Shown here piece by piece: positions 1 through 64,000 of a DNA stretch of 64,000 nucleotides. The translations under genes were made by a program, and so were the position numbers. How positions within the stretch are numbered: the stretch's first letter is position 1; each line of letters starts with the position of its first letter. The DNA comes from Pseudomonas sp. NC02 (lineage in GTDB: Bacteria > Pseudomonadota > Gammaproteobacteria > Pseudomonadales > Pseudomonadaceae): positions 1,116,001-1,180,000 of the forward strand of contig NZ_CP025624.1 of assembly GCF_002874965.1 (NCBI RefSeq), written 5' to 3'. Below the pieces are notes generated by a model that saw nothing but the letters and a program-made list of their open reading frames with translations, was not told the origin of the DNA and searched no databases.

Positions 1-215
1 TCAACGCCGGTATCTACCTGCCGGTGGACAAGAAGGTCTTCAAGTCGGCCGCGCTGCGCTTCTCGATGCTCAATGTATTTGATAAGGAATACTTGAGCTC
101 GGCGCGCACCGTGTCGTTCAACTCGGCGCCGGTGAATGGCCTGGCGGCCAGTTCGGCGTATTACAACGTGGGTGAAGAGCGTACGGCGATGGTTTCCCTG
201 GAGGCCAATTTCTAA
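1..215 (+). CDS. TonB-dependent outer membrane receptor, C-terminal end (partial)
   Basis: The frame is open from the left window edge and reads NAGIYLPVDKKVF onward to a TAA at 213-215. The surviving 71 or so residues alternate in the manner of outer-membrane beta strands (LRFSMLNVFDKEYLSS, then TAMVSLEANF), and the protein ends in phenylalanine, the usual signal for outer membrane assembly. NVFDKEYL is typical of the last strands of TonB-dependent siderophore receptors. The N-terminus, plug and TonB box lie outside the window, so the substrate cannot be named. Confidence 0.8.
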   Translation, partial: NAGIYLPVDKKVFKSAALRFSMLNVFDKEYLSSARTVSFNSAPVNGLAASSAYYNVGEERTAMVSLEANF

Positions 216-230
216 CGCGTACGCAAACCC

Positions 231-324
231 AATGTGGGAGCGGGCTTGCTCGCGAAAGCGGTGGGTCAGTCGCCAGATGTATTGACTGAACCAGCGCATT
301 CGCGAGCAAGCCCGCTCCCACATT
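231..324. repeat. REPIN (REP doublet), GTGGGAGCGGGCTTGC family
   Basis: Two inverted copies of GTGGGAGCGGGCTTGCTCGCGA face each other around a short variable centre, giving a long imperfect hairpin. It lies between the receptor gene and the convergent glutaredoxin gene and may also act as a transcription barrier. Such doublets are known to be dispersed by RAYT transposases; none is encoded in this window. Confidence 0.9.
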
Positions 325-350
325 TGATCTGCGGTATTTTACAGAGTGAG

Positions 351-701
351 TTACTTCAGCGCCGCCATGATCGCTTCAGGGTTGTAGTCGCGAATCAGCG
401 TGCCGTTCACGTCCACAAACGGAATCCCGCCGCCCCCCAACGCCTCGTACGCCTTGCGCGCCTGGGCGTCCTTCTCGATATCAAACGCCTGGTAGGGAAT
501 CCCCTTGGAATCCAGAAAGCGCCGGATCTGTTTGCAGTAGCCGCACCACTCGGTGGAATACAGCACCACGCGCGCTGCCGCGCGTGTCTGCTCCGGCACC
601 ACCTGGGAGGGGTTGAACAACCGCTCGATCTTGCCCCAGTTCTGGAAAACCACCACCACCAGCAACACCAGCAGGACTTTCTTCAGAACCCCGCCCAGCA
701 T
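351..701 (-). CDS. Membrane-anchored glutaredoxin-family protein
   Basis: This 116-residue protein has one N-terminal hydrophobic segment (about residues 5-19). A glutaredoxin/thioredoxin-fold domain follows, with a CGYC redox motif at Cys53-Cys56 and a cis-proline segment, GGIPFVDV. It probably reduces disulfides or handles glutathione mixed disulfides at the membrane; which side faces the periplasm cannot be settled from the sequence. Its ATG overlaps the yejK stop codon by one base (TGATG), so it is translationally coupled to yejK. The substrate is unknown. Confidence 0.85.
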   Translation of the reverse strand: MLGGVLKKVLLVLLVVVVFQNWGKIERLFNPSQVVPEQTRAAARVVLYSTEWCGYCKQIRRFLDSKGIPYQAFDIEKDAQARKAYEALGGGGIPFVDVNGTLIRDYNPEAIMAALK

Positions 702-1705
702 CAGTTGCGACGCTTGAGCTGGTCGGTCAACTGGGTCGGCAGGCCCTTGATGATCAAGGTGCCGGCGGCTTCGTCGTATTCGATCTTGTCGCCCAGCAGG
801 TGCGCTTCAAAGCTGATGGACAAGCCTTCGGCACGCCCGGTGAAACGGCGGAACTGGTTGAGGGTGCGTTTATCCGCCGGGATTTCCGGCGACAGGCCGT
901 AGTCCTTGTTGCGGATGTGATCGTAGAAGGCTTTTGGCCGATCTTCATCGATTAACCCGGACAGCTCTTCCAGGCCCATCGGCTCGCCGAGCTTGGCCTG
1001 GCTGCTGGCGTAGTCCACCAGGGTCTTGGTTTTCTCGCGGGCGGACTCGTCCGGCAGATCCTCGCTTTCAACGAAGTCGCTGAAGGCCTTGAGCAGGGTA
1101 CGGGTTTCGCCCGGACCGTCGACGCCTTCCTGGCAGCCGATAAAGTCGCGGAAGTACTCCGAGACCTTCTTGCCGTTCTTGCCCTTGATAAAGGAGATGT
1201 ATTGCTTGGACTGCTTGTTGTTCTGCCACTCGGACACGTTGATCCGCGCTGCGAGGTGCAGTTGGCCAAGGTCGAGGTGGCGCGACGGCGTCACGTCCAG
1301 CTGGTCGGTCACGGCCACGCCTTCGCTGTGGTGCAGCAGGGCGATCGCCAGGTAATCGGTCATGCCCTGTTGATAGTGGGCAAACAGCACGTGGCCGCCG
1401 ATGGAGAGGTTGGACTCCTCCATCAGCTTCTGCAGGTGTTCCACGGCAATACGGCTGAAGGCGGTGAAATCCTTGCCACCGTCGAAATATTCCTTCAACC
1501 AGCCACTGAACGGATGCGCGCCGGACTCGGCATGGAAAAAGCCCCAGGCCTTGCCTTGTTTGGCGTTGTAGCTCTCGTTGAGGTCGGCGAGCATGTTCTC
1601 GATCGCTGCCGACTCGGCAAGCTCGGAGTCGCGGGCGTGGAGAACTGCGGGTGTGCCGTCGGGTTTTTTGTCGATCAGGTGGACGATGCAATGACGGATC
1701 GGCAT
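701..1705 (-). CDS. yejK: Nucleoid-associated protein YejK (NdpA family)
   Basis: The 334-residue product matches the YejK/NdpA family along its length: the start [14 protein letters not shown], the central [23 protein letters not shown] and the C-terminal [16 protein letters not shown] are characteristic. Family members bind the nucleoid in gamma-proteobacteria, with an incompletely known role. The ATG at 1705 is preceded by a GAGAAG ribosome site. It heads a two-gene unit with the glutaredoxin and is divergent from hupN, an arrangement I recall from other Pseudomonas genomes, where nucleoid proteins cluster here. Confidence 0.93.
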
Positions 1706-2102
1706 GGGCTTCTCGGCTGGTTGAAGGGGAGGGGTGGGGCTCCCGGAAAAAGTCGCCAGTGTACCGCACCCGCTGGGGATGGCGCTGTTCGGAGGGCGTT
1801 TTGAGCGCCATCCGACGGGCCATATGCCTTTTTTTCACGGTTTAGAGCGATAAAGCTGACCAAATGGGTATGTTGAGGCGGATATTTCCCCGTCTCTGTG
1901 CTAGTTTTGCCCCGTCTTACGCGCAGTCTGGGCGTTAAGCGTGCATTCAGCATTTGTCAGGTCGAACCAAACCCGGTTTCAGGTATCTATAACCCCGATC
2001 TTCGTGGTTATAGCCCTTGGGTGCCAGGCCTTGATGGCAGGGCTCGATGGCTGACACTGCACTCTGCAATCCAAATGAATTTGATAGGGAAGGAACACCA
2101 CA
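1706..2102. promoter_or_regulatory. Divergent yejK / hupN intergenic region with a 25-bp inverted repeat
   Basis: This 397-base gap separates two divergent nucleoid-protein genes and must hold both promoters. No protein-coding signal is convincing. An inverted repeat at 1988-2012 has arms TATAACC and GGTTATA and is about 90 bases upstream of the hupN start. The hupN ribosome site AAGGA lies 8 bases before its ATG. I could not assign -35/-10 boxes with confidence. Confidence 0.5.
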
Positions 2103-2384
2103 ATGGCTATTACTAAAGACCAACTGATCGCTGATCTGGCTGAAGCTGTAGACGCACCGAAAACCACCGTGCGTGCTCTGCTGGACCAACTGAGCCAGAT
2201 CGTTGCTGATCAGCTGGAAAACGGCGGCGAAATCACTCTGCCAGGCGTTGGCAAACTGAAAGTGACCGAGCGTCCTGCCCGTACTGGCCGTAACCCTTCG
2301 ACTGGCGCTGCCATCGAAATCGCTGCCAAGAAAGTTATCAAGCTGGTTGTGGCCAAAGGCCTGACCGACGCTGTTAACAAGTAA
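2103..2384 (+). CDS. hupN: HU-family DNA-binding protein (HupN type)
   Basis: The 93-residue protein is a full-length HU/IHF fold. It has an alpha-helical N-terminal half (MAITKDQLIADLAEAV), the beta-arm segment GVGKLKVTERPARTGRNPSTG with the intercalating proline in RNPSTG, and the C-terminal AAKKVIKLVVAKGL. HU bends and compacts DNA as a dimer. Pseudomonads carry several HU genes; placement beside yejK and rlmF matches the copy called hupN in P. putida, which is a synteny argument. A strong AAGGA ribosome site and a terminator mark it as a monocistronic, probably highly expressed gene. Confidence 0.92.
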   Translation: MAITKDQLIADLAEAVDAPKTTVRALLDQLSQIVADQLENGGEITLPGVGKLKVTERPARTGRNPSTGAAIEIAAKKVIKLVVAKGLTDAVNK

Positions 2385-2395
2385 GACGCAGCAAA

Positions 2396-2434
2396 AAAAA
2401 CCGTGCTCCGGAGCGATCCGGGCACGGTTTTTTG
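2396..2434 (+). terminator. Rho-independent terminator of hupN
   Basis: A stem with arms AACCGTGC and GCACGGTT, extended by TCCGG/CCGG, is followed by a run of six or more T and preceded by eight A. It lies 15 bases after the hupN stop and before the convergent rlmF stop, so it can serve both strands. Confidence 0.92.
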
Positions 2435-2448
2435 TTGCCTGCGATTTA

Positions 2449-3519
2449 TCAGTCTTTACGGGCCCAACGCTGGCGCCACACCTGTTGCTCGCTCGGGGTC
2501 TGGAACGTCCAGGCGACGAAGCGGCTCTGCTTCTGGCCCTGGGACATCTCTACCACCTGGCTTTCCAGCACACCGGCCTTTTTCAGCGCTGTCTGAATGG
2601 CCGGCAAGTTCGACGCTTTCGACACCAGCGTGCTGAACCACAGCACCTTGTGCTGGAAATGCGCGCTTTCAGCGATCAGTTGCGTCACGAACCGCGCTTC
2701 ACCGCCTTCACACCACAACTCCGCCGACTGGCCACCGAAGTTCAGCACCGGCAACTTGCGTTTCGGATCAGCCTTGCCCAGTGCGCGCCATTTACGTTCG
2801 CTGCCCTTGGTCGCTTCATCCATGGACGCGTGGAAGGGCGGGTTGCACATGGTCAGGTCAAACCGCTCGCCCGGCTCCAGCAAACCCAGCAGGATCTGCT
2901 TGGGGTTGGTTTGCTGGCGCAGCTGGATGGCCTTGTTCAGCCCGTTGGACTGCACGATCGCCTTGGCGGCGGCCACGGCGGTCGGGTCGACTTCCGAGCC
3001 GAGGAAGTTCCAGCGGTACTCGCTGTAGCCAATCAACGGATAGACGCAGTTGGCGCCCATGCCGATGTCCAGCACCTTCACCGGCGCGCCACGGGGGATC
3101 ACGCCTTCGTTGACGCTCGCCAGCAGGTCGGCGAGGAAGTGCACGTAGTCGGCACGCCCCGGTACCGGTGGGCACAGGTAGTCAGCCGGGATATCCCAGT
3201 GATTGATGCCGTAGAACGCCTTGAGCAACGCCCGGTTGAACACCCGCACCGCGTCTGGGCTGGCAAAGTCGATGCTTTCCTTGCCGTACGGGTTGATGAT
3301 CACGAATTGCGCCAGTTCGGGCGTGGTCTTGATCAGCGCCTGGAAGTCGTAACGGCCCTGGTGGCGGTTACGTGGGTGCAAGGTGGCCTCTTTGCGCGGA
3401 ACGACGGGCTTGGCCGGCGTACTGGATTTTGGCTTCTTGCGCGGTGCTTTGGGTGTGCTGGGGGCGGTCATGGGCTGCGTCGATTCTGCGTTTGTTTCAA
3501 AAGTGGCGGGTATTGTCAC
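2449..3519 (-). CDS. rlmF: 23S rRNA (adenine(1618)-N(6))-methyltransferase RlmF
   Basis: RlmF methylates A1618 of 23S rRNA using S-adenosylmethionine. The SAM-binding loop [13 protein letters not shown] (about residues 149-161) and the amino-methyltransferase catalytic motif NPPF (226-229) are both present. [12 protein letters not shown] near residue 48 is characteristic of the family. The first 40 residues are a low-complexity Pro/Lys/Ser tail. The GTG at 3519 has an AAGGA site just upstream; an in-frame ATG at 3471 is the alternative start. It is convergent with hupN and downstream of valS. Confidence 0.93.
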
Positions 3520-3542
3520 ACATTCCTTGGTCGAACTCGGTC

Positions 3543-3635
3543 AAATGTGGGAGCTGGCTTGCCTGCGATGCAGGCGACTCGGTGTATCTGCCAGACCGAG
3601 GCGATGCCATCGCAGGCAAGCCAGCTCCCACATTG
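3543..3635. repeat. REPIN, GTGGGAGCTGGCTTGCCTGCGATG family
   Basis: Inverted copies of AATGTGGGAGCTGGCTTGCC flank a roughly 45-base centre that contains a second small inverted repeat (CGATGC / GCATCG type). It lies between the rlmF start and the valS terminator. The core (GCTGGCTTGCC) differs from the common GCGGGCTTGCTCGCGA doublets in this window. Confidence 0.88.
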
Positions 3636-3678
3636 GTCGGGTTTCCAAAGAGAAATAGCGGTGTTTTTCCAAGCAAAA

Positions 3679-3703
3679 AAAAGAGACCCGAAGGTCTCTT
3701 TTT
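3679..3703 (-). terminator. Rho-independent terminator of valS
   Basis: Stem AAGAGACC / GGTCTCTT with a CGAA tetraloop. Read on the minus strand it is followed by eight T, and it begins about 20 bases after the valS stop. A T run on the plus strand makes it potentially bidirectional. Confidence 0.9.
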
Positions 3704-3719
3704 CCGCACGGGCAGCCTC

Positions 3720-6566
3720 TTACAGGCTGGAAATCCGTGCGTGTTGCTCCGCCAGCTTGCCCAAAGCCTGTTCAGCTTCAGCCAGTTTGGCGCGTTCTTT
3801 CTCGATCACTTCAGCAGGAGCCTTGTCGACGAACGCCGCGTTGGACAGCTTGCCGCCCACCCGCTGCACTTCGCCTTGCAGGCGCAGGATTTCCTTGTCC
3901 AGGCGCGCCAGTTCGGCACCCTTGTCGATCAGGCCGGCCATCGGCACCAGCACTTCCATCTCGCCCACCAGTGCGGTGGCGGACAGCGGTGCTTCTTCGC
4001 CAGCGGCCAATACGGTGATCGACTCCAGCTTCGCCAGCTTCTTGAGCAGCGCGTCGTTCTCGGTGAGGCGACGCAGGTCTTCGCTGCTGGCGTTCTTCAC
4101 GAACACGGCCAGTGGCTTGCCCGGACCGATATTCATCTCGGCGCGGATGTTGCGCGTACCCATCATCAGGGTCTTGAGCCACTCGATATCGCTTTCGGCT
4201 GCCTCGTCAATGCGGGCTTCGTTGGCCACCGGCCAAGGTTGCAGCATGATGGTCTTGCCGTCTTTGCCCGCCAGCGGCGCGATGCGCTGCCAGATTTCTT
4301 CGGTGATGAACGGCATGAACGGATGCGCCAGGCGCAACGCCACTTCCAGTACGCGCACCAGGGTTTGACGGGTGCCGCGCTGACGTTCGATCGGCGAGTT
4401 CTCGTCCCACAGCACGGGCTTGGACAGTTCCAGGTACCAGTCGCAATACTGGTTCCAGATGAACTCGTACAGGGCCTGCGCCGCCAGGTCGAAGCGGAAC
4501 TGGTCGAGTTGACGGGTCACTTCGGCTTCGGTGCGCTGCAGCTGGGAGATGATCCAGCGGTCCGCCAGGGACAGCTCGATGGTCTCGCCGTTCTGGCCGC
4601 AGTCTTCGCCTTTATCCAGTACGTAGCGCGCGGCATTCCAGATCTTGTTGCAGAAGTTGCGATAGCCTTCGACGCGGCCCATGTCGAACTTGATGTCGCG
4701 ACCGGTGGACGCCAGCGAGCAGAAGGTAAAGCGCAGGGCGTCGGTGCCGTAGCTGGCGATGCCGTCTGCGAACTCGTCGCGGGTCTGCTTCTCGATCTTC
4801 TTCGCCAGTTTCGGCTGCATCAGGCCCGAGGTGCGTTTCTGCACCAGGGTTTCCAGGTCGATGCCGTCGATGATGTCCAGCGGGTCCAGGACGTTGCCCT
4901 TGGACTTGGACATCTTCTGGCCCTGGCCATCACGCACCAGGCCGTGCACGTACACGGTCTTGAACGGTACCTGCGGGGTGCCGTCTTCGTTCTTCACCAA
5001 GTGCATGGTGAGCATGATCATCCGGGCGACCCAGAAGAAAATGATGTCGAAGCCGGTGACCAGCACGTCGGTGGAGTGGAATTTCTTCAGGAATTCGGTC
5101 TGTTGCGGCCAGCCGAGGGTGGAGAACGTCCACAGGCCCGAGCTGAACCAGGTGTCCAGTACGTCGTTGTCCTGTTGCAGCGCCACGTCCGCGCCAAGGT
5201 TGTGCTTGGCACGTACTTCGGCTTCGTCGCGGCCCACGTAGACCTTGCCCGACTCGTCGTACCAGGCCGGAATCCGGTGGCCCCACCACAGCTGGCGGCT
5301 GATGCACCAATCCTGGATGTCACGCATCCACGAGAAGTACATGTTTTCGTACTGTTTCGGCACGAACGCGATGCGGCCGTCTTCCACGGCAGCAATCGCG
5401 GGCTCAGCCAGCGGCTTGGTGGACACGTACCACTGGTCGGTCAGCCAGGGCTCGATGATGGTGCCGGAGCGGTCGCCCTTCGGCACTTTCAGGCCGTGGT
5501 CGTCAACGCTTACCAGCAGGCCGGCGGCGTCGAAGGCGGCAACGATCTGCTTGCGCGCCTCAAAACGGTCGAGGCCGGCGTATTCAGCCGGGATCTTGCC
5601 GTCGATGCTCTCGTTCAGCGTGCCGTCGAGGTTGAACACCTGGCAGGCCGGCAGAACGGCGGCGTTTTTATCGAAGATGTTCAGCAGCGGCAGGTTGTGG
5701 CGCTTGCCGACTTCGTAGTCGTTGAAATCGTGGGCCGGGGTGATTTTCACGCAGCCGGTGCCGAATTCAGGGTCGCAGTAGTCATCCGCGATAATCGGGA
5801 TGCGACGGCCAACCAGCGGCAGCTCGACGAACTTGCCGATCAGCGCCTGGTAGCGCTCATCGTTCGGGTTGACCGCGACGGCGGCGTCGCCGAGCATGGT
5901 TTCCGGACGGGTGGTGGCGACGATCAGGTAATCATTGCCTTCGGCGGTCTTGGCGCCGTCAGCCAACGGGTACTTGAGGTTCCACAGGAAACCTTTCTCG
6001 TCGTGGTTTTCCACTTCAAGGTCGGAAATCGCCGTGTGCAGCTTGGTGTCCCAGTTGACCAGGCGCTTGCCGCGATAGATCAGGCCGTCTTCATGCAGGC
6101 GCACGAAGGCTTCCTTCACGGCTTCCGACAGGCCGTCGTCCATGGTGAAGCGCTCGCGGCTCCAGTCGACGGACGAGCCCAGGCGACGGATCTGACGGCT
6201 GATATTGCCGCCGGACTGATCCTTCCATTCCCAGATTTTCTCGAGGAATTTCTCGCGGCCCAGGTCGTGACGGTTCTGGCCGGTGGCTTCCAGTTGGCGT
6301 TCCACCAGCATCTGGGTGGCGATACCGGCGTGGTCTGTACCTGGTTGCCATAGGGTATTGCGACCCTGCATGCGGCGGAAACGAATCAGGGCATCCATGA
6401 TCGCATTGTTGAAGCCATGGCCCATGTGCAGGCTGCCAGTGACGTTCGGTGGCGGAATCATGATGGTGTAGGCATCGCCCGCGCCTTGCGGAGCGAAATA
6501 ATTCTCGGACTCCCAGGTCTGGTACCAGGAAGTTTCAATAGCGTGCGGCTGGTAGGTCTTATCCAT
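3720..6566 (-). CDS. valS: Valyl-tRNA synthetase
   Basis: This class I aminoacyl-tRNA synthetase charges tRNA-Val. The HIGH motif reads HMGH (residues 47-50), the lysine signature is KMSKS in [14 protein letters not shown], and the editing domain carries GDAAVAVNP. An anticodon-binding domain and a C-terminal coiled-coil arm ([15 protein letters not shown] to the end) complete a 948-residue enzyme of normal length. I chose the ATG at 6566 ([11 protein letters not shown]), which matches my recollection of the P. aeruginosa start; an in-frame ATG at 6590 would add eight residues and has no better ribosome site. Confidence 0.97.
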
Positions 6567-6635
6567 GCGCGGCGGGACCCTAGTTGGCATTAATTCAGGA
6601 AAGCCGACAAGTATAACGGGGGATAGGGGAGAGGG

Positions 6636-6734
6636 GTAGGAGCGAGCTTGCTCGCGAAAAACCTGAGGGCGGCGCGTTCATTCAGGATGTACGCGTTATC
6701 GTTCACGCCCTTCGCGAGCAAGCCCGCTCCCACA
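6636..6734. repeat. REPIN, GAGCGAGCTTGCTCGCGA / GTGGGAGCGGGCTTGC variant
   Basis: The left arm reads TAGGAGCGAGCTTGCTCGCGAA and the right arm, inverted, reads GTGGGAGCGGGCTTGCTCGCG, so the two halves are diverged copies. It separates the valS start from the end of the holC operon. Confidence 0.85.
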
Positions 6735-6751
6735 GGGGATATGTGTCAGCC

Positions 6752-7156
6752 TTAGTTCTGGTACTGGCTCAACAACCGTTCCATGCGCGCATCCAGCCGG
6801 CGCTTGATCTCGGTTTCGATATGCGGGGCAAAATCGTCGATCACGTCTTGCATGATCAGTTGCGCGGCGGCGCGCAGTTCGTTGTCCAGGTGCAGCAGCA
6901 GGGCGTCGGGGGCTTTTTCGGCGGCAGGTACGGCAACAGCCGCAGCCGGCGCAGCTTGTGCCACGGGCGTTTCGACAGGTTCCGGCGTAACCGGCTTGCC
7001 ACCCACCATATCGAACAGCAGGGGAATTTGTACGTCACCGTTGACCGCATCGGTCAGCAATGGCGGTTGCAGGTCATCATCACCGAGCAGCTTGCGGATC
7101 GACTCAAGGTCGTCCAGCAGGTGGTCAGAGTCTTTTAGCGGGTTTGGAGTGTCCAT
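6752..7156 (-). CDS. Conserved hypothetical protein linked to holC
   Basis: A 134-residue acidic protein with three visible parts. The N-terminal helix (LLDDLESIRKLLGDD) is followed by an Ala/Pro-rich linker around residues 65-85, and then by a helical C-terminus (LHLDNELRAAAQLIMQDVIDDFAPHIETEIKRRL). No catalytic motif is visible and I do not know its function. It starts 7 bases after the holC stop on the same strand, and I recall the same pairing in other pseudomonads, which suggests a role near the polymerase III clamp-loader or single-strand-binding interface. That role is inference only. Confidence 0.75.
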   Translation of the reverse strand: MDTPNPLKDSDHLLDDLESIRKLLGDDDLQPPLLTDAVNGDVQIPLLFDMVGGKPVTPEPVETPVAQAAPAAAVAVPAAEKAPDALLLHLDNELRAAAQLIMQDVIDDFAPHIETEIKRRLDARMERLLSQYQN

Positions 7157-7163
7157 CGTGTGC

Positions 7164-7592
7164 TCAAAGTCGTTGTAGCCGGTGATCTTGCAGAGAATAG
7201 CCCTGTTCGCGGTAGAAACGGAAACTCTCCCGCGCGGCCTGACGAATAGCCGGGTCTTCCACCACCACTTCCGCCACGCGGGCGAAACCCTTGGCGAAGG
7301 CCGGTACTTTCAGGTCAAGGTTGACCAGCAGGTCTGTGTGATCGCCGCAGCTGTCGCCCAAACCCAGTACCACCAGGCCTTCCGGTTCTGATTCGGCGGC
7401 ACCGTGGGGCACGAAGCTTTCGCCCTTGAAGCGCCACAGGCGGGCGTCGAGGTCGTCACGCTGGGCGGCATCGCTGCAATGCAGGTAGATACGGTGGCCC
7501 ATGCGCCAGGCTTTTTCGGTGAGCTTGCAGGCAAAGTCCAGGCGCGCGGAAGGATCGGCGCTGGGCAATATATAGAAGTCGACTTGGGTCAT
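7164..7592 (-). CDS. holC: DNA polymerase III subunit chi
   Basis: Chi links the clamp loader to single-strand-binding protein at the replication fork. The 142-residue product shows the family pattern: TQVDFYILPSADPSARLDFACKLTEKAWRMGHRIYLHC near the start, then LWRFKGESFVPHGAAE and VVLGLGDSC. The length is normal. The ATG at 7592 has a CAGGAA ribosome site; just upstream is a GC-rich hairpin (7606-7633) separating it from pepA, the gene preceding it on this strand. Confidence 0.92.
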   Translation of the reverse strand: MTQVDFYILPSADPSARLDFACKLTEKAWRMGHRIYLHCSDAAQRDDLDARLWRFKGESFVPHGAAESEPEGLVVLGLGDSCGDHTDLLVNLDLKVPAFAKGFARVAEVVVEDPAIRQAARESFRFYREQGYSLQDHRLQRL

Positions 7593-7605
7593 TGCGGTTC
7601 CTGAG

Positions 7606-7633
7606 CCCCGGGCGGCTTTACAAGCGCCCGGGG
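7606..7633 (-). other. GC-rich stem-loop between pepA and holC
   Basis: A perfect 9-bp stem, CCCCGGGCG / CGCCCGGGG, encloses a 10-base loop 11 bases after the pepA stop and 13 bases before the holC start. No T run follows it on the minus strand, so it is not a standard terminator. It could be an mRNA processing or stabilising structure that separates pepA from holC expression. Confidence 0.6.
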
Positions 7634-7643
7634 ATCTTCATTT

Positions 7644-9404
<1,761 letters not shown>

Positions 9405-9416
9405 GGAGTGTCTGGT

Positions 9417-10535
9417 TTGATCGTCTTCCGTTATCTATCCCGCGAAGTCCTGTTGACCCTGAGTGCCGTGAGTGCGGTATTGCTGGTCATCATCATGAGT
9501 GGTCGCTTCGTCAAATACCTCGCCCAGGCTGCCTCGGGTGCCCTGGATCCGGGTTCGCTGTTCCTGATCATGGGCTTTCGCCTGCCGGGCTTCCTGCAGT
9601 TGATCCTGCCATTGGGCCTGTTTCTCGGGATTCTGCTGGCCTACGGCCGCTTGTACCTTGAAAGCGAAATGACCGTGTTGTCGGCCACCGGCATGAGCCA
9701 GCAACGTTTGCTGGCCATGACCATGGTTCCGGCCACCGGTATCGCGCTGGTGGTGGCCTGGCTGAGCTTGAGCCTGGCACCCCAGGGCGCCATGCAGTTC
9801 CAGCTGGTGCTGAACAAACAGGACGCCATGACCGAATTCGACACCCTGGAGCCGGGCCGCTTCCAAGCGCTCAACGACGGCACCCGGGTGACCTATACCG
9901 AGCAAATGTCGGATGACCGTGCCAACCTGGGAGGGGTGTTCATCTCCCAGAAAAACCTCGGCCAGAACCAGAAAGACCGTGGTATTTCGATTCTGGTGGC
10001 CGACAAGGGGCGCCAGGAAGTGCGCCCGGATGGCAGCCGTTACCTGATCCTGGAAGATGGCTATCGCTATGACGGCAGCCCCGGTCAGGCCGATTACCGC
10101 GCAATCAAGTACGACACCTATGGCGTGATGCTGGCCCGGCCGGATGTCAGCGATGAGGTCACCGACCGCGACGCGATCCCGACCCCAGACCTGATCGGCA
10201 GCAAGGAACTGCGTTCGATCGCCGAGCTGCAATGGCGGATTTCCCTGCCGCTGCTGGTGTTCATCGTGACCTTGATGGCCGTGCCGCTGTCCCGGGTCAA
10301 CCCGCGCCAGGGCCGCTTCCTCAAGCTGCTGCCGGCGATCCTGCTTTATATGGCTTACCTGACCATCCTGATTTCCGCCCGCGGCTCCCTGGAGAAGGGC
10401 AAACTGCCGCCGGCCCTTGGGTTGTGGTGGGTCCACGGGGTCTTCCTGGCCATTGGCCTGGGGCTGCTTTATTGGGAGCCGATGCGGTTGAAGATGCGGA
10501 GTCGTCGCAGCGTGAAGGAGATGGCCCGTGGTTAA
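9417..10535 (+). CDS. lptF: LPS export permease LptF
   Basis: LptF pairs with LptG and the LptB ATPase to extract lipopolysaccharide from the inner membrane and feed the Lpt bridge. The protein shows the LptF layout: TM helices in residues 1-120, a periplasmic beta-jellyroll (about 130-265, including TRVTYTEQMSDD), then further TM helices (LLVFIVTLMAVPLSRVNPRQGRFLKLLPA). I chose the TTG at 9417 because a TGGAG ribosome site lies 8 bases before it; the in-frame GTG at 9408 overlaps that same site. This also matches the MIVFRYLSREV start I recall from P. aeruginosa. Confidence 0.95.
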   Translation: MIVFRYLSREVLLTLSAVSAVLLVIIMSGRFVKYLAQAASGALDPGSLFLIMGFRLPGFLQLILPLGLFLGILLAYGRLYLESEMTVLSATGMSQQRLLAMTMVPATGIALVVAWLSLSLAPQGAMQFQLVLNKQDAMTEFDTLEPGRFQALNDGTRVTYTEQMSDDRANLGGVFISQKNLGQNQKDRGISILVADKGRQEVRPDGSRYLILEDGYRYDGSPGQADYRAIKYDTYGVMLARPDVSDEVTDRDAIPTPDLIGSKELRSIAELQWRISLPLLVFIVTLMAVPLSRVNPRQGRFLKLLPAILLYMAYLTILISARGSLEKGKLPPALGLWWVHGVFLAIGLGLLYWEPMRLKMRSRRSVKEMARG

Positions 10536-11607
10536 GCTCGACCGCTACATTGGTAGCAGCGTCCTGGTCGCAATCCTTGCGGTATTGGGCATTATTCTAG
10601 GGCTGGCCTCGTTGTTCGCCTTCATTGATGAAGTCGGCAACGTCAGCGATACCTACACCGTTACCGACGTCCTGAGCTACGTGGCGCTGACGGCGCCCCG
10701 TCGCCTGTACGACATGATGCCGATGGCTGCGCTGATCGGCTGCCTGATCGGCCTGGGCAGCCTGGCCAGCAACAGCGAGCTGACCATCATGCGCGCGGCG
10801 GGTGTTTCCATCGGTCGCATCGTGTGGGCGGTCATGAAGCCCATGCTGTTGCTGATGGTGGTCAGCGTGCTGATCGGTGAATACGTGGCGCCTCCAGCCG
10901 AGTCCACGGCCCAGGCCAATCGTGCCCTGGCCCAGGGTTCGGGCGATGCCCAGAGCTCCAAGCATGGCCTGTGGCACCGCCAGGGTGAGGAGTTTATCCA
11001 CATCAACGCCGTGCAGCCGGGTGGCTTGCTGGTGGGTGTCACCCGCTACCACTTCGACAAGGAACGTCACCTGCTGTCGTCGAGTTTCGCCAAACGTGCA
11101 CAGTACGCCGACGAAAAGTGGCAACTGAGCGATGTGACCACCACCTATTTCCGTGATATCGGCAAGGGTGCGGCATCGACCACCGAAGTGATCAATGTGC
11201 CGACGGAGCAGTGGGATATTTCCCTCAAGCCCGAATTGCTGAATACCGTGGTGATGATCCCGGAAAGCCTGCCTATCTCCGGCCTGTGGGGGTATATCCA
11301 TTACCTCAAGGACCAGGGCTTGAACAACGGCCGTTACTGGCTGGCGTTTTGGGTCAAGGTGTTGCAGCCGGTGGTGACGGCTGCGCTGGTGCTGATGGCG
11401 ATCTCGTTCATCTTTGGCCCGTTGCGTTCCGTGACCCTCGGCCAGCGCGTGTTTACCGGCGTACTGGTGGGTTTCACCTTCCGTATCGCCCAGGACCTGC
11501 TGGGGCCGTCCAGCCTGGTATTCGGTTTCTCGCCGCTGTTTGCGGTGCTGGTGCCGACCGCCATCTGCGCCGTGGCCGGCTTCTGGCTGTTGCGTCGGGC
11601 CGGTTGA
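10528..11607 (+). CDS. lptG: LPS export permease LptG
   Basis: LptG is the second transmembrane half of the LptB2FG extractor. The 359-residue protein has the expected opening helices (VKLDRYIGSSVLVAILAVLGII), the coupling-helix region LTAPRRLYDMMPMAALIGCL, a periplasmic jellyroll and three C-terminal TM helices. It starts with GTG and overlaps the end of lptF by 8 bases, consistent with coupled, stoichiometric translation. A terminator follows 16 bases after the stop. Confidence 0.95.
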   Translation: MVKLDRYIGSSVLVAILAVLGIILGLASLFAFIDEVGNVSDTYTVTDVLSYVALTAPRRLYDMMPMAALIGCLIGLGSLASNSELTIMRAAGVSIGRIVWAVMKPMLLLMVVSVLIGEYVAPPAESTAQANRALAQGSGDAQSSKHGLWHRQGEEFIHINAVQPGGLLVGVTRYHFDKERHLLSSSFAKRAQYADEKWQLSDVTTTYFRDIGKGAASTTEVINVPTEQWDISLKPELLNTVVMIPESLPISGLWGYIHYLKDQGLNNGRYWLAFWVKVLQPVVTAALVLMAISFIFGPLRSVTLGQRVFTGVLVGFTFRIAQDLLGPSSLVFGFSPLFAVLVPTAICAVAGFWLLRRAG

Positions 11608-11623
11608 GCCCGCGCTTATGAAC

Positions 11624-11658
11624 AAAAATGCCCCGTTCGAACGACCGGGGCATTTTTG
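11624..11658 (+). terminator. Rho-independent terminator of lptFG
   Basis: Stem AAAAATGCCCCG / CGGGGCATTTTT with a short TTCGAACGAC loop region, followed by a T-rich tract. It ends the lptF-lptG operon and precedes the lepA leader. Confidence 0.93.
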
Positions 11659-11758
11659 TTCTTGGTCGCCATGGATGACGTCTGGTCTGCGCATCAGGTA
11701 CAATTCCCGGCTATTTTTCAGCGGGCAGTCTGCCTGCAGCCTTTTTGAGTGTTGATCC

Positions 11759-13558
11759 GTGAGTGATTTGAGTCATATCCGCAATTTCTCCATCATCGCC
11801 CACATTGACCATGGCAAGTCGACGCTGGCCGATCGATTCATCCAGATGTGCGGCGGCCTTGCCGAGCGTGAAATGGAAGCCCAGGTGCTGGACTCCATGG
11901 ACCTCGAGCGCGAGCGCGGGATCACCATCAAGGCCCACAGCGTAACCCTGTACTACACCGCCAAAGACGGTATCAAGTACCAGCTCAACTTCATTGACAC
12001 CCCGGGTCACGTCGACTTCACCTATGAAGTCAGCCGCTCCCTGGCGGCCTGCGAAGGTGCGTTGCTGGTAGTGGATGCGGGCCAGGGCGTTGAAGCCCAG
12101 TCCGTGGCCAACTGCTACACCGCCATCGAGCAAGGCCTGGAGGTGATGCCGGTGCTGAACAAGATCGACCTGCCACAGGCCGATCCGGACCGCGTCAAGG
12201 AAGAGATCGAGAAGATCATCGGCATTGACGCCACCGACGCCGTCGAGTGCAGCGCCAAGACCGGCCTGGGCGTCGACGAAGTGCTCGAGCGCCTGGTCAA
12301 GACCATTCCGGCTCCCACCGGCAACTACGAAGATCCGCTGCAAGCGTTGATCATCGACTCCTGGTTCGACAACTACCTGGGCGTTGTTTCCCTGGTACGC
12401 GTACGCCACGGCCGTGTGAAGAAGGGCGACAAGATCCTGGTCAAGTCCACCGGCAAGATCCACCTGGTGGACAGCGTCGGTGTATTCAACCCGAAGCACA
12501 CGGCTACCACTGATCTGAAAGCCGGCGAAGTAGGCTTCATCATCGCCGGTATCAAGGACATCCACGGTGCACCGGTAGGTGACACCCTGACCTTGAGCTC
12601 CACCCCTGACGTCGACGTGCTGCCGGGCTTCAAACGCATCCAGCCGCAGGTTTACGCCGGCCTGTTCCCGGTCAGCTCCGATGACTTCGAGGACTTCCGC
12701 GAAGCCCTGCAGAAGCTGACCCTCAACGACTCGTCGTTGCAGTACACCCCGGAAAGCTCCGACGCCCTCGGGTTCGGCTTCCGCTGCGGGTTCCTGGGCA
12801 TGCTGCACATGGAAATCATCCAGGAGCGCCTTGAGCGCGAATACGACCTGGACCTGATCACCACCGCGCCGACGGTTATTTTTGAACTGGCGCTGAAAAC
12901 CGGTGAAACGATTTACGTCGACAACCCGTCCAAGCTTCCGGATCTGTCTTCCATCGAAGACATGCGCGAACCGATCGTGCGGGCCAATATTCTTGTGCCG
13001 CAAGAGCATCTGGGCAACGTCATTACCCTGTGTATCGAAAAGCGTGGCGTACAGCACGACATGCTGTTCCTCGGTACCCAGGTGCAAGTGACCTACGATT
13101 TGCCGATGAACGAAGTGGTCCTGGACTTCTTCGACCGTCTCAAATCCACCAGCCGCGGCTATGCTTCGCTGGATTACCATTTTGACCGTTACCAATCAGC
13201 TAATCTGGTGAAGCTGGATGTACTGATCAACGGCGACAAGGTAGATGCCCTGGCGCTGATCGTGCACAAGGACAACGCGCACTACAAAGGTCGCCAGTTG
13301 ACCGAGAAGATGAAAGAACTGATTCCGCGCCAGATGTTCGACGTTGCGATCCAGGCCGCCATTGGCGGGCAGATCATTGCACGGACTTCCGTCAAGGCAC
13401 TCAGAAAGAACGTACTGGCCAAATGCTATGGCGGCGACGTCAGCCGTAAGCGCAAGCTGCTCGAGAAGCAAAAGGCCGGTAAAAAACGCATGAAGCAAGT
13501 GGGTAACGTGGAAATTCCACAAGAAGCCTTCCTTGCGGTGCTCAGGTTGGATAGTTAG
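11759..13558 (+). CDS. lepA: Translation elongation factor 4 (LepA)
   Basis: LepA is a ribosome-associated GTPase that remodels stalled or mispositioned ribosomes. The G motifs are [10 protein letters not shown] (P loop), DTPGHVDF and NKIDLP. The C-terminal LepA-specific domain ends in [22 protein letters not shown], and the 599-residue length is normal. It starts at GTG with little visible ribosome site. It leads the lepA-lepB-rnc-era-recO-pdxJ run; lepB begins 5 bases after its stop. Confidence 0.97.
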
Positions 13559-13563
13559 GTCCT

Positions 13564-14418
13564 ATGTCACTAAATTTCCCGCTGTTGCTGGTCATCGCCG
13601 TTGCCGTTTGCGGTCTATTGGCGTTGCTCGATCTGGTGTTCTTCGCCCCGCGTCGCCGGGCAGCCATCGCGTCCTATCAGGGCAGCGTCAGCCAGCCCGA
13701 TGTGGCGGTGATCGAGAAACTGAACAAAGAGCCGATGCTGGTTGAATACGGCAAGTCGTTCTTCCCGGTGTTGTTCATCGTGCTGGTGCTGCGTTCGTTC
13801 CTGGTGGAACCGTTTCAGATCCCTTCGGGCTCGATGAAACCTACCCTGGACGTGGGCGACTTCATCCTGGTGAACAAGTTTTCCTACGGGATCCGCTTGC
13901 CGGTGATCGACAAGAAAGTGATCGAGATCGGTGACCCGCAGCGCGGCGATGTGATGGTGTTTCGCTACCCAAGCGACCCGAACGTCAACTACATCAAGCG
14001 TGTAGTGGGCCTGCCGGGCGACGTGATTCGCTACACCAGTGACAAGCGCCTGTTCGTCAACGGCGAGTCGGTGGCAGAAAAACTGATCGGTTCCGAGCCG
14101 AACACCCTAGGCAGCGCCGAGCTGTACCAGGAAAAACTCGGGGCGGTAGAGCACGAAATCCGCAAGGAGATGAGCCGCTACCGTTCGCCGCCTGACAACC
14201 AGTGGACAGTGCCTGCCGGGCACTACTTCATGATGGGCGACAACCGCGACAACTCCAACGACAGCCGCTACTGGGATGACCCGAATATTCCCAAGGACCT
14301 GCTGGGCATGGTCCCCGACCAGAATATCGTCGGCAAGGCCTTCGCGGTATGGATGAGTTGGCCGGAACCCAAGCTCAGCCACCTGCCGAACTTCTCGCGG
14401 GTCGGGCTGATCAAGTAA
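13564..14418 (+). CDS. lepB: Signal peptidase I
   Basis: LepB cleaves signal peptides of exported proteins at the outer face of the inner membrane. The nucleophile Ser90 sits in PSGSMKPTL and the general base Lys145 in YIKRVVGLPGD, positions identical to the E. coli numbering I recall. The conserved GDNRDNSNDSR box follows. Two N-terminal TM segments (about residues 5-27 and 64-80) anchor it. The 284-residue protein is translated directly after lepA. Confidence 0.96.
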   Translation: MSLNFPLLLVIAVAVCGLLALLDLVFFAPRRRAAIASYQGSVSQPDVAVIEKLNKEPMLVEYGKSFFPVLFIVLVLRSFLVEPFQIPSGSMKPTLDVGDFILVNKFSYGIRLPVIDKKVIEIGDPQRGDVMVFRYPSDPNVNYIKRVVGLPGDVIRYTSDKRLFVNGESVAEKLIGSEPNTLGSAELYQEKLGAVEHEIRKEMSRYRSPPDNQWTVPAGHYFMMGDNRDNSNDSRYWDDPNIPKDLLGMVPDQNIVGKAFAVWMSWPEPKLSHLPNFSRVGLIK

Positions 14419-14565
14419 TCCATGCGGCGCTGTGAACACAGCGCCGAATGCTTTTCTGGGGCTTGGACAAAACCAGGCCCCATGCAGCAACCACCAGGAT
14501 TTGAATTTGAACACAGCGTTAATCGTCGCAGGCCACCGGTGCCTCGAACTGAATGTGGGTAAACC
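14419..14565 (+). promoter_or_regulatory. lepB-rnc leader with two strong hairpins
   Basis: Hairpin 1 (14425-14446) is a 9-bp perfect stem, CGGCGCTGT / ACAGCGCCG, with a GAAC loop. Hairpin 2 (14457-14482) pairs TGGGGCTTGG with CCAGGCCCCA across ACAAAA, with a single G-U pair. Both precede the rnc GTG. In E. coli, RNase III represses its own operon by cutting a stem in the rnc leader, so these are candidate self-cleavage sites. The DUF4845 gene I expect at this place is absent. Confidence 0.6.
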
Positions 14566-15255
14566 GTGAGCGTTTCTCTAAGCCGTCTCGAGCGCCAGCT
14601 CGGCTACACCTTCAAGGATCAGGAATTGATGATCCTTGCCCTCACACACCGCAGTTTTGCCGGGCGTAACAACGAGCGCCTGGAATTCCTCGGTGATGCC
14701 ATCCTCAATTTCGTCGCCGGCGAAGCCCTGTTCAATCGCTTCCCGCTGGCCCGCGAAGGCCAGTTGTCGCGCTTGCGTGCGCGCCTGGTGAAAGGCGAGA
14801 CCCTGGCTGTACTGGCCCGTGGTTTCGACCTGGGTGATTACCTGCGCCTGGGCTCCGGCGAGCTGAAGAGCGGCGGTTTCCGTCGCGAGTCGATCCTGGC
14901 CGACGCCCTTGAGGCACTGATCGGCGCGATCTACCTCGACGCGGGCATGGAAGCGGCGAAAGAGCGCGTAGTCGCCTGGCTGTCGACCGAAATCGAAAGC
15001 CTGACGCTGGTAGACACCAACAAAGATCCAAAGACCCGCCTGCAGGAATTCCTGCAGTCCCGTGGTTGCGACCTGCCGCGTTACGAAGTGGTGGATATCC
15101 AGGGTGAACCGCATTGCCGAGTCTTCTTCGTCGAATGCGAAATCACCTTACTGAATGAAAAAAGCCGAGGTCAGGGTGTGAGCCGTCGTATTGCCGAACA
15201 GGTAGCGGCCGCTGCAGCACTGATTGCCCTGGGCGTGGAGAATGGCCATGACTGA
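14566..15255 (+). CDS. rnc: Ribonuclease III
   Basis: RNase III cuts double-stranded RNA in rRNA maturation and mRNA control. The signature [11 protein letters not shown] carries Glu40 and Asp44, and [15 protein letters not shown] carries Asp113 and Glu116, the metal ligands. A C-terminal double-stranded-RNA-binding domain spans about residues 155-226. The 229-residue product starts at GTG. Its end overlaps the era start by 8 bases, the classic rnc-era arrangement. Confidence 0.96.
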
Positions 15256-16150
15256 TTCAACCGCAACTCGCTGTGGCTATGTTGCCATCGTCGGCCGTCC
15301 GAACGTGGGCAAGTCCACGTTGCTGAACCACATCCTGGGACAGAAGCTGGCGATCACCTCGCGCAAGCCCCAGACCACCCGCCACAACATGCTGGGCATC
15401 AAGACCGAAGGCGCCGTACAGGCTGTCTACGTTGATACCCCGGGCATGCACAAAGGCGGCGAAAAGGCCCTCAACCGCTACATGAACAAAACCGCTTCGG
15501 CCGCGTTGAAAGACGTCGACGTGGTGATCTTCGTGGTCGACCGCACCAAGTGGACCGACGAAGACCAGATGGTTCTGGAGCGCGTGCAGTATGTCACCGG
15601 CCCGTTGATCGTCGCGTTGAACAAGACTGACCGCATCGAAGACAAGGCCGAGCTGATGCCGCACCTGAGCTGGCTGCAGGAACAACTGCCGAACGCCCAG
15701 ATCATGCCGATCTCGGCCCAGCACGGGCACAACCTCGAAGCCCTGGAACGTGTGATTGCTGGCTACCTGCCGGAGAACGAACACTTCTTCCCGGAAGACC
15801 AGATCACCGACCGCAGCAGCCGTTTCCTCGCCGCCGAACTGGTACGCGAGAAAATCATGCGCCAGATGGGTGCCGAGCTGCCGTACCAGATCACCGTCGA
15901 AATCGAAGAGTTCAAGCAGCAGGGCAAGACCCTGCATATCCATGCGTTGATCCTCGTTGAGCGTGACGGCCAGAAGAAAATCATCATTGGCGACAAGGGC
16001 GAGCGCATCAAGCGCATCGGCACCGAAGCGCGCAAGGACATGGAATTGCTGTTTGATTCCAAGATCATGCTCAACCTGTGGGTGAAGGTTAAGGGTGGTT
16101 GGTCCGATGATGAGCGCGCGTTGCGTTCGTTGGGTTACGGCGACCTGTAA
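15248..16150 (+). CDS. era: GTPase Era
   Basis: Era binds the 3' end of 16S rRNA and couples small-subunit maturation to growth. The G1 motif [10 protein letters not shown]3 DTPGMHK and G4 NKTD are all present, followed by a C-terminal KH domain ([15 protein letters not shown]). The 300-residue reading starts at the ATG at 15248, with a GGAG site 7 bases upstream; the ATG at 15242 is too close to that site. It overlaps rnc, so it is translationally coupled. Confidence 0.96.
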
Positions 16151-16174
16151 CAGGTCTCCGGAACACCGCAGGAC

Positions 16175-16269
16175 AAATGTGGGAGCGGGCTTGCTCGCGA
16201 ATGCAGGGTGTCAGTCACCAGATGTGTTGACTGACACCCTGCATTCGCGAGCAAGCCCGCTCCCACATT
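16175..16269. repeat. REPIN, GTGGGAGCGGGCTTGC family, between era and recO
   Basis: Nearly perfect inverted arms AATGTGGGAGCGGGCTTGCT...GCGAATGCAGGGTGTCAGTC and the reverse enclose a short centre. It sits inside the era-recO gap of what is otherwise a compact operon, so it may reduce read-through or stabilise the upstream message. Confidence 0.9.
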
Positions 16270-16314
16270 GGATAGTCGTTGTTTTCCAGACCGTGTTCCC
16301 GCAGCGAGAACCCC

Positions 16315-17004
16315 ATGTCTCAAACCCCACCCACCGGCCAACCCGCCTACGTCTTGCACAGCCGCGCCTACCGCGAGACCAGCGCCCTGGTGGACTTCCT
16401 CACGCCCCAAGGCCGCCTGCGCGCGGTCTTGCGCAGTGCACGCGGCAAGGCCGGCACCCTGGCGCGGCCCTTCGTGGCCCTGGAAGTGGAGTTTCGTGGA
16501 CGCGGCGAGCTGAAGAACGTCGGCCGCATGGAAGCTGCCGGCGCCTCCAACTGGCTCAACGGTGAGGCGCTGTTCAGCGGCCTCTACCTCAACGAATTGC
16601 TGATCCGCCTGCTCCCCGCCGAAGACCCGCACCCCGGCGTCTTCGATCATTATGCCGCCACCTTGCTCGCCCTCGCCGAAGGCCGTCCCCTGGAACCGCT
16701 GCTGCGCGCATTCGAATGGCGCCTGCTGGATGACTTGGGCTACGGCTTCGAACTGAGCAACGACCTGCACGGCGAGCCCATCGCCGCCGACGGCATGTAT
16801 CGCCTGCAAGTGGACGCAGGCCTGGAGCGGGTCTACCTGCTGCAACCCGGCCTGTTCCAGGGCACCGAATTGCTCGCCATGAGCGAAGCCGACTGGACTG
16901 CCCCCGGCGCCCTGTCCGCCGCCAAGCGCCTGATGCGCCAAGCCCTGGCCGTGCATCTGGGCGGTCGGCCACTGGTCAGCCGCGAGTTGTTTCGAAAGCC
17001 CTGA
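16315..17004 (+). CDS. recO: DNA repair protein RecO
   Basis: RecO helps RecR load RecA at gaps in the RecF pathway. The N-terminal OB-fold reads [20 protein letters not shown], followed by [21 protein letters not shown], and the rest is helical. The 229-residue protein contains no cysteine, so it lacks the zinc-binding cysteines found in some RecO proteins. The ATG at 16315 ([13 protein letters not shown]) is preferred over an in-frame upstream start at 16279. Confidence 0.93.
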
Positions 17005-17056
17005 CATCCCCGTGTATGCTGTGCAGCGATTCCTTCCCTCTTCAGGAGCGCTTTTC

Positions 17057-17800
17057 GTGACCACCAGCAATCGCATTCTTCTCGGCGTGAACATCGACCA
17101 CGTAGCCACCCTGCGCCAGGCCCGGGGCACCCGTTACCCGGACCCGGTCAAGGCCGCGCTGGACGCCGAAGAAGCGGGCGCCGACGGCATCACCGTGCAC
17201 CTGCGCGAAGACCGGCGCCACATCCAGGAGCGCGATGTGCTGCTGCTCAAGGACGTGCTGCAAACCCGCATGAACTTCGAAATGGGCGTCACCGAGGAAA
17301 TGATGGCGTTCGCCGAGCGCATTCGCCCGGCGCATATCTGCCTGGTGCCGGAAACCCGCCAGGAACTGACCACCGAAGGCGGCCTCGATGTGGCTGGCCA
17401 GGAAGCGCGGATCAAGGCTGCCGTGGAGCGCCTGTCGAAGATCGGCAGTGAAGTCTCGCTGTTCATTGATGCCGACGAGCGCCAGATCGAAGCTTCACGC
17501 CGTGTCGGTGCCCCGGCCATCGAACTGCACACGGGCCGTTATGCCGACGCGACCACGCCGACCGAAGTTGCCGACGAATTACAGCGCATCATCGACGGCG
17601 TCAACTGCGGCCTGGGCGAAGGCCTGATCGTCAACGCCGGCCACGGCCTGCACTACCATAACGTCGAAGCCGTGGCTGCGATCAAGGGCATCAACGAGCT
17701 GAACATCGGCCATGCACTGGTGGCTCATGCGCTGTTCGTCGGCTTCAAAGGCGCCGTCGCCGAGATGAAAGCCTTGATTCTGGCCGCCGCCAAACATTAA
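17057..17800 (+). CDS. pdxJ: Pyridoxine 5'-phosphate synthase
   Basis: PdxJ condenses 1-deoxy-D-xylulose 5-phosphate with 3-amino-2-oxopropyl phosphate to give pyridoxine 5'-phosphate, the last ring-forming step of vitamin B6 synthesis. The TIM-barrel motifs [39 protein letters not shown] and [11 protein letters not shown] are all present. The GTG at 17057 has a CAGGAG site 8 bases upstream, giving 247 residues. It closes the lepA-to-pdxJ run. Confidence 0.96.
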
Positions 17801-17818
17801 AAGAGCGCTGAAGATCCA

Positions 17819-17927
17819 ATGTGGGAGCGGGCTTGCTCGCGAAGGCGGTGGGTCTGTTACTCATGCATCGTCTGACACGCCGCTTTCGCGAGCAAGCCCG
17901 CTCCCACACAAGCCCGCTCCCACATGT
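17819..17927. repeat. REPIN with an extra partial REP tail
   Basis: A GTGGGAGCGGGCTTGCTCGCGA doublet spans 17819-17908. The last 18 or so bases (AGCCCGCTCCCACA) are then repeated directly at 17909-17927, giving one and a half copies of the right arm. It lies between pdxJ and the multicopper oxidase gene. Confidence 0.88.
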
Positions 17928-18018
17928 GGCAATGCGAACCCTTACTGTTTAGGTGATGCCGGTGTATGGTATCTGCCCTTTGCGGGTCTCGGACCCGCGG
18001 CAGATACGTGAGGTTGTT

Positions 18019-19398
18019 GTGTCCCAATCGTTTTCCCGTCGACAAATCCTGGGTGGTCTTGCCGGTCTCGCGGTGGTGGGCGTCGGTGCCGGTGGCGCCT
18101 ATCGCTACTGGCTCGGGAAGGTGGCCGAGGCCGAGGCGGGGCACGATTACGAGCTGATCGCCGCGCCGCTGGACGTGGAGCTGGTGCCGGGGCACAAGAC
18201 CCAGGCCTGGGCCTTCGGCCCTTCGGCGCCGGGCACCGAGTTGCGGGTGCGCCAGGGTGAATGGCTGCGTGTGCGCTTTATCAACCACCTGCCGGTCGCC
18301 ACCACCATCCACTGGCATGGCATACGCCTGCCGCTGGAAATGGACGGCGTGCCGTATGTCTCGCAATTGCCGGTACTGCCGGGCGAATACTTCGACTACA
18401 AATTCCGCGTGCCCGATGCCGGCAGCTATTGGTATCACCCCCACGTGAACAGCAGCGAAGAACTGGGCCGTGGCCTGGTGGGCCCGCTGATCATCGAGGA
18501 GCGCGAACCCACCGGTTTCAAGCACGAACGCACCTTGAGCCTGAAAAGCTGGCACGTGGACGAAGAGGGCGCCTTTGTCGCCTTCAGCATTCCCCGCGAA
18601 GCGGCCCGGGGCGGCACCGCCGGACGCCTGTCGACCATCAATGGCGTGTCCCAGGCGGTGATTGATTTGCCGGCCGGGCAGATCACCCGTGTGCGCCTGC
18701 TCAACCTCGATAACACCCTGACCTATCGCATCAACATCCCCGACGTTGAAGCGCAGATCTATGCCCTGGACGGCAACCCCATCGAACCGCGCCCGCTGGG
18801 CAAGGAATACTGGCTCGGCCCTGGCATGCGCATCTGCCTGGCGATCAAGGCGCCGCCCGCCGGTGAAGAGTTGTCGATCCGCAACGGCCCGGTACGCCTG
18901 GGCACCTTCCGCTCGGTGGCCAGCACCGACACGGCGACCGAATGGCCGCCTGCGTTGCCGGCGAACCCGATTGCCGAGCCGGACCTGGCCAATGCCGAGA
19001 AACTCAACTTCAATTTCGAATGGGTTGGATCGGTCTCGGTGAACGTGGACAATAAGCCACCGAGCCTGTGGCAGATCAACGGCCAGGCTTGGGACATCAC
19101 CGACAAGACCTGCGCCGACCGCCCGATTGCCAAGCTTGCAAAGGGCAAGAGCTACATTTTCGAACTGAAGAACATGACCCAGTACCAACACCCGATCCAC
19201 CTGCACGGCATGAGTTTCAAGGTCATCGCCTCGAACCGCCACAAGGTGATTCCGTACTTCACCGACACCTACCTGCTGGGCAAGAACGAGCGTGCCCGCG
19301 TGGCGCTGGTGGCGGATAACCCGGGTGTCTGGATGTTCCACTGCCATGTGATCGACCACATGGAAACCGGCCTGATGGCCGCCATCGAGGTGGCGTGA
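18019..19398 (+). CDS. Tat-exported multicopper oxidase
   Basis: The N-terminus SQSFSRRQILGGLAGLAVVG is a twin-arginine signal, so the protein should fold in the cytoplasm and act in the periplasm. All four copper-binding motifs are visible: TIHWHG, YWYHPHVN, HPIHLHGMSF and HCHVIDHMETGLM. In the last motif the type 1 axial position reads leucine, as in many laccases, rather than the methionine of CueO. No CueO-type methionine-rich insert is seen. The GTG at 18019 has a GAGG site upstream. It overlaps tadA by one base. The substrate (Cu(I), metal or phenol) is unknown. Confidence 0.88.
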   Translation: MSQSFSRRQILGGLAGLAVVGVGAGGAYRYWLGKVAEAEAGHDYELIAAPLDVELVPGHKTQAWAFGPSAPGTELRVRQGEWLRVRFINHLPVATTIHWHGIRLPLEMDGVPYVSQLPVLPGEYFDYKFRVPDAGSYWYHPHVNSSEELGRGLVGPLIIEEREPTGFKHERTLSLKSWHVDEEGAFVAFSIPREAARGGTAGRLSTINGVSQAVIDLPAGQITRVRLLNLDNTLTYRINIPDVEAQIYALDGNPIEPRPLGKEYWLGPGMRICLAIKAPPAGEELSIRNGPVRLGTFRSVASTDTATEWPPALPANPIAEPDLANAEKLNFNFEWVGSVSVNVDNKPPSLWQINGQAWDITDKTCADRPIAKLAKGKSYIFELKNMTQYQHPIHLHGMSFKVIASNRHKVIPYFTDTYLLGKNERARVALVADNPGVWMFHCHVIDHMETGLMAAIEVA

Positions 19399-19889
19399 TG
19401 CGTCAGTTTCGCCCCACGGCGATTATCGACCGCAGCCGCGACCAGGACTTCATGCGTGAAGCGCTGGCCCTGGCTGCCCAGGGTGCCGCGCTGGGCGAAG
19501 TGCCGGTGGGCGCGGTGCTGGTGCAGGATGGCGAAGTGATCGGGCGCGGCTTCAACTGCCCCATCAGCGGCAACGACCCCAGTGCGCATGCCGAGATGGT
19601 CGCGATTCGGGCCGCTGCTCAGGCTGTCAGTAATTATCGACTGCCGGGCAGTACGCTCTACGTCACGCTGGAGCCGTGCAGCATGTGCGCCGGGCTGATC
19701 GTGCATTCACGGATTGCCCGGGTGGTGTACGGTGCGCTGGAGCCGAAAGCCGGGATTGTGCAAAGCCAGGGGCAGTTTTTTACCCAGGGCTTTCTCAACC
19801 ATCGGGTGCTGTATGAAGGCGGGGTGTTGGCCGAGGAGTGCGGGACGGTGTTGAGCGAGTTCTTCAAGGCGCGAAGAGCCAAAGGCTGA
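19398..19889 (+). CDS. tadA: tRNA-specific adenosine deaminase TadA
   Basis: TadA converts A34 of tRNA-Arg(ACG) to inosine and is normally essential. The zinc site has His64-Ala-Glu66 in the HAEM motif and Cys94/Cys97 in PCSMC. The 163-residue length is typical. Its ATG overlaps the oxidase stop codon (TGATG), and a GTG immediately before it is also in frame. Coupling to a periplasmic oxidase looks like chance packing rather than shared function. Confidence 0.95.
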   Translation: MRQFRPTAIIDRSRDQDFMREALALAAQGAALGEVPVGAVLVQDGEVIGRGFNCPISGNDPSAHAEMVAIRAAAQAVSNYRLPGSTLYVTLEPCSMCAGLIVHSRIARVVYGALEPKAGIVQSQGQFFTQGFLNHRVLYEGGVLAEECGTVLSEFFKARRAKG

Positions 19890-19909
19890 CACGATGCCCT
19901 GTGGCGAGG

Positions 19910-19994
19910 GAGCTTGCTCCCGCTGGGCTGCGTAGCGGCCCCAAAATCCGGGGAGCGCTGCGCACTCCAGCGGGAGCAAGCTCCCTCGCCACAA
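19910..19994. repeat. REPIN, GTGGCGAGGGAGCTTGCTCCC family
   Basis: Inverted arms TGTGGCGAGGGAGCTTGCTC and its complement enclose a centre with a GC-rich inner repeat. This is a different REP sequence family from the GTGGGAGCGGGC doublets. It sits between the convergent tadA and cmoB genes. Confidence 0.9.
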
Positions 19995-20037
19995 CAGCAG
20001 TCTTATTTCTTCAACACAACAGCAGTCTTATTTCTTC
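19990..20037. repeat. 25-bp tandem duplication at the cmoB 3' end
   Basis: CACAACAGCAGTCTTATTTC (plus three more identical bases) occurs at 19990 and again at 20015, a period of 25 bases. The right copy contains the cmoB stop codon and its last lysine codons; the left copy abuts the REPIN. The duplication joins the REPIN to the gene end. Confidence 0.8.
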
Positions 20038-20984
20038 GCGACAATCACCGCCCGCATCGGCGCCGGCAGCCCTTCGATGGTCTTGCTGTGATCTTCAGGG
20101 TCCAGGAAGTCGCTGAGGGACTGATACTTCATCCACTCCGTGCCGCGCTGTTCCTCGACCGTGGTCACGCTCACATCCACACAGCGCACCTCACTGAAGC
20201 CCGCACGTCGCAGCCACAGCATCAGCGCCGGCACCGACGGCAGGAACCAGACGTTGCGCATCTGCGCGTAGCGGTCTTCCGGCACCAGCACTTGCTGCTG
20301 ATCGCCTTCAACCACCAGCGTCTCCAGCACCAGCTCCCCACCCTTGACCAGGCAATCCTTCAGCGCCAGCAAATGCTCGATGGGCGAGCGGCGATGGTAG
20401 AACACGCCCATGGAAAATACCGTGTCGAAGCCTTCCATGTTCGACGGCAGGTCTTCAAACGGGAACGGCAGGTGCCAGGCCTTGGGCGTCGGCAGATAAC
20501 GCTGCACCGCCTGGAACTGGCAGAAGAACAACCAGTTCGGGTCGACGCCAATCACACTGTCGGCGCCGGCGCCGAGCATGCGCCACATGTAATAGCCGTT
20601 GCCGCAGCCCACATCGAGGATCCGTTTGCCCTTGAGGTCCAGGTGCGGCGCGACCCGCGACCATTTCCAGTCCGAGCGCCATTCGGTGTCCACGTGCACG
20701 CCGAACAGATCGAACGGGCCCTTGCGCCACGGGCAAAGGCCCATCAGCGCAGTACGCATTTGCGCACGGGTGTCGTCGTCGCAGTCGGTATCGAGCACGA
20801 GGCCGTTCAGCAGGTCGATTTCACTGGGCATGATCTTCGGCAGCGCATCCAGCGCGCTCTGCCAGCGTTCCAGGTCGCCATGGCCTTTTTCCATCTTTGC
20901 ATCGAGTTGCGCTTGCAGGCCCTGGGCCCAGACGGCCAGGGGAGTGCCGACCAGATGGCGGGCGAGGGGAGACAGATCAATCAT
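20028..20984 (-). CDS. cmoB: tRNA U34 carboxymethyltransferase CmoB
   Basis: CmoB transfers the carboxymethyl group of carboxy-SAM to 5-hydroxyuridine at tRNA position 34, making cmo5U for wobble decoding. The Rossmann SAM site reads [23 protein letters not shown], followed by [29 protein letters not shown] is family-typical. The product is 318 residues. Its start overlaps the cmoA stop by 4 bases, so the pair is translated together in pathway order. Confidence 0.95.
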
Positions 20985-21724
20985 GGCAAGGCAATCAACG
21001 AGGCAAAGTTAAGACACTGGAACCACGGCACGACTTTCGAGAACCCGGCCGCCAGCAGGCGTTCGCGGTGTTCTTCGAGGCTGTCGGGCTTCATGACGTT
21101 TTCGATGGCGCTGCGCTTCTGGGCGATTTCCAGTTCGCTGTAGCCGTTGGCACGCTTGAAGGCGATGTGCAAATCGGTGAGCAGCGCATGTTCTTCCGGG
21201 TCATTGAAGCGCAGCTTTTCCGAAAGGATCAGCGCGCCGCCCGGCAGCAGCGATTGGCGAATGCGCGAGAGCAACGCCTGGCGTTGTTCGGGGGCGATAA
21301 ATTGCAGGGTGAAGTTCAGCGCCACCACCGACGCCGGCTGGAATTGCAGGGCGAGGATATCGCCCTCGATCACCTCCACCGGCAGCAACTCCTGGAACAT
21401 CGAGTCCTGGCCGTTGAGGTATTCGCGGCAACGCTCGACCATCGCCGCCGAGTTATCCACAGCGATCACCCGGCAACCGTCGGTGCGCACGTGACGGCGC
21501 AGGGCCTGGGTCACGGCGCCGAGGGACGAACCGAGGTCGTAGAGCACGCTATTGGGCTGGGCAAATTGCGCCGCGAGCACGCCGAGGTTTTCGACGATGG
21601 TCGGGTAGCCGGGCACCGAGCGCTTGATCATGTCCGGGAAAACTCGCACCACGTCTTCGTTGAAGGCGAAGTCCGGCACCTGGGGCAGGGGCTGGGCGAA
21701 TAGGCGATCGGGTTCTTTGCTCAC
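20981..21724 (-). CDS. cmoA: Carboxy-S-adenosyl-L-methionine synthase CmoA
   Basis: CmoA makes carboxy-SAM from SAM and prephenate for CmoB. The 247-residue protein shows the family start ([36 protein letters not shown]), the SAM loop [16 protein letters not shown] and the [11 protein letters not shown] segment. It is the first gene of the cmoA-cmoB operon; a REPIN separates it from the YhhN gene further upstream. Confidence 0.95.
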
Positions 21725-21765
21725 GGCTGTTCCGGCGACGAAGGGGGAAAGCCGGGCATTTTAGC

Positions 21766-21866
21766 GTAGGAGCTGGCTTGCCGGCGATGTTCGTTAACGA
21801 TGACGCGGACTTTCTGGATGAACGCGGCAACTGTGGGTTTTTTCGCTGGCAAGCCAGCTCCTACAG
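21766..21866. repeat. REPIN, GTAGGAGCTGGCTTGCC family
   Basis: Inverted arms GTAGGAGCTGGCTTGCCGGC and the complement of TGTAGGAGCTGGCTTGCCAG enclose a longer, unrelated centre. Its right end contributes the TAG stop of the adjacent YhhN gene on the minus strand. Confidence 0.85.
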
Positions 21867-22505
21867 GTTGACGGTTTTTTTCTGAGGAAAGGAAGAGGCC
21901 GTAATGCCCCACTGCCCCAGCCAGTAGCTGACAATCAGCAAATACGGCGCCGCTTCAAACGCCACCACAAACCGATTGATCCCGATCAGCGTGTCGGAGA
22001 ACACGAACGACACCGCACCTGCCGCCGCCAGGTACGCCGAGCGCTTGGGCACTTCGCTGCCCAACCGCGCAAGCGCTCGCCACAGCATCGCGCTGATCAC
22101 CAGCGCGTAAACCACCACCGGTACCAGCAATGGGCCAAGGCCGTGGGAAATCAGGATGCTCAGCAAGATCGCGCCGACGACCAGCGCCAGCACCAGCGGC
22201 AAAATCGCCGGGCGGCGGCAGTCGCTCAAGTAGGCTTTCAGGTACGCCAGGTGCGCGAACAAAAACGCACCGAGGCCGAAGATGAACAGGTCGCCGGGCC
22301 AGGCCAGCAGCACGTCGCCCACCAGGGAAAAAATCAGCCCCAGGCTGATCCAGCGTCGATAGTCAGTGGGCGGCGCATCATGCAGCCAGCCCAGCAGCGC
22401 CAGTACCGGCAATGGCTTTACCAACAGGCAGAGCAGGGTGGCGTGGGTGCTTAGGCCGTAGATAAAGGTTACCGCCCCCATCAACGCAAGGATCATCCAT
22501 GGCAT
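21861..22505 (-). CDS. YhhN (TMEM86-type) family membrane protein, putative lysoplasmalogenase
   Basis: A 214-residue integral membrane protein with about eight hydrophobic helices. It matches the YhhN family: LLVKPLPVLALLGWL, LIFSLVGDVLLAWPGDLFIFGLGAFLFAHL split over two helices, and FVFSDTLIGINRF carry the conserved polar residues (K, D and S/D) expected in the active site. Animal relatives hydrolyse the vinyl-ether bond of lysoplasmalogen; the bacterial substrate is uncertain. It starts one base after the stop of the inhibitor lipoprotein gene, so the two form an operon. Its stop codon lies in a REPIN. Confidence 0.85.
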   Translation of the reverse strand: MPWMILALMGAVTFIYGLSTHATLLCLLVKPLPVLALLGWLHDAPPTDYRRWISLGLIFSLVGDVLLAWPGDLFIFGLGAFLFAHLAYLKAYLSDCRRPAILPLVLALVVGAILLSILISHGLGPLLVPVVVYALVISAMLWRALARLGSEVPKRSAYLAAAGAVSFVFSDTLIGINRFVVAFEAAPYLLIVSYWLGQWGITASSFPQKKTVNL

Positions 22506-22506
22506 A

Positions 22507-22899
22507 TCAGTTCACCGTAATGGCGCAGTCGAAGGTTTCGGCCGGTTCAGCTTCCGGCTCCCAGGGTTGTTGTGAGGTGAGGCGCAAACGGCCCTGGCCG
22601 GCGTTGAAGGCCTGGAAGCGCCAGGTGGATTGGCCGCCACTGCCGACCACGCCGGTGTCGTCGGTGTTGCTGTAGACCTCGGGGCTCAGGCTGCGCAGCA
22701 CGCCGCCGGCCGAGTCCTGGATGGCCCAGCGGTAACCGGTGGTGGGATTGCTGGGCAGGGTCAGGATCAGGTTTTGCCCGGTCTTGAGTTGCAGCGGGCA
22801 GGCGCTCTGTTTTTCCACGGTGACGTTTTGCTTCGGCGCACTGGCGCAGGCGGCGAGCAGGCAAAGGCTCAGGGGGAGAAGCAGACGGGCAGCGGTCAT
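22507..22899 (-). CDS. Chagasin-like (I42) protease-inhibitor lipoprotein
   Basis: The 130-residue product starts with a lipoprotein signal ending in LLAAC (Cys18), so it should be lipidated. The remainder resembles the inhibitor I42/chagasin fold: the loops NPTTGYRW and GVVGSGGQSTWRFQA match the two best-known inhibitory loops of cysteine-peptidase inhibitors. I chose the ATG at 22899, which has a GGAG site. The target peptidase is unknown. It is the first gene of a two-gene unit with the YhhN protein. Confidence 0.85.
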   Translation of the reverse strand: MTAARLLLPLSLCLLAACASAPKQNVTVEKQSACPLQLKTGQNLILTLPSNPTTGYRWAIQDSAGGVLRSLSPEVYSNTDDTGVVGSGGQSTWRFQAFNAGQGRLRLTSQQPWEPEAEPAETFDCAITVN

Positions 22900-22984
22900 G
22901 GGGGCTCCGTTGTTTGGCGACGAAGGGCGAGCATAACCGAAGATGAGACAAGGTGTGACAGATGGCGTTGTGTTGGCTGCACCG

Positions 22985-23078
22985 GCCTCTTCGCGAGCAA
23001 GCCCGCTCCCACATTCGACCGCATTCCAAAGCATGGACTCGGTCAAGTGTGGGAGCGGGCTTGCTCGCGAAGAGGCCA
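22985..23078. repeat. REPIN in reversed arrangement, GTGGGAGCGGGCTTGC family
   Basis: Here the arms are ordered with the TCGCGAGCAAGCCCGCTCCCAC half first and GTGGGAGCGGGCTTGCTCGC second, so the tips of the REP hairpins point the opposite way from the other doublets of this family. Flanks GGCCTCT / AGAGGCC extend the symmetry. It lies between the inhibitor gene and the 3' end of lon. Confidence 0.88.
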
Positions 23079-23098
23079 GCTCAGGCGCTACATAACTA

Positions 23099-25519
23099 TC
23101 AGAACAACACCTTCGCCACATCCGCAAAGCGCTTGGCAAAGTGCACCGTCATCCCTTCCTTCAGGTACTCCGGCAGCTCTTCAAAGCTCCCCCGGTTAGG
23201 CTCCGGCAAGATCAACTCGTGAATCTTCTGGCGCCGCGCCGCAATCACCTTCTCGCGCACCCCGCCAATCGGCAGCACATGCCCGGTCAGCGTCAGTTCA
23301 CCGGTCATCGCCACGCCTTTTTTCGGCGGCTGGTTACGCGCCAGCGACAGCAGCGCACTGGCCATGGTCACGCCCGCGCTCGGGCCGTCTTTCGGTGTGG
23401 CGCCTTCCGGCACGTGCAGGTGCACGAAGGCTTCATCGAAGAACTTCGGGTCACCGCCAAACGACTTCAGGTTCGAGCTGATGTAGCTGTAGGCAATCTC
23501 GGCCGACTCCTTCATCACTTCACCCAGTTGCCCGGTGAGCTTGAAGCCACGGTTCAGCGTGTGGATGCGCGTCGCCTCGATCGGCAGGGTCGCGCCGCCC
23601 ATGCTGGTCCAGGCCAGGCCGGTGATCACACCGGTGCCCGACAGCACTTGCTCGTTACGGAACACCGGCATGCCCAGGGAGGCTTCCAGGTCCTTGTTGC
23701 CGATCTTGATCACCGAGTCCGGCTCATCCAGCAGCTTGACCACCGCCTTGCGCACCAGTTTGCCCAGCTGTTTCTCCAACTGACGCACCCCGGCTTCGCG
23801 AGCGTAACCATCGATCAGGGCGCGCAGGGCGCCGTCGCTGATGGACAGGCTGTTTTTCGACACGCCGGCTTTTTCCAGCTGCTTTGGCCACAGGTGACGC
23901 TTGGCAATCGCGACCTTTTCTTCGGTGATGTAGCCCGACAGGCGAATCACTTCCATCCGGTCCAGCAACGGGCCGGGGATCGAATCCAGGGTGTTGGCGG
24001 TGCACACGAACAGCACTTTGGACAGGTCCAGGCGCAGGTCCAGGTAGTGGTCGAGGAATTCGACGTTCTGTTCCGGGTCGAGGGTTTCGAGCAGGGCCGA
24101 GGCCGGGTCGCCCTGGTAGCTCTGGCCCATCTTGTCGATCTCGTCGAGCATGATCACCGGGTTCATCACTTCCACATCTTTGAGGGCTTGCACGAGCTTG
24201 CCCGGCATCGCACCGATGTAGGTGCGGCGATGGCCCTTGATCTCGGCCTCGTCGCGCATGCCGCCGACGCTGAAGCGGTAGAACGGCCGGCCGAGGGATT
24301 CGGCAATTGATTTGCCGACACTGGTCTTGCCCACGCCCGGCGGGCCCACCAGCAACACGATGGAGCCGGCGACTTCGCCCTTATAGGCGCCCACGGCGAG
24401 GAACTCGAGGATGCGACTCTTGATGTCGTCCAGGCCGGCGTGGTGTTTGTCGAGCACTTTGCGGGCGTGTTTCAGGTCGAGTTTGTCCTCGCCATACACG
24501 CCCCACGGCACCGAGGTGGCCCAGTCCAGGTAGTTGCGGGTGACCGCGTACTCCGGCGAACCGGTTTCCAGGATCGACAGCTTGTTCATTTCTTCGCTGA
24601 TGCGTTTCTGCGCCTGGGTCGGCAGGACCTTGTCCACCAGGCGTTGTTCGAATTGCTCGACGTCGGCGCTGCGATCGTCCTTGGTCAGCCCCAGCTCTTG
24701 CTGGATGACCTTGAGTTGTTCCTTGAGGAAGAACTCGCGCTGGTGTTCGCCGATCTTGCGGTTCACTTCGGCGGAGATTTCTTTTTGCAGGCGCGCGACT
24801 TCGACTTCCTTGCGCAGCATCGGCAGGACTTTTTCCATGCGCTTGAGCATGGGCACGCAGTCCAGCACTTGCTGCAGTTCAGTGCCGGTGGCCGAGGTGA
24901 GGGCGGCGGCGAAGTCGGTCAGCGGCGACGGGTCGTTGGGGCTGAAGCGGTTGAGGTAGTTCTTCAGTTCTTCGCTGTACAGCGGGTTGAGCGGCAGCAG
25001 TTCCTTGATCGCATTGATCAGCGCCATGCCGTAGGCCTTGACCTCGTCGGTCGGCTGGGTCGGCTGGTGCGGGTATTCGACTTCCACCAGGTACGGTGGG
25101 CGGTGGTGCTTGAGCCAGGTCTTGATCCGCACGCGGGTCAGGCCCTGGGCGACGAATTGCAGCTTGCCGTTTTCGCGGCTGGCGTGGTGCACCTTCACCA
25201 GGGTGCCGTACAGCGGCAGGCTGGAGGTGTCGAAGTGGCGCGGATCTTCGGGCGGGGTTTCCATGAAGAACAGGGCAAGGGAGTGGTGGTCGGACTTGCT
25301 CACCAGCTCCAGGGTTTCGGCCCACGGCTCTTCATTGACGATCACCGGCAACACTTGCGCCGGGAAGAAAGGCCGGTTGTGGATCGGGATGATGTAGACC
25401 TTGTCGGGCAGGTTTTGCCCTGGGAGGGCCAAGCCAGTGTTTGCGGAAGTGTGTTCAGCGTTTTCCGGGTCGGCGTAGTCGTTGAGGTCGATGTCCGGGA
25501 ATTCTTGCTGGTCGCTCAT
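23099..25519 (-). CDS. lon: ATP-dependent Lon protease (second Lon, AsrA-like)
   Basis: Lon degrades misfolded and regulatory proteins in the cytosol. The N-terminal substrate domain opens with VYIIPIHNRPFFPAQVLPV. The AAA module has Walker A GPPGVGKTSVGKS and Walker B PVIMLDEID, and the C-terminal Ser-Lys peptidase has catalytic Ser in PKDGPSAGVTMASAL. The ATG at 25519 gives 806 residues. There is no clpX neighbour, unlike the main Lon of pseudomonads. Position after the pdxJ block resembles PA0779 (AsrA, induced by aminoglycosides), which is a synteny inference from memory. Confidence 0.93.
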   Translation of the reverse strand: MSDQQEFPDIDLNDYADPENAEHTSANTGLALPGQNLPDKVYIIPIHNRPFFPAQVLPVIVNEEPWAETLELVSKSDHHSLALFFMETPPEDPRHFDTSSLPLYGTLVKVHHASRENGKLQFVAQGLTRVRIKTWLKHHRPPYLVEVEYPHQPTQPTDEVKAYGMALINAIKELLPLNPLYSEELKNYLNRFSPNDPSPLTDFAAALTSATGTELQQVLDCVPMLKRMEKVLPMLRKEVEVARLQKEISAEVNRKIGEHQREFFLKEQLKVIQQELGLTKDDRSADVEQFEQRLVDKVLPTQAQKRISEEMNKLSILETGSPEYAVTRNYLDWATSVPWGVYGEDKLDLKHARKVLDKHHAGLDDIKSRILEFLAVGAYKGEVAGSIVLLVGPPGVGKTSVGKSIAESLGRPFYRFSVGGMRDEAEIKGHRRTYIGAMPGKLVQALKDVEVMNPVIMLDEIDKMGQSYQGDPASALLETLDPEQNVEFLDHYLDLRLDLSKVLFVCTANTLDSIPGPLLDRMEVIRLSGYITEEKVAIAKRHLWPKQLEKAGVSKNSLSISDGALRALIDGYAREAGVRQLEKQLGKLVRKAVVKLLDEPDSVIKIGNKDLEASLGMPVFRNEQVLSGTGVITGLAWTSMGGATLPIEATRIHTLNRGFKLTGQLGEVMKESAEIAYSYISSNLKSFGGDPKFFDEAFVHLHVPEGATPKDGPSAGVTMASALLSLARNQPPKKGVAMTGELTLTGHVLPIGGVREKVIAARRQKIHELILPEPNRGSFEELPEYLKEGMTVHFAKRFADVAKVLF

Positions 25520-25632
25520 GGGGCACCTGCATAGGGAAGTATGCAAGTTAGATGGGGCGGGTCGGCAGTGGTTTCAATGGGGGGGGTGAGATAGCAACAT
25601 ATTGCACAATATTTTCAAAAGCACCGCTGAAC

Positions 25633-25726
25633 AAATGTGGGAGCGGGCTTGCTCGCGAAGGCGGTCTGTCAGTCGATGCATCTGTGACTGATGCGCCGCC
25701 TTCGCGAGCAAGCCCGCTCCCACATT
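25633..25726. repeat. REPIN, GTGGGAGCGGGCTTGC family
   Basis: Inverted AATGTGGGAGCGGGCTTGCT and complement arms with GAAGGCGG / CCGCCTTC inner extension. It separates the lon promoter side from the 3' end of the GntR regulator gene and so marks the boundary of the catabolic cluster. Confidence 0.9.
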
Positions 25727-25741
25727 TTCGATTGTATTTCG

Positions 25742-26731
25742 TCAGCTGAGTTTGTGCAGGTAGGCCGGTAAAGGTTGTTCAGGCAGCACCGACAGCACTT
25801 TCAAGCGCTGCAACATCCGCTGCCGGGCCCGTTGCAGGTGCTCGCGCAGGTTCAGGGCGGCGGCGTCGAAGGCGCCATGCAGCAACAGCTCAAGGATCAG
25901 CCGGTGCTCGGCCAGCATCGCCGGATCGGCACCGATGCCCAGCAGCCGGTAGAAAATCCGGCTGATGATCATCGGGCTCTGCCCCTGGCGGATCAGCGCG
26001 GCGATCTTGCGATTTTGCAGGCCGGCGAGGCAGTGCTGGTGCAGGTCTTCCTCGATCTGCTCGATCTCTTCCAGGCTGCAATGGGCGCTGTTTTGCGCAT
26101 CGAGCACGCGCTGCAACATGGCGTGCAGCAGGTCGCGGTCGAGGTTCGGCGCGCTCTGGCGCAGGGCTTCGGGCTCCAGGCAGGCGCGCAGTTCGTAGTC
26201 TTCGGTGACTTCCCGGGCAGTCAGTGGCCCGGCCAGCCATTGGGAATAGGGTTCCTTTTCCACCAGGCCACGGTCCCGCAGGCGCATCAGCGCTTCACGC
26301 ACCACCGCGCGGCTGACGTTGTAGTGCTCGGCGGCGGCCTGTTCATCGAGGCGATAATGCCCGAAGGCGATACAGGTCGAGAGCGCCGCGCCGATTTCCT
26401 CGACGATGCGCTCCCCCAGTGGCCGGGTGTCCACCAATTCATCTTCACCGTTGAGGCCCAGGTGCGCATGGCTCAGGGGCAGGCGCAGCGGCTCCATGTC
26501 CAGGCCGTCGGGGTTGATCAGGTAACCCCGGCCATCGAAGCGGCAGATCAACCCTTCGTCATGCAACAGGTTCAGCGCCTTGCGCACCGGCACCCGGCTG
26601 GTGCCGAACAATTCGGCCAGCGGCGCTTCCAGCAACACCAGGCCATGGCGGGCGGTGCCGTGGGTGATGGCGTCGCGCAGAACCTGGTGAATCATCGCGT
26701 AACGGGAAGCCGAGGCTGACACTGCTTTCAT
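25742..26731 (-). CDS. GntR/FCD transcriptional regulator with tandem winged-helix domains
   Basis: The 329-residue protein has two GntR-type winged helices. Domain 1 (about residues 10-74) has recognition segment LAELFGTSRVPVRKALNLL, and domain 2 (104-168) has AAEHYNVSRAVVREALMRL. A helical FCD effector domain (178-302) follows, with acidic and histidine residues of its usual metal site (EEDLHQHC, EHRLILELLLHG, REHLQ). A single winged helix is the rule in this family. The ATG at 26731 has a GAGAG site. The gene is divergent from the amidase operon and very likely controls it; an imide or dicarboxylate effector is inference. Confidence 0.9.
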   Translation of the reverse strand: MKAVSASASRYAMIHQVLRDAITHGTARHGLVLLEAPLAELFGTSRVPVRKALNLLHDEGLICRFDGRGYLINPDGLDMEPLRLPLSHAHLGLNGEDELVDTRPLGERIVEEIGAALSTCIAFGHYRLDEQAAAEHYNVSRAVVREALMRLRDRGLVEKEPYSQWLAGPLTAREVTEDYELRACLEPEALRQSAPNLDRDLLHAMLQRVLDAQNSAHCSLEEIEQIEEDLHQHCLAGLQNRKIAALIRQGQSPMIISRIFYRLLGIGADPAMLAEHRLILELLLHGAFDAAALNLREHLQRARQRMLQRLKVLSVLPEQPLPAYLHKLS

Positions 26732-26796
26732 CGGGCTCTCTGGAGCAAACGGGTCGGTGGCCGGGGATTCTCTCATAGTTGCGCCTGTCACTCTGC

Positions 26797-26818
26797 GCCA
26801 CGTCGGTGGCACTTTTTT
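26797..26818 (+). terminator. Possible intrinsic terminator in the divergent region
   Basis: Stem GCCAC / GTGGC with a GTCG loop, then AC and six T on the plus strand. The stem is only 5 bp. It lies upstream of the GntR gene, where plus-strand transcription is not expected, so it may guard the operon from antisense read-through or be chance. Confidence 0.35.
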
Positions 26819-26856
26819 GGGGCCTTCAGAGGGTTGATGTTACTTTTCTGCACCAA

Positions 26857-26883
26857 AATGTATTTATTAATAAAAGATACATT
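26857..26883. promoter_or_regulatory. Putative GntR operator 1 (27-bp inverted repeat)
   Basis: Arms AATGTAT and ATACATT are separated by 13 bases that include TATTAAT. It lies 126 bases upstream of the GntR start and 184 bases before the amidase ATG. Arm and spacer lengths equal those of operator 2. Confidence 0.65.
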
Positions 26884-27023
26884 ATTTCATTCCTGGCGAG
26901 CCTTAAACACCAGCCGATATTTCTTTTAATGCCTGAAACCCATCTAGCCCGTGGATCTGCTCCAAAGTGCCAGGTGTGGCAACCGAGCTGTCCACGAGAC
27001 TGGCACGAAAGCTGCCTTTGTAA

Positions 27024-27050
27024 AATGTACATTTTATTAATATGTACATT
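27024..27050. promoter_or_regulatory. Putative GntR operator 2 (27-bp inverted repeat)
   Basis: Arms AATGTACAT and ATGTACATT flank an ATTAAT-rich centre. The site ends 17 bases before the amidase start codon, so bound protein would block initiation or the transcription start. The centre-to-centre distance to operator 1 is 167 bases, close to 16 helical turns, which would put both sites on the same face of the DNA. Confidence 0.7.
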
Positions 27051-27067
27051 TTTCAAAGGTCATTCCT

Positions 27068-28411
27068 ATGTCAGACGCCACTTCAATGGCCGAGGATTTC
27101 GCCAGCGGTCGCAGCGACCCGGTGCAGGTCCTGGAACAGGCACTTGCCCACGCGAGCATGGCCCCCGGCGTGTTCGTCTCCCTGACCGCCGAGCGCGCCC
27201 GCCGTGAGGCCGAAGCGTCGGCTGCCCGTTGGCGTGCCGGCCAGCCGTTGAGCGTGTTCGACGGGGTGCCACTGGCCTGGAAAGATCTGTTCGATGTGGC
27301 CGGCAGCATTACCACGGCGGGCGCGGCCTATCGCCGTAATGCGCCGGCCGCCTTGCTGGACGCGCCAAGTGTGGGCCTGTTGTGCCGCGCCGGAATGGTC
27401 AGCGTCGGCAAGACCAACCTCAGCGAGCTGGCCTATTCCGGCCTGGGCCTGAACCCGCATTTCGGCACGCCGCACAACCCGAGCAGCGTCGACCAACCGC
27501 GGATTCCCGGCGGTTCGTCGTCGGGTTCGGCAGTCGCGGTGGCGGCCGGCATCGTGCCGATCGCCATGGGCACCGACACCGCCGGCTCCATCCGTATTCC
27601 GGCTGCGCTGAATGGCGTGGTGGGGTATCGCAGCAGTTGCCGGCGCTACAGCCGCGACGGCGTTTTTCCGCTGGCTCACACCCTCGACAGCCTCGGCCCG
27701 CTGACCCGCAGCGTGCGCGATGCACTGGCCATCGACGACCTGCTCAATGGTCGCGAGCAGCGCCCGCCCCGCCCGCCCCGCAGCCTCAATGGCCAGCGGT
27801 TCTGGGTCGAGCAAAGTGTGCTGGAAGACGCACGGGTTGAACCTGCGGTGCGCGACAACCTGCAACGTTGTGTGGACCGATTGAAGGCAGATGGCGCACT
27901 GATTGAGGTACGCCCCTCGAAGACCTTCCAGGCCACCCTCGACCTGATCCAGCACCAGGGCTGGCTCGGCGCCTTCGAAGCCTTCGCCCTCCACGAAGCC
28001 CTGCTCGACAGCCCTGATGCCGAGCAACTCGACCCCCGCGTTCGCCGTCGCCTTGAAGCGGCCCGCACACTGCCGGCCAGCCAACTGCTGGCGCTGTACG
28101 ACGCCCGTCGCTGCCTGCAACAGCAGCTTGTCGACGAACTCGACGGCGCGATCCTCATCACCCCCACCGTGGCCCATGTGGCCCCGGCCCTGGCGCCGTT
28201 GGAAGCCGACTTTGAGCTGTTCGTCAGCACCAATCTCGCCACCCTGCGCCTGACCATGCCCGGCAGCCTGCTGGACATGCCCGGCGTCAGCCTGCCCAGC
28301 GGCCGTGATGCCCTGGGCCTGCCCACCGGCCTGTTGCTCAGCGCCCCCAGCGGCGAAGACGCGCGCCTGCTTCGGGCCGCGCTGTCAGTAGAAACCGCAC
28401 TCACTTTTTAA
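27068..28411 (+). CDS. Amidase-signature family hydrolase
   Basis: The 447-residue protein carries the full amidase-signature triad: Lys72 in [10 protein letters not shown], the cis-Ser151 in [12 protein letters not shown] and the nucleophile Ser174 in [13 protein letters not shown]. It should hydrolyse a carboxamide to acid and ammonia in the cytosol. It leads the operon controlled by the divergent GntR gene and is followed 11 bases later by an imidase-like gene, so the natural substrate may be the half-amide that an imidase releases. The substrate is inference; GatA is unlikely because gatB and gatC are absent. Confidence 0.9.
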
Positions 28412-28422
28412 GGAGACACATC

Positions 28423-29301
28423 ATGGCTAAAGACATCCTCTGTGCATTTGGCGTCGACGTCGACGCGGTCGCCGGCTGGCTCGGTTCCTATGGCGGCGAA
28501 GATTCCCCGGACGACATTTCCCGCGGCCTGTTCGCCGGTGAAATCGGTGCGCCACGCCTGCTCAAATTGTTCGAGCGCTACGGCCTGCGCACCACCTGGT
28601 TTATTCCCGGCCACTCGATGGAAACCTTCCCCGAGCAGATGAAGGCGGTGGCCGACGCCGGTCACGAAATCGGTGTGCACGGCTACAGCCACGAAAACCC
28701 GATTGCGATGACGGCCGAGCAGGAAGAAATCGTCCTCGACAAGTCCATCGAGCTGATCACCCAGGTCACCGGCAAACGCCCCACCGGCTACGTCGCGCCG
28801 TGGTGGGAATTCAGTAAGGTCACCAACGAACTGCTGCTGAAAAAAGGCATCAAGTACGACCACAGCCTGATGCACAACGACTTCCACCCGTACTACGTGC
28901 GCAAGGGCGACACCTGGACCAAGATCGACTACAGCCAGCACCCCGACACCTGGATGAAACCCCTGGTGCGCGGCGAAGAAACCGACCTGGTGGAGATCCC
29001 GGCCAACTGGTACCTCGACGACCTGCCGCCGATGATGTTCATCAAGAAAGCCCCGAACAGCCATGGCTTCGTCAACCCGCGTCACCTCGAAGAAATGTGG
29101 CGCGACCAGTTCGACTGGGTCTACCGCGAGCACGAACACGCGGTGTTCACCATGACCATCCACCCCGACGTGTCCGGCCGCCCGCAAGTGCTGCTGATGC
29201 TTGAGCGGCTGATCGAACACATCCAGAGCCATGCCGGCGTGCGCTTCGTCACCTTCGACGAAATCGCCGATGACTTTATCCGCCGCCAACCGCGTACCTG
29301 A
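28423..29301 (+). CDS. Imidase/PgdA-type hydrolase (polysaccharide-deacetylase fold)
   Basis: The 292-residue protein has the NodB-type fold with metal ligands Asp14 (FGVDVDAV), His86 and His90 (VHGYSHENP). Residues such as [20 protein letters not shown] and YVAPWWEFS closely match Helicobacter PgdA as I remember it. The same subfamily also includes bacterial imidases (cyclic imide hydrolases), about 293 residues long, which open succinimide-like rings to half-amides. There is no signal peptide, so it is cytosolic, and it neighbours an amidase and a carrier. This favours imide hydrolysis over peptidoglycan deacetylation. The choice between them is inference. Confidence 0.8.
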
Positions 29302-29343
29302 CACCCGTACCTAAACCCTGGCCAACCTCCCGAGGCGCGATTC

Positions 29344-30684
29344 ATGTCTATCTACAACAAGCTTGATCTGACTGGCTGGAAACCCCGGCAACTGACGCCC
29401 AAGGAAGTGCGTTTCGCCACCTGGATCGCGTTTTTCGCCTGGGTGTTTGCGGTGTATGACTTCATCCTTTTCGGCACCTTGCTGCCGGAAATCGGGCGGC
29501 ACTTTAACTGGGGTGAAGTGGAGCAGGCGGAGATTGCGACATGGGTGGCGGTAGGCACCGCCGTGGTCGCGCTGGCCATCGGTCCGATCGTGGACAAACT
29601 GGGTCGGCGCAAAGGGATTATTTTCACCGTGGCCGGTTCGGCGATCTGCTCGGCGCTCACCGCCATTGGTGGTGCGTGGGGCAAGTCGTCGCTGATCCTG
29701 ATCCGTTCGCTGGGCGGCCTGGGGTATGCCGAGGAAACCGTCAACGCGACTTACCTGAGCGAACTGTACGCCGCTTCGGATGATCCAAAACTGGCCAAGC
29801 GTCGCGGCTTTATCTACAGCCTGGTGCAGGGCGGCTGGCCGGTGGGCGCGTTGATCGCGGCGGGTTTGACCGCGCTGTTGCTGCCGGTGATTGGCTGGCA
29901 GGGGTGCTTCGTGTTTGCGGCGATCCCGGCGATTGTGATCGCGGTCATGGCGCGCAAGCTCAAGGAAAGCCCGCAGTTCCAGATTCACCAGCGCATCAGC
30001 GAGCTGCGTAAAAGCGGCGCGGTGAAAGAGGCGCAAAACGTCGCCGTGACCTACGGCGTGGACTATGACGAACACAGCAAGGCCGGCCTCAAGGCCGCAT
30101 TCCGTGGCCCGGCCCGCCGTGCAACCCTGGTGATCGGTGCGGCGCTGCTGCTCAACTGGGCGGCGATCCAGGTGTTCAGCGTGCTGGGTACGTCGGTGAT
30201 CGTCAGCGTGCACCACATCTCGTTCGAGAACTCGCTGATCATCCTCGTGCTGTCGAACCTGGTGGGCTACTGCGGCTACCTCAGCCACGGCTGGATGGGC
30301 GACAAGATCGGCCGGCGCAATGTCATCGGCCTGGGCTGGATGCTCGGCGGGCTGTCGTTTGCCGGGATGCTGTTTGGCCCGAGCAACATGGCGATGGTGG
30401 TGGGGCTGTACAGCCTGGGCCTGTTCTTCCTGATCGGGCCGTACTCGGCGGCGCTGTTTTTCATCAGTGAAAGTTTCCCCACCAGCATCCGGGCTACCGG
30501 TGGCGCGATCATCCATGCCATGGGGCCGATTGGTGCGGTGGTTGCCGGGTTCGGCGCGACCCAGGTGTTGTCGGCCGGGAGTGACTGGCAGACCGCTGCG
30601 CTGTGGTTTGGCGCAGTGCCGTGCTTCCTCTCCGGTGCGTTGATGTTTGCCGCGCGCCATGTGCGTCCGGAAACCGTCCAGTAA
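29344..30684 (+). CDS. MFS transporter (metabolite:proton symporter type)
   Basis: A 446-residue carrier with twelve predicted TM helices. The loop 2-3 signature reads VDKLGRRKG and its second-half repeat WMGDKIGRRN. The N-terminal FFAWVFAVYDFILFGTLLPEI resembles acid/aromatic-acid symporters of the major facilitator superfamily. It is the third gene of the operon, after the two hydrolases, and probably imports the amide, imide or derived acid. The transport direction and substrate are inferred from context. Confidence 0.88.
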   Translation: MSIYNKLDLTGWKPRQLTPKEVRFATWIAFFAWVFAVYDFILFGTLLPEIGRHFNWGEVEQAEIATWVAVGTAVVALAIGPIVDKLGRRKGIIFTVAGSAICSALTAIGGAWGKSSLILIRSLGGLGYAEETVNATYLSELYAASDDPKLAKRRGFIYSLVQGGWPVGALIAAGLTALLLPVIGWQGCFVFAAIPAIVIAVMARKLKESPQFQIHQRISELRKSGAVKEAQNVAVTYGVDYDEHSKAGLKAAFRGPARRATLVIGAALLLNWAAIQVFSVLGTSVIVSVHHISFENSLIILVLSNLVGYCGYLSHGWMGDKIGRRNVIGLGWMLGGLSFAGMLFGPSNMAMVVGLYSLGLFFLIGPYSAALFFISESFPTSIRATGGAIIHAMGPIGAVVAGFGATQVLSAGSDWQTAALWFGAVPCFLSGALMFAARHVRPETVQ

Positions 30685-30696
30685 GGAGTTGATTCG

Positions 30697-31458
30697 ATGA
30701 GTCGTAAAGTTGCATTGATTACCGGTGCCGCCAGCGGCATCGGCCAGGCCCTCGCGGTGGCGTATGCCCGCAGCGGCGTGGCGGTGGTGGGCGGGTATTA
30801 CCCGGCCGATCCCCATGACCCGCATCACACAGTTGCGCTGGTGGAAGAGGCGGGCGGTGAATGCCTGATGTTGCCGCTGGACGTGGGCGATACAACCTCT
30901 GTGGATAACCTGGCGGCGCAGGCGGTCCAGCACTTCGGTCGCCTCGATTACGCGGTGGCCAACGCCGGATTGTTACGCCGTGCGCCACTGCTGGAAATGA
31001 CCGACGAGCTGTGGAACGAGATGCTCAACGTCGACCTGACCGGGGTGATGCGCACCTTCCGGGCGGCAACCCGGCACATGCATGAAGGCGGTGCGCTGGT
31101 GGCGATTTCGTCGATTGCCGGTGGCGTGTATGGCTGGCAGGAGCACGCGCACTATGCGGCGGCCAAGGCCGGTGTGCCGGGGTTGTGTCGGTCGCTGGCG
31201 GTGGAATTGGCGCCGTTGGGGATTCGTTGCAACGCGGTGATTCCGGGGTTGATCGAAACGCCCCAGTCGCTGGACGCGAAGAACTCCCTCGGGCCGGAAG
31301 GGCTGGCGAAAGCGGCGCGGGCGATTCCGTTGGGCCGGGTCGGGCGGGCGGATGAAGTGGCGTCCCTGGTGCGGTTTTTGACCAGTGAGGAATCGAGCTA
31401 CCTGACCGGGCAGAGCATCGTGATTGATGGTGGCTTGACCGTGCGCTGGCCGGACTAA
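30697..31458 (+). CDS. Short-chain dehydrogenase/reductase
   Basis: A classical SDR of 253 residues: cofactor loop TGAASGIG (9-16), NAG (in VANAGLL), catalytic Ser in AISSIAGG and the YAAAK dyad. The C-terminal [16 protein letters not shown] is typical of FabG-like oxidoreductases. It should use NAD(P)(H) to interconvert a hydroxyl and a ketone. It follows the carrier by 12 bases with an AAGGAG site, so it belongs to the same operon. The substrate is unknown. Confidence 0.88.
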
Positions 31459-31485
31459 CCCCCAGTTTTAAGCCGGACTCGCTCC

Positions 31486-31596
31486 AAATGTGGGAGCGGG
31501 CTTGCTCGCGAAAGCGGAGTGCCAGCCAATACATGTGGAACTGATCCACCGCATTCGCGAGCAAGTCGAATCGTCGCACCGCCGCTCCCACATTTT
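31486..31596. repeat. REPIN with a rearranged right arm
   Basis: The left arm is the usual AATGTGGGAGCGGGCTTGCT. The right arm breaks off after CGCGAGCAAG, carries TCGAATCGTCGCACCGC, and resumes with CGCTCCCACATT, so about 15 foreign bases split the REP core. It lies between the two SDR genes and interrupts the operon. Confidence 0.85.
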
Positions 31597-31634
31597 TGAC
31601 CGCGTTCGCCGTTTGATTATTTCAGGAGTTCACC

Positions 31635-32384
31635 ATGCCCCAACTCGCTAACCGCCGTGCCGTGATCACTGGTGCCGGCAGCGGCATCGGCGCCGCCATC
31701 GCCCGTGCCTACGCCGTCGAAGGCGCGCACCTGTTGCTAGCCGACCGCGATGCCGCCACCCTCGCCGAAACCGCCATCACCTGCCGCAACCTCGGCGCCG
31801 AAGTCCTCGAGTGCGTTGCCGATGTCGGCACCGTCGACGGCGCCCGGGCCAGCGTCGATGCCTGCGTCACCCACTACGGCGGCATCGACATCCTGGTCAA
31901 CAACGCCGGCATGCTGACCCAGGCCCGTTGCGTCGACCTGACCCTGGACATGTGGAACGACATGCTGCGCGTCGACCTCACCAGCGTGTTCGTCGCCAGC
32001 CAGCGCGCCTTGCCTCACATGATCGCGCAGCGCTGGGGCCGGATCATCAACGTCGCCTCGCAACTGGGGATCAAGGGCGGCGCCGAGTTGACGCACTATG
32101 CGGCGGCCAAGGCCGGGGTGATCGGCTTCACTAAATCCCTGGCCCTGGAAGTGGCCAAGGACAACGTACTGGTCAACGCTATCGCACCCGGGCCTATCGA
32201 AACGCCATTGGTAGGCGGCATCAGCGACACCTGGAAACGCGCCAAGGCCGCCGAGTTGCCCCTGGGTCGTTTCGGCCTGGCGGACGAAGTCGCGCCGACT
32301 GCCGTGCTGCTGGCCAGCGAGCCGGGCGGCAATCTGTTCGTCGGCCAGACCCTTGGCCCGAACTCCGGCGACGTCATGCCATGA
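31635..32384 (+). CDS. Short-chain dehydrogenase/reductase (FabG-like)
   Basis: The 249-residue SDR has the loop TGAGSGIG, the NNAG motif (LVNNAGML), catalytic Ser in NVASQLG and YAAAK. It is only distantly similar to the SDR just upstream, so the pair is not a recent duplication. It has its own AGGAG ribosome site after the REPIN. It is probably an oxidoreductase in the same catabolic route; which carbon chemistry requires two SDRs is not evident. Confidence 0.88.
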   Translation: MPQLANRRAVITGAGSGIGAAIARAYAVEGAHLLLADRDAATLAETAITCRNLGAEVLECVADVGTVDGARASVDACVTHYGGIDILVNNAGMLTQARCVDLTLDMWNDMLRVDLTSVFVASQRALPHMIAQRWGRIINVASQLGIKGGAELTHYAAAKAGVIGFTKSLALEVAKDNVLVNAIAPGPIETPLVGGISDTWKRAKAAELPLGRFGLADEVAPTAVLLASEPGGNLFVGQTLGPNSGDVMP

Positions 32385-32397
32385 GCGGGTATTAAGC

Positions 32398-32691
32398 ATG
32401 TGCGGACTTTGCGGCCTGTTGGGCGAAGACCTGCACTGGAGCGATCCCTTGGGCGATGAATTGCCGCGCCGACGCGAACGCCTGCGCCGCATCGCGGCGA
32501 TCAACCAGGTGCTGGCGGTGTTCCGGCTCAAGGTCGAAGACTTCCAGGGCGCGTCCTATCTGCTGCTGGGCGCCACCGGCAAACAGGAACTGGCCAGCGG
32601 CCTGGATCAATTGTGGCAGGCGGCAGAGACCATGCTCGGTCGACCGCTGGACCCGTTGGACCCGCGCCTGCTCGATCATCTGGAACTGTAG
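32398..32691 (+). CDS. 97-residue protein with N-terminal MCGLCG motif
   Basis: A small soluble protein opening with MCGLCGLLGED, followed by a basic helix (PRRRERLRRIAAINQVLAVF) and a helical tail. The two N-terminal cysteines could bind a metal. The Cys2-Gly pattern recalls class II glutamine amidotransferases, but the rest of that fold is missing. It starts 13 bases after the second SDR gene and precedes a CobW GTPase, so a metal-related role is possible. The in-frame start at 32353 lies within the SDR gene and is less likely. Its TAG stop is part of a REPIN. I do not recognise the family. Confidence 0.65.
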   Translation: MCGLCGLLGEDLHWSDPLGDELPRRRERLRRIAAINQVLAVFRLKVEDFQGASYLLLGATGKQELASGLDQLWQAAETMLGRPLDPLDPRLLDHLEL

Positions 32692-32756
32692 GAGCCCGGC
32701 TTGCCGGCGATGGCGTCCTTGATATCGCCATCGCCGGCAAGCCGGACTCCTGCAGG
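32688..32756. repeat. Short REPIN, GTAGGAGCCCGGCTTGCC family
   Basis: Inverted arms GTAGGAGCCCGGCTTGCCGG and complement of CAGGAGTCCGGCTTGCCGGC with an inner CGATGGCG / CGCCATCG extension. At 69 bases it is the most compact doublet in the window. It ends 20 bases before the CobW-type start and overlaps the stop of the gene before it. Confidence 0.85.
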
Positions 32757-32776
32757 GGCATCATTGAGGTAGAACT

Positions 32777-33747
<971 letters not shown>

Positions 33748-33751
<4 letters not shown>

Positions 33752-34923
33752 TCACGCTTCGCGTCCTCGGCACCTCGGTGACCTTGCTCGAAACCTTGCG
33801 TGTGCGAGCGGAAAAAGAGCTGGGCATTCGCCTGGTGTACCAGGTGCATGATGTCGAGCAGGCCCAGCGCATTGCGGTGATGCAGCCTGACAGCTACGAC
33901 CTCTACGACCAGTGGTTTCACAACGTCGACTTCGTGTGGCCGGCGCGGGCGATCCAGCCGATCGACACCCGGCGCATCGCGCTGTGGCACGAGATCAACG
34001 ACCTGCCCAAGCGCGGACGCTTGTCCGCCAACGACCGTCTGGGCAGCGGCAGTGTGCCCAGCGAGCGCCTCTTCGTGCAGCACGACGGCAGCCTCGGCAG
34101 CACCGTCACCGAACGCATCAGCATGCTGCCCCTGACCCACAACGCCGACAGTTTCGCCTACCGCCCCGAGCGCTTGCCCGAAGGGTTCAACCGCGGCAAC
34201 GAGAGTTGGGGCTGGTTGCTGGACCCGGCCTGGGGCGCACGCACTGCGTTGCAGAGCGACGCCGCCATCGGCGCCCTGGACGCGGCGCTGGCCGTGCAAG
34301 GCGCGGGCCTCGCGAGCTTCAAGGACATCGGCAACATGAGCATCGAAGAGATCGATGTACTGGCCGATATCCTGGTGCGTAAACAGAAGGAAGGCCACTT
34401 CGCGGCGTTCTGGTCCGATGACGAGGAAGCCGCGCAACTGATGCTCAGCCCGAGCATCGATATCCAGAGCCTGTGGTCACCGACCCTGATGCGCCTGCAT
34501 CGGGCCGGGGTCAAATACCGCCTGGCGGTGCCCCGTGAAGGCTATCGCGCCTGGTTCGGCGGGTTGTCGCTGTCGCGCCATGCCAAGGGCCCGGTGCTGG
34601 ATGCGGCCTATGCCTACCTCAACTGGTGGCTGTCCGGCTGGCCGGGTGCGGTGATGGCGCGCCAGGGTTATTACATCGGCAACCCGGCTCGCAGCCGTGA
34701 TCACCTGAGCAGTGCCGAATGGGACTACTGGTACGCCGGGCTGCCCGCCCGGGAAGAGCTGTTGGGCAGCGATGGCTTGCCGCTGATCGATGTGGGTGAC
34801 GTGCGCGACGGCGGTTCCTATGAACAGCGCATGGGGCATATCGCGGTGTGGAACTCGGTGATGGATGAGCACAACTATCTCGTGCGGCGTTGGGGGGACT
34901 TCATGCGGGCGCGAACGTCTTAA
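33748..34923 (+). CDS. Substrate-binding-protein fold without signal peptide
   Basis: The 391-residue protein resembles PotD/PotF-type periplasmic binding proteins: LRVLGTSVTLLETLRVRAEKELG is a first lobe strand-helix, and DLYDQWFHNVDFVWPARAIQPID, AFWSDDEEAAQLMLSP and AAYAYLNWWLSG match the fold. However, the protein starts directly at strand 1, with no Sec, Tat or lipoprotein signal. The ATG overlaps the CobW stop, leaving no room for one. No permease or ATPase gene is near. It may be a cytosolic ligand binder or sensor; the ligand is unknown. Confidence 0.75.
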
Positions 34924-35001
34924 CGGCAGCCTGTCGCCAAATTAATGACATATAAACTCCCGTATTTATTGGGTGCACTTCTTCTCTTGCGCAGCTAATC
35001 T

Positions 35002-35035
35002 GGATAATTCAAATATCCCTGTAAAAAGGATATTT
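35002..35035. promoter_or_regulatory. Repeated GGATATTT inverted elements over the EAL-gene ribosome site
   Basis: Half-sites GGATAATT (35002-35009), AAATATCC (35011-35018) and GGATATTT (35028-35035) form two overlapping inverted repeats. The right stem, AAATATCC / GGATATTT with a 9-base loop, buries part of the AAAAAGGA ribosome site. It could be an operator or an RNA element controlling translation. Confidence 0.55.
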
Positions 35036-35037
35036 AT

Positions 35038-37461
35038 TTGACGCCGGTTCAGCTATCGCGAGGGACGCGTATGACGAAGGGACGTTTCGGCTGGAGGGGG
35101 CAGGCGCTGCCAGAGGGCAACAGAATGAGGTGGCGCCATACGTTTCAAACCCGGATTGCCGGGGTGCTGGCGCTGCTGTTGCTGGTGGTCGTGGCGGCGG
35201 TGTATTTCGCGGTGAAGACCGCCACCAATCGCGCCGTGGAAAACCAGGCCCAGGTGCAGCTGGAAACCGGCAGCCAGGTGTTCGAACGCCTGCTCGACCT
35301 GCGTGGCCGGCGCCTGCAATACGGCTTGAACTGGCTGACGGCGGACCTGCCGTTTCGCCAGGCTGTCGCCGATGGCGAACCCGACGCGATTCTCGCGACC
35401 CTGCGCCGGCATGGTACCGGCCTGAGTTCCAGCGAGGTATTTGTGCTGGGGCTCGACGGCCGCGTGATGGTCAGCACGTTACCGGCGCTGACGTCCGGCC
35501 AGGCCTTTCCCTATAACGATGCCTTGCGCCAGGCCCGGCGCAGCGGCCTGCAAATGTTGATCGTGGCCCTGGATGGCCGGCCTTTCCTGCTGGTGCAACA
35601 GGAAGTCGTCGACCCCGCACCGATCGCCCGTGTCGCCATGGGCTTTCCCATGGACGAAATCTTTGCCAGTGAATTGCGCTCCATGAGCAACCTGGAAGTG
35701 TCGTTCATCAGCGCGCAGCATGGCCAGCCCGGCGAATTGTTCAGTACTCAGCCCGAGGCGCTACAGGCGTCGATTGCCAGCGACCTGCAGGGCGCGTACA
35801 TCACTCCGGTGGCGCAATTGAACCTGTTCCACGGCCAGCGCTATCTCAGCCAGGTGCTGCCGTTGGGCAACACGGCAGACGGTGGCGAGGTCCGGGTGCT
35901 GCTGCAAAGCCCGCTGGACCACGCCCTTGAATCCTTCGCGCCGCTGGACCGGCAATTTCTCGCGATCGCCCTGGTGGTGCTGCTGGTGTCGCTCGCGGGT
36001 GCGTTGTTTCTGGCGCGGCGGGTTTCACGCCCACTCAATGCGTTGGTGCAGGCGGCCGAACGCATCGGGGCCGGTGACTACCGCACACCGGTACAGGTGC
36101 GCAGCCACGATGAATTCGGCCTGCTGGCCCAGGCCTTCAACGCCATGCAAACCGGGATCGCGGTACGTGAGCGACAACTGGCCCACAACGCCTTGCACGA
36201 CCCGCTCACCGGCCTGCCTAACCGCGCGCTGGCCATGGAGCGCCTGGGCAGCGCCATCAGCGCCGGCCGGCCCGTGGTGTTGCTGTACCTGGGGATTGAA
36301 AACTACCGGGTGATCAACGAAGGCTACGGCCCGGAAGGCGTGGAAGAAATGCTCCGCGAAGCCAGCCGCTGCCTGCTGTCGAGCCTGTCGGCCAGCGACA
36401 CCGCCGCGCGCATCACCGGCAGCGAGTTTTTGCTGCTGCTGGAAAACACTGCGATCGACCGCGCGGTGGCCCTGGCTGACCGCTTGTATGGGCTGCTCAC
36501 CGAACCCCAGCGCATTGGTGGCGATGAATTGCGCCACGAAGTGAGCATCGGCATCGCCGCCTACCCGGCCGACGGCCAGCAGGTTGAAGAGCTGATCAGC
36601 CGCGCCGCGATTGCCCGCCACGATGCGGCAGCGTTCCCGGGTTACTTACAGATCTACCAGCAGGACCGCGACCTCGCCCATCAACGCCAGATCAGCCTGA
36701 TTCGTGACCTGCGCCGGGCGCCGACGGAGGGCGAGTTGTACCTGTGTTACCAGCCCAAGCTCGACCTGCACCATGGCCATGTGCGCCAGGCCGAAGCGCT
36801 GTTGCGCTGGCAGCACCCGATCCTGGGCCTGGTGTCGCCGGCCGAGTTCATTCCCCTGGCCGAGCGCACCGGCAGCATGGGCAGCCTGACCCAGTGGGTG
36901 ATCGAAGAAGCCATTCGCCAACTGGCCGAGTGGGCGGTGCGCGGGTTGGAGGTGCAGTTGTCGGTGAACATCTCGGTGGATGACCTGGCCGATGACGGCC
37001 TGGCCCTGCGGGTGACCGAGTTGCTGGCGCACTACCGGGTATCGGCCCGGCAACTGATTTTCGAAATCACCGAAAGCGCGATCATGCACAACCCGGCCCA
37101 GGCCCTCAGCGTGCTGGAGCAACTGCGCGCTTGTGGCATCAGCCTGTCGGTGGATGACTTCGGCACCGGCTATTCATCCCTGGCGCAACTGCAACGCCTG
37201 CCGGTGCAGGAATTGAAGATCGACCAATCGTTTGTGCGCAACCTCGACAGCACTTCCGGCGACGGCGTGATCGTGCGCTCGACCATCGAAATGAGCCACA
37301 ACCTGGGGCTCAAGGTGGTGGCCGAAGGGGTGGAGTTCGAGCCCAGCCTCAAGCTGCTCAAGCTCTGGAAGTGCGACACGGCCCAGGGCTATCTGATCAG
37401 CCGGCCGTTGAATGCCATGGCGTTTGAGATGTGGATGCGCCGCGAGCGCGTGCCGGTCTAG
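35038..37461 (+). CDS. GGDEF (degenerate)-EAL c-di-GMP phosphodiesterase with periplasmic sensor
   Basis: The protein has a TM helix (GVLALLLLVVVAAVYFAV), a large periplasmic sensor region, a second TM (FLAIALVVLLVSLAGALFL), a HAMP domain (RRVSRPLNALVQAAERIGAGDY), a GGDEF-like domain and an EAL domain. The cyclase motif reads TGSEF, so synthesis is probably lost. The EAL domain keeps EALLRW, NISVDDL, DDFGTGYSS, KIDQSFV and AEGVE, so it should cleave c-di-GMP. The TTG at 35038 has the best ribosome site; ATGs at 35071 and 35125 are alternatives, the last starting just before the TM helix. Without translation from TTG the N-terminal 29 residues would be absent. Confidence 0.88.
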   Translation: MTPVQLSRGTRMTKGRFGWRGQALPEGNRMRWRHTFQTRIAGVLALLLLVVVAAVYFAVKTATNRAVENQAQVQLETGSQVFERLLDLRGRRLQYGLNWLTADLPFRQAVADGEPDAILATLRRHGTGLSSSEVFVLGLDGRVMVSTLPALTSGQAFPYNDALRQARRSGLQMLIVALDGRPFLLVQQEVVDPAPIARVAMGFPMDEIFASELRSMSNLEVSFISAQHGQPGELFSTQPEALQASIASDLQGAYITPVAQLNLFHGQRYLSQVLPLGNTADGGEVRVLLQSPLDHALESFAPLDRQFLAIALVVLLVSLAGALFLARRVSRPLNALVQAAERIGAGDYRTPVQVRSHDEFGLLAQAFNAMQTGIAVRERQLAHNALHDPLTGLPNRALAMERLGSAISAGRPVVLLYLGIENYRVINEGYGPEGVEEMLREASRCLLSSLSASDTAARITGSEFLLLLENTAIDRAVALADRLYGLLTEPQRIGGDELRHEVSIGIAAYPADGQQVEELISRAAIARHDAAAFPGYLQIYQQDRDLAHQRQISLIRDLRRAPTEGELYLCYQPKLDLHHGHVRQAEALLRWQHPILGLVSPAEFIPLAERTGSMGSLTQWVIEEAIRQLAEWAVRGLEVQLSVNISVDDLADDGLALRVTELLAHYRVSARQLIFEITESAIMHNPAQALSVLEQLRACGISLSVDDFGTGYSSLAQLQRLPVQELKIDQSFVRNLDSTSGDGVIVRSTIEMSHNLGLKVVAEGVEFEPSLKLLKLWKCDTAQGYLISRPLNAMAFEMWMRRERVPV

Positions 37462-37491
37462 GGCGTCGGTGGCTGCACCGACGCCGGTCTT

Positions 37492-38916
37492 TCAGTGTTC
37501 CACCGTTGCATCGACCAGGCTTTGCAACCGTTCCCACAAGCCTTCGACGTGGTGGCGCTCCGTCCCCAGCGCGCCAATGGACACGCGTACCATCCAGCGC
37601 TCGTCGAGCACGGCGGGAGTGACGTAGGCGCTGCCTGAATGGTTGAGCTTTTCCGCCCAGGCCCGGGTGTAGTTATCCAGCGCCTCACCATCAAGGCCTG
37701 GTGGCTCGTGGCGAATGCACAAGGTTTGCAGGGTGACGGCGGCTACCAGTTTCCAGTGTTTGCTGCCTTCAATCTGTTCTGCCAGCCAGCGGGCATTCGC
37801 CAGGTCACGCCGCAGCCGGGCCTGCAGGCCGCTGACGCCTTGCTCGCGGATCAGGAACCACAGCTTCAGCGCGCGGAACCGGCTGCCCAGGGAGATCCGC
37901 CAGTCGCGGTAGTTCCTGACCTGGCCGTCAGCCTTGGACTGTAGATAGCTGGGGTTGGTGGTCATGATGCGAATCAAGTGCTCGGGGTCGCGTACAAAGT
38001 ACACCGAGCAATCAAACGCCGCCCCCAGCCATTTGTGAGGGTTGAGGACCAGCGAGTCGGCGTTCTCGATGCCGTGCCACAGCGCGCGGCATTCCGGGAG
38101 GATCATCGCGGCCCCGGCCATGGCTGAGTCGACATGTAACCACAGGCCGTGGCGTTGCGTCAGGGCGCCGATGGCTTCCAGGGGGTCGATGGCCATGGCT
38201 GCCGTTGTGCCGGTGGTCGCAATCACCACACAGGGTCTGTTCCCGGCAGCCAGGTCTTGTTCGATTGCCCGCTCCAATGCATGCGGTGACATTGCATTGT
38301 GTTCGTCGGTTGCCACGGTACGGATATTGTTCTGGCCGAACCCCGCCAGGATCGCGGCCTTGTTCACTGAACTATGGGCGTGGGCCGAGGTGTAGACGAT
38401 CAAGGGGGCGCCGCTGTTTTGCAGGCCATCGTGCATCAGCGCGTAGTGGGAGCTGCGTTCGCGGGCGCTGATCAGCGCCACCAGGGTGGAAGTCGAGGCC
38501 GAGTCCTGGATCACTCCGCTCCAGTTGGCGCTCAGGCCGATCATGTCGCGCAGCCAATCGGTGGTGACTTCCTCGATTTCGGTCAGGGCCGGGCTCGATT
38601 GCCACGACAATCCCACCACGCCCAGGCCGGTACTCAAGCAATCGCCGAGGACGGAGGACAGTTCCACATTCGACGGGAAGAACCCGAAGAAGCTTGGATG
38701 CTGCCAATGCAACAGACCGGGCATGATCAGTGTTTCGACGTCGCCCATGATCTGTTCGAACGGTTCGGCTGTCTCAGGCGGGCTGGCCGGCAATGCGGAC
38801 CTGATTTCGCCCGGGGCCGTGGTGGGTTGCACACCGCGTTGCTCAATGTTTTGTCGATAGTCTGCAATCAGGTCGATCATGGCGTGGCCATGTCGGCGGA
38901 ATTCTTCAGGTGTCAT
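37492..38916 (-). CDS. PLP-dependent aromatic-L-amino-acid-decarboxylase family enzyme
   Basis: A 474-residue group II decarboxylase. The PLP lysine is Lys295 in NPHKWLG, Asp263 in HVDSAMAG pairs with the pyridine nitrogen, and His181 in SAHAHSS stacks on the ring. The start at 38916 (MTPEEFRRHGHAMIDLIADYR) and much of the body match the P. putida DOPA decarboxylase as I recall it. It should decarboxylate an aromatic or modified amino acid to an amine. It is the second gene of an operon with a 2-oxoglutarate/Fe(II) oxygenase, whose product is the likely substrate. Confidence 0.9.
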   Translation of the reverse strand: MTPEEFRRHGHAMIDLIADYRQNIEQRGVQPTTAPGEIRSALPASPPETAEPFEQIMGDVETLIMPGLLHWQHPSFFGFFPSNVELSSVLGDCLSTGLGVVGLSWQSSPALTEIEEVTTDWLRDMIGLSANWSGVIQDSASTSTLVALISARERSSHYALMHDGLQNSGAPLIVYTSAHAHSSVNKAAILAGFGQNNIRTVATDEHNAMSPHALERAIEQDLAAGNRPCVVIATTGTTAAMAIDPLEAIGALTQRHGLWLHVDSAMAGAAMILPECRALWHGIENADSLVLNPHKWLGAAFDCSVYFVRDPEHLIRIMTTNPSYLQSKADGQVRNYRDWRISLGSRFRALKLWFLIREQGVSGLQARLRRDLANARWLAEQIEGSKHWKLVAAVTLQTLCIRHEPPGLDGEALDNYTRAWAEKLNHSGSAYVTPAVLDERWMVRVSIGALGTERHHVEGLWERLQSLVDATVEH

Positions 38917-38950
38917 ATCAGGGTGTCCGTCAGGAAGAGAAATAAAGGCG

Positions 38951-39808
38951 TTAGCACCAGAAGTAAAACGGTTGGCCAGTGGTATAGCCGATAAACGACT
39001 GGATGCTGATGCGCTTGCCTGAATCGAAACCGCAAATGGCATGGGGACGGCGAGTATTGATAATCACCAGTTCGTTTTTCTGCGGCTGGATGCGCAGCGG
39101 TTTTTGCAAACGATCTTCGGGCAGTTCCGCCCCTTCGAAACGGATGACCTCGTCGTAGGTAAACGCCTCGGTATCCCAAATGACCAGTTCACCTCCGGAA
39201 GGGGGTACTTCGAGGTAAATATTCGCGCTGAATTGATGTTCCAGTTCGGCAATCGACAAGGGCAGGCAATCGACATGGGGGACTGTTTCGGAGAGGTGGG
39301 CTGTCTCCGGGAACATGGCGCGGATAATGCCGCAGAACATCGGCTGGCCCTGGAACGCCGCGGTTGTCGCACCTTCTGGCCACACCTGCCGGATATGCTC
39401 CATCAGTAGATGGATGGGTGGTTTGCGCGGGGCACAGAGGTCATCGATCACGCAGCGCATGTGGGTGGCGTCTGCGTAGTATTTCTGTTGCGAATAGCTA
39501 TCTGCGGCCTTGCCGTAGGTGGAGTTGAACGGTGTTCCCCAGCGATGGACACCATAGAAATGCTGGACAACTTTTCCGTGCTCATAGGTCTCGTGGTTAT
39601 ATTCCTGGAGCGTCGCCGTTTCGTTGATATGTTTATTTAGTACTTCGCTGGTTTGTTCATTCGCGTAGTCAGGTACCCGGATGGCAAGTATTTCTCCGCG
39701 AATAAGTTTTTCCAGGCTGAGTGTGTCGAGTTGCTCAAGCGCCAGGATCCCGGGCGCCTGGCTATGCGGGACTGCAGGTATTGATTCAACGCTGTTGAGG
39801 TCCGTCAT
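38951..39808 (-). CDS. 2-oxoglutarate/Fe(II)-dependent oxygenase
   Basis: The 285-residue protein has the iron triad His178-x-Asp180 (TVPHVDCLPL) and His256 (RRPHAICGF). Arg266 in SGKRISIQSF is placed to bind 2-oxoglutarate. The aspartate is intact, so hydroxylation rather than halogenation is expected. The start at 39808 has a GGAG site. Base composition is visibly more AT-rich than the neighbours, which hints at acquisition. The gene is followed 34 bases later by the decarboxylase-family gene, suggesting that a hydroxylated amino acid or amine is made. I cannot name the product. Confidence 0.82.
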   Translation of the reverse strand: MTDLNSVESIPAVPHSQAPGILALEQLDTLSLEKLIRGEILAIRVPDYANEQTSEVLNKHINETATLQEYNHETYEHGKVVQHFYGVHRWGTPFNSTYGKAADSYSQQKYYADATHMRCVIDDLCAPRKPPIHLLMEHIRQVWPEGATTAAFQGQPMFCGIIRAMFPETAHLSETVPHVDCLPLSIAELEHQFSANIYLEVPPSGGELVIWDTEAFTYDEVIRFEGAELPEDRLQKPLRIQPQKNELVIINTRRPHAICGFDSGKRISIQSFIGYTTGQPFYFWC

Positions 39809-40000
39809 GATGAAAACTCCATGTTAGTTACAGCACGTCATATAGATAACGTTTGTTTGGCTGGGGATTTACTGGCGACAGTGAGCGTCGGATGGCGCAG
39901 GGCCAAAGTTGAGGGAAAGACTTTTGGGGAGGTATAGGACTTTTCCGAGTAAACTTTTAAATACATCGGCGCTATCGGATCGCTTTATTTCACGCATAAA

Positions 40001-40035
40001 AAAAGGCGGCTACCCACTTAGGTAGCCGCCTTTTT
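40001..40035 (-). terminator. Bidirectional Rho-independent terminator below gcd
   Basis: A 12-bp stem AAGGCGGCTACC / GGTAGCCGCCTT with a 6-base loop has T runs on both sides. On the minus strand it terminates gcd, whose stop lies about 18 bases upstream. Confidence 0.93.
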
Positions 40036-40052
40036 CTTACTGCCGGTTTTGC

Positions 40053-42470
40053 TTAATCCGGCAGTTTGAACGCCATCACATAGTCACCCTGCTTGGTGCC
40101 CAGGGAACCATGACCGCCGGCCATGACCAGCACGTACTGCTTGCCGTCCTTGCCGGTGTAGGTCATTGGTGTGGTTTGCGCGCCTGCTGGCAGGCGGCCT
40201 TCCCACAACTGCTTGCCGTTTTTCACGTCATAGGCACGCAGGTACTGGTCAAGGGTACCGCTGAGGAAGGACACGCCACCGGCGGTGGTAAAAGTCCCGC
40301 CCAGGCTTGGCACGCCCATGGTCAGTGGAATCGGAACCGGCGAGCTGTCACGCACGGTGCCGTTCTTGTGCATCCAGATGGTCTGGTGGTTGGTCAGGTC
40401 GACCGCGGCCACATAACCCCACGCCGGCGCCTGGCACGGCAGGCCCAGTGGCGACAGCATGGCTTCGAGGATCACACCGTATGGCGCGCCTTTGTTCGGC
40501 TGCACGCCTTCGGTTTCGCTGACCCGTGGGCCTTGCTTGGCAATGTCGGCGGCCGGGATCAGTTTCGATTTGAACGCCATGTAGCTTGGGTTCACGAACG
40601 CGATCTGGCGAACCGGGTCGACGGAAATGCCACCCCAGTCGAACACGCCGAAGTTACCTGGGTAAACGATCGAGCCCTGCAGCGACGGCGGGGTGAACGG
40701 ACCGTCGTAGCGCATGGATTTGAAGTCAATCCGGCACAGCATCTGGTCGAACGGCGTCACGCCCCACATGTCACGCTCCTTGAGGGGCGGTGGCATGAAG
40801 TTCAGGTCGGACTTCGGTTGGGTCGGTGCGGTGTGATCGCCGGCCACTGCGCCTTGCGGTACAGGGATTTCATTGATCGGCACTACAGGCTGACCGTTCG
40901 AGCGGTCGATCACGTAGATGCTGCCTTGCTTGGTCGACGCCATCACCGCTTGCTTCACGCCGTCAGCGGTCTTGATGTCGATCAGCGAAGGCTGGCCGCC
41001 CACGTCCATGTCCCACAGGTCATGGTGAGTGAACTGGAAGGTCCACTTCACGTGGCCGCTGTCGATGTCCAGGGCAGTCAGGCCGGCGCTGTACTTCTCG
41101 GAGTCCGGAGTCCGGTCGCCGCCGTACTGGTCGGGCATCTGGTTACCCATCGGCAGGTAGAGCATGCCGAGTTTTTCGTCCACCGCGAACATCGACCACA
41201 TGTTTGGCGAGTTGCGGGTGTAAGTCTTGCCCTCGGCCAACGGGGTGGTGTCGTCCGGGTTGCCGCTGTCCCAGTTCCACACCAGCTTGCCGGTGTGCAC
41301 GTCGAACGCACGGATCACGCCGCTAGGCTCGTCGGTGGAGACGTTGTCGGTCACGTGACCGCCGATTACCACCAGGTTCTTGGTGACGGCCGGTGGCGAG
41401 GTGGAGTAGTAACCGCCCGGGGCGAAGGTGCCGATGTTGGCACGCAAGTCGATCTGGCCTTTGTCACCGAAGTCTTCGCACATCTTGCCGGTGTCGGCGT
41501 TCAGGGCGATCAGACGGGTGTCGGCGGTAGGGACGAAGATGCGTTTCGGGCAGGCATTCGGCGCGGCGGCCGGGCTGGCGCTGCCAGTCGGGCTCTGTTC
41601 CGAGGCATACACGGCATCATCGTGATACGACACGCCACGGCAGGTCATGTGCGCCCAACCCTTGAAGTTGGCAGCGCCTTCGCTGCTAATCTTCGGGTCG
41701 AAACGCCAGATTTCCTTGCCGGTGTCCGGGTCCAGGGCAATCACCTGGCTGTGGGGCGTGCACACGTAGAGCATGCCGTTGACTTTCAGCGGGGTGTTTT
41801 CCGCGGTGGTTTCACCGGGATCGCCTGGGCCAGGGATGTCGCCAGTACGGAAGGTCCAGGCTGGAACCAGCTTGTGGGCGTTTTCCGGAGTGATCTGTGC
41901 GAGTGGCGAGTAACGATCACCGAAGGCCGAACGGCCGTAGGAGTTCCAGTCACCATCAGCCTGGGCCGGCGCAGTGCTGGCCATGCCCGGTACCGCATCG
42001 CGGTCCAGCTGGCCTTTCTTGACCATGGCGCCCGGGTCGGTGAATTGGCTGGCCAATGCAGCGGCGCCGGCCAGTACGACCGCGACGCTCAGCGCGCCAG
42101 TGCCCAGCGGCGAGGCTTGGCCACGCAGCAACGGACGGCGGAACCACGGGAGCAGCATGACGATGCCGAGAGCAAACAGCAGGGCCAGGCGCGGTACCAG
42201 TTGCCACCAGTCCAGGCCGACTTCCCACAGCGCCCATACGGTGCTGGCAAACAGCACCAGTGCGTACAAGCCCAGCGCCGCACGGCGTGTTGCCAGCAGC
42301 AACAGGCCTGTGACGGTGATGCCGAGACCGGCCAGCAGGTAATACAGCGACCCGCCGAGCATGCTCAGCTTGATCCCCCCGGCCAACAAGGCCAGGCCCA
42401 TTATCAGCAGCAAGATCCCCAGCAGCCTGGGCAGCAGGCGACTTGGACTTGAAGCACCATCAGTGCTCAT
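40053..42470 (-). CDS. gcd: Membrane-bound PQQ-dependent glucose dehydrogenase
   Basis: Gcd oxidises glucose to gluconolactone in the periplasm and passes electrons to ubiquinone; the acid formed solubilises mineral phosphate. Five N-terminal TM helices (residues 10-140) are followed by a PQQ beta-propeller with WNSYGRSAFGDRYSPLAQI, ICTP-type calcium/PQQ contacts and W-docking repeats such as ALDPDTGKEIWRF and YVIDRSNGQPV. The ATG at 42470 (MSTDGASSPSR) has a GGAGA site and gives 805 residues. It lies downstream of oprB on the same strand, a common pairing for glucose uptake and oxidation. Confidence 0.95.
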   Translation of the reverse strand: MSTDGASSPSRLLPRLLGILLLIMGLALLAGGIKLSMLGGSLYYLLAGLGITVTGLLLLATRRAALGLYALVLFASTVWALWEVGLDWWQLVPRLALLFALGIVMLLPWFRRPLLRGQASPLGTGALSVAVVLAGAAALASQFTDPGAMVKKGQLDRDAVPGMASTAPAQADGDWNSYGRSAFGDRYSPLAQITPENAHKLVPAWTFRTGDIPGPGDPGETTAENTPLKVNGMLYVCTPHSQVIALDPDTGKEIWRFDPKISSEGAANFKGWAHMTCRGVSYHDDAVYASEQSPTGSASPAAAPNACPKRIFVPTADTRLIALNADTGKMCEDFGDKGQIDLRANIGTFAPGGYYSTSPPAVTKNLVVIGGHVTDNVSTDEPSGVIRAFDVHTGKLVWNWDSGNPDDTTPLAEGKTYTRNSPNMWSMFAVDEKLGMLYLPMGNQMPDQYGGDRTPDSEKYSAGLTALDIDSGHVKWTFQFTHHDLWDMDVGGQPSLIDIKTADGVKQAVMASTKQGSIYVIDRSNGQPVVPINEIPVPQGAVAGDHTAPTQPKSDLNFMPPPLKERDMWGVTPFDQMLCRIDFKSMRYDGPFTPPSLQGSIVYPGNFGVFDWGGISVDPVRQIAFVNPSYMAFKSKLIPAADIAKQGPRVSETEGVQPNKGAPYGVILEAMLSPLGLPCQAPAWGYVAAVDLTNHQTIWMHKNGTVRDSSPVPIPLTMGVPSLGGTFTTAGGVSFLSGTLDQYLRAYDVKNGKQLWEGRLPAGAQTTPMTYTGKDGKQYVLVMAGGHGSLGTKQGDYVMAFKLPD

Positions 42471-42583
42471 AGTGTGGTTCTCCGTTACGTTTTGAATTGA
42501 TTGCGCACAGTTCACTGTAGATGACGTTCCGGCGCAGGCTTGGTTCAGGGCTAATTCGTTTTCTTCAGAATTTACTTACAACG

Positions 42584-43921
42584 TCAGAATGAGCTTTGCA
42601 GCTTGATCCCGCCGATGAGCGCGTCATCCACCTGGGCCACGGCTCCGGGGTGACGGATGTATTGCAGGTTCGGGCGCACCGTCAGCCACTGGGTGACATG
42701 GATGCCGTAATAGAGCTCAGCGCTGTATTCCGTGTGTTGAATCGGCAGGTAGGATGGGTCATCGAAGTCGTATACCGCGTGGGCCTGGTTGCTTGCCTCG
42801 GCATTCTTGCGGTAGGCCGGGTTGACGTGCACCCGGGCCACGGCGAAACCGATATCGTCCTTGGCGCGAGCGTCGAACAGGCCCTTGTAGACCACGCCGG
42901 CTTGCACGTAGTTATCCACAGCGTTGGTTTTCTTGTCGTGCATCGTGCCGTTGGCGAACACGTTCAAGCCCCGAGAATGGTCGCTGGCCAGGCTGGTGAC
43001 TTGCTGCTGCACCCCCAGCCACACCCCGTGCTTGCTGGAGGCGCTGCGATAGGCCTCGCCGCTGAGGGCTGCCGGCTGGTCGTTGCGGTCTTTATACACA
43101 TCGCTGGCCTTGGCGCTGCTGTAGTAGTAGCCGGCGCGGTATTCGCCGGGCAGGCCGTTCAGCGTAGGCGTCCACACCAGCTCAACCGGGAGCAGGGCGC
43201 CTTGGGTGCCGCTGCCGCTGAGCTTGAAGCCGTTGCCGCGATCGAGGTTGGACGGGTTCTGTTCGTAGGCGCCGACCTGGGCGTACAACTCGGGCGTCAG
43301 GTGATATTTGACCCGCAACGCCCACTGGCTCACCGGCCAGTTGTACCAGATGCTGCCAACCCAGTTACCGACCTGCGAGCCGCAGAATGCGAGGTTCTGG
43401 AAGTCGCAGGGGAAGCTGTTGAAGTCTTCACCTTCGCCAAAGCGCCCGGCCTTGATGTCGAGCTTTTGGTCGAAGAATTTCTGCTGGTACCACATCTGCG
43501 TCAGGCGCCAGGTCTGGCCACGGCCCCAGACTTCCTGGGACGAGGTAAAACCGCCCACACGCGGATCGTTGACCCGGTCATTGGTGATGTTGTTGCCGCT
43601 GCGCTCGGTCACCGTCAGCTGGAACTCGGCGTCGTGCCAGCCGAGGATCTTCTGCAGATCCATGTGCGTGCCCAGGCCGAATTGGTCGCTGTAGCGCGCA
43701 GTGCGGTCGTGATCCGAGCCGCCGTGCAGGTTGCTGCCCATTTCGCCGGTGTAGTCGAATTTGAAGTCGTAGCCTTGTTGAGACAGCGCTGTCCGAGTGC
43801 CGCCGAAATCACCCAGCATCCACGGTGATTCAGCGTCAAAGGCAGGTGCGGCCTGGGCACAGTTGATCAGGCCGAACGGCAACAGCGCAGCGCACAGGCG
43901 CAGGTTTGGGAAAGCAGGCAT
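42584..43921 (-). CDS. oprB: Carbohydrate-selective porin OprB
   Basis: OprB lets glucose and other sugars through the outer membrane. A signal peptide ends at NCAQA before APAFDAESPWMLGDFGG. The body shows 16-strand porin-like repeats and the OprB motifs NLHGGSDHDRTARYSDQFGLG and KAGRFGEGEDFNSFPCDFQNL (each cited across adjoining pieces). It terminates in phenylalanine. The ATG at 43921 is chosen; a TTG two codons earlier is possible. It precedes gcd and likely shares its sugar-dependent control. Confidence 0.93.
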   Translation of the reverse strand: MPAFPNLRLCAALLPFGLINCAQAAPAFDAESPWMLGDFGGTRTALSQQGYDFKFDYTGEMGSNLHGGSDHDRTARYSDQFGLGTHMDLQKILGWHDAEFQLTVTERSGNNITNDRVNDPRVGGFTSSQEVWGRGQTWRLTQMWYQQKFFDQKLDIKAGRFGEGEDFNSFPCDFQNLAFCGSQVGNWVGSIWYNWPVSQWALRVKYHLTPELYAQVGAYEQNPSNLDRGNGFKLSGSGTQGALLPVELVWTPTLNGLPGEYRAGYYYSSAKASDVYKDRNDQPAALSGEAYRSASSKHGVWLGVQQQVTSLASDHSRGLNVFANGTMHDKKTNAVDNYVQAGVVYKGLFDARAKDDIGFAVARVHVNPAYRKNAEASNQAHAVYDFDDPSYLPIQHTEYSAELYYGIHVTQWLTVRPNLQYIRHPGAVAQVDDALIGGIKLQSSF

Positions 43922-44215
43922 AGGCAAAATGGGGTCTTAATATTTTATGGTTTTGAAACGCAAACAGCGGCCTGGCGCGTTCGCACAAGGGCGTTGAACA
44001 CGGGCGGTCGATGGTTTGGTGGAATGATGAAACGTTTCAGTTTGTTGCTGACAAGGATAAAGCCCTGGCGCGGGGAGAGAAAGGGCTAAACGGAAGATGG
44101 ATTCTTTCGGATTTGGTAATAGTGCGCTGGATCGTCGGATTTGGTAGCAATCTGTGCGTTGGTTTGTGTTTGAGGGCGTGGTTATCTGCGTCACCAAAAC
44201 AGATGGGGGGTCGAC
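43922..44215. promoter_or_regulatory. Divergent oprB / small-gene intergenic region
   Basis: This 294-base region holds the oprB promoter side and the start of a small plus-strand module. It is AT-rich between 44030 and 44215. A GGGGG ribosome site lies just before the ATG at 44216. No clear operator repeat or promoter box could be assigned. Confidence 0.35.
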
Positions 44216-44485
44216 ATGGAAGGCGACGACAACGTAGGTGAGGCAAAGGCCGTAACAGCCGGGGAACTAGTCATTATTCTCGGTCAGTATCACAGTGCAA
44301 TGTCCAGACTGGGCTCCGGGATCATCAGTTTGTCCGGTGCTCTGAAACACAGTGAAAATGCCGAAGTGAAAGAGGCGGCAGATGAGGCTTGGTTAAAACT
44401 GAATGAGTTTATCGATTACATGGACAGCGTCGCTGATGATTTAAACGCGTTGGCCAAGGAAAAAGGCATCCCAAATGGCGAATGA
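44216..44485 (+). CDS. 89-residue acidic protein of unknown function
   Basis: A soluble, all-helical acidic protein. The central helices read GELVIILGQYHSAMSRLGSG and AADEAWLKLNEFIDYMDSVA; there is no cysteine, signal or catalytic motif. It has a GGGGG-rich ribosome site and overlaps the next gene by 11 bases, so the two are translated together. Codon use is more A/T-ending (AAA, GAT, TTA) than in oprB or gcd, which hints at recent acquisition. I do not recognise the family. Confidence 0.7.
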   Translation: MEGDDNVGEAKAVTAGELVIILGQYHSAMSRLGSGIISLSGALKHSENAEVKEAADEAWLKLNEFIDYMDSVADDLNALAKEKGIPNGE

Positions 44486-44870
44486 CCTCAAGAATAATGT
44501 GAGTTATCTTCGACACGAGTATCGTCAAGCCTCTTCACTCGAGAGTACCCGCAAAAGTGGTGGAGGCAGCGGAGGAGGAAACGACTTGGAAAAGCGTATT
44601 GATACGATTGAAAAAGCACTTCCTGATATACGCGATCGGCTTTCGCGAGTAGAGACGAAGCTCGATGGCATAAAAGAACAGATGGTGACCAAGGCTGACC
44701 TGATCGCCACAAGGGCCGAGTTTCGTGAAGACACATCAGGGCTGCGTCTTGAGATCGCCAATTTCAGGACAGACATGCAATCAATGGAAACCCGTATCCT
44801 GAAATGGTTTGTTGGAACTGCGGGCGTTCTGTCTGCCATCGCCTTTGGCGTCGCCCGACTCGTCCACTGA
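44475..44870 (+). CDS. 131-residue coiled-coil protein with C-terminal membrane anchor
   Basis: The protein has a charged N-terminus, a flexible GGGSGGG linker (residues 29-35) and a long heptad-patterned coiled coil (DLEKRIDTIEKALPDIRDRL to SMETRI). A single C-terminal TM helix (ILKWFVGTAGVLSAIAFGVA) anchors it. The pattern resembles phage XhlA-like or DUF1640-like proteins in shape only. It overlaps the preceding small gene by 11 bases and probably presents that partner at the membrane. The function is unknown. Confidence 0.72.
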   Translation: MANDLKNNVSYLRHEYRQASSLESTRKSGGGSGGGNDLEKRIDTIEKALPDIRDRLSRVETKLDGIKEQMVTKADLIATRAEFREDTSGLRLEIANFRTDMQSMETRILKWFVGTAGVLSAIAFGVARLVH

Positions 44871-44883
44871 CGTTTTCCGTTCG

Positions 44884-44912
44884 AAGCCCAGCTTCCCGCC
44901 GGGCTTTCTGGT
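44884..44912 (+). terminator. Terminator after the small two-gene module
   Basis: Stem AAGCCC / GGGCTT with an 11-base loop followed by TTCTGGTTTTT, 13 bases after the stop of the coiled-coil gene. The stem is short, so strength is uncertain. Confidence 0.55.
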
Positions 44913-44914
44913 TT

Positions 44915-46165
44915 TTAAGCCAACTTCGGCAAACACTCTTCAAGAATATCCAGCCCTTCCTCCAGCACCGCCGCTTCAATCGTCAACGGCGCCAGCAGGC
45001 GGATGATATGCCGCGATTTGCCGCTGGGCATCAGCAACAAACCCGCCTCGCGGGCCAGTGCCAGCAGCTGGGCCAGTTGTTGTGGCGCCGGGCTGCCGTC
45101 GGCGTTGGCCAGTTCGATGCCACGCATGGCGCCCACGCCGGTCAAGCGGCCGAGGTAGGGGGAGAGCCTTTTCGAACACCATGATTCATAGCGACTGACG
45201 ATCGCTTCTTCCTGCTGAGTGCCCCAACCTTGCAGGTGCTCGTCCGTCATTTCATCCAGGGTGGCCAAGGCCGCCGCGCAGGCAATCGGGTTACCGGAGT
45301 AGGTGCCGCCGAGGCCGCCTTTTGGCAGGTTGTCGAGCAATGTCTTGCGACCCACCACCGCACCCAACGGCACACCGCCGGCGATGCTTTTGCCCAGCAG
45401 GATCAGGTCCGGTTCGATGCCCAGGCGTGAGAAGGCGAAGCGCTGACCGGTGCGGCCGAAGCCGGACTGGATTTCATCGGCAATCAACAGGATGTTTTTC
45501 TCATCGCAGAAGCGTCGCAGGGCCTGGGCAAATTCCACGTCCAGCGCCAGGAAACCACCTTCGCCCTGCACGGGTTCGATGATGAAACAGGCCACGTCGT
45601 CGACGTCGATTTCCACGCTGAACAGGCGGTCCATCGCCTTGAGTGCTTCGCCGCAGGTCACGCCGTTGTCGCGGCTGGGGTAGGGCAGGTGGAACACCGG
45701 CCCCGGCAATACGCCGACTTTTTGCTTGTAGGGCGCGACCTTGCCGTTGAGATTGAGCGTCGCCAGCGTGCGCCCATGAAACGCACCGTCAAAGGCGATG
45801 ACGGCGGTGCGGCCAGTGGCGCCGCGGACAATTTTCAGGGCGTTTTCCGCCGCTTCCGCTCCACTGTTGGTGAGCATGCCACTGACCGGGTAATCCACCG
45901 GGATGAATGCGGTAAGACGGTCCATCAGTTCGATGTAGGGCGCGTGAGGCGCGGCATTGAAGGCGTAGTGGGTGAGCCTGGTGGCCTGGTCGCGGATCGC
46001 CTCCACCACACGCGGGTGGCAGTGGCCCAGGTTGAGCACGCCGATGCCGCCGACGAAATCGATGAAGCGCTTGCCGGTGGTGTCCCAGACTTCGGCGTTC
46101 CGGCCATGGCTGAGGCTGATGGGGTGGACGATGGAAATCGACTGGCTGATGGTTTCGCGGCTCAT
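44915..46165 (-). CDS. Class III PLP aminotransferase, GabT-like
   Basis: A 416-residue omega-amino acid aminotransferase. The PLP lysine is in LLGKSIAGGVPLGAVVG, the pyridine-binding aspartate is in LLIADEIQSGFGRTG, and EPVQGEGGF is conserved. Overall it resembles 4-aminobutyrate aminotransferases (GabT), which give succinate semialdehyde. No gabD lies beside it. It ends just before the convergent small module and sits next to a LysR regulator, which suggests amino-acid-responsive control. The exact amino donor is unknown. Confidence 0.87.
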   Translation of the reverse strand: MSRETISQSISIVHPISLSHGRNAEVWDTTGKRFIDFVGGIGVLNLGHCHPRVVEAIRDQATRLTHYAFNAAPHAPYIELMDRLTAFIPVDYPVSGMLTNSGAEAAENALKIVRGATGRTAVIAFDGAFHGRTLATLNLNGKVAPYKQKVGVLPGPVFHLPYPSRDNGVTCGEALKAMDRLFSVEIDVDDVACFIIEPVQGEGGFLALDVEFAQALRRFCDEKNILLIADEIQSGFGRTGQRFAFSRLGIEPDLILLGKSIAGGVPLGAVVGRKTLLDNLPKGGLGGTYSGNPIACAAALATLDEMTDEHLQGWGTQQEEAIVSRYESWCSKRLSPYLGRLTGVGAMRGIELANADGSPAPQQLAQLLALAREAGLLLMPSGKSRHIIRLLAPLTIEAAVLEEGLDILEECLPKLA

Positions 46166-46271
46166 GGATCCGGGACTCAAGAATAGGATGCGTCCTTTTA
46201 TCTAAGCCGTGAGCCGCCTTGCCCCGCAAACGAAATAAAGTCGCCGGATCATTATTAAAAGTCGGGATGTG

Positions 46272-47168
46272 CTATGGCGAGGGAGCAAGCTCCCTCGCCA
46301 CATCCACCATCCAGTTCAGGAACGCCTTCACTTTCGGGATCTCCCCGGCATGCTCGGCATGGGCGATAAAGTGCGCGCCGGCACTCGGCATTCTGTAATC
46401 CCAGGGGATCATCAGGCTGGCGTTCGCCAATTCCTCGGCCACCAGATACTGCGGCACCAACGCCACGCCGTACCCCGATTGCGCGGCGCGGATGCACATG
46501 TAGAACGTGTCGAAACGCGGCCCGTGGTAGCTGTTTTGCGAGTGCAGGCCCTGTTCCAGAAACCACTCGTGCCAGGCTTCCGGGCGCGAGGTGCATTGCA
46601 GCAAGGTGTGGCGGGACGAGGCGTCGCTGCCAGCGGCAACAAACCCGGGGGCACAGACCGGCACCACGGCTTCGCGAAACAACTCGATGCAAGTTGCCCC
46701 CGGCCACGCTCCCTGGCCGAAGAAAAACGCGATATCTGCCTTGGCCTGCAACACGTCGAACGGCTCCAGTTCGTTGCGCACGTCCAGATGGATATTGGGA
46801 TGGCGCGCGGCGAAATCCTTGAGCTTGGGCACCAGCCAGCGGTCACCGAAGGTCGGCTGGGTGGCGATGCGCAGCACTTCGGTCTCGCCACCGTAGGTGA
46901 GGATGTAGCGGCTGGAAATATCTACCTGGTTGAGGATCTTGCGTACTTCCTCCAGGTACAGCGAGCCCGCCGGCGACAGGTACAAACGCTGGCGCACCCG
47001 CTGGAACAGCGGGTGGCAGAGCATCTCTTCGAGCTGTGCCACCTGCTTGCTCACCGCGCTCTGGGTCAGGTGCAGTTCTTCGGCAGCGCGGGTGAAACTC
47101 AGGTGGCGGGCGGCAGCTTCGAAGCACTGCAGGGCGGTCATCGAAGGGGTCAAGCGTTTCGAGATCAT
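46272..47168 (-). CDS. LysR-family transcriptional regulator
   Basis: The 298-residue protein has the LysR winged helix at residues 8-65 (ALQCFEAAARHLSFTRAAEELHL then TQSAVSKQVAQLEEML) and a periplasmic-binding-like effector domain. It resembles GcvA-type members. It is divergent from an amino-acid-binding protein gene, with the operator expected in 47169-47312, and stands next to the GabT-like gene. Its last codons (ELAPSP) and stop are made by a REP hairpin, so its C-terminus was probably replaced by the repeat. Confidence 0.9.
   Translation of the reverse strand: MISKRLTPSMTALQCFEAAARHLSFTRAAEELHLTQSAVSKQVAQLEEMLCHPLFQRVRQRLYLSPAGSLYLEEVRKILNQVDISSRYILTYGGETEVLRIATQPTFGDRWLVPKLKDFAARHPNIHLDVRNELEPFDVLQAKADIAFFFGQGAWPGATCIELFREAVVPVCAPGFVAAGSDASSRHTLLQCTSRPEAWHEWFLEQGLHSQNSYHGPRFDTFYMCIRAAQSGYGVALVPQYLVAEELANASLMIPWDYRMPSAGAHFIAHAEHAGEIPKVKAFLNWMVDVARELAPSP
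46275..46301. repeat. Single REP hairpin, TGGCGAGGGAGC family
   Basis: A near-perfect palindrome, TGGCGAGGGAGC / GCTCCCTCGCCA, with almost no loop. It lies inside the end of the LysR coding region and is the only REP element I see between 32.8 kb and the right edge. It may double as a transcription stop. Confidence 0.8.
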
Positions 47169-47312
47169 GAGAAGTTCATTCCAAATCGGAAGGAGCCTTT
47201 GCCTAAACGTCGTTTGTGGCCAAGGTGTAAAGCCGTTGATACTGACCGGCAACACTATAAACGGCGCGGGTTTGTGGCGCCGAATAATAAAGACCGACAG
47301 GGAGCGCCTTGC

Positions 47313-48341
47313 ATGAAGCACATGAAATCCACGTTGGCGGCATTCACCGCCGCAGCACTATTGGGGCTGGCCGCAAGCGTACACGCGGGGGCGACCCTGG
47401 ATGCGATCCAGAAGAAGGGTTTTATCCAGTGTGGGGTCAGTGATGGGTTGCCGGGTTTTGGCGTGCCGGACGCCAACGGCAAGATGACCGGCATTGATGT
47501 GGACGTGTGCCACGCCGTCGCCGCAGCACTCTTTGGTGACGCGTCGAAAGTGAAGTTCAGCCAGTTGACCGCCAAGGAGCGTTTCACTGCGTTGCAATCC
47601 GGCGAGATCGACCTGATTTCCCGCAACACCACCTGGACCAGTTCCCGTGACGCGGGCATGGGCATGGTGTTCACCGGCGTGACCTACTACGACGGCATCG
47701 GGTTCCTGGTGAACACCAAGCTCGGTGTGAAGAGCGCCAAGGACCTGGACGGCGCGACCATCTGCATCCAGGCCGGCACCACCACCGAGCTGAACGTCTC
47801 GGATTACTTCCGCGCCAACGGCCTGAAGTACACGCCGATTACCTTCGACACTGCTGACGAAAGTGCCAAGGGCCTCGAAGCGGGCCGCTGCGACGTGCTC
47901 ACCACCGACCAGTCGGGGCTGTACGCCCAGCGGATCAAGATGGCTCACCCGGATGAGTTCGTGGTGTTGCCGGAAGTGATTTCCAAGGAGCCATTGGGCC
48001 CGCTGGTGCGCAAGGGCGACGACGAGTGGTTCAGCATCGTCAAGTGGACGCTGTTCGCCATGCTCAATGCCGAGGAAATGGGCATCACTTCGCAGAACGT
48101 TGAAGAGCAAGCCAAGTCCAGCAAGAACCCGGACGTCGCCCGTTTGCTCGGCGCAGACGGTGACTACGGCAAGGACCTGAAACTGCGCAAGGACTGGGTC
48201 GTGCAGATCGTCAAGCAAGTGGGCAACTACAGCGAGGTGTTCGAGCGCAACATCGGCCAGGGCAGCGTGCTGAAGATCAAGCGCGGCCTTAATGCCCTGT
48301 GGAGCAATGGCGGGATCCAGTACGCGCCGCCGGTTCGCTGA
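47313..48341 (+). CDS. Amino-acid ABC transporter substrate-binding protein (AapJ-like)
   Basis: The 342-residue protein has a Sec signal peptide ending near SVHA before GATLDAIQKKGFIQCGVSDG. The mature part matches the general L-amino-acid-binding family (AapJ/BztA): VDVCHAVAAALFGD, ISRNTTWTSSRDAGMGMVFTG (in two pieces) and YGKDLKLRKDWVVQI. A GGAG site precedes the ATG. No permease or ATPase genes follow, so it must share a transporter encoded elsewhere. It is divergent from the LysR gene, which probably controls it. Confidence 0.9.
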   Translation: MKHMKSTLAAFTAAALLGLAASVHAGATLDAIQKKGFIQCGVSDGLPGFGVPDANGKMTGIDVDVCHAVAAALFGDASKVKFSQLTAKERFTALQSGEIDLISRNTTWTSSRDAGMGMVFTGVTYYDGIGFLVNTKLGVKSAKDLDGATICIQAGTTTELNVSDYFRANGLKYTPITFDTADESAKGLEAGRCDVLTTDQSGLYAQRIKMAHPDEFVVLPEVISKEPLGPLVRKGDDEWFSIVKWTLFAMLNAEEMGITSQNVEEQAKSSKNPDVARLLGADGDYGKDLKLRKDWVVQIVKQVGNYSEVFERNIGQGSVLKIKRGLNALWSNGGIQYAPPVR

Positions 48342-48345
48342 GGTT

Positions 48346-49359
48346 TCACGAAGAAACCGTGTCCTTGCCCGCCGCCTTGGAGCGATACAACGCCTGATCG
48401 GCCCTGGCCATCAGGCAGGCGGGTGACTCATCGTTGCGTCGCTCTACCACGCCGAGGCTCAACGTCACCTTGAAGCTGCCCACGGCGGGCAAGTCCTTGA
48501 GCGCACAGCGCATCCGCTCGGCCAATTCCCGCGCGGTCTCCAACGTGCTTTTGGGCACGATGACCATGAATTCATCGCCGCCCCAGCGGGCCAGCAAGTC
48601 GCCGTGGCGAATGCAGGCCTCCAGGCATTCCACCACGCGCACCAGGGTTTCATCGCCTACGGCATGGCCGTGCTGATCGTTGATGGGCTTGAAGTCGTCA
48701 ATGTCCATGGCGATCAGCGAGAGCGGCAGGCGAAACCGTTGGGCGCGAGCGCACTCTTCCAGCAGGACGCGTTCAAGGCGGTAACGATTGGCCACGCGAG
48801 TCAAGGCGTCGCGTTCGGCCAGGGAGCGATTCTCGTCCAGTTGCAACTGCAGTTGTTGATTGACCCGCGACAGCTCGCGGGTGCGCTCGGCCACCAGGGC
48901 TTCAAGGGATTGATTGCGGCGCTCCAGCTGTTCGATGGACTGTTTGCGCGCCTGGATACTGCGGTGGGCGCCGACCATGCGTGCCACCGAGCCGTCGTCG
49001 TTACGTGCGATCACGTAGCCGCGGTCTTCGATCCACAGGTAGGAGCCGTCTTTCTTGCGGCAGCGGTATTCGGCTTGATAGTGAGTGGTGCGGCGGTTGA
49101 TGTAGTTATCAAACAGCACCATCACTTGGGGATAGTCATCGGGATGAATCACGTTTTCCCAGGTGAATACGCTGTTTTCCAGGGAGTGATGGGCATAGCC
49201 GAGCATTTCGTACCAGCCGGGGTTGCGGTAGACGAACCCGGTGTTGGCGTTCCAGTCCCAGATCCCGTCGCTGACCAGCTCCATGATGGCATGCAGCATG
49301 TCGGCGTTAAGGTCGCAAAAGTCCTTCCTTGACGGTTCGCTGCCGGATGTATCGTCCAT
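48346..49359 (-). CDS. PAS-GGDEF diguanylate cyclase
   Basis: A cytosolic 337-residue protein. A PAS fold (about residues 20-135: DGIWDWNANTGFVYRNPGWYEM; YLWIEDRGYVIAR) and a coiled-coil linker lead to a GGDEF domain. RWGGDEFMVIV is intact, and RHGD five residues before it is a product-inhibition (I) site, so it should make c-di-GMP under feedback. There is no TM segment; the PAS ligand is unknown. It is convergent with the amino-acid-binding gene, 4 bases from its stop. Confidence 0.92.
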   Translation of the reverse strand: MDDTSGSEPSRKDFCDLNADMLHAIMELVSDGIWDWNANTGFVYRNPGWYEMLGYAHHSLENSVFTWENVIHPDDYPQVMVLFDNYINRRTTHYQAEYRCRKKDGSYLWIEDRGYVIARNDDGSVARMVGAHRSIQARKQSIEQLERRNQSLEALVAERTRELSRVNQQLQLQLDENRSLAERDALTRVANRYRLERVLLEECARAQRFRLPLSLIAMDIDDFKPINDQHGHAVGDETLVRVVECLEACIRHGDLLARWGGDEFMVIVPKSTLETARELAERMRCALKDLPAVGSFKVTLSLGVVERRNDESPACLMARADQALYRSKAAGKDTVSS

Positions 49360-49496
49360 TGCGCACTCCCTGCGTGGACTGGCTCCTGGGGCCAGCCAAA
49401 ATTGATGCCGATACTCCGTGGCTGGCGGTACTGTACAACGGCGCCTTGGCGCTTAGAAGGGGGTCTTTGGTCTAGTGAGAGTGTGGCTAAAAGCCA

Positions 49497-51461
49497 CTAC
49501 TTGCTTGGGTTCAGCTTCTGATCAGGCGCCGCCATCCTGGTCCTGGGCGCCCCATTGGCATTGTGCTGATAAATCGCCTCAGGCTGCCCCTGCCGGTTAA
49601 AAAACACCTGCCCGATCCCGGCAGAATTCCAGAGCCGTTCGCCCGCTTCAGCGTGTTCCGGAATATGCGGCACTACCTGCATGAGTCGGCGACGGGTGAA
49701 CCAGTTCAGCGGTGAGCGCGGTGAGTAGAGCCATCGATTGAGACGGTCGAACCATTCCAGCAAGCGCGGCGGGAATTCGTTCTTGATGCCGCTGCTGGTG
49801 ATCTGCCAGATTTTTGGACCGGCATTGCGGTGGCGAATCAGCACTTCATAGACGAACGAGTAGTGCACGTCTCCCGAGAGGATCACGTAGTTGCCCGGTG
49901 TGCGGGAGTGACGAAAGATGTTGAGGATCACCTGTGCCGCGCCCCGGTGGGCCATCCAGTTTTCCGCGTCCACCAACAGCGGGTAGCCGCACCAGCTGAA
50001 GGCCTTCTGCACGGTTTCGATCAGCTTGACGCCGAAGATAGGCGCCGGTGAAACGATGATCGCGCAAGGGTGATCCAGCAGCTCCTGTTGCAGTTCGCTC
50101 AGTGCTTCCCAGTCCAGCAGGCCGGAGGGTTGCTTGAGGTTGAACTCGCTGCGCCAGCGCCGGGTACGGGTGTCGAGCACTACCAGTGCGGGGGTGGTGG
50201 GCAGTACGTAATGCCATTGCTGGAACTTCAGCAGGTCATCCACCAGCTCATCTTGAGCGTCAGGCTGCAGGTAGTTGTCGTGGGCCTGTGTGGTGAGCGC
50301 CAGGGTTTTGCCGATCACCGTATCGAACGCATCCGGGTTATTGCCCCAGCCCTGGCACAGCATGTAGGCCAGCAGTGCGTTGCCGATGATGCGCTTGGAG
50401 AACGGATGCCCGTAGGCGGTTTCTTCCCATTGGGCGCTGAGGTTCCAGTCGTCGGTGATGTCGTGATCATCGAAGATCATCAGGCAGGAGAGGTGGGCGA
50501 ACACCCTGGCCACGCCACCCAGGCCGTCACGGAACGTGTCGATCTGCACTTGCTCGTGCCCATAGCGTACGTGCCCTTCGGCGCGCAGTTGCGGCGCTTG
50601 CGGTGTGATCAGCTGCCACGGTACGGGCGACCACGCCAGCAGGTACATCGCCATGACTTCGGCAAAAGTCACCAGGTGGTTGTCGGCGCTGCTGCTGGTG
50701 AAAATAGGCTTCTTCACCCCGCCAAAAAAACGCTCGCGCAGGGTCTCGTTGCTCTTCAGGGCGGGCAACAGGTCGGCTCGATGGTAGTAGCTGGCGGCAT
50801 GCTCATAAAGCGCGGCGCTGTTGTCGACGACGGCACCGTCGAGGTGTTCATCGAACAGGCCGAGGCGCGTGATCAGCGCATGAATGGCCCGCAGCATCGG
50901 CCCCGCGACATCGTCGGCGTAGACCTGGTCGCCACTCATCATCAACAAGGCCGGGCGTTCCTCCAGGGTGTTCGATTCGGCCAGCAGCCGGTCGACACAC
51001 AGCAAACCGTCGGCTGCGCTGTGATGGGGCTTGCGGCAGGAACCGTGGACCAATTGGTGGATGCGGCTGTGCAGGACGAAATGCGGGCCTTGTGCGCCCG
51101 GGTAGAGCAGGTGCGGCGCCCATTCGGCGATACCGGCACGGTTTACCAGCAGGTCGTAGCCGATGCTCACGTCCTGGGGCAGGGCTTCCGCCAGCGGTAT
51201 GTCGATCAGATGGATAAAGGCCTGGCGCCCGACGGGCACCACCTTGCATTGGCTGGCGTCCAACTCGATATCGAGCGCCGCGCCTTGGGCGACTTGCAGC
51301 CTCAGGGTCAATGCCAGGGGACGACTTCCCACCAGCCACATCACCAGGCGCCGCGGTTCCAGGCGTCGCAGCAACGGGCCGGCGAGTACAGCGGGAAGTG
51401 TGTCGGGGTGAGGCATCAAGGCAACGGCTCTGGGCAAGGTTGGGCCGAAAAGGTAACGCAT
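49497..51461 (-). CDS. PhoD-like metallophosphatase-family protein
   Basis: The 654-residue protein carries PhoD-type metal motifs: MSGDQVYADDV, FDDHDITDDWN and SGDVHYSFVYE. It is longer than classical PhoD, has an extra N-terminal region of about 130 residues, and shows no Tat signal, so it is likely cytosolic. Families of this kind hydrolyse phosphodiesters or phosphomonoesters; the substrate is unknown. The start at 51461 has no strong ribosome site; an ATG at 51416 is possible. It stands alone between two gaps. Confidence 0.82.
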   Translation of the reverse strand: MRYLFGPTLPRAVALMPHPDTLPAVLAGPLLRRLEPRRLVMWLVGSRPLALTLRLQVAQGAALDIELDASQCKVVPVGRQAFIHLIDIPLAEALPQDVSIGYDLLVNRAGIAEWAPHLLYPGAQGPHFVLHSRIHQLVHGSCRKPHHSAADGLLCVDRLLAESNTLEERPALLMMSGDQVYADDVAGPMLRAIHALITRLGLFDEHLDGAVVDNSAALYEHAASYYHRADLLPALKSNETLRERFFGGVKKPIFTSSSADNHLVTFAEVMAMYLLAWSPVPWQLITPQAPQLRAEGHVRYGHEQVQIDTFRDGLGGVARVFAHLSCLMIFDDHDITDDWNLSAQWEETAYGHPFSKRIIGNALLAYMLCQGWGNNPDAFDTVIGKTLALTTQAHDNYLQPDAQDELVDDLLKFQQWHYVLPTTPALVVLDTRTRRWRSEFNLKQPSGLLDWEALSELQQELLDHPCAIIVSPAPIFGVKLIETVQKAFSWCGYPLLVDAENWMAHRGAAQVILNIFRHSRTPGNYVILSGDVHYSFVYEVLIRHRNAGPKIWQITSSGIKNEFPPRLLEWFDRLNRWLYSPRSPLNWFTRRRLMQVVPHIPEHAEAGERLWNSAGIGQVFFNRQGQPEAIYQHNANGAPRTRMAAPDQKLNPSK

Positions 51462-51553
51462 TGAATGTCAGCGTTTTGTTAAGGCGCGATACCCGGGCGA
51501 GCGGCAAATTACCCGGCGCCCACTGGCCCGGGCTATAAACCTTTCATCTCAAA

Positions 51554-51799
51554 TCATGACTGCGTGGCGCAGGTCTCGCCTTCGGCAATCATCCAGCGCA
51601 GCACTTCGGCCAGGGCCACACTGTGCTGGCGCTCGACCCAGCGCACACCCTGCGGGCTGTACCGTTCGACATAGCGGCTCAGCACCAGGCGGCCCTGCTC
51701 CGACGACAGGCTCAGGCGGATCTCCCGGCAGAGCAGGGCGCTGGTCCCGCGTTTACGAACCTGACGTTGCAGGACCAGTGAGCTTGATTCAGAAATCAT
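51554..51799 (-). CDS. 81-residue conserved-looking small protein
   Basis: The start at 51799 (MISESSSLVLQRQVRKRG) has a GGGAG ribosome site. The protein is basic, with beta-like stretches (IRLSLSSEQGRLVLSRYVERY, cited in part) and no signal peptide or TM. It overlaps the end of the MlaA-type gene by 11 bases and is transcribed with it, so the two are probably coupled. I do not recognise the family; a longer reading from 51904 would overlap far more of the lipoprotein gene and is unlikely. Confidence 0.65.
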   Translation of the reverse strand: MISESSSLVLQRQVRKRGTSALLCREIRLSLSSEQGRLVLSRYVERYSPQGVRWVERQHSVALAEVLRWMIAEGETCATQS

Positions 51800-52577
51800 C
51801 GCCGGCTCCCTGTGCACAATTATCGGCCTGAGGCGACGTCGCCCCCTGCTTGCCCTCCAGCACAAAGGCCGCGCGGTGTTCGGCCACCACGTTACGCAAG
51901 GCACTGTAGTAGTCCGGCAGCTTTTGCAGGCTGTCGGTCAGCGGCAGCAACGAGGCGCGCGTGTCCACTGTGCCACCCACCAGGCTGATGGTGCCCAGGG
52001 TTTGCACGGTATCGCTGTCGCCCAGCGGCGCCACCAGGAAGTTCAGGACCTTGCCCGCCGCATCGCGGCTGTTGCCGGTGCCCAGCAACGGCAGTTCGAC
52101 AATCGGCCCGTTGCCAATCCCCCACACGCCAAAGGTCTGGCCGAAATCGGCGGTGTGGCGAGGGATGCCCAGCGGGTCCGAGACATCAATCAAGCCGACG
52201 ATCCCCACGGTGGTGTTCACCGCAAAACGTCCCAGGGTGTTGATCGAACGCCGTGGGTTGCCTTGCAGCAGGTCGTTGATGAAGACCTTGGGCTCGCTGA
52301 AGTTGCTGGCGAAGTTATGCACACCCTGCTGGAAAAACTCCGGCATGTATCGGTAGCCTCGGGCTACAGGCGCCAGGGCGTAGTCATCCACCGCGCGGTT
52401 GAAGGCGAACACGCCCCGGTTGACTGGTTCGGCGGGGTCATACACCGGGTAGGAAACCTGTGCGCAGCGTGTGGTACTCGTTACGTTGGCCGGGCTCGCG
52501 CAGCCTGTGAGGTAAGACACAGTCAGCAACAACACCGCCTGGCGAGCCAGGTGCTGGGGATACGTCAGCGAGCGCAT
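51789..52577 (-). CDS. MlaA (VacJ)-family outer membrane lipoprotein
   Basis: The 262-residue protein has a lipoprotein signal ending in YLTGC (Cys26). The VacJ/MlaA body follows: YDPAEPVNRGVFAFNRAVDDY, PEFFQQGVHNFASNFSEPKV and DFGQTFGVWGIGNGPIVELPL (each broken at natural points). MlaA removes misplaced phospholipid from the outer leaflet, passing it to the MlaFEDB importer. No other mla genes are here, so this looks like a stand-alone paralog. It is divergent from a two-component system that may control it. Confidence 0.9.
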   Translation of the reverse strand: MRSLTYPQHLARQAVLLLTVSYLTGCASPANVTSTTRCAQVSYPVYDPAEPVNRGVFAFNRAVDDYALAPVARGYRYMPEFFQQGVHNFASNFSEPKVFINDLLQGNPRRSINTLGRFAVNTTVGIVGLIDVSDPLGIPRHTADFGQTFGVWGIGNGPIVELPLLGTGNSRDAAGKVLNFLVAPLGDSDTVQTLGTISLVGGTVDTRASLLPLTDSLQKLPDYYSALRNVVAEHRAAFVLEGKQGATSPQADNCAQGAGDDF

Positions 52578-52741
52578 GGGGTCAGTCTCCGGGAAAAGGA
52601 AGCCGATGCTGGCAGCCGCAGCTTGCGCAAAGATGTCTGCTTTATTGCGCCGTTGACGCTTTATTGCACGATTGAAATATATGACGGGCCGCGTCGAATG
52701 GTTTTAGATGGCGCATCGACAAGACCAAGTGATGCCCATCG

Positions 52742-53452
52742 GTGAGCCATCTTTTAATCGTGGACGATGACCTCGAGGTCCTCGCCCTGCTGAAGAAATT
52801 CTTCCTGCAACATGGCTACACGGTCGAGACCGCCGCCAATGGCGCCGAGCTGTGGGCGGCCATGGAGCGTACACCTGCCGACCTGATCATCCTCGATCTG
52901 ATGCTGCCGGGGGATAACGGCCTGTTGCTGTGCCAGCGCCTGCGCCAGCAATACGCAACACCGGTGATCATGCTGACCGCCATGGGCGAACTGAGTGATC
53001 GCGTGGTGGGCCTGGAAATGGGCGCCGATGATTACCTGAGCAAACCTTTCGATGCCCGTGAATTACTTGCCCGGGTGCGCGCCGTACTGCGTCGGGCGGG
53101 TGAAAACCGGCCGACGTTGGGCGACGTGTCGCGCCCGCTGATTCGTTTCGCCGGCTGGCAACTGGACCTGACGCGCCGTGAGTTGCGCTCGCCGGACCAG
53201 GTGATGATCCCGTTGTCGTCCGGGGAGTTCGACCTGCTGCTGGTGTTCGTCGAACACCCGCAGCGCGTGCTCACCCGCGAGCAATTGCTGAACCTGGCGC
53301 GGGGCCATAGCCACGACGCGTTCGACCGCAGCATCGACGTGCAGGTCAGCCGCCTGCGACGCAAGCTGGAGTTCGACACCAAGCGCCCGGCGATGATTCG
53401 TACGGTGCGCAACGGTGGTTACCAGTTCACCGTCGCGGTGACCCGCTCATGA
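52742..53452 (+). CDS. OmpR/PhoB-family response regulator
   Basis: A 236-residue regulator with a receiver domain (phospho-acceptor Asp in LIILDLMLPGDNG, Lys in YLSKPFDARELL) and a C-terminal winged helix (LLNLARGHSHDAFDRSIDVQ). The start is a GTG at 52742. It overlaps the histidine kinase by 4 bases (ATGA), so the pair is coupled, and it is divergent from the MlaA-type gene, a plausible target. Confidence 0.93.
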   Translation: MSHLLIVDDDLEVLALLKKFFLQHGYTVETAANGAELWAAMERTPADLIILDLMLPGDNGLLLCQRLRQQYATPVIMLTAMGELSDRVVGLEMGADDYLSKPFDARELLARVRAVLRRAGENRPTLGDVSRPLIRFAGWQLDLTRRELRSPDQVMIPLSSGEFDLLLVFVEHPQRVLTREQLLNLARGHSHDAFDRSIDVQVSRLRRKLEFDTKRPAMIRTVRNGGYQFTVAVTRS

Positions 53453-54768
53453 GCCGCTTCAAACCTCGGGACACCGTGGCCCGCTGGATTGCCCTGACCA
53501 TCCTGATTGCGATGCTCACTGCGCTGGCCTTCAATGCGCTGTTTGTGCAACTGGCTGGCGTTTGGGCCAGGCCGCCGTTGGGTGAAACCGGCCTGTTGGA
53601 GAAGGTCGCGGTGATCGTGCGGATGATCGAAGCGGCGGAGCCGTCCCAGCGCGCGCAACTGACTCGGGCAGTGGCCGATGACAGCTTCAATGTGAGTTGG
53701 TCGGCCACCCGCACAGGCATTGATGTGCCGGTTCTGGAAGACCCGGGGTTTCACTCCGACCAGGTGTTCAAACAGCTGCTCAAGGGGCCGGAGCGGCGAA
53801 TGGAAGCCTACGAACCGTCCGACTGGCCTGGCCCCGGCGGGCGCTATGCGCTGGTGGTGCAGCTGGTGGATGAATCCTGGCTGATGTTCAGCGCGCCGTC
53901 GCGCAGCTGGGGCCTGGCGGAAGGCCCGCGAAGCCTGATCGTGCTGATGCTGGTACTGATTTCCACCGCGCTGGTCACGCTGATCGCCACCCGGCGCCTG
54001 GCCCGGCCGCTGCAGTATTTCGCCCAGGGTGTGCGACGTTTCGGCGCCGACTTTCGTGCGCCGCCTATCGAGCCGGTCGGCCCCCAGGAAATCCGCCAGG
54101 CGATTCTCGCGTTCAACGGCATGCAGGCGCAGTTGCAGCACTTCATCCAGGACCGCACCCAGATGCTCGCCGCGATTTCCCATGACCTGCGTGCGCCGCT
54201 GACCCGCCTGCGCCTGCGGGGGGAATTCATCGAAGATGCCGACCAGCAGCACCGCCTGTTCCGGGATGTCGACGAGATGCAGGCGATGATCAACACCGCG
54301 CTGGAATTCTTTCGCGACGATGCGCGTCTGGAACAGGCTACCCAACTTGACCTCGCTGAGTTGCTGCAAACGCTGATTGACGATTACCGCGACCAGTCCA
54401 TCGACATCACCTTCAATGGCCCGCCACGGCTGGTGTATTTCGGTCGCCCGCTGGGGCTCAAGCGAGTGATGACCAACCTGATGGACAATGCGATCCACTA
54501 CGGGCGGGCGCCGGAAATCGAACTGCAACAGAGTCCGGGCGTGGTGACGATACGGGTACTGGACCGTGGCCCGGGCATCCCGCAGGAGCAGCATGAGCAG
54601 GTGTTCCTGCCGTTCTTTCGGCTGGAAGGCTCACGCAATAAAAGTACCGGCGGGGTCGGTTTGGGCCTTTCCACGGCACGGGCGATTGTCCTGGAACACG
54701 GTGGAACGCTGACGTTGGAGAATCGCCCGTGTGGCGGGTTGGCCGCCGTGGTGGTGTTGCCGGTTTAG
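53449..54768 (+). CDS. Sensor histidine kinase (EnvZ-like layout)
   Basis: A 439-residue kinase with two TM helices (WIALTILIAMLTALAFNALF near the start; LIVLMLVLISTALVTLIA near residue 165) enclosing a periplasmic sensor of about 120 residues. A HAMP domain, the phospho-acceptor box AAISHDLRAPLTRL and an ATPase domain with NLMDNAIHYG, DRGPGIP and GGVGLGLS follow. The layout is that of EnvZ-type kinases. The signal is unknown; the neighbouring MlaA-type lipoprotein suggests an envelope cue. Confidence 0.92.
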   Translation: MSRFKPRDTVARWIALTILIAMLTALAFNALFVQLAGVWARPPLGETGLLEKVAVIVRMIEAAEPSQRAQLTRAVADDSFNVSWSATRTGIDVPVLEDPGFHSDQVFKQLLKGPERRMEAYEPSDWPGPGGRYALVVQLVDESWLMFSAPSRSWGLAEGPRSLIVLMLVLISTALVTLIATRRLARPLQYFAQGVRRFGADFRAPPIEPVGPQEIRQAILAFNGMQAQLQHFIQDRTQMLAAISHDLRAPLTRLRLRGEFIEDADQQHRLFRDVDEMQAMINTALEFFRDDARLEQATQLDLAELLQTLIDDYRDQSIDITFNGPPRLVYFGRPLGLKRVMTNLMDNAIHYGRAPEIELQQSPGVVTIRVLDRGPGIPQEQHEQVFLPFFRLEGSRNKSTGGVGLGLSTARAIVLEHGGTLTLENRPCGGLAAVVVLPV

Positions 54769-55128
54769 GAAGGCTTAAACCCTCACGGCAAATTCCCTTT
54801 TCCCAGATCAGTCAGATTACCGCTATTCGACTGAAAAATTTGCTGGTTGGAGCTGCTACGCGAGGGCTCATCGTTTGGTTTGAGGGCCGGCTGAACAGGT
54901 TGGACGGGTTGAGTGGCTTGAGGCGAATGAGTGGGTTGATTGAAGGATTGGATATGGAAAGCGCTGCCAATGATTGGAAAGGACATAGATGTTGGCTCTC
55001 ATTAGAAAGGACGTGAAGTGTGCGCATTCACCTCCCTTTGAGTGCGTCCTGATCAGTGGCCCTGGCCCGGTCCGGCGTTCCGGGCCTTTGGGTTTCCATA
55101 TGCTTCGCCGTCTCGATGAGGCGCCGTT
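54769..55128. other. Gene-poor gap between the kinase and bphP
   Basis: A 360-base gap of lower GC with no coding frame I trust. It holds a GC hairpin at 55064-55086 (GGCCCGG / CCGGGCC) followed by TTTGGGTTT on the plus strand, which could end kinase transcription or act for the convergent bphP. Frames up to about 95 codons are open but have no ribosome site or recognisable pattern. Confidence 0.45.
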
Positions 55129-57357
55129 TCAAGCCGGCTTGGGCACCGTAAACCGAAATTCGCTGCCTCGCCCCAACTCACTCTCAGCCTCGATCCGCCC
55201 GCCGTGGGCCTGCACGATGCCTTGGGTGATGTACAAGCCCAGGCCGCTGCCGGTGGGATTGTTTTCGGTTTGCGTCCAGTAGCGATCAAACACGTGAGGC
55301 AACTGATCAGGGGCGATCCCTTCGCCGGAGTCACGCACCGAAAACACAATCTCTTCGCCATTGCTCAACGCACTGATGCCGATATTGCCCTGGCGCGGGG
55401 TGAACTTGATGGCGTTGCCGATCAGGTTCGACAGCACCTGGAACAACCGTTCCGGGTCGGCATGGATTTGCAGCCCGGGTTCGGCATTGAAGGACAGGTC
55501 GATGCCCTTTTCCATCGCCAGGGGCGCGAGCAGTGAATAGGCCTCCTCGAACATCTGGCTCACGTCCAGGGCCACCGGCTTGACGGTGTAGCGCCCGGCT
55601 TCGATCTTCGAGGTGTCGAGCAAATCTTCCAGCAGCACATTCATGCGCCCAGCGGCTTGTTGCATGGTATCGATGGCCGAGGAAATCCGTCGCGAGGTGT
55701 GTGGGCCATCGGAACTGAAGGCCTTTTGCATCATGCCGCAGAGCATCGAGATCACCGTCATCGGGTTGCGCAGGTCGTGGGAAACCACCGCCACCAGTTC
55801 ATCCCGGGCGCGCACCGCCTGTTGTTCACGCAGCACCTGGCGGGCCAGGTCATTTTCCAGGGCCGAGCGGCGCAGGTCGTTGGCGGCGAAGCGGTCACCG
55901 TGGCTCCATTTGGTGGAAATGCCGGCCATCTCCACCTTCCAGATTTCAAACGAGGTGCGTGGGCGAAGGTGCAGGCCCGCGTCTGTGCTTTCCAGGTCCA
56001 GGGGTTTGTTCGGGTCGCCGCTCCAGTTGATGTTTTCCTTCACTTCGGGACGAAACCACAACACGCCGTTGTCCACCGGCTTGGGCAAGCTCATGGCCAG
56101 CACGCCACTGGCTACGTGCTGGTATTCAGCCGCCGGCGGGTAAACCGAGGCCAGGTTATGGCTGGCAAACACCGGCTGCCCGGTCTCTTGCAGCCACTTG
56201 TGCAGGGCGCGAATCTGCGCAGGTTCCGGGCAATTGCCGTAACGGTGCAGTTGCTTGTCTTCGATGATCGCCACACCGCCTGCGAGGGTCAGGTCCATCA
56301 GCAATTGCGGACGCTGCGCCAGGCCATCGAAGACGTTTGCGGGCGAGGCCTGCATGGCCTGGCTGAGCAAGGCCAGGGCCTCGACTTTTTCTTCGCGCTG
56401 GCGGCTTAGGTCCAGGGCCTCCATGGCGCTGATCTGCAACGACAGCACCTGGCCGATAGTCTGGCACGCGGTGCGCAAATCATTGGGCACCAGCAGCGGC
56501 TGGCGGTTGCCGCAACTGATCAGGCCCCAGAGTTTGTCGCCCGCCATCAGGGAGATGCTCATGGACGACAGCACCCCCATGTTTTTCATGTACTGGCAGT
56601 GAATCGGCGACACGCTGCGCAGGGTGGCGAAGCTCAGGTCCAGGGGCTGGCCGGTGTCCGGGCGCAACCTGGGCACCAGCGGCACTGCCTCGTAATCGGC
56701 ATTGGGGATGATCCGCAGCCAATTGGTGCGGTACAGCTCCCGGGCTTGTTCGGGGATGTCAGACGCCGGGAAGAACAGGCCGTTGAACAATTCCATCGAC
56801 GGGGCGGACGCTTCGGCGATCACCTGGCCGTGGCCTTCCTCTTCGAAACGATAAATCAGCACCCGGTCGTAGCCGGTCATGGCCTGGATTTCGTTGACGC
56901 TGATTTCATACAAGGCTTGAAGGGTTTTCGCCGCCTGCAGGCGTTGCAGCATCTTGCCCAGGTTGCTGGTCCGGCCATTGAGTGCCCGCGGCTGGAAGTC
57001 CTTGAGCCGTGGTTCGAACTCCAGCACCAGTACATCCTGATGGCGGTGCAGCAAGCCTTCGAACTCGGCGCCGTTGAGGGTCATGTGCAGCGGTGCGGCG
57101 TCGAAAAAGCTGTTTTGCGTGACCATGGCCCGGACGGCTTCGGCATGTTCAATGCCGATCAATGTGTGCAGCGGCTGGCCCAGCAGGGATTCCGGTGAGT
57201 GGTTGAACAGTTCGGCTACGTTGGCGCTCACCTGCACGATATGCAGTTCCGGCTCGGACAGGGTCAGCAGCGCACCGTGGGGCTGGATGGCCCCCGGGAA
57301 GCGGATGGGTTCGTCTGCACAGTTGGCAAGCAACTCTTCAAAATCTTCGGGTTTCAT
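55129..57357 (-). CDS. bphP: Bacteriophytochrome histidine kinase
   Basis: A 742-residue red/far-red photoreceptor. The biliverdin-binding cysteine is Cys13 (LLANCADEPIRFPG). The PAS-GAF-PHY core has PASDIPEQARELYRTNWLR and HCQYMKNMGV. The kinase part has VVSHDLRNPMTVISMLCG and ends with DSGEGIAPDQLPHVFDRY and GSGLGLYI. The ATG at 57357 has a perfect AGGAGGT site. It overlaps bphO by 4 bases, so chromophore enzyme and receptor are made together. The downstream partner is probably the receiver protein upstream. Confidence 0.96.
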   Translation of the reverse strand: MKPEDFEELLANCADEPIRFPGAIQPHGALLTLSEPELHIVQVSANVAELFNHSPESLLGQPLHTLIGIEHAEAVRAMVTQNSFFDAAPLHMTLNGAEFEGLLHRHQDVLVLEFEPRLKDFQPRALNGRTSNLGKMLQRLQAAKTLQALYEISVNEIQAMTGYDRVLIYRFEEEGHGQVIAEASAPSMELFNGLFFPASDIPEQARELYRTNWLRIIPNADYEAVPLVPRLRPDTGQPLDLSFATLRSVSPIHCQYMKNMGVLSSMSISLMAGDKLWGLISCGNRQPLLVPNDLRTACQTIGQVLSLQISAMEALDLSRQREEKVEALALLSQAMQASPANVFDGLAQRPQLLMDLTLAGGVAIIEDKQLHRYGNCPEPAQIRALHKWLQETGQPVFASHNLASVYPPAAEYQHVASGVLAMSLPKPVDNGVLWFRPEVKENINWSGDPNKPLDLESTDAGLHLRPRTSFEIWKVEMAGISTKWSHGDRFAANDLRRSALENDLARQVLREQQAVRARDELVAVVSHDLRNPMTVISMLCGMMQKAFSSDGPHTSRRISSAIDTMQQAAGRMNVLLEDLLDTSKIEAGRYTVKPVALDVSQMFEEAYSLLAPLAMEKGIDLSFNAEPGLQIHADPERLFQVLSNLIGNAIKFTPRQGNIGISALSNGEEIVFSVRDSGEGIAPDQLPHVFDRYWTQTENNPTGSGLGLYITQGIVQAHGGRIEAESELGRGSEFRFTVPKPA

Positions 57358-57968
57358 AGCAGTACCTCCTGGCTGTCGAGCCATTGCTCAAAGCAGCTGA
57401 ATGTCGAGCGGGCCGCGTTCACGGCGCGCAGTTTGGCGTGCGCATCGAGGGGCACATGGCTCAGGTAGTCGAGAAAGTCTTTCCAGCGCCGACCGGTTTC
57501 AGCGCCGTACACGTTGAGAAACGCGCCGCCGTTGTCGGTATCCAGTCCCAGGCGCTGGGCCATTTCCCGGCGCAGGATCTGCCCGCCCAGGGTGGCGCCT
57601 TCCAACACATACAGCGCGCCCAGGCAGGCGGCCGGCGTGTCGAGGAGCGGTAGCGACATGCAATGGGGAAGGGCGGCGATGGCTCGGGCGTCCAGGCCCA
57701 GAGCGTGAAGATCCGTCAGCAAGGTGGGAGCTTTGCGACGCAGCACCTGATCAAACCCCACGGGTATCAAGCCGCTGTCGTGCAGCGTCGTTTCCAGAGG
57801 GTTGTAGAACCCGTAATAGGCCTGGAGCAGGCGTTTATACCGAGTGTGATCGAGCTGCGGGGAGAAAAACGGCAAGCGCTTTTCCAGGGCGACGTGCAGT
57901 AAAGCGGTACCCGAGCGCAGGGCTTCAAGTACAGGGGGCGCACCAACGTCATGGGCCTGTGAATGCAT
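57354..57968 (-). CDS. bphO: Biliverdin-producing heme oxygenase
   Basis: BphO opens heme to biliverdin, the chromophore of BphP, releasing iron and CO. The 204-residue protein has the proximal histidine His25 (GTALLHVALEKRL) and the distal helix motif LYVLEGATLGGQIL. Its end overlaps bphP (ATGA). About 100 bases upstream on the same strand is a receiver-domain gene, so a three-gene light operon is likely. Confidence 0.95.
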   Translation of the reverse strand: MHSQAHDVGAPPVLEALRSGTALLHVALEKRLPFFSPQLDHTRYKRLLQAYYGFYNPLETTLHDSGLIPVGFDQVLRRKAPTLLTDLHALGLDARAIAALPHCMSLPLLDTPAACLGALYVLEGATLGGQILRREMAQRLGLDTDNGGAFLNVYGAETGRRWKDFLDYLSHVPLDAHAKLRAVNAARSTFSCFEQWLDSQEVLL

Positions 57969-58069
57969 TCAGTAAACTCGAACTGGGGGCCTGCTGGCCA
58001 TGTAAGGTTGCTTAATAACTGACCGCAGGAGTCGCCGCGAAGTTCGCCTTGGCTGATATCGCGATGCTA

Positions 58070-58447
58070 TCAGTGCATGGGCGAACCCTGCACCAGGGCC
58101 GACTGCACGCAGTCGATCAGGCGCTTGGTGGTCCACGGCTTGGGCAGGAACCGCACGGTGCTGCCCAACTGCGAGGCCATTGCGGTGTTGCCCGAGGTCA
58201 GCACCACCGGCAGCGTCGGCCAGCGATGGGCGACCACCTTGCTCAAGTCGTAGCCATTGAGCAGGCCGGGCATCTGGATATCGCTGACAATCAAGTCTAC
58301 CGGATCACTGGCCCGTTCAAGAAAAATCATTCCTTCGTCTGCGGACGGGAACGAGGTCACCACCGCGCCGAAATCCTCCAGTACATCTACCATCAACGAG
58401 CGAATGATTTCGTCGTCTTCCAGCACCAATATCGATGGCTGAGCCAT
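58070..58447 (-). CDS. Stand-alone receiver-domain response regulator
   Basis: A 125-residue CheY-like protein made of a single receiver domain. The acidic pocket is VLEDDE, the phospho-acceptor Asp is in LIVSDIQMPG, and Lys is in FLPKPW. No output domain is attached. It lies upstream of bphO and bphP on the same strand with a 101-base gap, making it the likely phosphoryl acceptor for the phytochrome kinase. Confidence 0.9.
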   Translation of the reverse strand: MAQPSILVLEDDEIIRSLMVDVLEDFGAVVTSFPSADEGMIFLERASDPVDLIVSDIQMPGLLNGYDLSKVVAHRWPTLPVVLTSGNTAMASQLGSTVRFLPKPWTTKRLIDCVQSALVQGSPMH

Positions 58448-58589
58448 GATCCTTACTCCACCATCCGGGTTAAGTAAGGTGGAGTGGGGCGCCGTTGAAT
58501 AGGTTCGATTGGATGTTTTTTTTGCGATGGGTGGTCATTTGGTTGCCTTTGAATTGCGTCAGGGCAGGGCGCTCCACTGGCGAAACCTG

Positions 58590-59309
58590 CTAGAAGCGTT
58601 CATCCAGCAGCGCCGGCAACGTCAGCTCCTTGACGAAACTGGCGCCGGACAGGCTTAAGACCATACGCACCACCTGCACCACGTCATGCACCGGAATCAA
58701 TTGGCCCTCACCGCGCTGTTCGGCCTGGGTGCGTGAGGTGCTCAAGGAATCTTCGGTATTCAGATAGCCCAGGTTCAGGCAAGTGACACCCAGGCGTTGC
58801 TGGCGATAGCCTTCACGCAGCGCATCGGCGATGCCGCGCAAGGCGAATTTCGAGGCGCCGAACGCCACTTCGGGCCGGCCGCTCTGGGGCAGTCCCGAGG
58901 TCGAGCCTGTGAGGATGATGCGCGGCTGTGGGCTCTTCAATAACACCGGCAGCAGCCGCTTGATCAACAACAGCGGTGCGGTGATGTTGCAACTGACGAT
59001 GGCTTCCAGTTGCGTGTCCTCGTCGGTGAGATAGCTGTACGCCGGATCAAACGCCCGCGCCTCCCAGATGCCCAGGTTATAGATCAGTGTGTCCAGCCCG
59101 CCTGCCTCCACCGCCTGCTCGATGACGTGCGCCGCTTGGCCAGGCACGCCAAGGTCTGCTTCCACCCAGCGCACCTCGGCGCCAGTGCTGCACGTCAAGG
59201 GATCAGGGCGACTGCGGGACACCCCGATCAGCGTATCCCCAACCCCGCCCAGCCCTTCCATCAAGGCCCTGCCCAATCCTTTGCTTGCACCGACCACCAT
59301 GGTTTTCAT
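58590..59309 (-). CDS. SDR-family protein lacking the catalytic tyrosine
   Basis: The 239-residue protein has an SDR fold with cofactor loop VGASKGLG (6-13) and the serine of ILTGSTSG. However, the catalytic dyad reads F150-GAS-K154, with phenylalanine where tyrosine is required, and NNAG is replaced by YNLG. It may be a non-catalytic or altered SDR. It resembles SDRs annotated as short-chain enzymes of unknown role. The next gene downstream is divergent from it. Confidence 0.82.
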   Translation of the reverse strand: MKTMVVGASKGLGRALMEGLGGVGDTLIGVSRSRPDPLTCSTGAEVRWVEADLGVPGQAAHVIEQAVEAGGLDTLIYNLGIWEARAFDPAYSYLTDEDTQLEAIVSCNITAPLLLIKRLLPVLLKSPQPRIILTGSTSGLPQSGRPEVAFGASKFALRGIADALREGYRQQRLGVTCLNLGYLNTEDSLSTSRTQAEQRGEGQLIPVHDVVQVVRMVLSLSGASFVKELTLPALLDERF

Positions 59310-59433
59310 CGCTTGTCTCCTGAACCGCTGTGCCGAGAGGAGCGGGCATGCAAGCAGAGTGGTGGGGTGATATCAATTGAGTGGCTGTTTCCAGATGTTA
59401 ATCTCAGGTGTTTCAACGATCCCGGGTTGCCTC

Positions 59434-59955
59434 ATGCTCACTGTTATCCGACTTGCCGCCGCACCCGACGCAGTGTGTTTACCTGCAATAGAGCGCAGTG
59501 CGGCCCAGTCCTTTCGTGCGATCGAATCCTTGAGCTGGCTGGCCGATGCCGAGGTCATGAGTGTTGAACGTCATCTGCAGTTGATCGCGTGGGGTACGTG
59601 TTGGGTGGCGGTGGATGCTGCTGGCCAGGTCCAGGGTTTTCTCAGTGCACAGATGCTTGATGACGACCTGCACATCCATGAACTGTCGGTGGCGCAGGTC
59701 ATGCAGGGCCGTGGCGCAGGGCGGCAATTGCTTGAGGCCGTGATGAATGAGGCTCGCTCGCGCCGGTTGCGGGCAGTCACCTTGACCACATTTTGCGACG
59801 TGCCCTGGAACAGCCCGTTTTATCAGCGGCTGGGATTTGAGCAAGCACATTCGCTGGCGCCGGATCATCGTTTGGCAGAGGCTCTGCGTGAGGAGTATCG
59901 TCACGGTTTTGCGCCGGGCAGTCGCTGTGCCATGTCATGGCAAGTCCCCAGCTGA
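59434..59955 (+). CDS. GNAT-family N-acetyltransferase
   Basis: The 173-residue protein has the acetyl-CoA loop QVMQGRGAGRQLLEAVM (motif A) after HIHELSV, and a C-terminal VPWNSPFYQRLGFEQ typical of GNATs. The ATG at 59434 is preferred on family length, although the ribosome site is weak and an ATG at 59395 is in frame. The acceptor is unknown. It is followed by a cytochrome c gene 27 bases downstream. Confidence 0.85.
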   Translation: MLTVIRLAAAPDAVCLPAIERSAAQSFRAIESLSWLADAEVMSVERHLQLIAWGTCWVAVDAAGQVQGFLSAQMLDDDLHIHELSVAQVMQGRGAGRQLLEAVMNEARSRRLRAVTLTTFCDVPWNSPFYQRLGFEQAHSLAPDHRLAEALREEYRHGFAPGSRCAMSWQVPS

Positions 59956-59982
59956 ACCGGCACAACGGATGGAAAGTTACCC

Positions 59983-60366
59983 ATGAAGTACGTCGTATTA
60001 TTCAGCCTCGCCCTGATTGCCGGTCTCGTCAGCCTGCCGGCAGCGGCGGCGGGAGACGCCGAAGCCGGTGGAAAGTTATTCAGCAAAACCTGCGGCGGTT
60101 GCCATAGCGTCGGCGAAAATGCCCGGGGCGGTTTCGGGCCGCAGCTCAACGGCATCATTGGCCGCCCGGCCGGCACGACCACTGATTACCAGTATTCAGA
60201 TGCGATGAAGAATTCAGGCGTGGTCTGGACGCGGGACAAGCTGGCCGCCTACATCGAGGCACCGAAAAAGGTCGTGAGCGGCACCCGGATGATTTTCTGG
60301 GGGATCAGCGACCAGGAGAAGATCGATAACCTGCTGGCGTACCTTGCGACGTTCCAGGCGCAGTAA
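59983..60366 (+). CDS. Periplasmic class I cytochrome c
   Basis: The 127-residue protein has a Sec signal peptide ending at AAAA before GDAEAGG. It has one heme site, CGGCH (Cys37, Cys40, His41), and a distal ligand Met103 in SGTRMIFWG. It resembles mitochondrial-type or c2 cytochromes, small periplasmic electron carriers. It is convergent with the AraC gene, one base apart. The electron donor and acceptor are not shown by context. Confidence 0.92.
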   Translation: MKYVVLFSLALIAGLVSLPAAAAGDAEAGGKLFSKTCGGCHSVGENARGGFGPQLNGIIGRPAGTTTDYQYSDAMKNSGVVWTRDKLAAYIEAPKKVVSGTRMIFWGISDQEKIDNLLAYLATFQAQ

Positions 60367-60367
60367 T

Positions 60368-61288
60368 TCACATTGATTGACGGCACGCGTCCCGATAATG
60401 CCTCGGGGCCTTTCCTGTCACTCGCTTGAAGGCGTTGCTGAACGCACTTTCGGATCCGTACCCCAACGACTGCGCTAACACGCCCACTGACAGATTCCCC
60501 TCGCGCAACGCTCGTTGTGCAAGGCGCATGCGCCACTCGGTCAGGTACGCCAACGGTGGTACCCCGGCAACGCTCTTGAAGTAGTGCGAAAAGGTGGTGC
60601 GCGACATCGCAGCCGCCGTAGCCAGGTCTTCCAGTGTCCAGGCACGCCCCGGCTCGCTGTGCATCAAGCGCAGCGCGGGGGCCAGGCGCTTGTCGCTGAC
60701 CGTGCGCAGCCAGCCTTCGGGTAATACGCCCGAGGTCTCGACATAGGCCCGCAGGATCTGGATAAACATCAACTGCGCCAGTTGCGCCGACGCCAAGCTT
60801 GCCCCGAGCAAATTGGCTTGCCCCTCATGTGCCAACTGGCCGAGTAGCCATTGCACGATTGTCGCTTGCGGCGACGTGGCCCGCACGTGGATCAGGGGCG
60901 GCAGCGCGTTGGCCAGCAGGCCGCCACTCTCCGGGTCCAGTTGCACGTAGCCGCCGATTTGCACACAGCCCTGGCCGTCACCGATTTGCGGGAAGCGGCC
61001 GGCGTCAGCGAATAATTGCCGCGCTTCCAAAGGCGCGACCGACACATCGCCTGCAAGCACAAACGAGCGTTGCGCACACAGCAGGAACACATCGCCCGCC
61101 TCAATCAACACCGGCGCCAGTTCGCCATCCATCCACAACCAGCACTGCCCCTTCACCACCCCGAAAAACTTGATCTTGTCCGGCGCGGGAAAACGCAGGG
61201 CCCAGGCGCCGCCCGCGCTGAAGCCGCCGGTCATAACCGATTGGGCATTCACGAACGTGAGAATCTCGGAAAACGGGTCGCTGGGCAT
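60368..61288 (-). CDS. AraC-family regulator with N-terminal cupin
   Basis: The protein has an AraC-type cupin sensor (residues about 20-175) and a C-terminal double helix-turn-helix: LEDLATAAAMSRTTFSHYFK then VGVLAQSLGYGSESAFSNAF. The ATG at 61288 (MPSDPFSEIL) fits the usual family start; an ATG at 61306 would add six residues. It is divergent from an SDR gene, the probable target, with an 97-base control region. Confidence 0.88.
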   Translation of the reverse strand: MPSDPFSEILTFVNAQSVMTGGFSAGGAWALRFPAPDKIKFFGVVKGQCWLWMDGELAPVLIEAGDVFLLCAQRSFVLAGDVSVAPLEARQLFADAGRFPQIGDGQGCVQIGGYVQLDPESGGLLANALPPLIHVRATSPQATIVQWLLGQLAHEGQANLLGASLASAQLAQLMFIQILRAYVETSGVLPEGWLRTVSDKRLAPALRLMHSEPGRAWTLEDLATAAAMSRTTFSHYFKSVAGVPPLAYLTEWRMRLAQRALREGNLSVGVLAQSLGYGSESAFSNAFKRVTGKAPRHYRDACRQSM

Positions 61289-61385
61289 ATTCGTACTTTT
61301 ACGCATGTAAATGGGATAATCGAGTATTCAGAGTACGGCTTTCGAGGGGTAGCGTGTTAACCACACGTCCAATGGAGACTCTGTC

Positions 61386-62351
61386 ATGCCCACAGTACAA
61401 AAACCGATCCACAGCGGCTATGGAGCAGCAACCACCGTCGCCGAAGTCATCCGGGGCGTCGATCTCTCGGGCAAGGTGGCGATTGTCACGGGCGGCTACT
61501 CCGGCATTGGCCTGGTCACCGCCCGTACCCTGGCTGCCGCGGGCGCCCGCGTGATCGTCCCGGCCCGTGACCTGGCCAAGGCACGCGCCGTCCTCAAACC
61601 TTACCCACAGCTGCAACTTGAACCCCTGGACTTGATGGACGCCCAGTCCATCGAACAGTTTGCCGAGCGCTTTCTGGCGACAGGCTGCCCGCTGCACCTG
61701 CTGATCAATAACGCGGGCATCATGGCGCCGCCGCTGAGCCGCAATGCCCAGGGCTACGAATCTCAGTTCGCGACCAACCATCTCGGGCATTTCCTGCTTA
61801 CCCAGCGCTTGTGGCCGGCCTTGCAGCGCGCCGAAGGTGCACGGGTGGTGACGCTGTCCTCGCGGGGGCATGTGCACGGCGCCGTCGACTTTGACGACTG
61901 GAATTTCGAGCGCCAGGCCTACGATCCATGGAGGGCCTACGGTCAGTCCAAGACTGCCAATGCGCTGTTCGCCGTGCATCTGGATACGCTCGGTGCGGCG
62001 AGTGGGGTAAGGGCTTTTGCGGTGCATCCCGGTGGAATCATTACCGATCTGGTGCGGCACATGAAGCCTGAAGTCTTGCAGGCATCAGGCTATGTCGACG
62101 AGCACGGGAAACCGGTGATCGACCCTGAGCGGAACATGAAAACCCCGGAGCAAGGCGCGGCCACCAGTGTGTGGTGCGCGGTGAGTGGGCAGTTGGCGGG
62201 AATGGGCGGGGTCTATTGCGAGAACTGTGATGTGGCGGCGGCAGTGAGTGCGGAATCGGAAGAGCAGTTGGGTGTCAGGCCGTGGGCGGTGGATACCGGG
62301 TTGGCGCAGCGGCTGTGGATACTTAGCGAGCAGCTTGTCGCAGGGCGATAG
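61386..62351 (+). CDS. SDR oxidoreductase (retinol-dehydrogenase/WWOX-like)
   Basis: The 321-residue SDR has cofactor loop TGGYSGIG, NNAG (LINNAGIM), a catalytic serine in TLSSRGH and YGQSK. The longer length and FDDWNFERQAYDPWRAYGQS segment are typical of retinol-dehydrogenase-like SDRs. It is divergent from the AraC gene, which probably controls it in response to a small aldehyde or alcohol. The substrate is unknown. Confidence 0.88.
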   Translation: MPTVQKPIHSGYGAATTVAEVIRGVDLSGKVAIVTGGYSGIGLVTARTLAAAGARVIVPARDLAKARAVLKPYPQLQLEPLDLMDAQSIEQFAERFLATGCPLHLLINNAGIMAPPLSRNAQGYESQFATNHLGHFLLTQRLWPALQRAEGARVVTLSSRGHVHGAVDFDDWNFERQAYDPWRAYGQSKTANALFAVHLDTLGAASGVRAFAVHPGGIITDLVRHMKPEVLQASGYVDEHGKPVIDPERNMKTPEQGAATSVWCAVSGQLAGMGGVYCENCDVAAAVSAESEEQLGVRPWAVDTGLAQRLWILSEQLVAGR

Positions 62352-62360
62352 GCCGCAGTG

Positions 62361-62382
62361 TGGGGTCAGCTCACTGACCCCA
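62361..62382. terminator. Stem-loop between the convergent SDR and phnX genes
   Basis: A perfect 9-bp stem TGGGGTCAG / CTGACCCCA with a CTCA loop occupies most of the 39-base convergent gap. No T run follows, so it is a weak intrinsic terminator at best. Confidence 0.55.
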
Positions 62383-62390
62383 TCGGCCCA

Positions 62391-63218
62391 TCAAGAACCC
62401 TGCGGCGTTTCTCCGCGCGCCAAACGCGCATTGATATCGTCGATCACCGCCGGCAGTTCGACGATGGTGTCGATCAGGTAATGCGGCCGCGAGCCCTCGA
62501 ACATCTGTGTAATGCGCGCACGCTCCAGCGCCAGCTCAGCAGCAGGCAGCGCCTTGTATTGCTCGTAGGTCAAACCCAGTGCGTTGCCGGAACAGGTCAA
62601 CGCCACCGTCCACATGCCGGCGCTACGGCCTTCCAGGATCCCCGGCCAGGTGTCGTCGACCTTCACGCACGCGGCCACATCGCTGACCCCCAGGGCAATC
62701 ACGTTGGCCAGTGCCTGCGCCGGATGCGGGCGCCCGTTGGGCACTTCGTCGGTCGCCACCACATGGTCGGCGACGTAGCCGTTCTGTCGCGCCAGTTCGA
62801 CCACCTTGGCCATCACCACCGCCGGGTACCCGGAGCAGGAGCCAATCTTCAAGCCCTGCCCGCGCAGGGTGTTGATCGCCTCAAGGGCGCCGGGAATGAC
62901 CGCCGAATGCAGCGCGATTTTCTCGATCTGCAACGGCATGAAGCGCTCATACAGTGCGGTGACATCCTCGTCAGTCGGCAAGCGATCAAATACCGCCCGA
63001 TAACGCTCGGCAATCTGTGGCAGGTTGCACAAGGTGCGGATGTGATCCCACTTGCCCATGCCCATCGGGCCGCGGGCTTCCTCCAGGGAAACGGCGACGC
63101 CGAACTCACCGAACGCCTCGACAAAAATCTGCGTGGGGGCGAAGGAACCGAAGTCGACGACGGTGCCGGCCCAGTCCAGGACCACGGCTTGCAGCTTGGA
63201 AGGTTGTTGGTAGTGCAT
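62391..63218 (-). CDS. phnX: Phosphonoacetaldehyde hydrolase
   Basis: PhnX cleaves phosphonoacetaldehyde to acetaldehyde and phosphate, the second step of 2-aminoethylphosphonate use. The HAD-fold nucleophile is Asp15 ([11 protein letters not shown]), the Schiff-base lysine is Lys56 ([11 protein letters not shown]), and VDDTWPGI carries the metal aspartates. The 275-residue length is normal. A LysR regulator lies immediately upstream on the same strand; phnW is outside the window if present. Confidence 0.95.
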
Positions 63219-63306
63219 GGCAAGTCTCCATTTTCAGGTGTGAGCAGGCCGTCCCTCTCTCAAAGAAGAGGTAAGCGCCTGGTGAGGGTTTAAACGGTCA
63301 AGACGA

Positions 63307-64000
63307 TCAGGTGGCCGGGATCGGGCTGGCCTCGAATAGCTCGGCGATCATCGGTCGGTTGCGGCGGATGCCCAGGCAACACAAGTGGTAGTCGATGAAA
63401 AACGGATGGTCGACGAAGGTGATCGGCGTGGTGCCCGGGGTTTCGGCGTATTCCACGGCAGACACAAAGCCGATGCCGATGCCCTTGGTGATCGCGTGCA
63501 CAATGGCTTCGCGACTGTTCAGCTGCATCACGCAGTTCACGGCGATGCCCTGGCGCTTGCAGCTTTCTTCCACCAGTTGCCGGGTGCGTGAGCTTTTCTC
63601 GCGCATCACCCACTTTTCGCGGCTGATCTGTTCCACGTGCACCTCTTTCTGCCGGGCCCACGGGTGGTCATCGCGCACCACTGCAATAATCGGATAGCGC
63701 CGGTACAGCTGGGTATCGAAGCGCTGGTCGAACTCCGAAAGGGCCAGGATCGCCACGTCGATATCGAAGTTGAAGAGCCGGTCCAGGGTTTCCTTTTCCG
63801 GGGAAAACGAGGTTTCCAGTTCGATGTCCGGGTGGCGCTGCATCAGCTCGTAGGTCAGGTTCATCGCGATCGGCGGCGACACCGCGCCCAGGCGCAGCAG
63901 TCCGGTCTTGCGCTGCTTGAAACTCTGCAACAGTTGCATGGCTTCATCCTCCTGGCCGAACAGCCCCTGGGTGATCCCGTAAAGGGTGTGCCCGGCGGCA
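63307..64000 (-). CDS. LysR-family regulator adjacent to phnX (partial)
   Basis: The frame runs to the right edge, reading AAGHTLYGITQGLFGQEDEAMQ at the inner linker, which is a typical LysR helix after the DNA-binding domain. The visible 231 residues form the effector domain (LRLGAVSPPIAMNLTYEL, IGIGFVSAVEY). The winged helix lies beyond the window. It sits just upstream of phnX on the same strand, so it probably controls phosphonate degradation. Confidence 0.88.
   Translation of the reverse strand, partial: AAGHTLYGITQGLFGQEDEAMQLLQSFKQRKTGLLRLGAVSPPIAMNLTYELMQRHPDIELETSFSPEKETLDRLFNFDIDVAILALSEFDQRFDTQLYRRYPIIAVVRDDHPWARQKEVHVEQISREKWVMREKSSRTRQLVEESCKRQGIAVNCVMQLNSREAIVHAITKGIGIGFVSAVEYAETPGTTPITFVDHPFFIDYHLCCLGIRRNRPMIAELFEASPIPAT

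Follow-up and report, generated by a model that had tools for sequence, protein, structure and literature searches.

Two winged helices per subunit in a GntR/FCD regulator family, and a matching split candidate operator in its most studied branch

A GntR-type regulator encoded in a 64,000-nucleotide stretch of Pseudomonas sp. NC02 DNA (contig NZ_CP025624.1, positions 1,116,001 to 1,180,000; hereafter the window, to whose own numbering all coordinates refer) belongs to a family of FCD regulators whose subunits each carry two winged helices, and the branch of this family that was studied most has a matching split candidate operator. GntR regulators form a large bacterial family, and its members are usually described as having one winged helix per subunit. 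That the proteins described here form a GntR subfamily in which the second winged helix makes the FCD dimer a four-headed ruler, with an operator split by exactly 15 bp and two DNA contacts per subunit, is a proposal whose truth we put at about even. If true, it would be a natural example of how a longer operator can arise in a repressor family, through duplication of a DNA-binding head or acquisition of one from elsewhere.

The regulator gene (25742..26731, minus strand) encodes a protein of 329 amino acids with the layout GntR-GntR-FCD, although longer in-frame starts are possible, up to a GTG at 26812. The GntR-type winged helix (PF00392) is present twice, and each copy scores above the Pfam cut-off by itself. 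The first head, WH1 (residues 10-74; 26510..26704, minus strand; 49.6 bits alone), has the recognition helix SRVPVRKALNLL and a canonical GRG wing, and the second, WH2 (residues 104-168; 26228..26422, minus strand; 32.0 bits alone), has the recognition helix SRAVVREALMRL and an unusual wing, EPYSQW. The heads are joined by a linker of 29 residues (residues 75-103; 26423..26509, minus strand), for part of which the model confidence is lower and in which R83, G92, D101 and R103 are conserved among 27 aligned sequences. The C-terminal part of the protein is the all-helical FCD effector domain (PF07729; residues 179-300; 25832..26197, minus strand; 38.9 bits). Among the Pfam matches of the regulator to an E-value of 1 there is neither the UTRA domain by which the HutC subfamily is recognized, FCD being found instead, nor the RCK_C domain of BusR, in whose place stand the FCD helices. 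The first-pass annotation had read two complete GntR winged helices and a single FCD domain from the translation, and had proposed a separate profile search with each head and a structure prediction as checks. The profile scores given above bear the reading out, as does the predicted fold, which includes both winged helices together with the FCD domain at good confidence (pLDDT 85.9). Residues 102-316 or thereabouts (106-312 when searched alone) superpose on complete single-winged-helix FCD proteins. The regulator is a variant rather than a standard member of the FadR/VanR layout (one winged helix plus FCD), since it has two winged helices and these are kept in 52 of 53 diverged homologs.

The same annotation had treated the regulator as a single unusual protein, a view that gives way to that of a conserved family. 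A protein search in which 7998 candidates were scored returned 327 relatives at E <= 1e-10, and among the best 120 of these 327, which were examined, most are 312-367 amino acids long, a few are fragments, and the name, where one is given, is nearly always just GntR family regulator. Both heads are present in all 27 relatives that were aligned, which had been picked as full-length. Matches to the regulator occur in 13 of 398 phylum-wide genomes at 1e-15 (one of the 13 solely over residues 124-306), in 2 of 369 genomes of a class-wide draw at 1e-25 and, at 1e-20, in 48 of 199 Pseudomonas genomes, 8 of 198 genomes of the family of G178 and 26 of 151 genomes of the family of G307. From kin among the named plasmid records, the last two families are taken for enterobacterial and rhizobial, respectively. 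Tandem homologs that could be named come from plasmid records of gamma-, beta- and alphaproteobacteria (Pantoea, Klebsiella, Halomonas, Paraburkholderia, Aminobacter, Acidiphilium and Agrobacterium). The tandem GntR-GntR-FCD family is apparently widespread and undescribed. No such protein is described, as judged by titles and abstract openings, among the papers listed for GntR/FCD regulators with a double or tandem winged helix or HTH domain, many subscription papers lying outside the coverage. Foldseek and VIA-align gave no solved chain that matches both heads in series among the matches listed (50 each), and a sequence search of solved structures matched the two heads apart.

Residues expected to contact DNA are kept in both heads. 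In a set of 53 diverged loci, consisting of 52 tandem homologs and the single-winged-helix L090, the guanine-reading arginine is conserved as R46 of WH1 in 52 of the 52 tandem proteins and as R141 of WH2 in all 53. E35 and the canonical wing residue G69 of WH1 are likewise kept in 52 of 52, whereas E130 and the wing residue Trp165 of WH2 are each found in 52 of 53, the exception in both cases being L090. Trp165 is a hallmark of the tandem proteins. In ten far homologs searched with Pfam at 1e-5, a second GntR stretch was called in two and FCD in nine; we read the small number of second calls as a matter of model sensitivity rather than absence, the contact residues being kept. The FCD pocket keeps the putative metal-binding acidic and histidine residues that are usual, though not universal, in FCD regulators: E227, H231, H276 and H298 are invariant in 27 sequences, and are present in 42, 40, 41 and 50, respectively, of the 53 diverged loci.

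Profile comparison of WH1 with WH2 aligned 35 columns at 40% identity, and the two heads are therefore not recent copies of each other. A tree was built from every fourth of the 27 homologs (seven WH1 and seven WH2 rows) and 32 other GntR-type domains of the genome, leaving out three short weak domains and 12 of the 49 GntR matches. WH1 is placed with rows outside the FCD and MocR groups, which we take to be HutC-like, and WH2 with FCD rows, in both cases with weak support, and a single clade of WH1 and WH2 also withstands the AU test (p 0.371). In the same genome but beyond the window, a pair of distinct GntR genes lie side by side (G000:C1:3928917-3929863), an arrangement that is a possible source of tandem-head proteins.

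The putative target operon is divergent from the regulator gene and lies on the plus strand throughout. It begins with an amidase of the amidase signature family (27068..28411; Pfam Amidase, 242.9 bits; NCBIfam PRK06102, 696.6 bits), whose nearest relatives among solved structures are a probable amidase and biuret hydrolase. This gene is followed by a hydrolase with the polysaccharide deacetylase fold (28423..29301), and then by an MFS transporter (29344..30684) and two SDR oxidoreductases (30697..31458 and 31635..32384), all three identified by profile matches. Next are a small protein that has no Pfam match (32353..32691), with a hypothetical gene in the same place in the plasmid relatives, a CobW-type GTPase identified by Pfam (32777..33751) and a solute-binding protein (33748..34923) that is the likely end of the operon. 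The neighbours suggest an operon for breakdown of an amide or cyclic imide. Cyclic imidases of Pseudomonas share the fold of the deacetylase-like hydrolase, and our guess is therefore that a cyclic imide or ureide is ring-opened and the product then hydrolysed as an amide. HP0310 of H. pylori is a close relative of the hydrolase (538 bits to 3qbu), and the PuuE allantoinase a more weakly related one; the HP0310 report describes that protein as an "atypical deacetylase" related to PuuE allantoinase, with a small closed site and no detected activity on polysaccharides (PMC3084791). The context of amidase, transporter and SDR genes may point to a small cyclic amide as its substrate. Judged by titles and abstract openings, the literature within coverage, which excludes many subscription papers, describes no such operon.

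Much the same operon accompanies the regulator on plasmids of Pantoea, Klebsiella and Paraburkholderia and, in part, Acidiphilium. The cassette of one Pantoea record (L157) is cut at the GTPase and that of another (L092) is without an annotated amidase, an Aminobacter plasmid has an amidase/deacetylase pair near the regulator, and the neighbourhoods in Roseateles (L095) and Agrobacterium (L161) are different ones. The plasmids with the cassette (L093, L092, L157 and L159) include a Klebsiella variicola plasmid typed as conjugative and a Paraburkholderia plasmid typed as mobilizable.

The divergent region between the regulator gene and the amidase gene is 336 bp long and contains two inverted repeats, both of the form ATGTA-N15-TACAT. 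Candidate operator A (27025..27049, unstranded) spans 25 bp and stops 18 nt short of the start codon of the amidase gene, where it would be well placed for repression. Candidate operator B (26858..26882, unstranded) is 167 bp from A and has its core oppositely oriented. The half-site centres are 20 bp apart, or about two helical turns, and the 15 bp between the arms are AT-rich with no conserved G for a second arginine. Allowing up to three mismatches, the full 25-bp consensus occurs at two places in the 6.89 Mb genome, A and B, and the reversed control at none; this rarity is due to the AT-rich core. Without the core, the dyad AYGTA-N15-TACRT is common enough (8 places versus 9 in the reversed control) to be useless by itself as a genome-wide search pattern, and it was rejected for that purpose. 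A sigma-70 promoter scan of the intergenic region found none. A terminator-like hairpin at 26797-26810 on the plus strand (1 found, 0.5 expected) is probably a chance occurrence. Just downstream of site B is a GTAACA word (also at about 26833-26850 in the window) that recurs at about -150 of the regulator gene in the 58-65% homologs L197-L201 and may be a promoter element of that gene.

Conservation of the two sites was followed in 107 Pseudomonas loci, which are not independent cases because many come from closely related genomes and that of the window is included. By a rule requiring at least 8 of 10 arm letters within a position band, A is present in 106 of the loci and B in 86, leaving 21 without B under the same rule. 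The one locus without A (L055, from a metagenome-assembled Pseudomonas genome) is without B as well, although its regulator is 82% identical. A less kin-dependent test is provided by 16 diverged regions with regulators of 46-65% identity, 11 from outside Pseudomonas and 5 from within it. With a gap of 15, at least 9 of 10 arm letters are found in 12 of the 16 regions and all 10 in 8, compared with at most 4 and 1 for every other gap in the range 0-30. In 500 dinucleotide-shuffled sets, neither count was reached once at any gap. No convincing site was seen in two of the 16, the Halomonas (L158, 51%; best 8/10) and Paraburkholderia (L159, 46%) regions.

The presence of the site also follows that of the regulator. 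The 25-bp pattern, with up to three mismatches, is matched in 44 of the 45 Pseudomonas genomes that have a close regulator (at least 58% identity), 116-373 bp upstream of the regulator gene (G806 has one extra match elsewhere), and the sole exception, G796, carries ATGTA-N15-TACAT without a mismatch but around another core. Among 151 Pseudomonas genomes without any relative of the regulator the pattern is matched in only 6, each time with 2-3 mismatches; this is at or below chance, since the pattern read backward matches in 15 of 199 Pseudomonas genomes. In the three Pseudomonas genomes whose sole relative is at 31-33% identity, the 25-bp pattern is not matched. No convincing ATGTA-N15-TACAT was found for tandem homologs at 28-44% identity, and no convincing N15 site for the 31-33% Pseudomonas homologs, for the alphaproteobacterial plasmid homologs or upstream of a Paraburkholderia amidase (L208). 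A search for an operator common to the far relatives was rejected, as counts of spaced dyads in 38 upstream regions were no higher than in simulated controls. The split candidate operator is therefore supported only for the subfamily of roughly 50% identity and above.

The half-sites themselves extend beyond the arms. From 85 different half-sites the consensus is AYGTAYNTWTT, about 11 bp, with information beyond base 5 at Y6, T8, W9, T10 and T11; C and T are about equally frequent at base 6, and base 7 is nearly free. The information in the arms is inflated because they were chosen on bases 1-5, and the information past base 5 lies in an AT-rich stretch and may in part reflect a promoter. Site B ends in TCCAT instead of TACAT in all nine non-Pseudomonas loci that have it, and the B sites of L082, L092, L093, L124-L128, L157 and L197-L200 end in ATCCAT rather than TACAT. 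This one-sided variation could separate strong from weak operators. The distance between A and B is 154, 155, 164, 166-168, 177-179 or 189-190 bp in Pseudomonas, 183-186 bp in the seven diverged non-Pseudomonas loci with both sites, and 130-143 bp in four 58-65% homologs. These distances do not share one helical phase, and looping of the DNA, for which such a phase was sought, is weakly supported.

Based on these patterns, we lean slightly towards a homodimeric, four-headed FCD repressor in which one pair of heads, most likely WH1, reads the outer half-sites and the WH2 pair lies over the spacer. In the predicted fold WH2 occupies the position of the single winged helix in regulators like TM0439 and Atu1419, beside the FCD domain, and WH1 would be an added second GntR head on the 29-residue linker. 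The dimer, with its four winged helices, would read one 25-bp operator, the outer ATGTA and TACAT being gripped by one winged-helix pair and the gap being fixed, as by a ruler, by the other pair over the AT-rich 15 bp. Repressor at A would silence the operon from the amidase through the deacetylase, MFS and SDR genes, and repressor at B the regulator gene, possibly with the two sites bridged, until a small ligand (an amide, imide or carboxylate), held together with metal by the FCD domain, released it. It had been supposed from the translation that each subunit of a tandem protein could bind either two sites or a single long one. The genome evidence favours one long split site of 25 bp per dimer, occurring twice in the divergent region. 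The half-sites equal those of Atu1419 but stand 15 bp apart, and a plausible role of the second domain is therefore to hold them at a distance of two helical turns; occupation of the gap by the second pair of heads is the simplest reading. WH1 is the likelier reader of the outer half-sites because WH2 is beside the FCD domain, where the paired heads of Atu1419 read abutting half-sites.

Alternatively, both heads of one subunit could read each half-site, with ATGTA contacted by WH2 and the YNTWTT next to it by WH1, or with these roles exchanged, which would again put four heads on 25 bp but in another order. The length of the half-site consensus agrees with such sharing. In an alignment made by eye, WH2 keeps equivalents of most Atu1419 contact residues (R31, E34, S44, R45 and R49), while WH1 is without an equivalent of R31 and Thr46 is replaced by Val in WH1 and Ala in WH2; these residues do not decide which head would read ATGTA, although WH2 matches more of the set. 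However, heads placed canonically beside FCD, as WH2 is, read abutting half-sites in Atu1419 and not half-sites 20 bp apart, and we consider this arrangement possible but rather doubtful. It is also conceivable, though distinctly unlikely, that a single head reads DNA while the other holds the dimer or tetramer together, with a tetramer placing its two dimers on a pair of ATGTACAT palindromes spaced by 17 bp. In the window, site A does consist of two such palindromes, the wing of WH2 is non-canonical with a near-invariant Trp, and Atu1419 is, according to its report, a tetramer with two sites 190 bp apart (PMC7797058). The inner halves of the palindromes are nonetheless not conserved, given the C or T at base 6 and the nearly free base 7, and a contact arginine kept in both heads of all 52 tandem homologs would be unexpected if one head were purely structural.

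Two further readings would remove the link between the second head and the operator. The 25-bp sites could be those of a different regulator or part of the promoter structure, with the tandem protein acting elsewhere; by eye the core TATTAATA is promoter-like, and the far relatives are without the site. We find this improbable given the co-occurrence of site and regulator among 199 genomes (44/45 versus 6/151), the position of the site upstream of the regulator gene and a half-site identical to that of an FCD relative. It is very hard to credit that WH1 is a passenger of a fusion and that the protein acts as an ordinary FCD repressor. Residues 106-312 alone do match complete single-winged-helix FCD proteins, and the positions of the 49 GntR matches in the source genome indicate no second two-headed protein there, yet WH1 is retained in 52 of 53 diverged homologs at identities down to 29%, with the conservation of E35, R46 and G69 described above.

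With two heads per subunit in a conserved family, and a candidate operator that departs from that of a solved relative by a fixed 15-bp gap, the relation of domain number to operator length can be tested directly with short DNA duplexes and point mutants. The candidate operator is highly specific, being found at two places in a 6.9 Mb genome, and it provides a handle on an uncharacterised putative amide-breakdown operon that is also found on plasmids.

Among known regulators, the single-winged-helix FCD proteins TM0439 (PDB 3sxy), PmiR (7xp0) and AlkR (9isw) superpose in their entirety on residues about 102-316 of the tandem protein and have no counterpart of WH1. WH1 scores by profile and by sequence with HutC-type regulators such as NagR/YvoA, TreR and PhnF. 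Regulators of the HutC type carry UTRA rather than FCD and have one winged helix. BusR, which is composed of a GntR winged helix, a coiled coil and RCK_C, measures a fixed 22 bp between two half-motifs according to its report (PMC8517857). The candidate operator described here likewise has a fixed half-site distance, and BusR is, by analogy, a precedent for a GntR-type regulator that gauges a fixed gap, although it has one winged helix per subunit, uses a tetrameric coiled-coil ruler and lacks FCD.

The closest parallel is Atu1419 of Agrobacterium fabrum (VanR, FCD subfamily; PDB 6za3), with which the regulator shares the FCD fold, the winged helix and, in its candidate operators, the ATGTA/TACAT half-site, as well as two sites far apart in a divergent region (about 190 bp in Atu1419, 167 bp here) and a catabolic region as putative target. 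Atu1419, with its one winged helix, binds ATGTATACAT, in which the half-sites ATGTA and TACAT stand back to back and Arg45 reads the G (PMC7797058). The candidate operator is not of this abutting type, as it has the same half-sites separated by 15 bp. The regulator thus differs from Atu1419 in having two winged helices per subunit instead of one, a 25-bp candidate operator with a 15-bp gap instead of a gapless 10-bp operator, and half-site information that extends to base 11 instead of a half-site of 5 bp.
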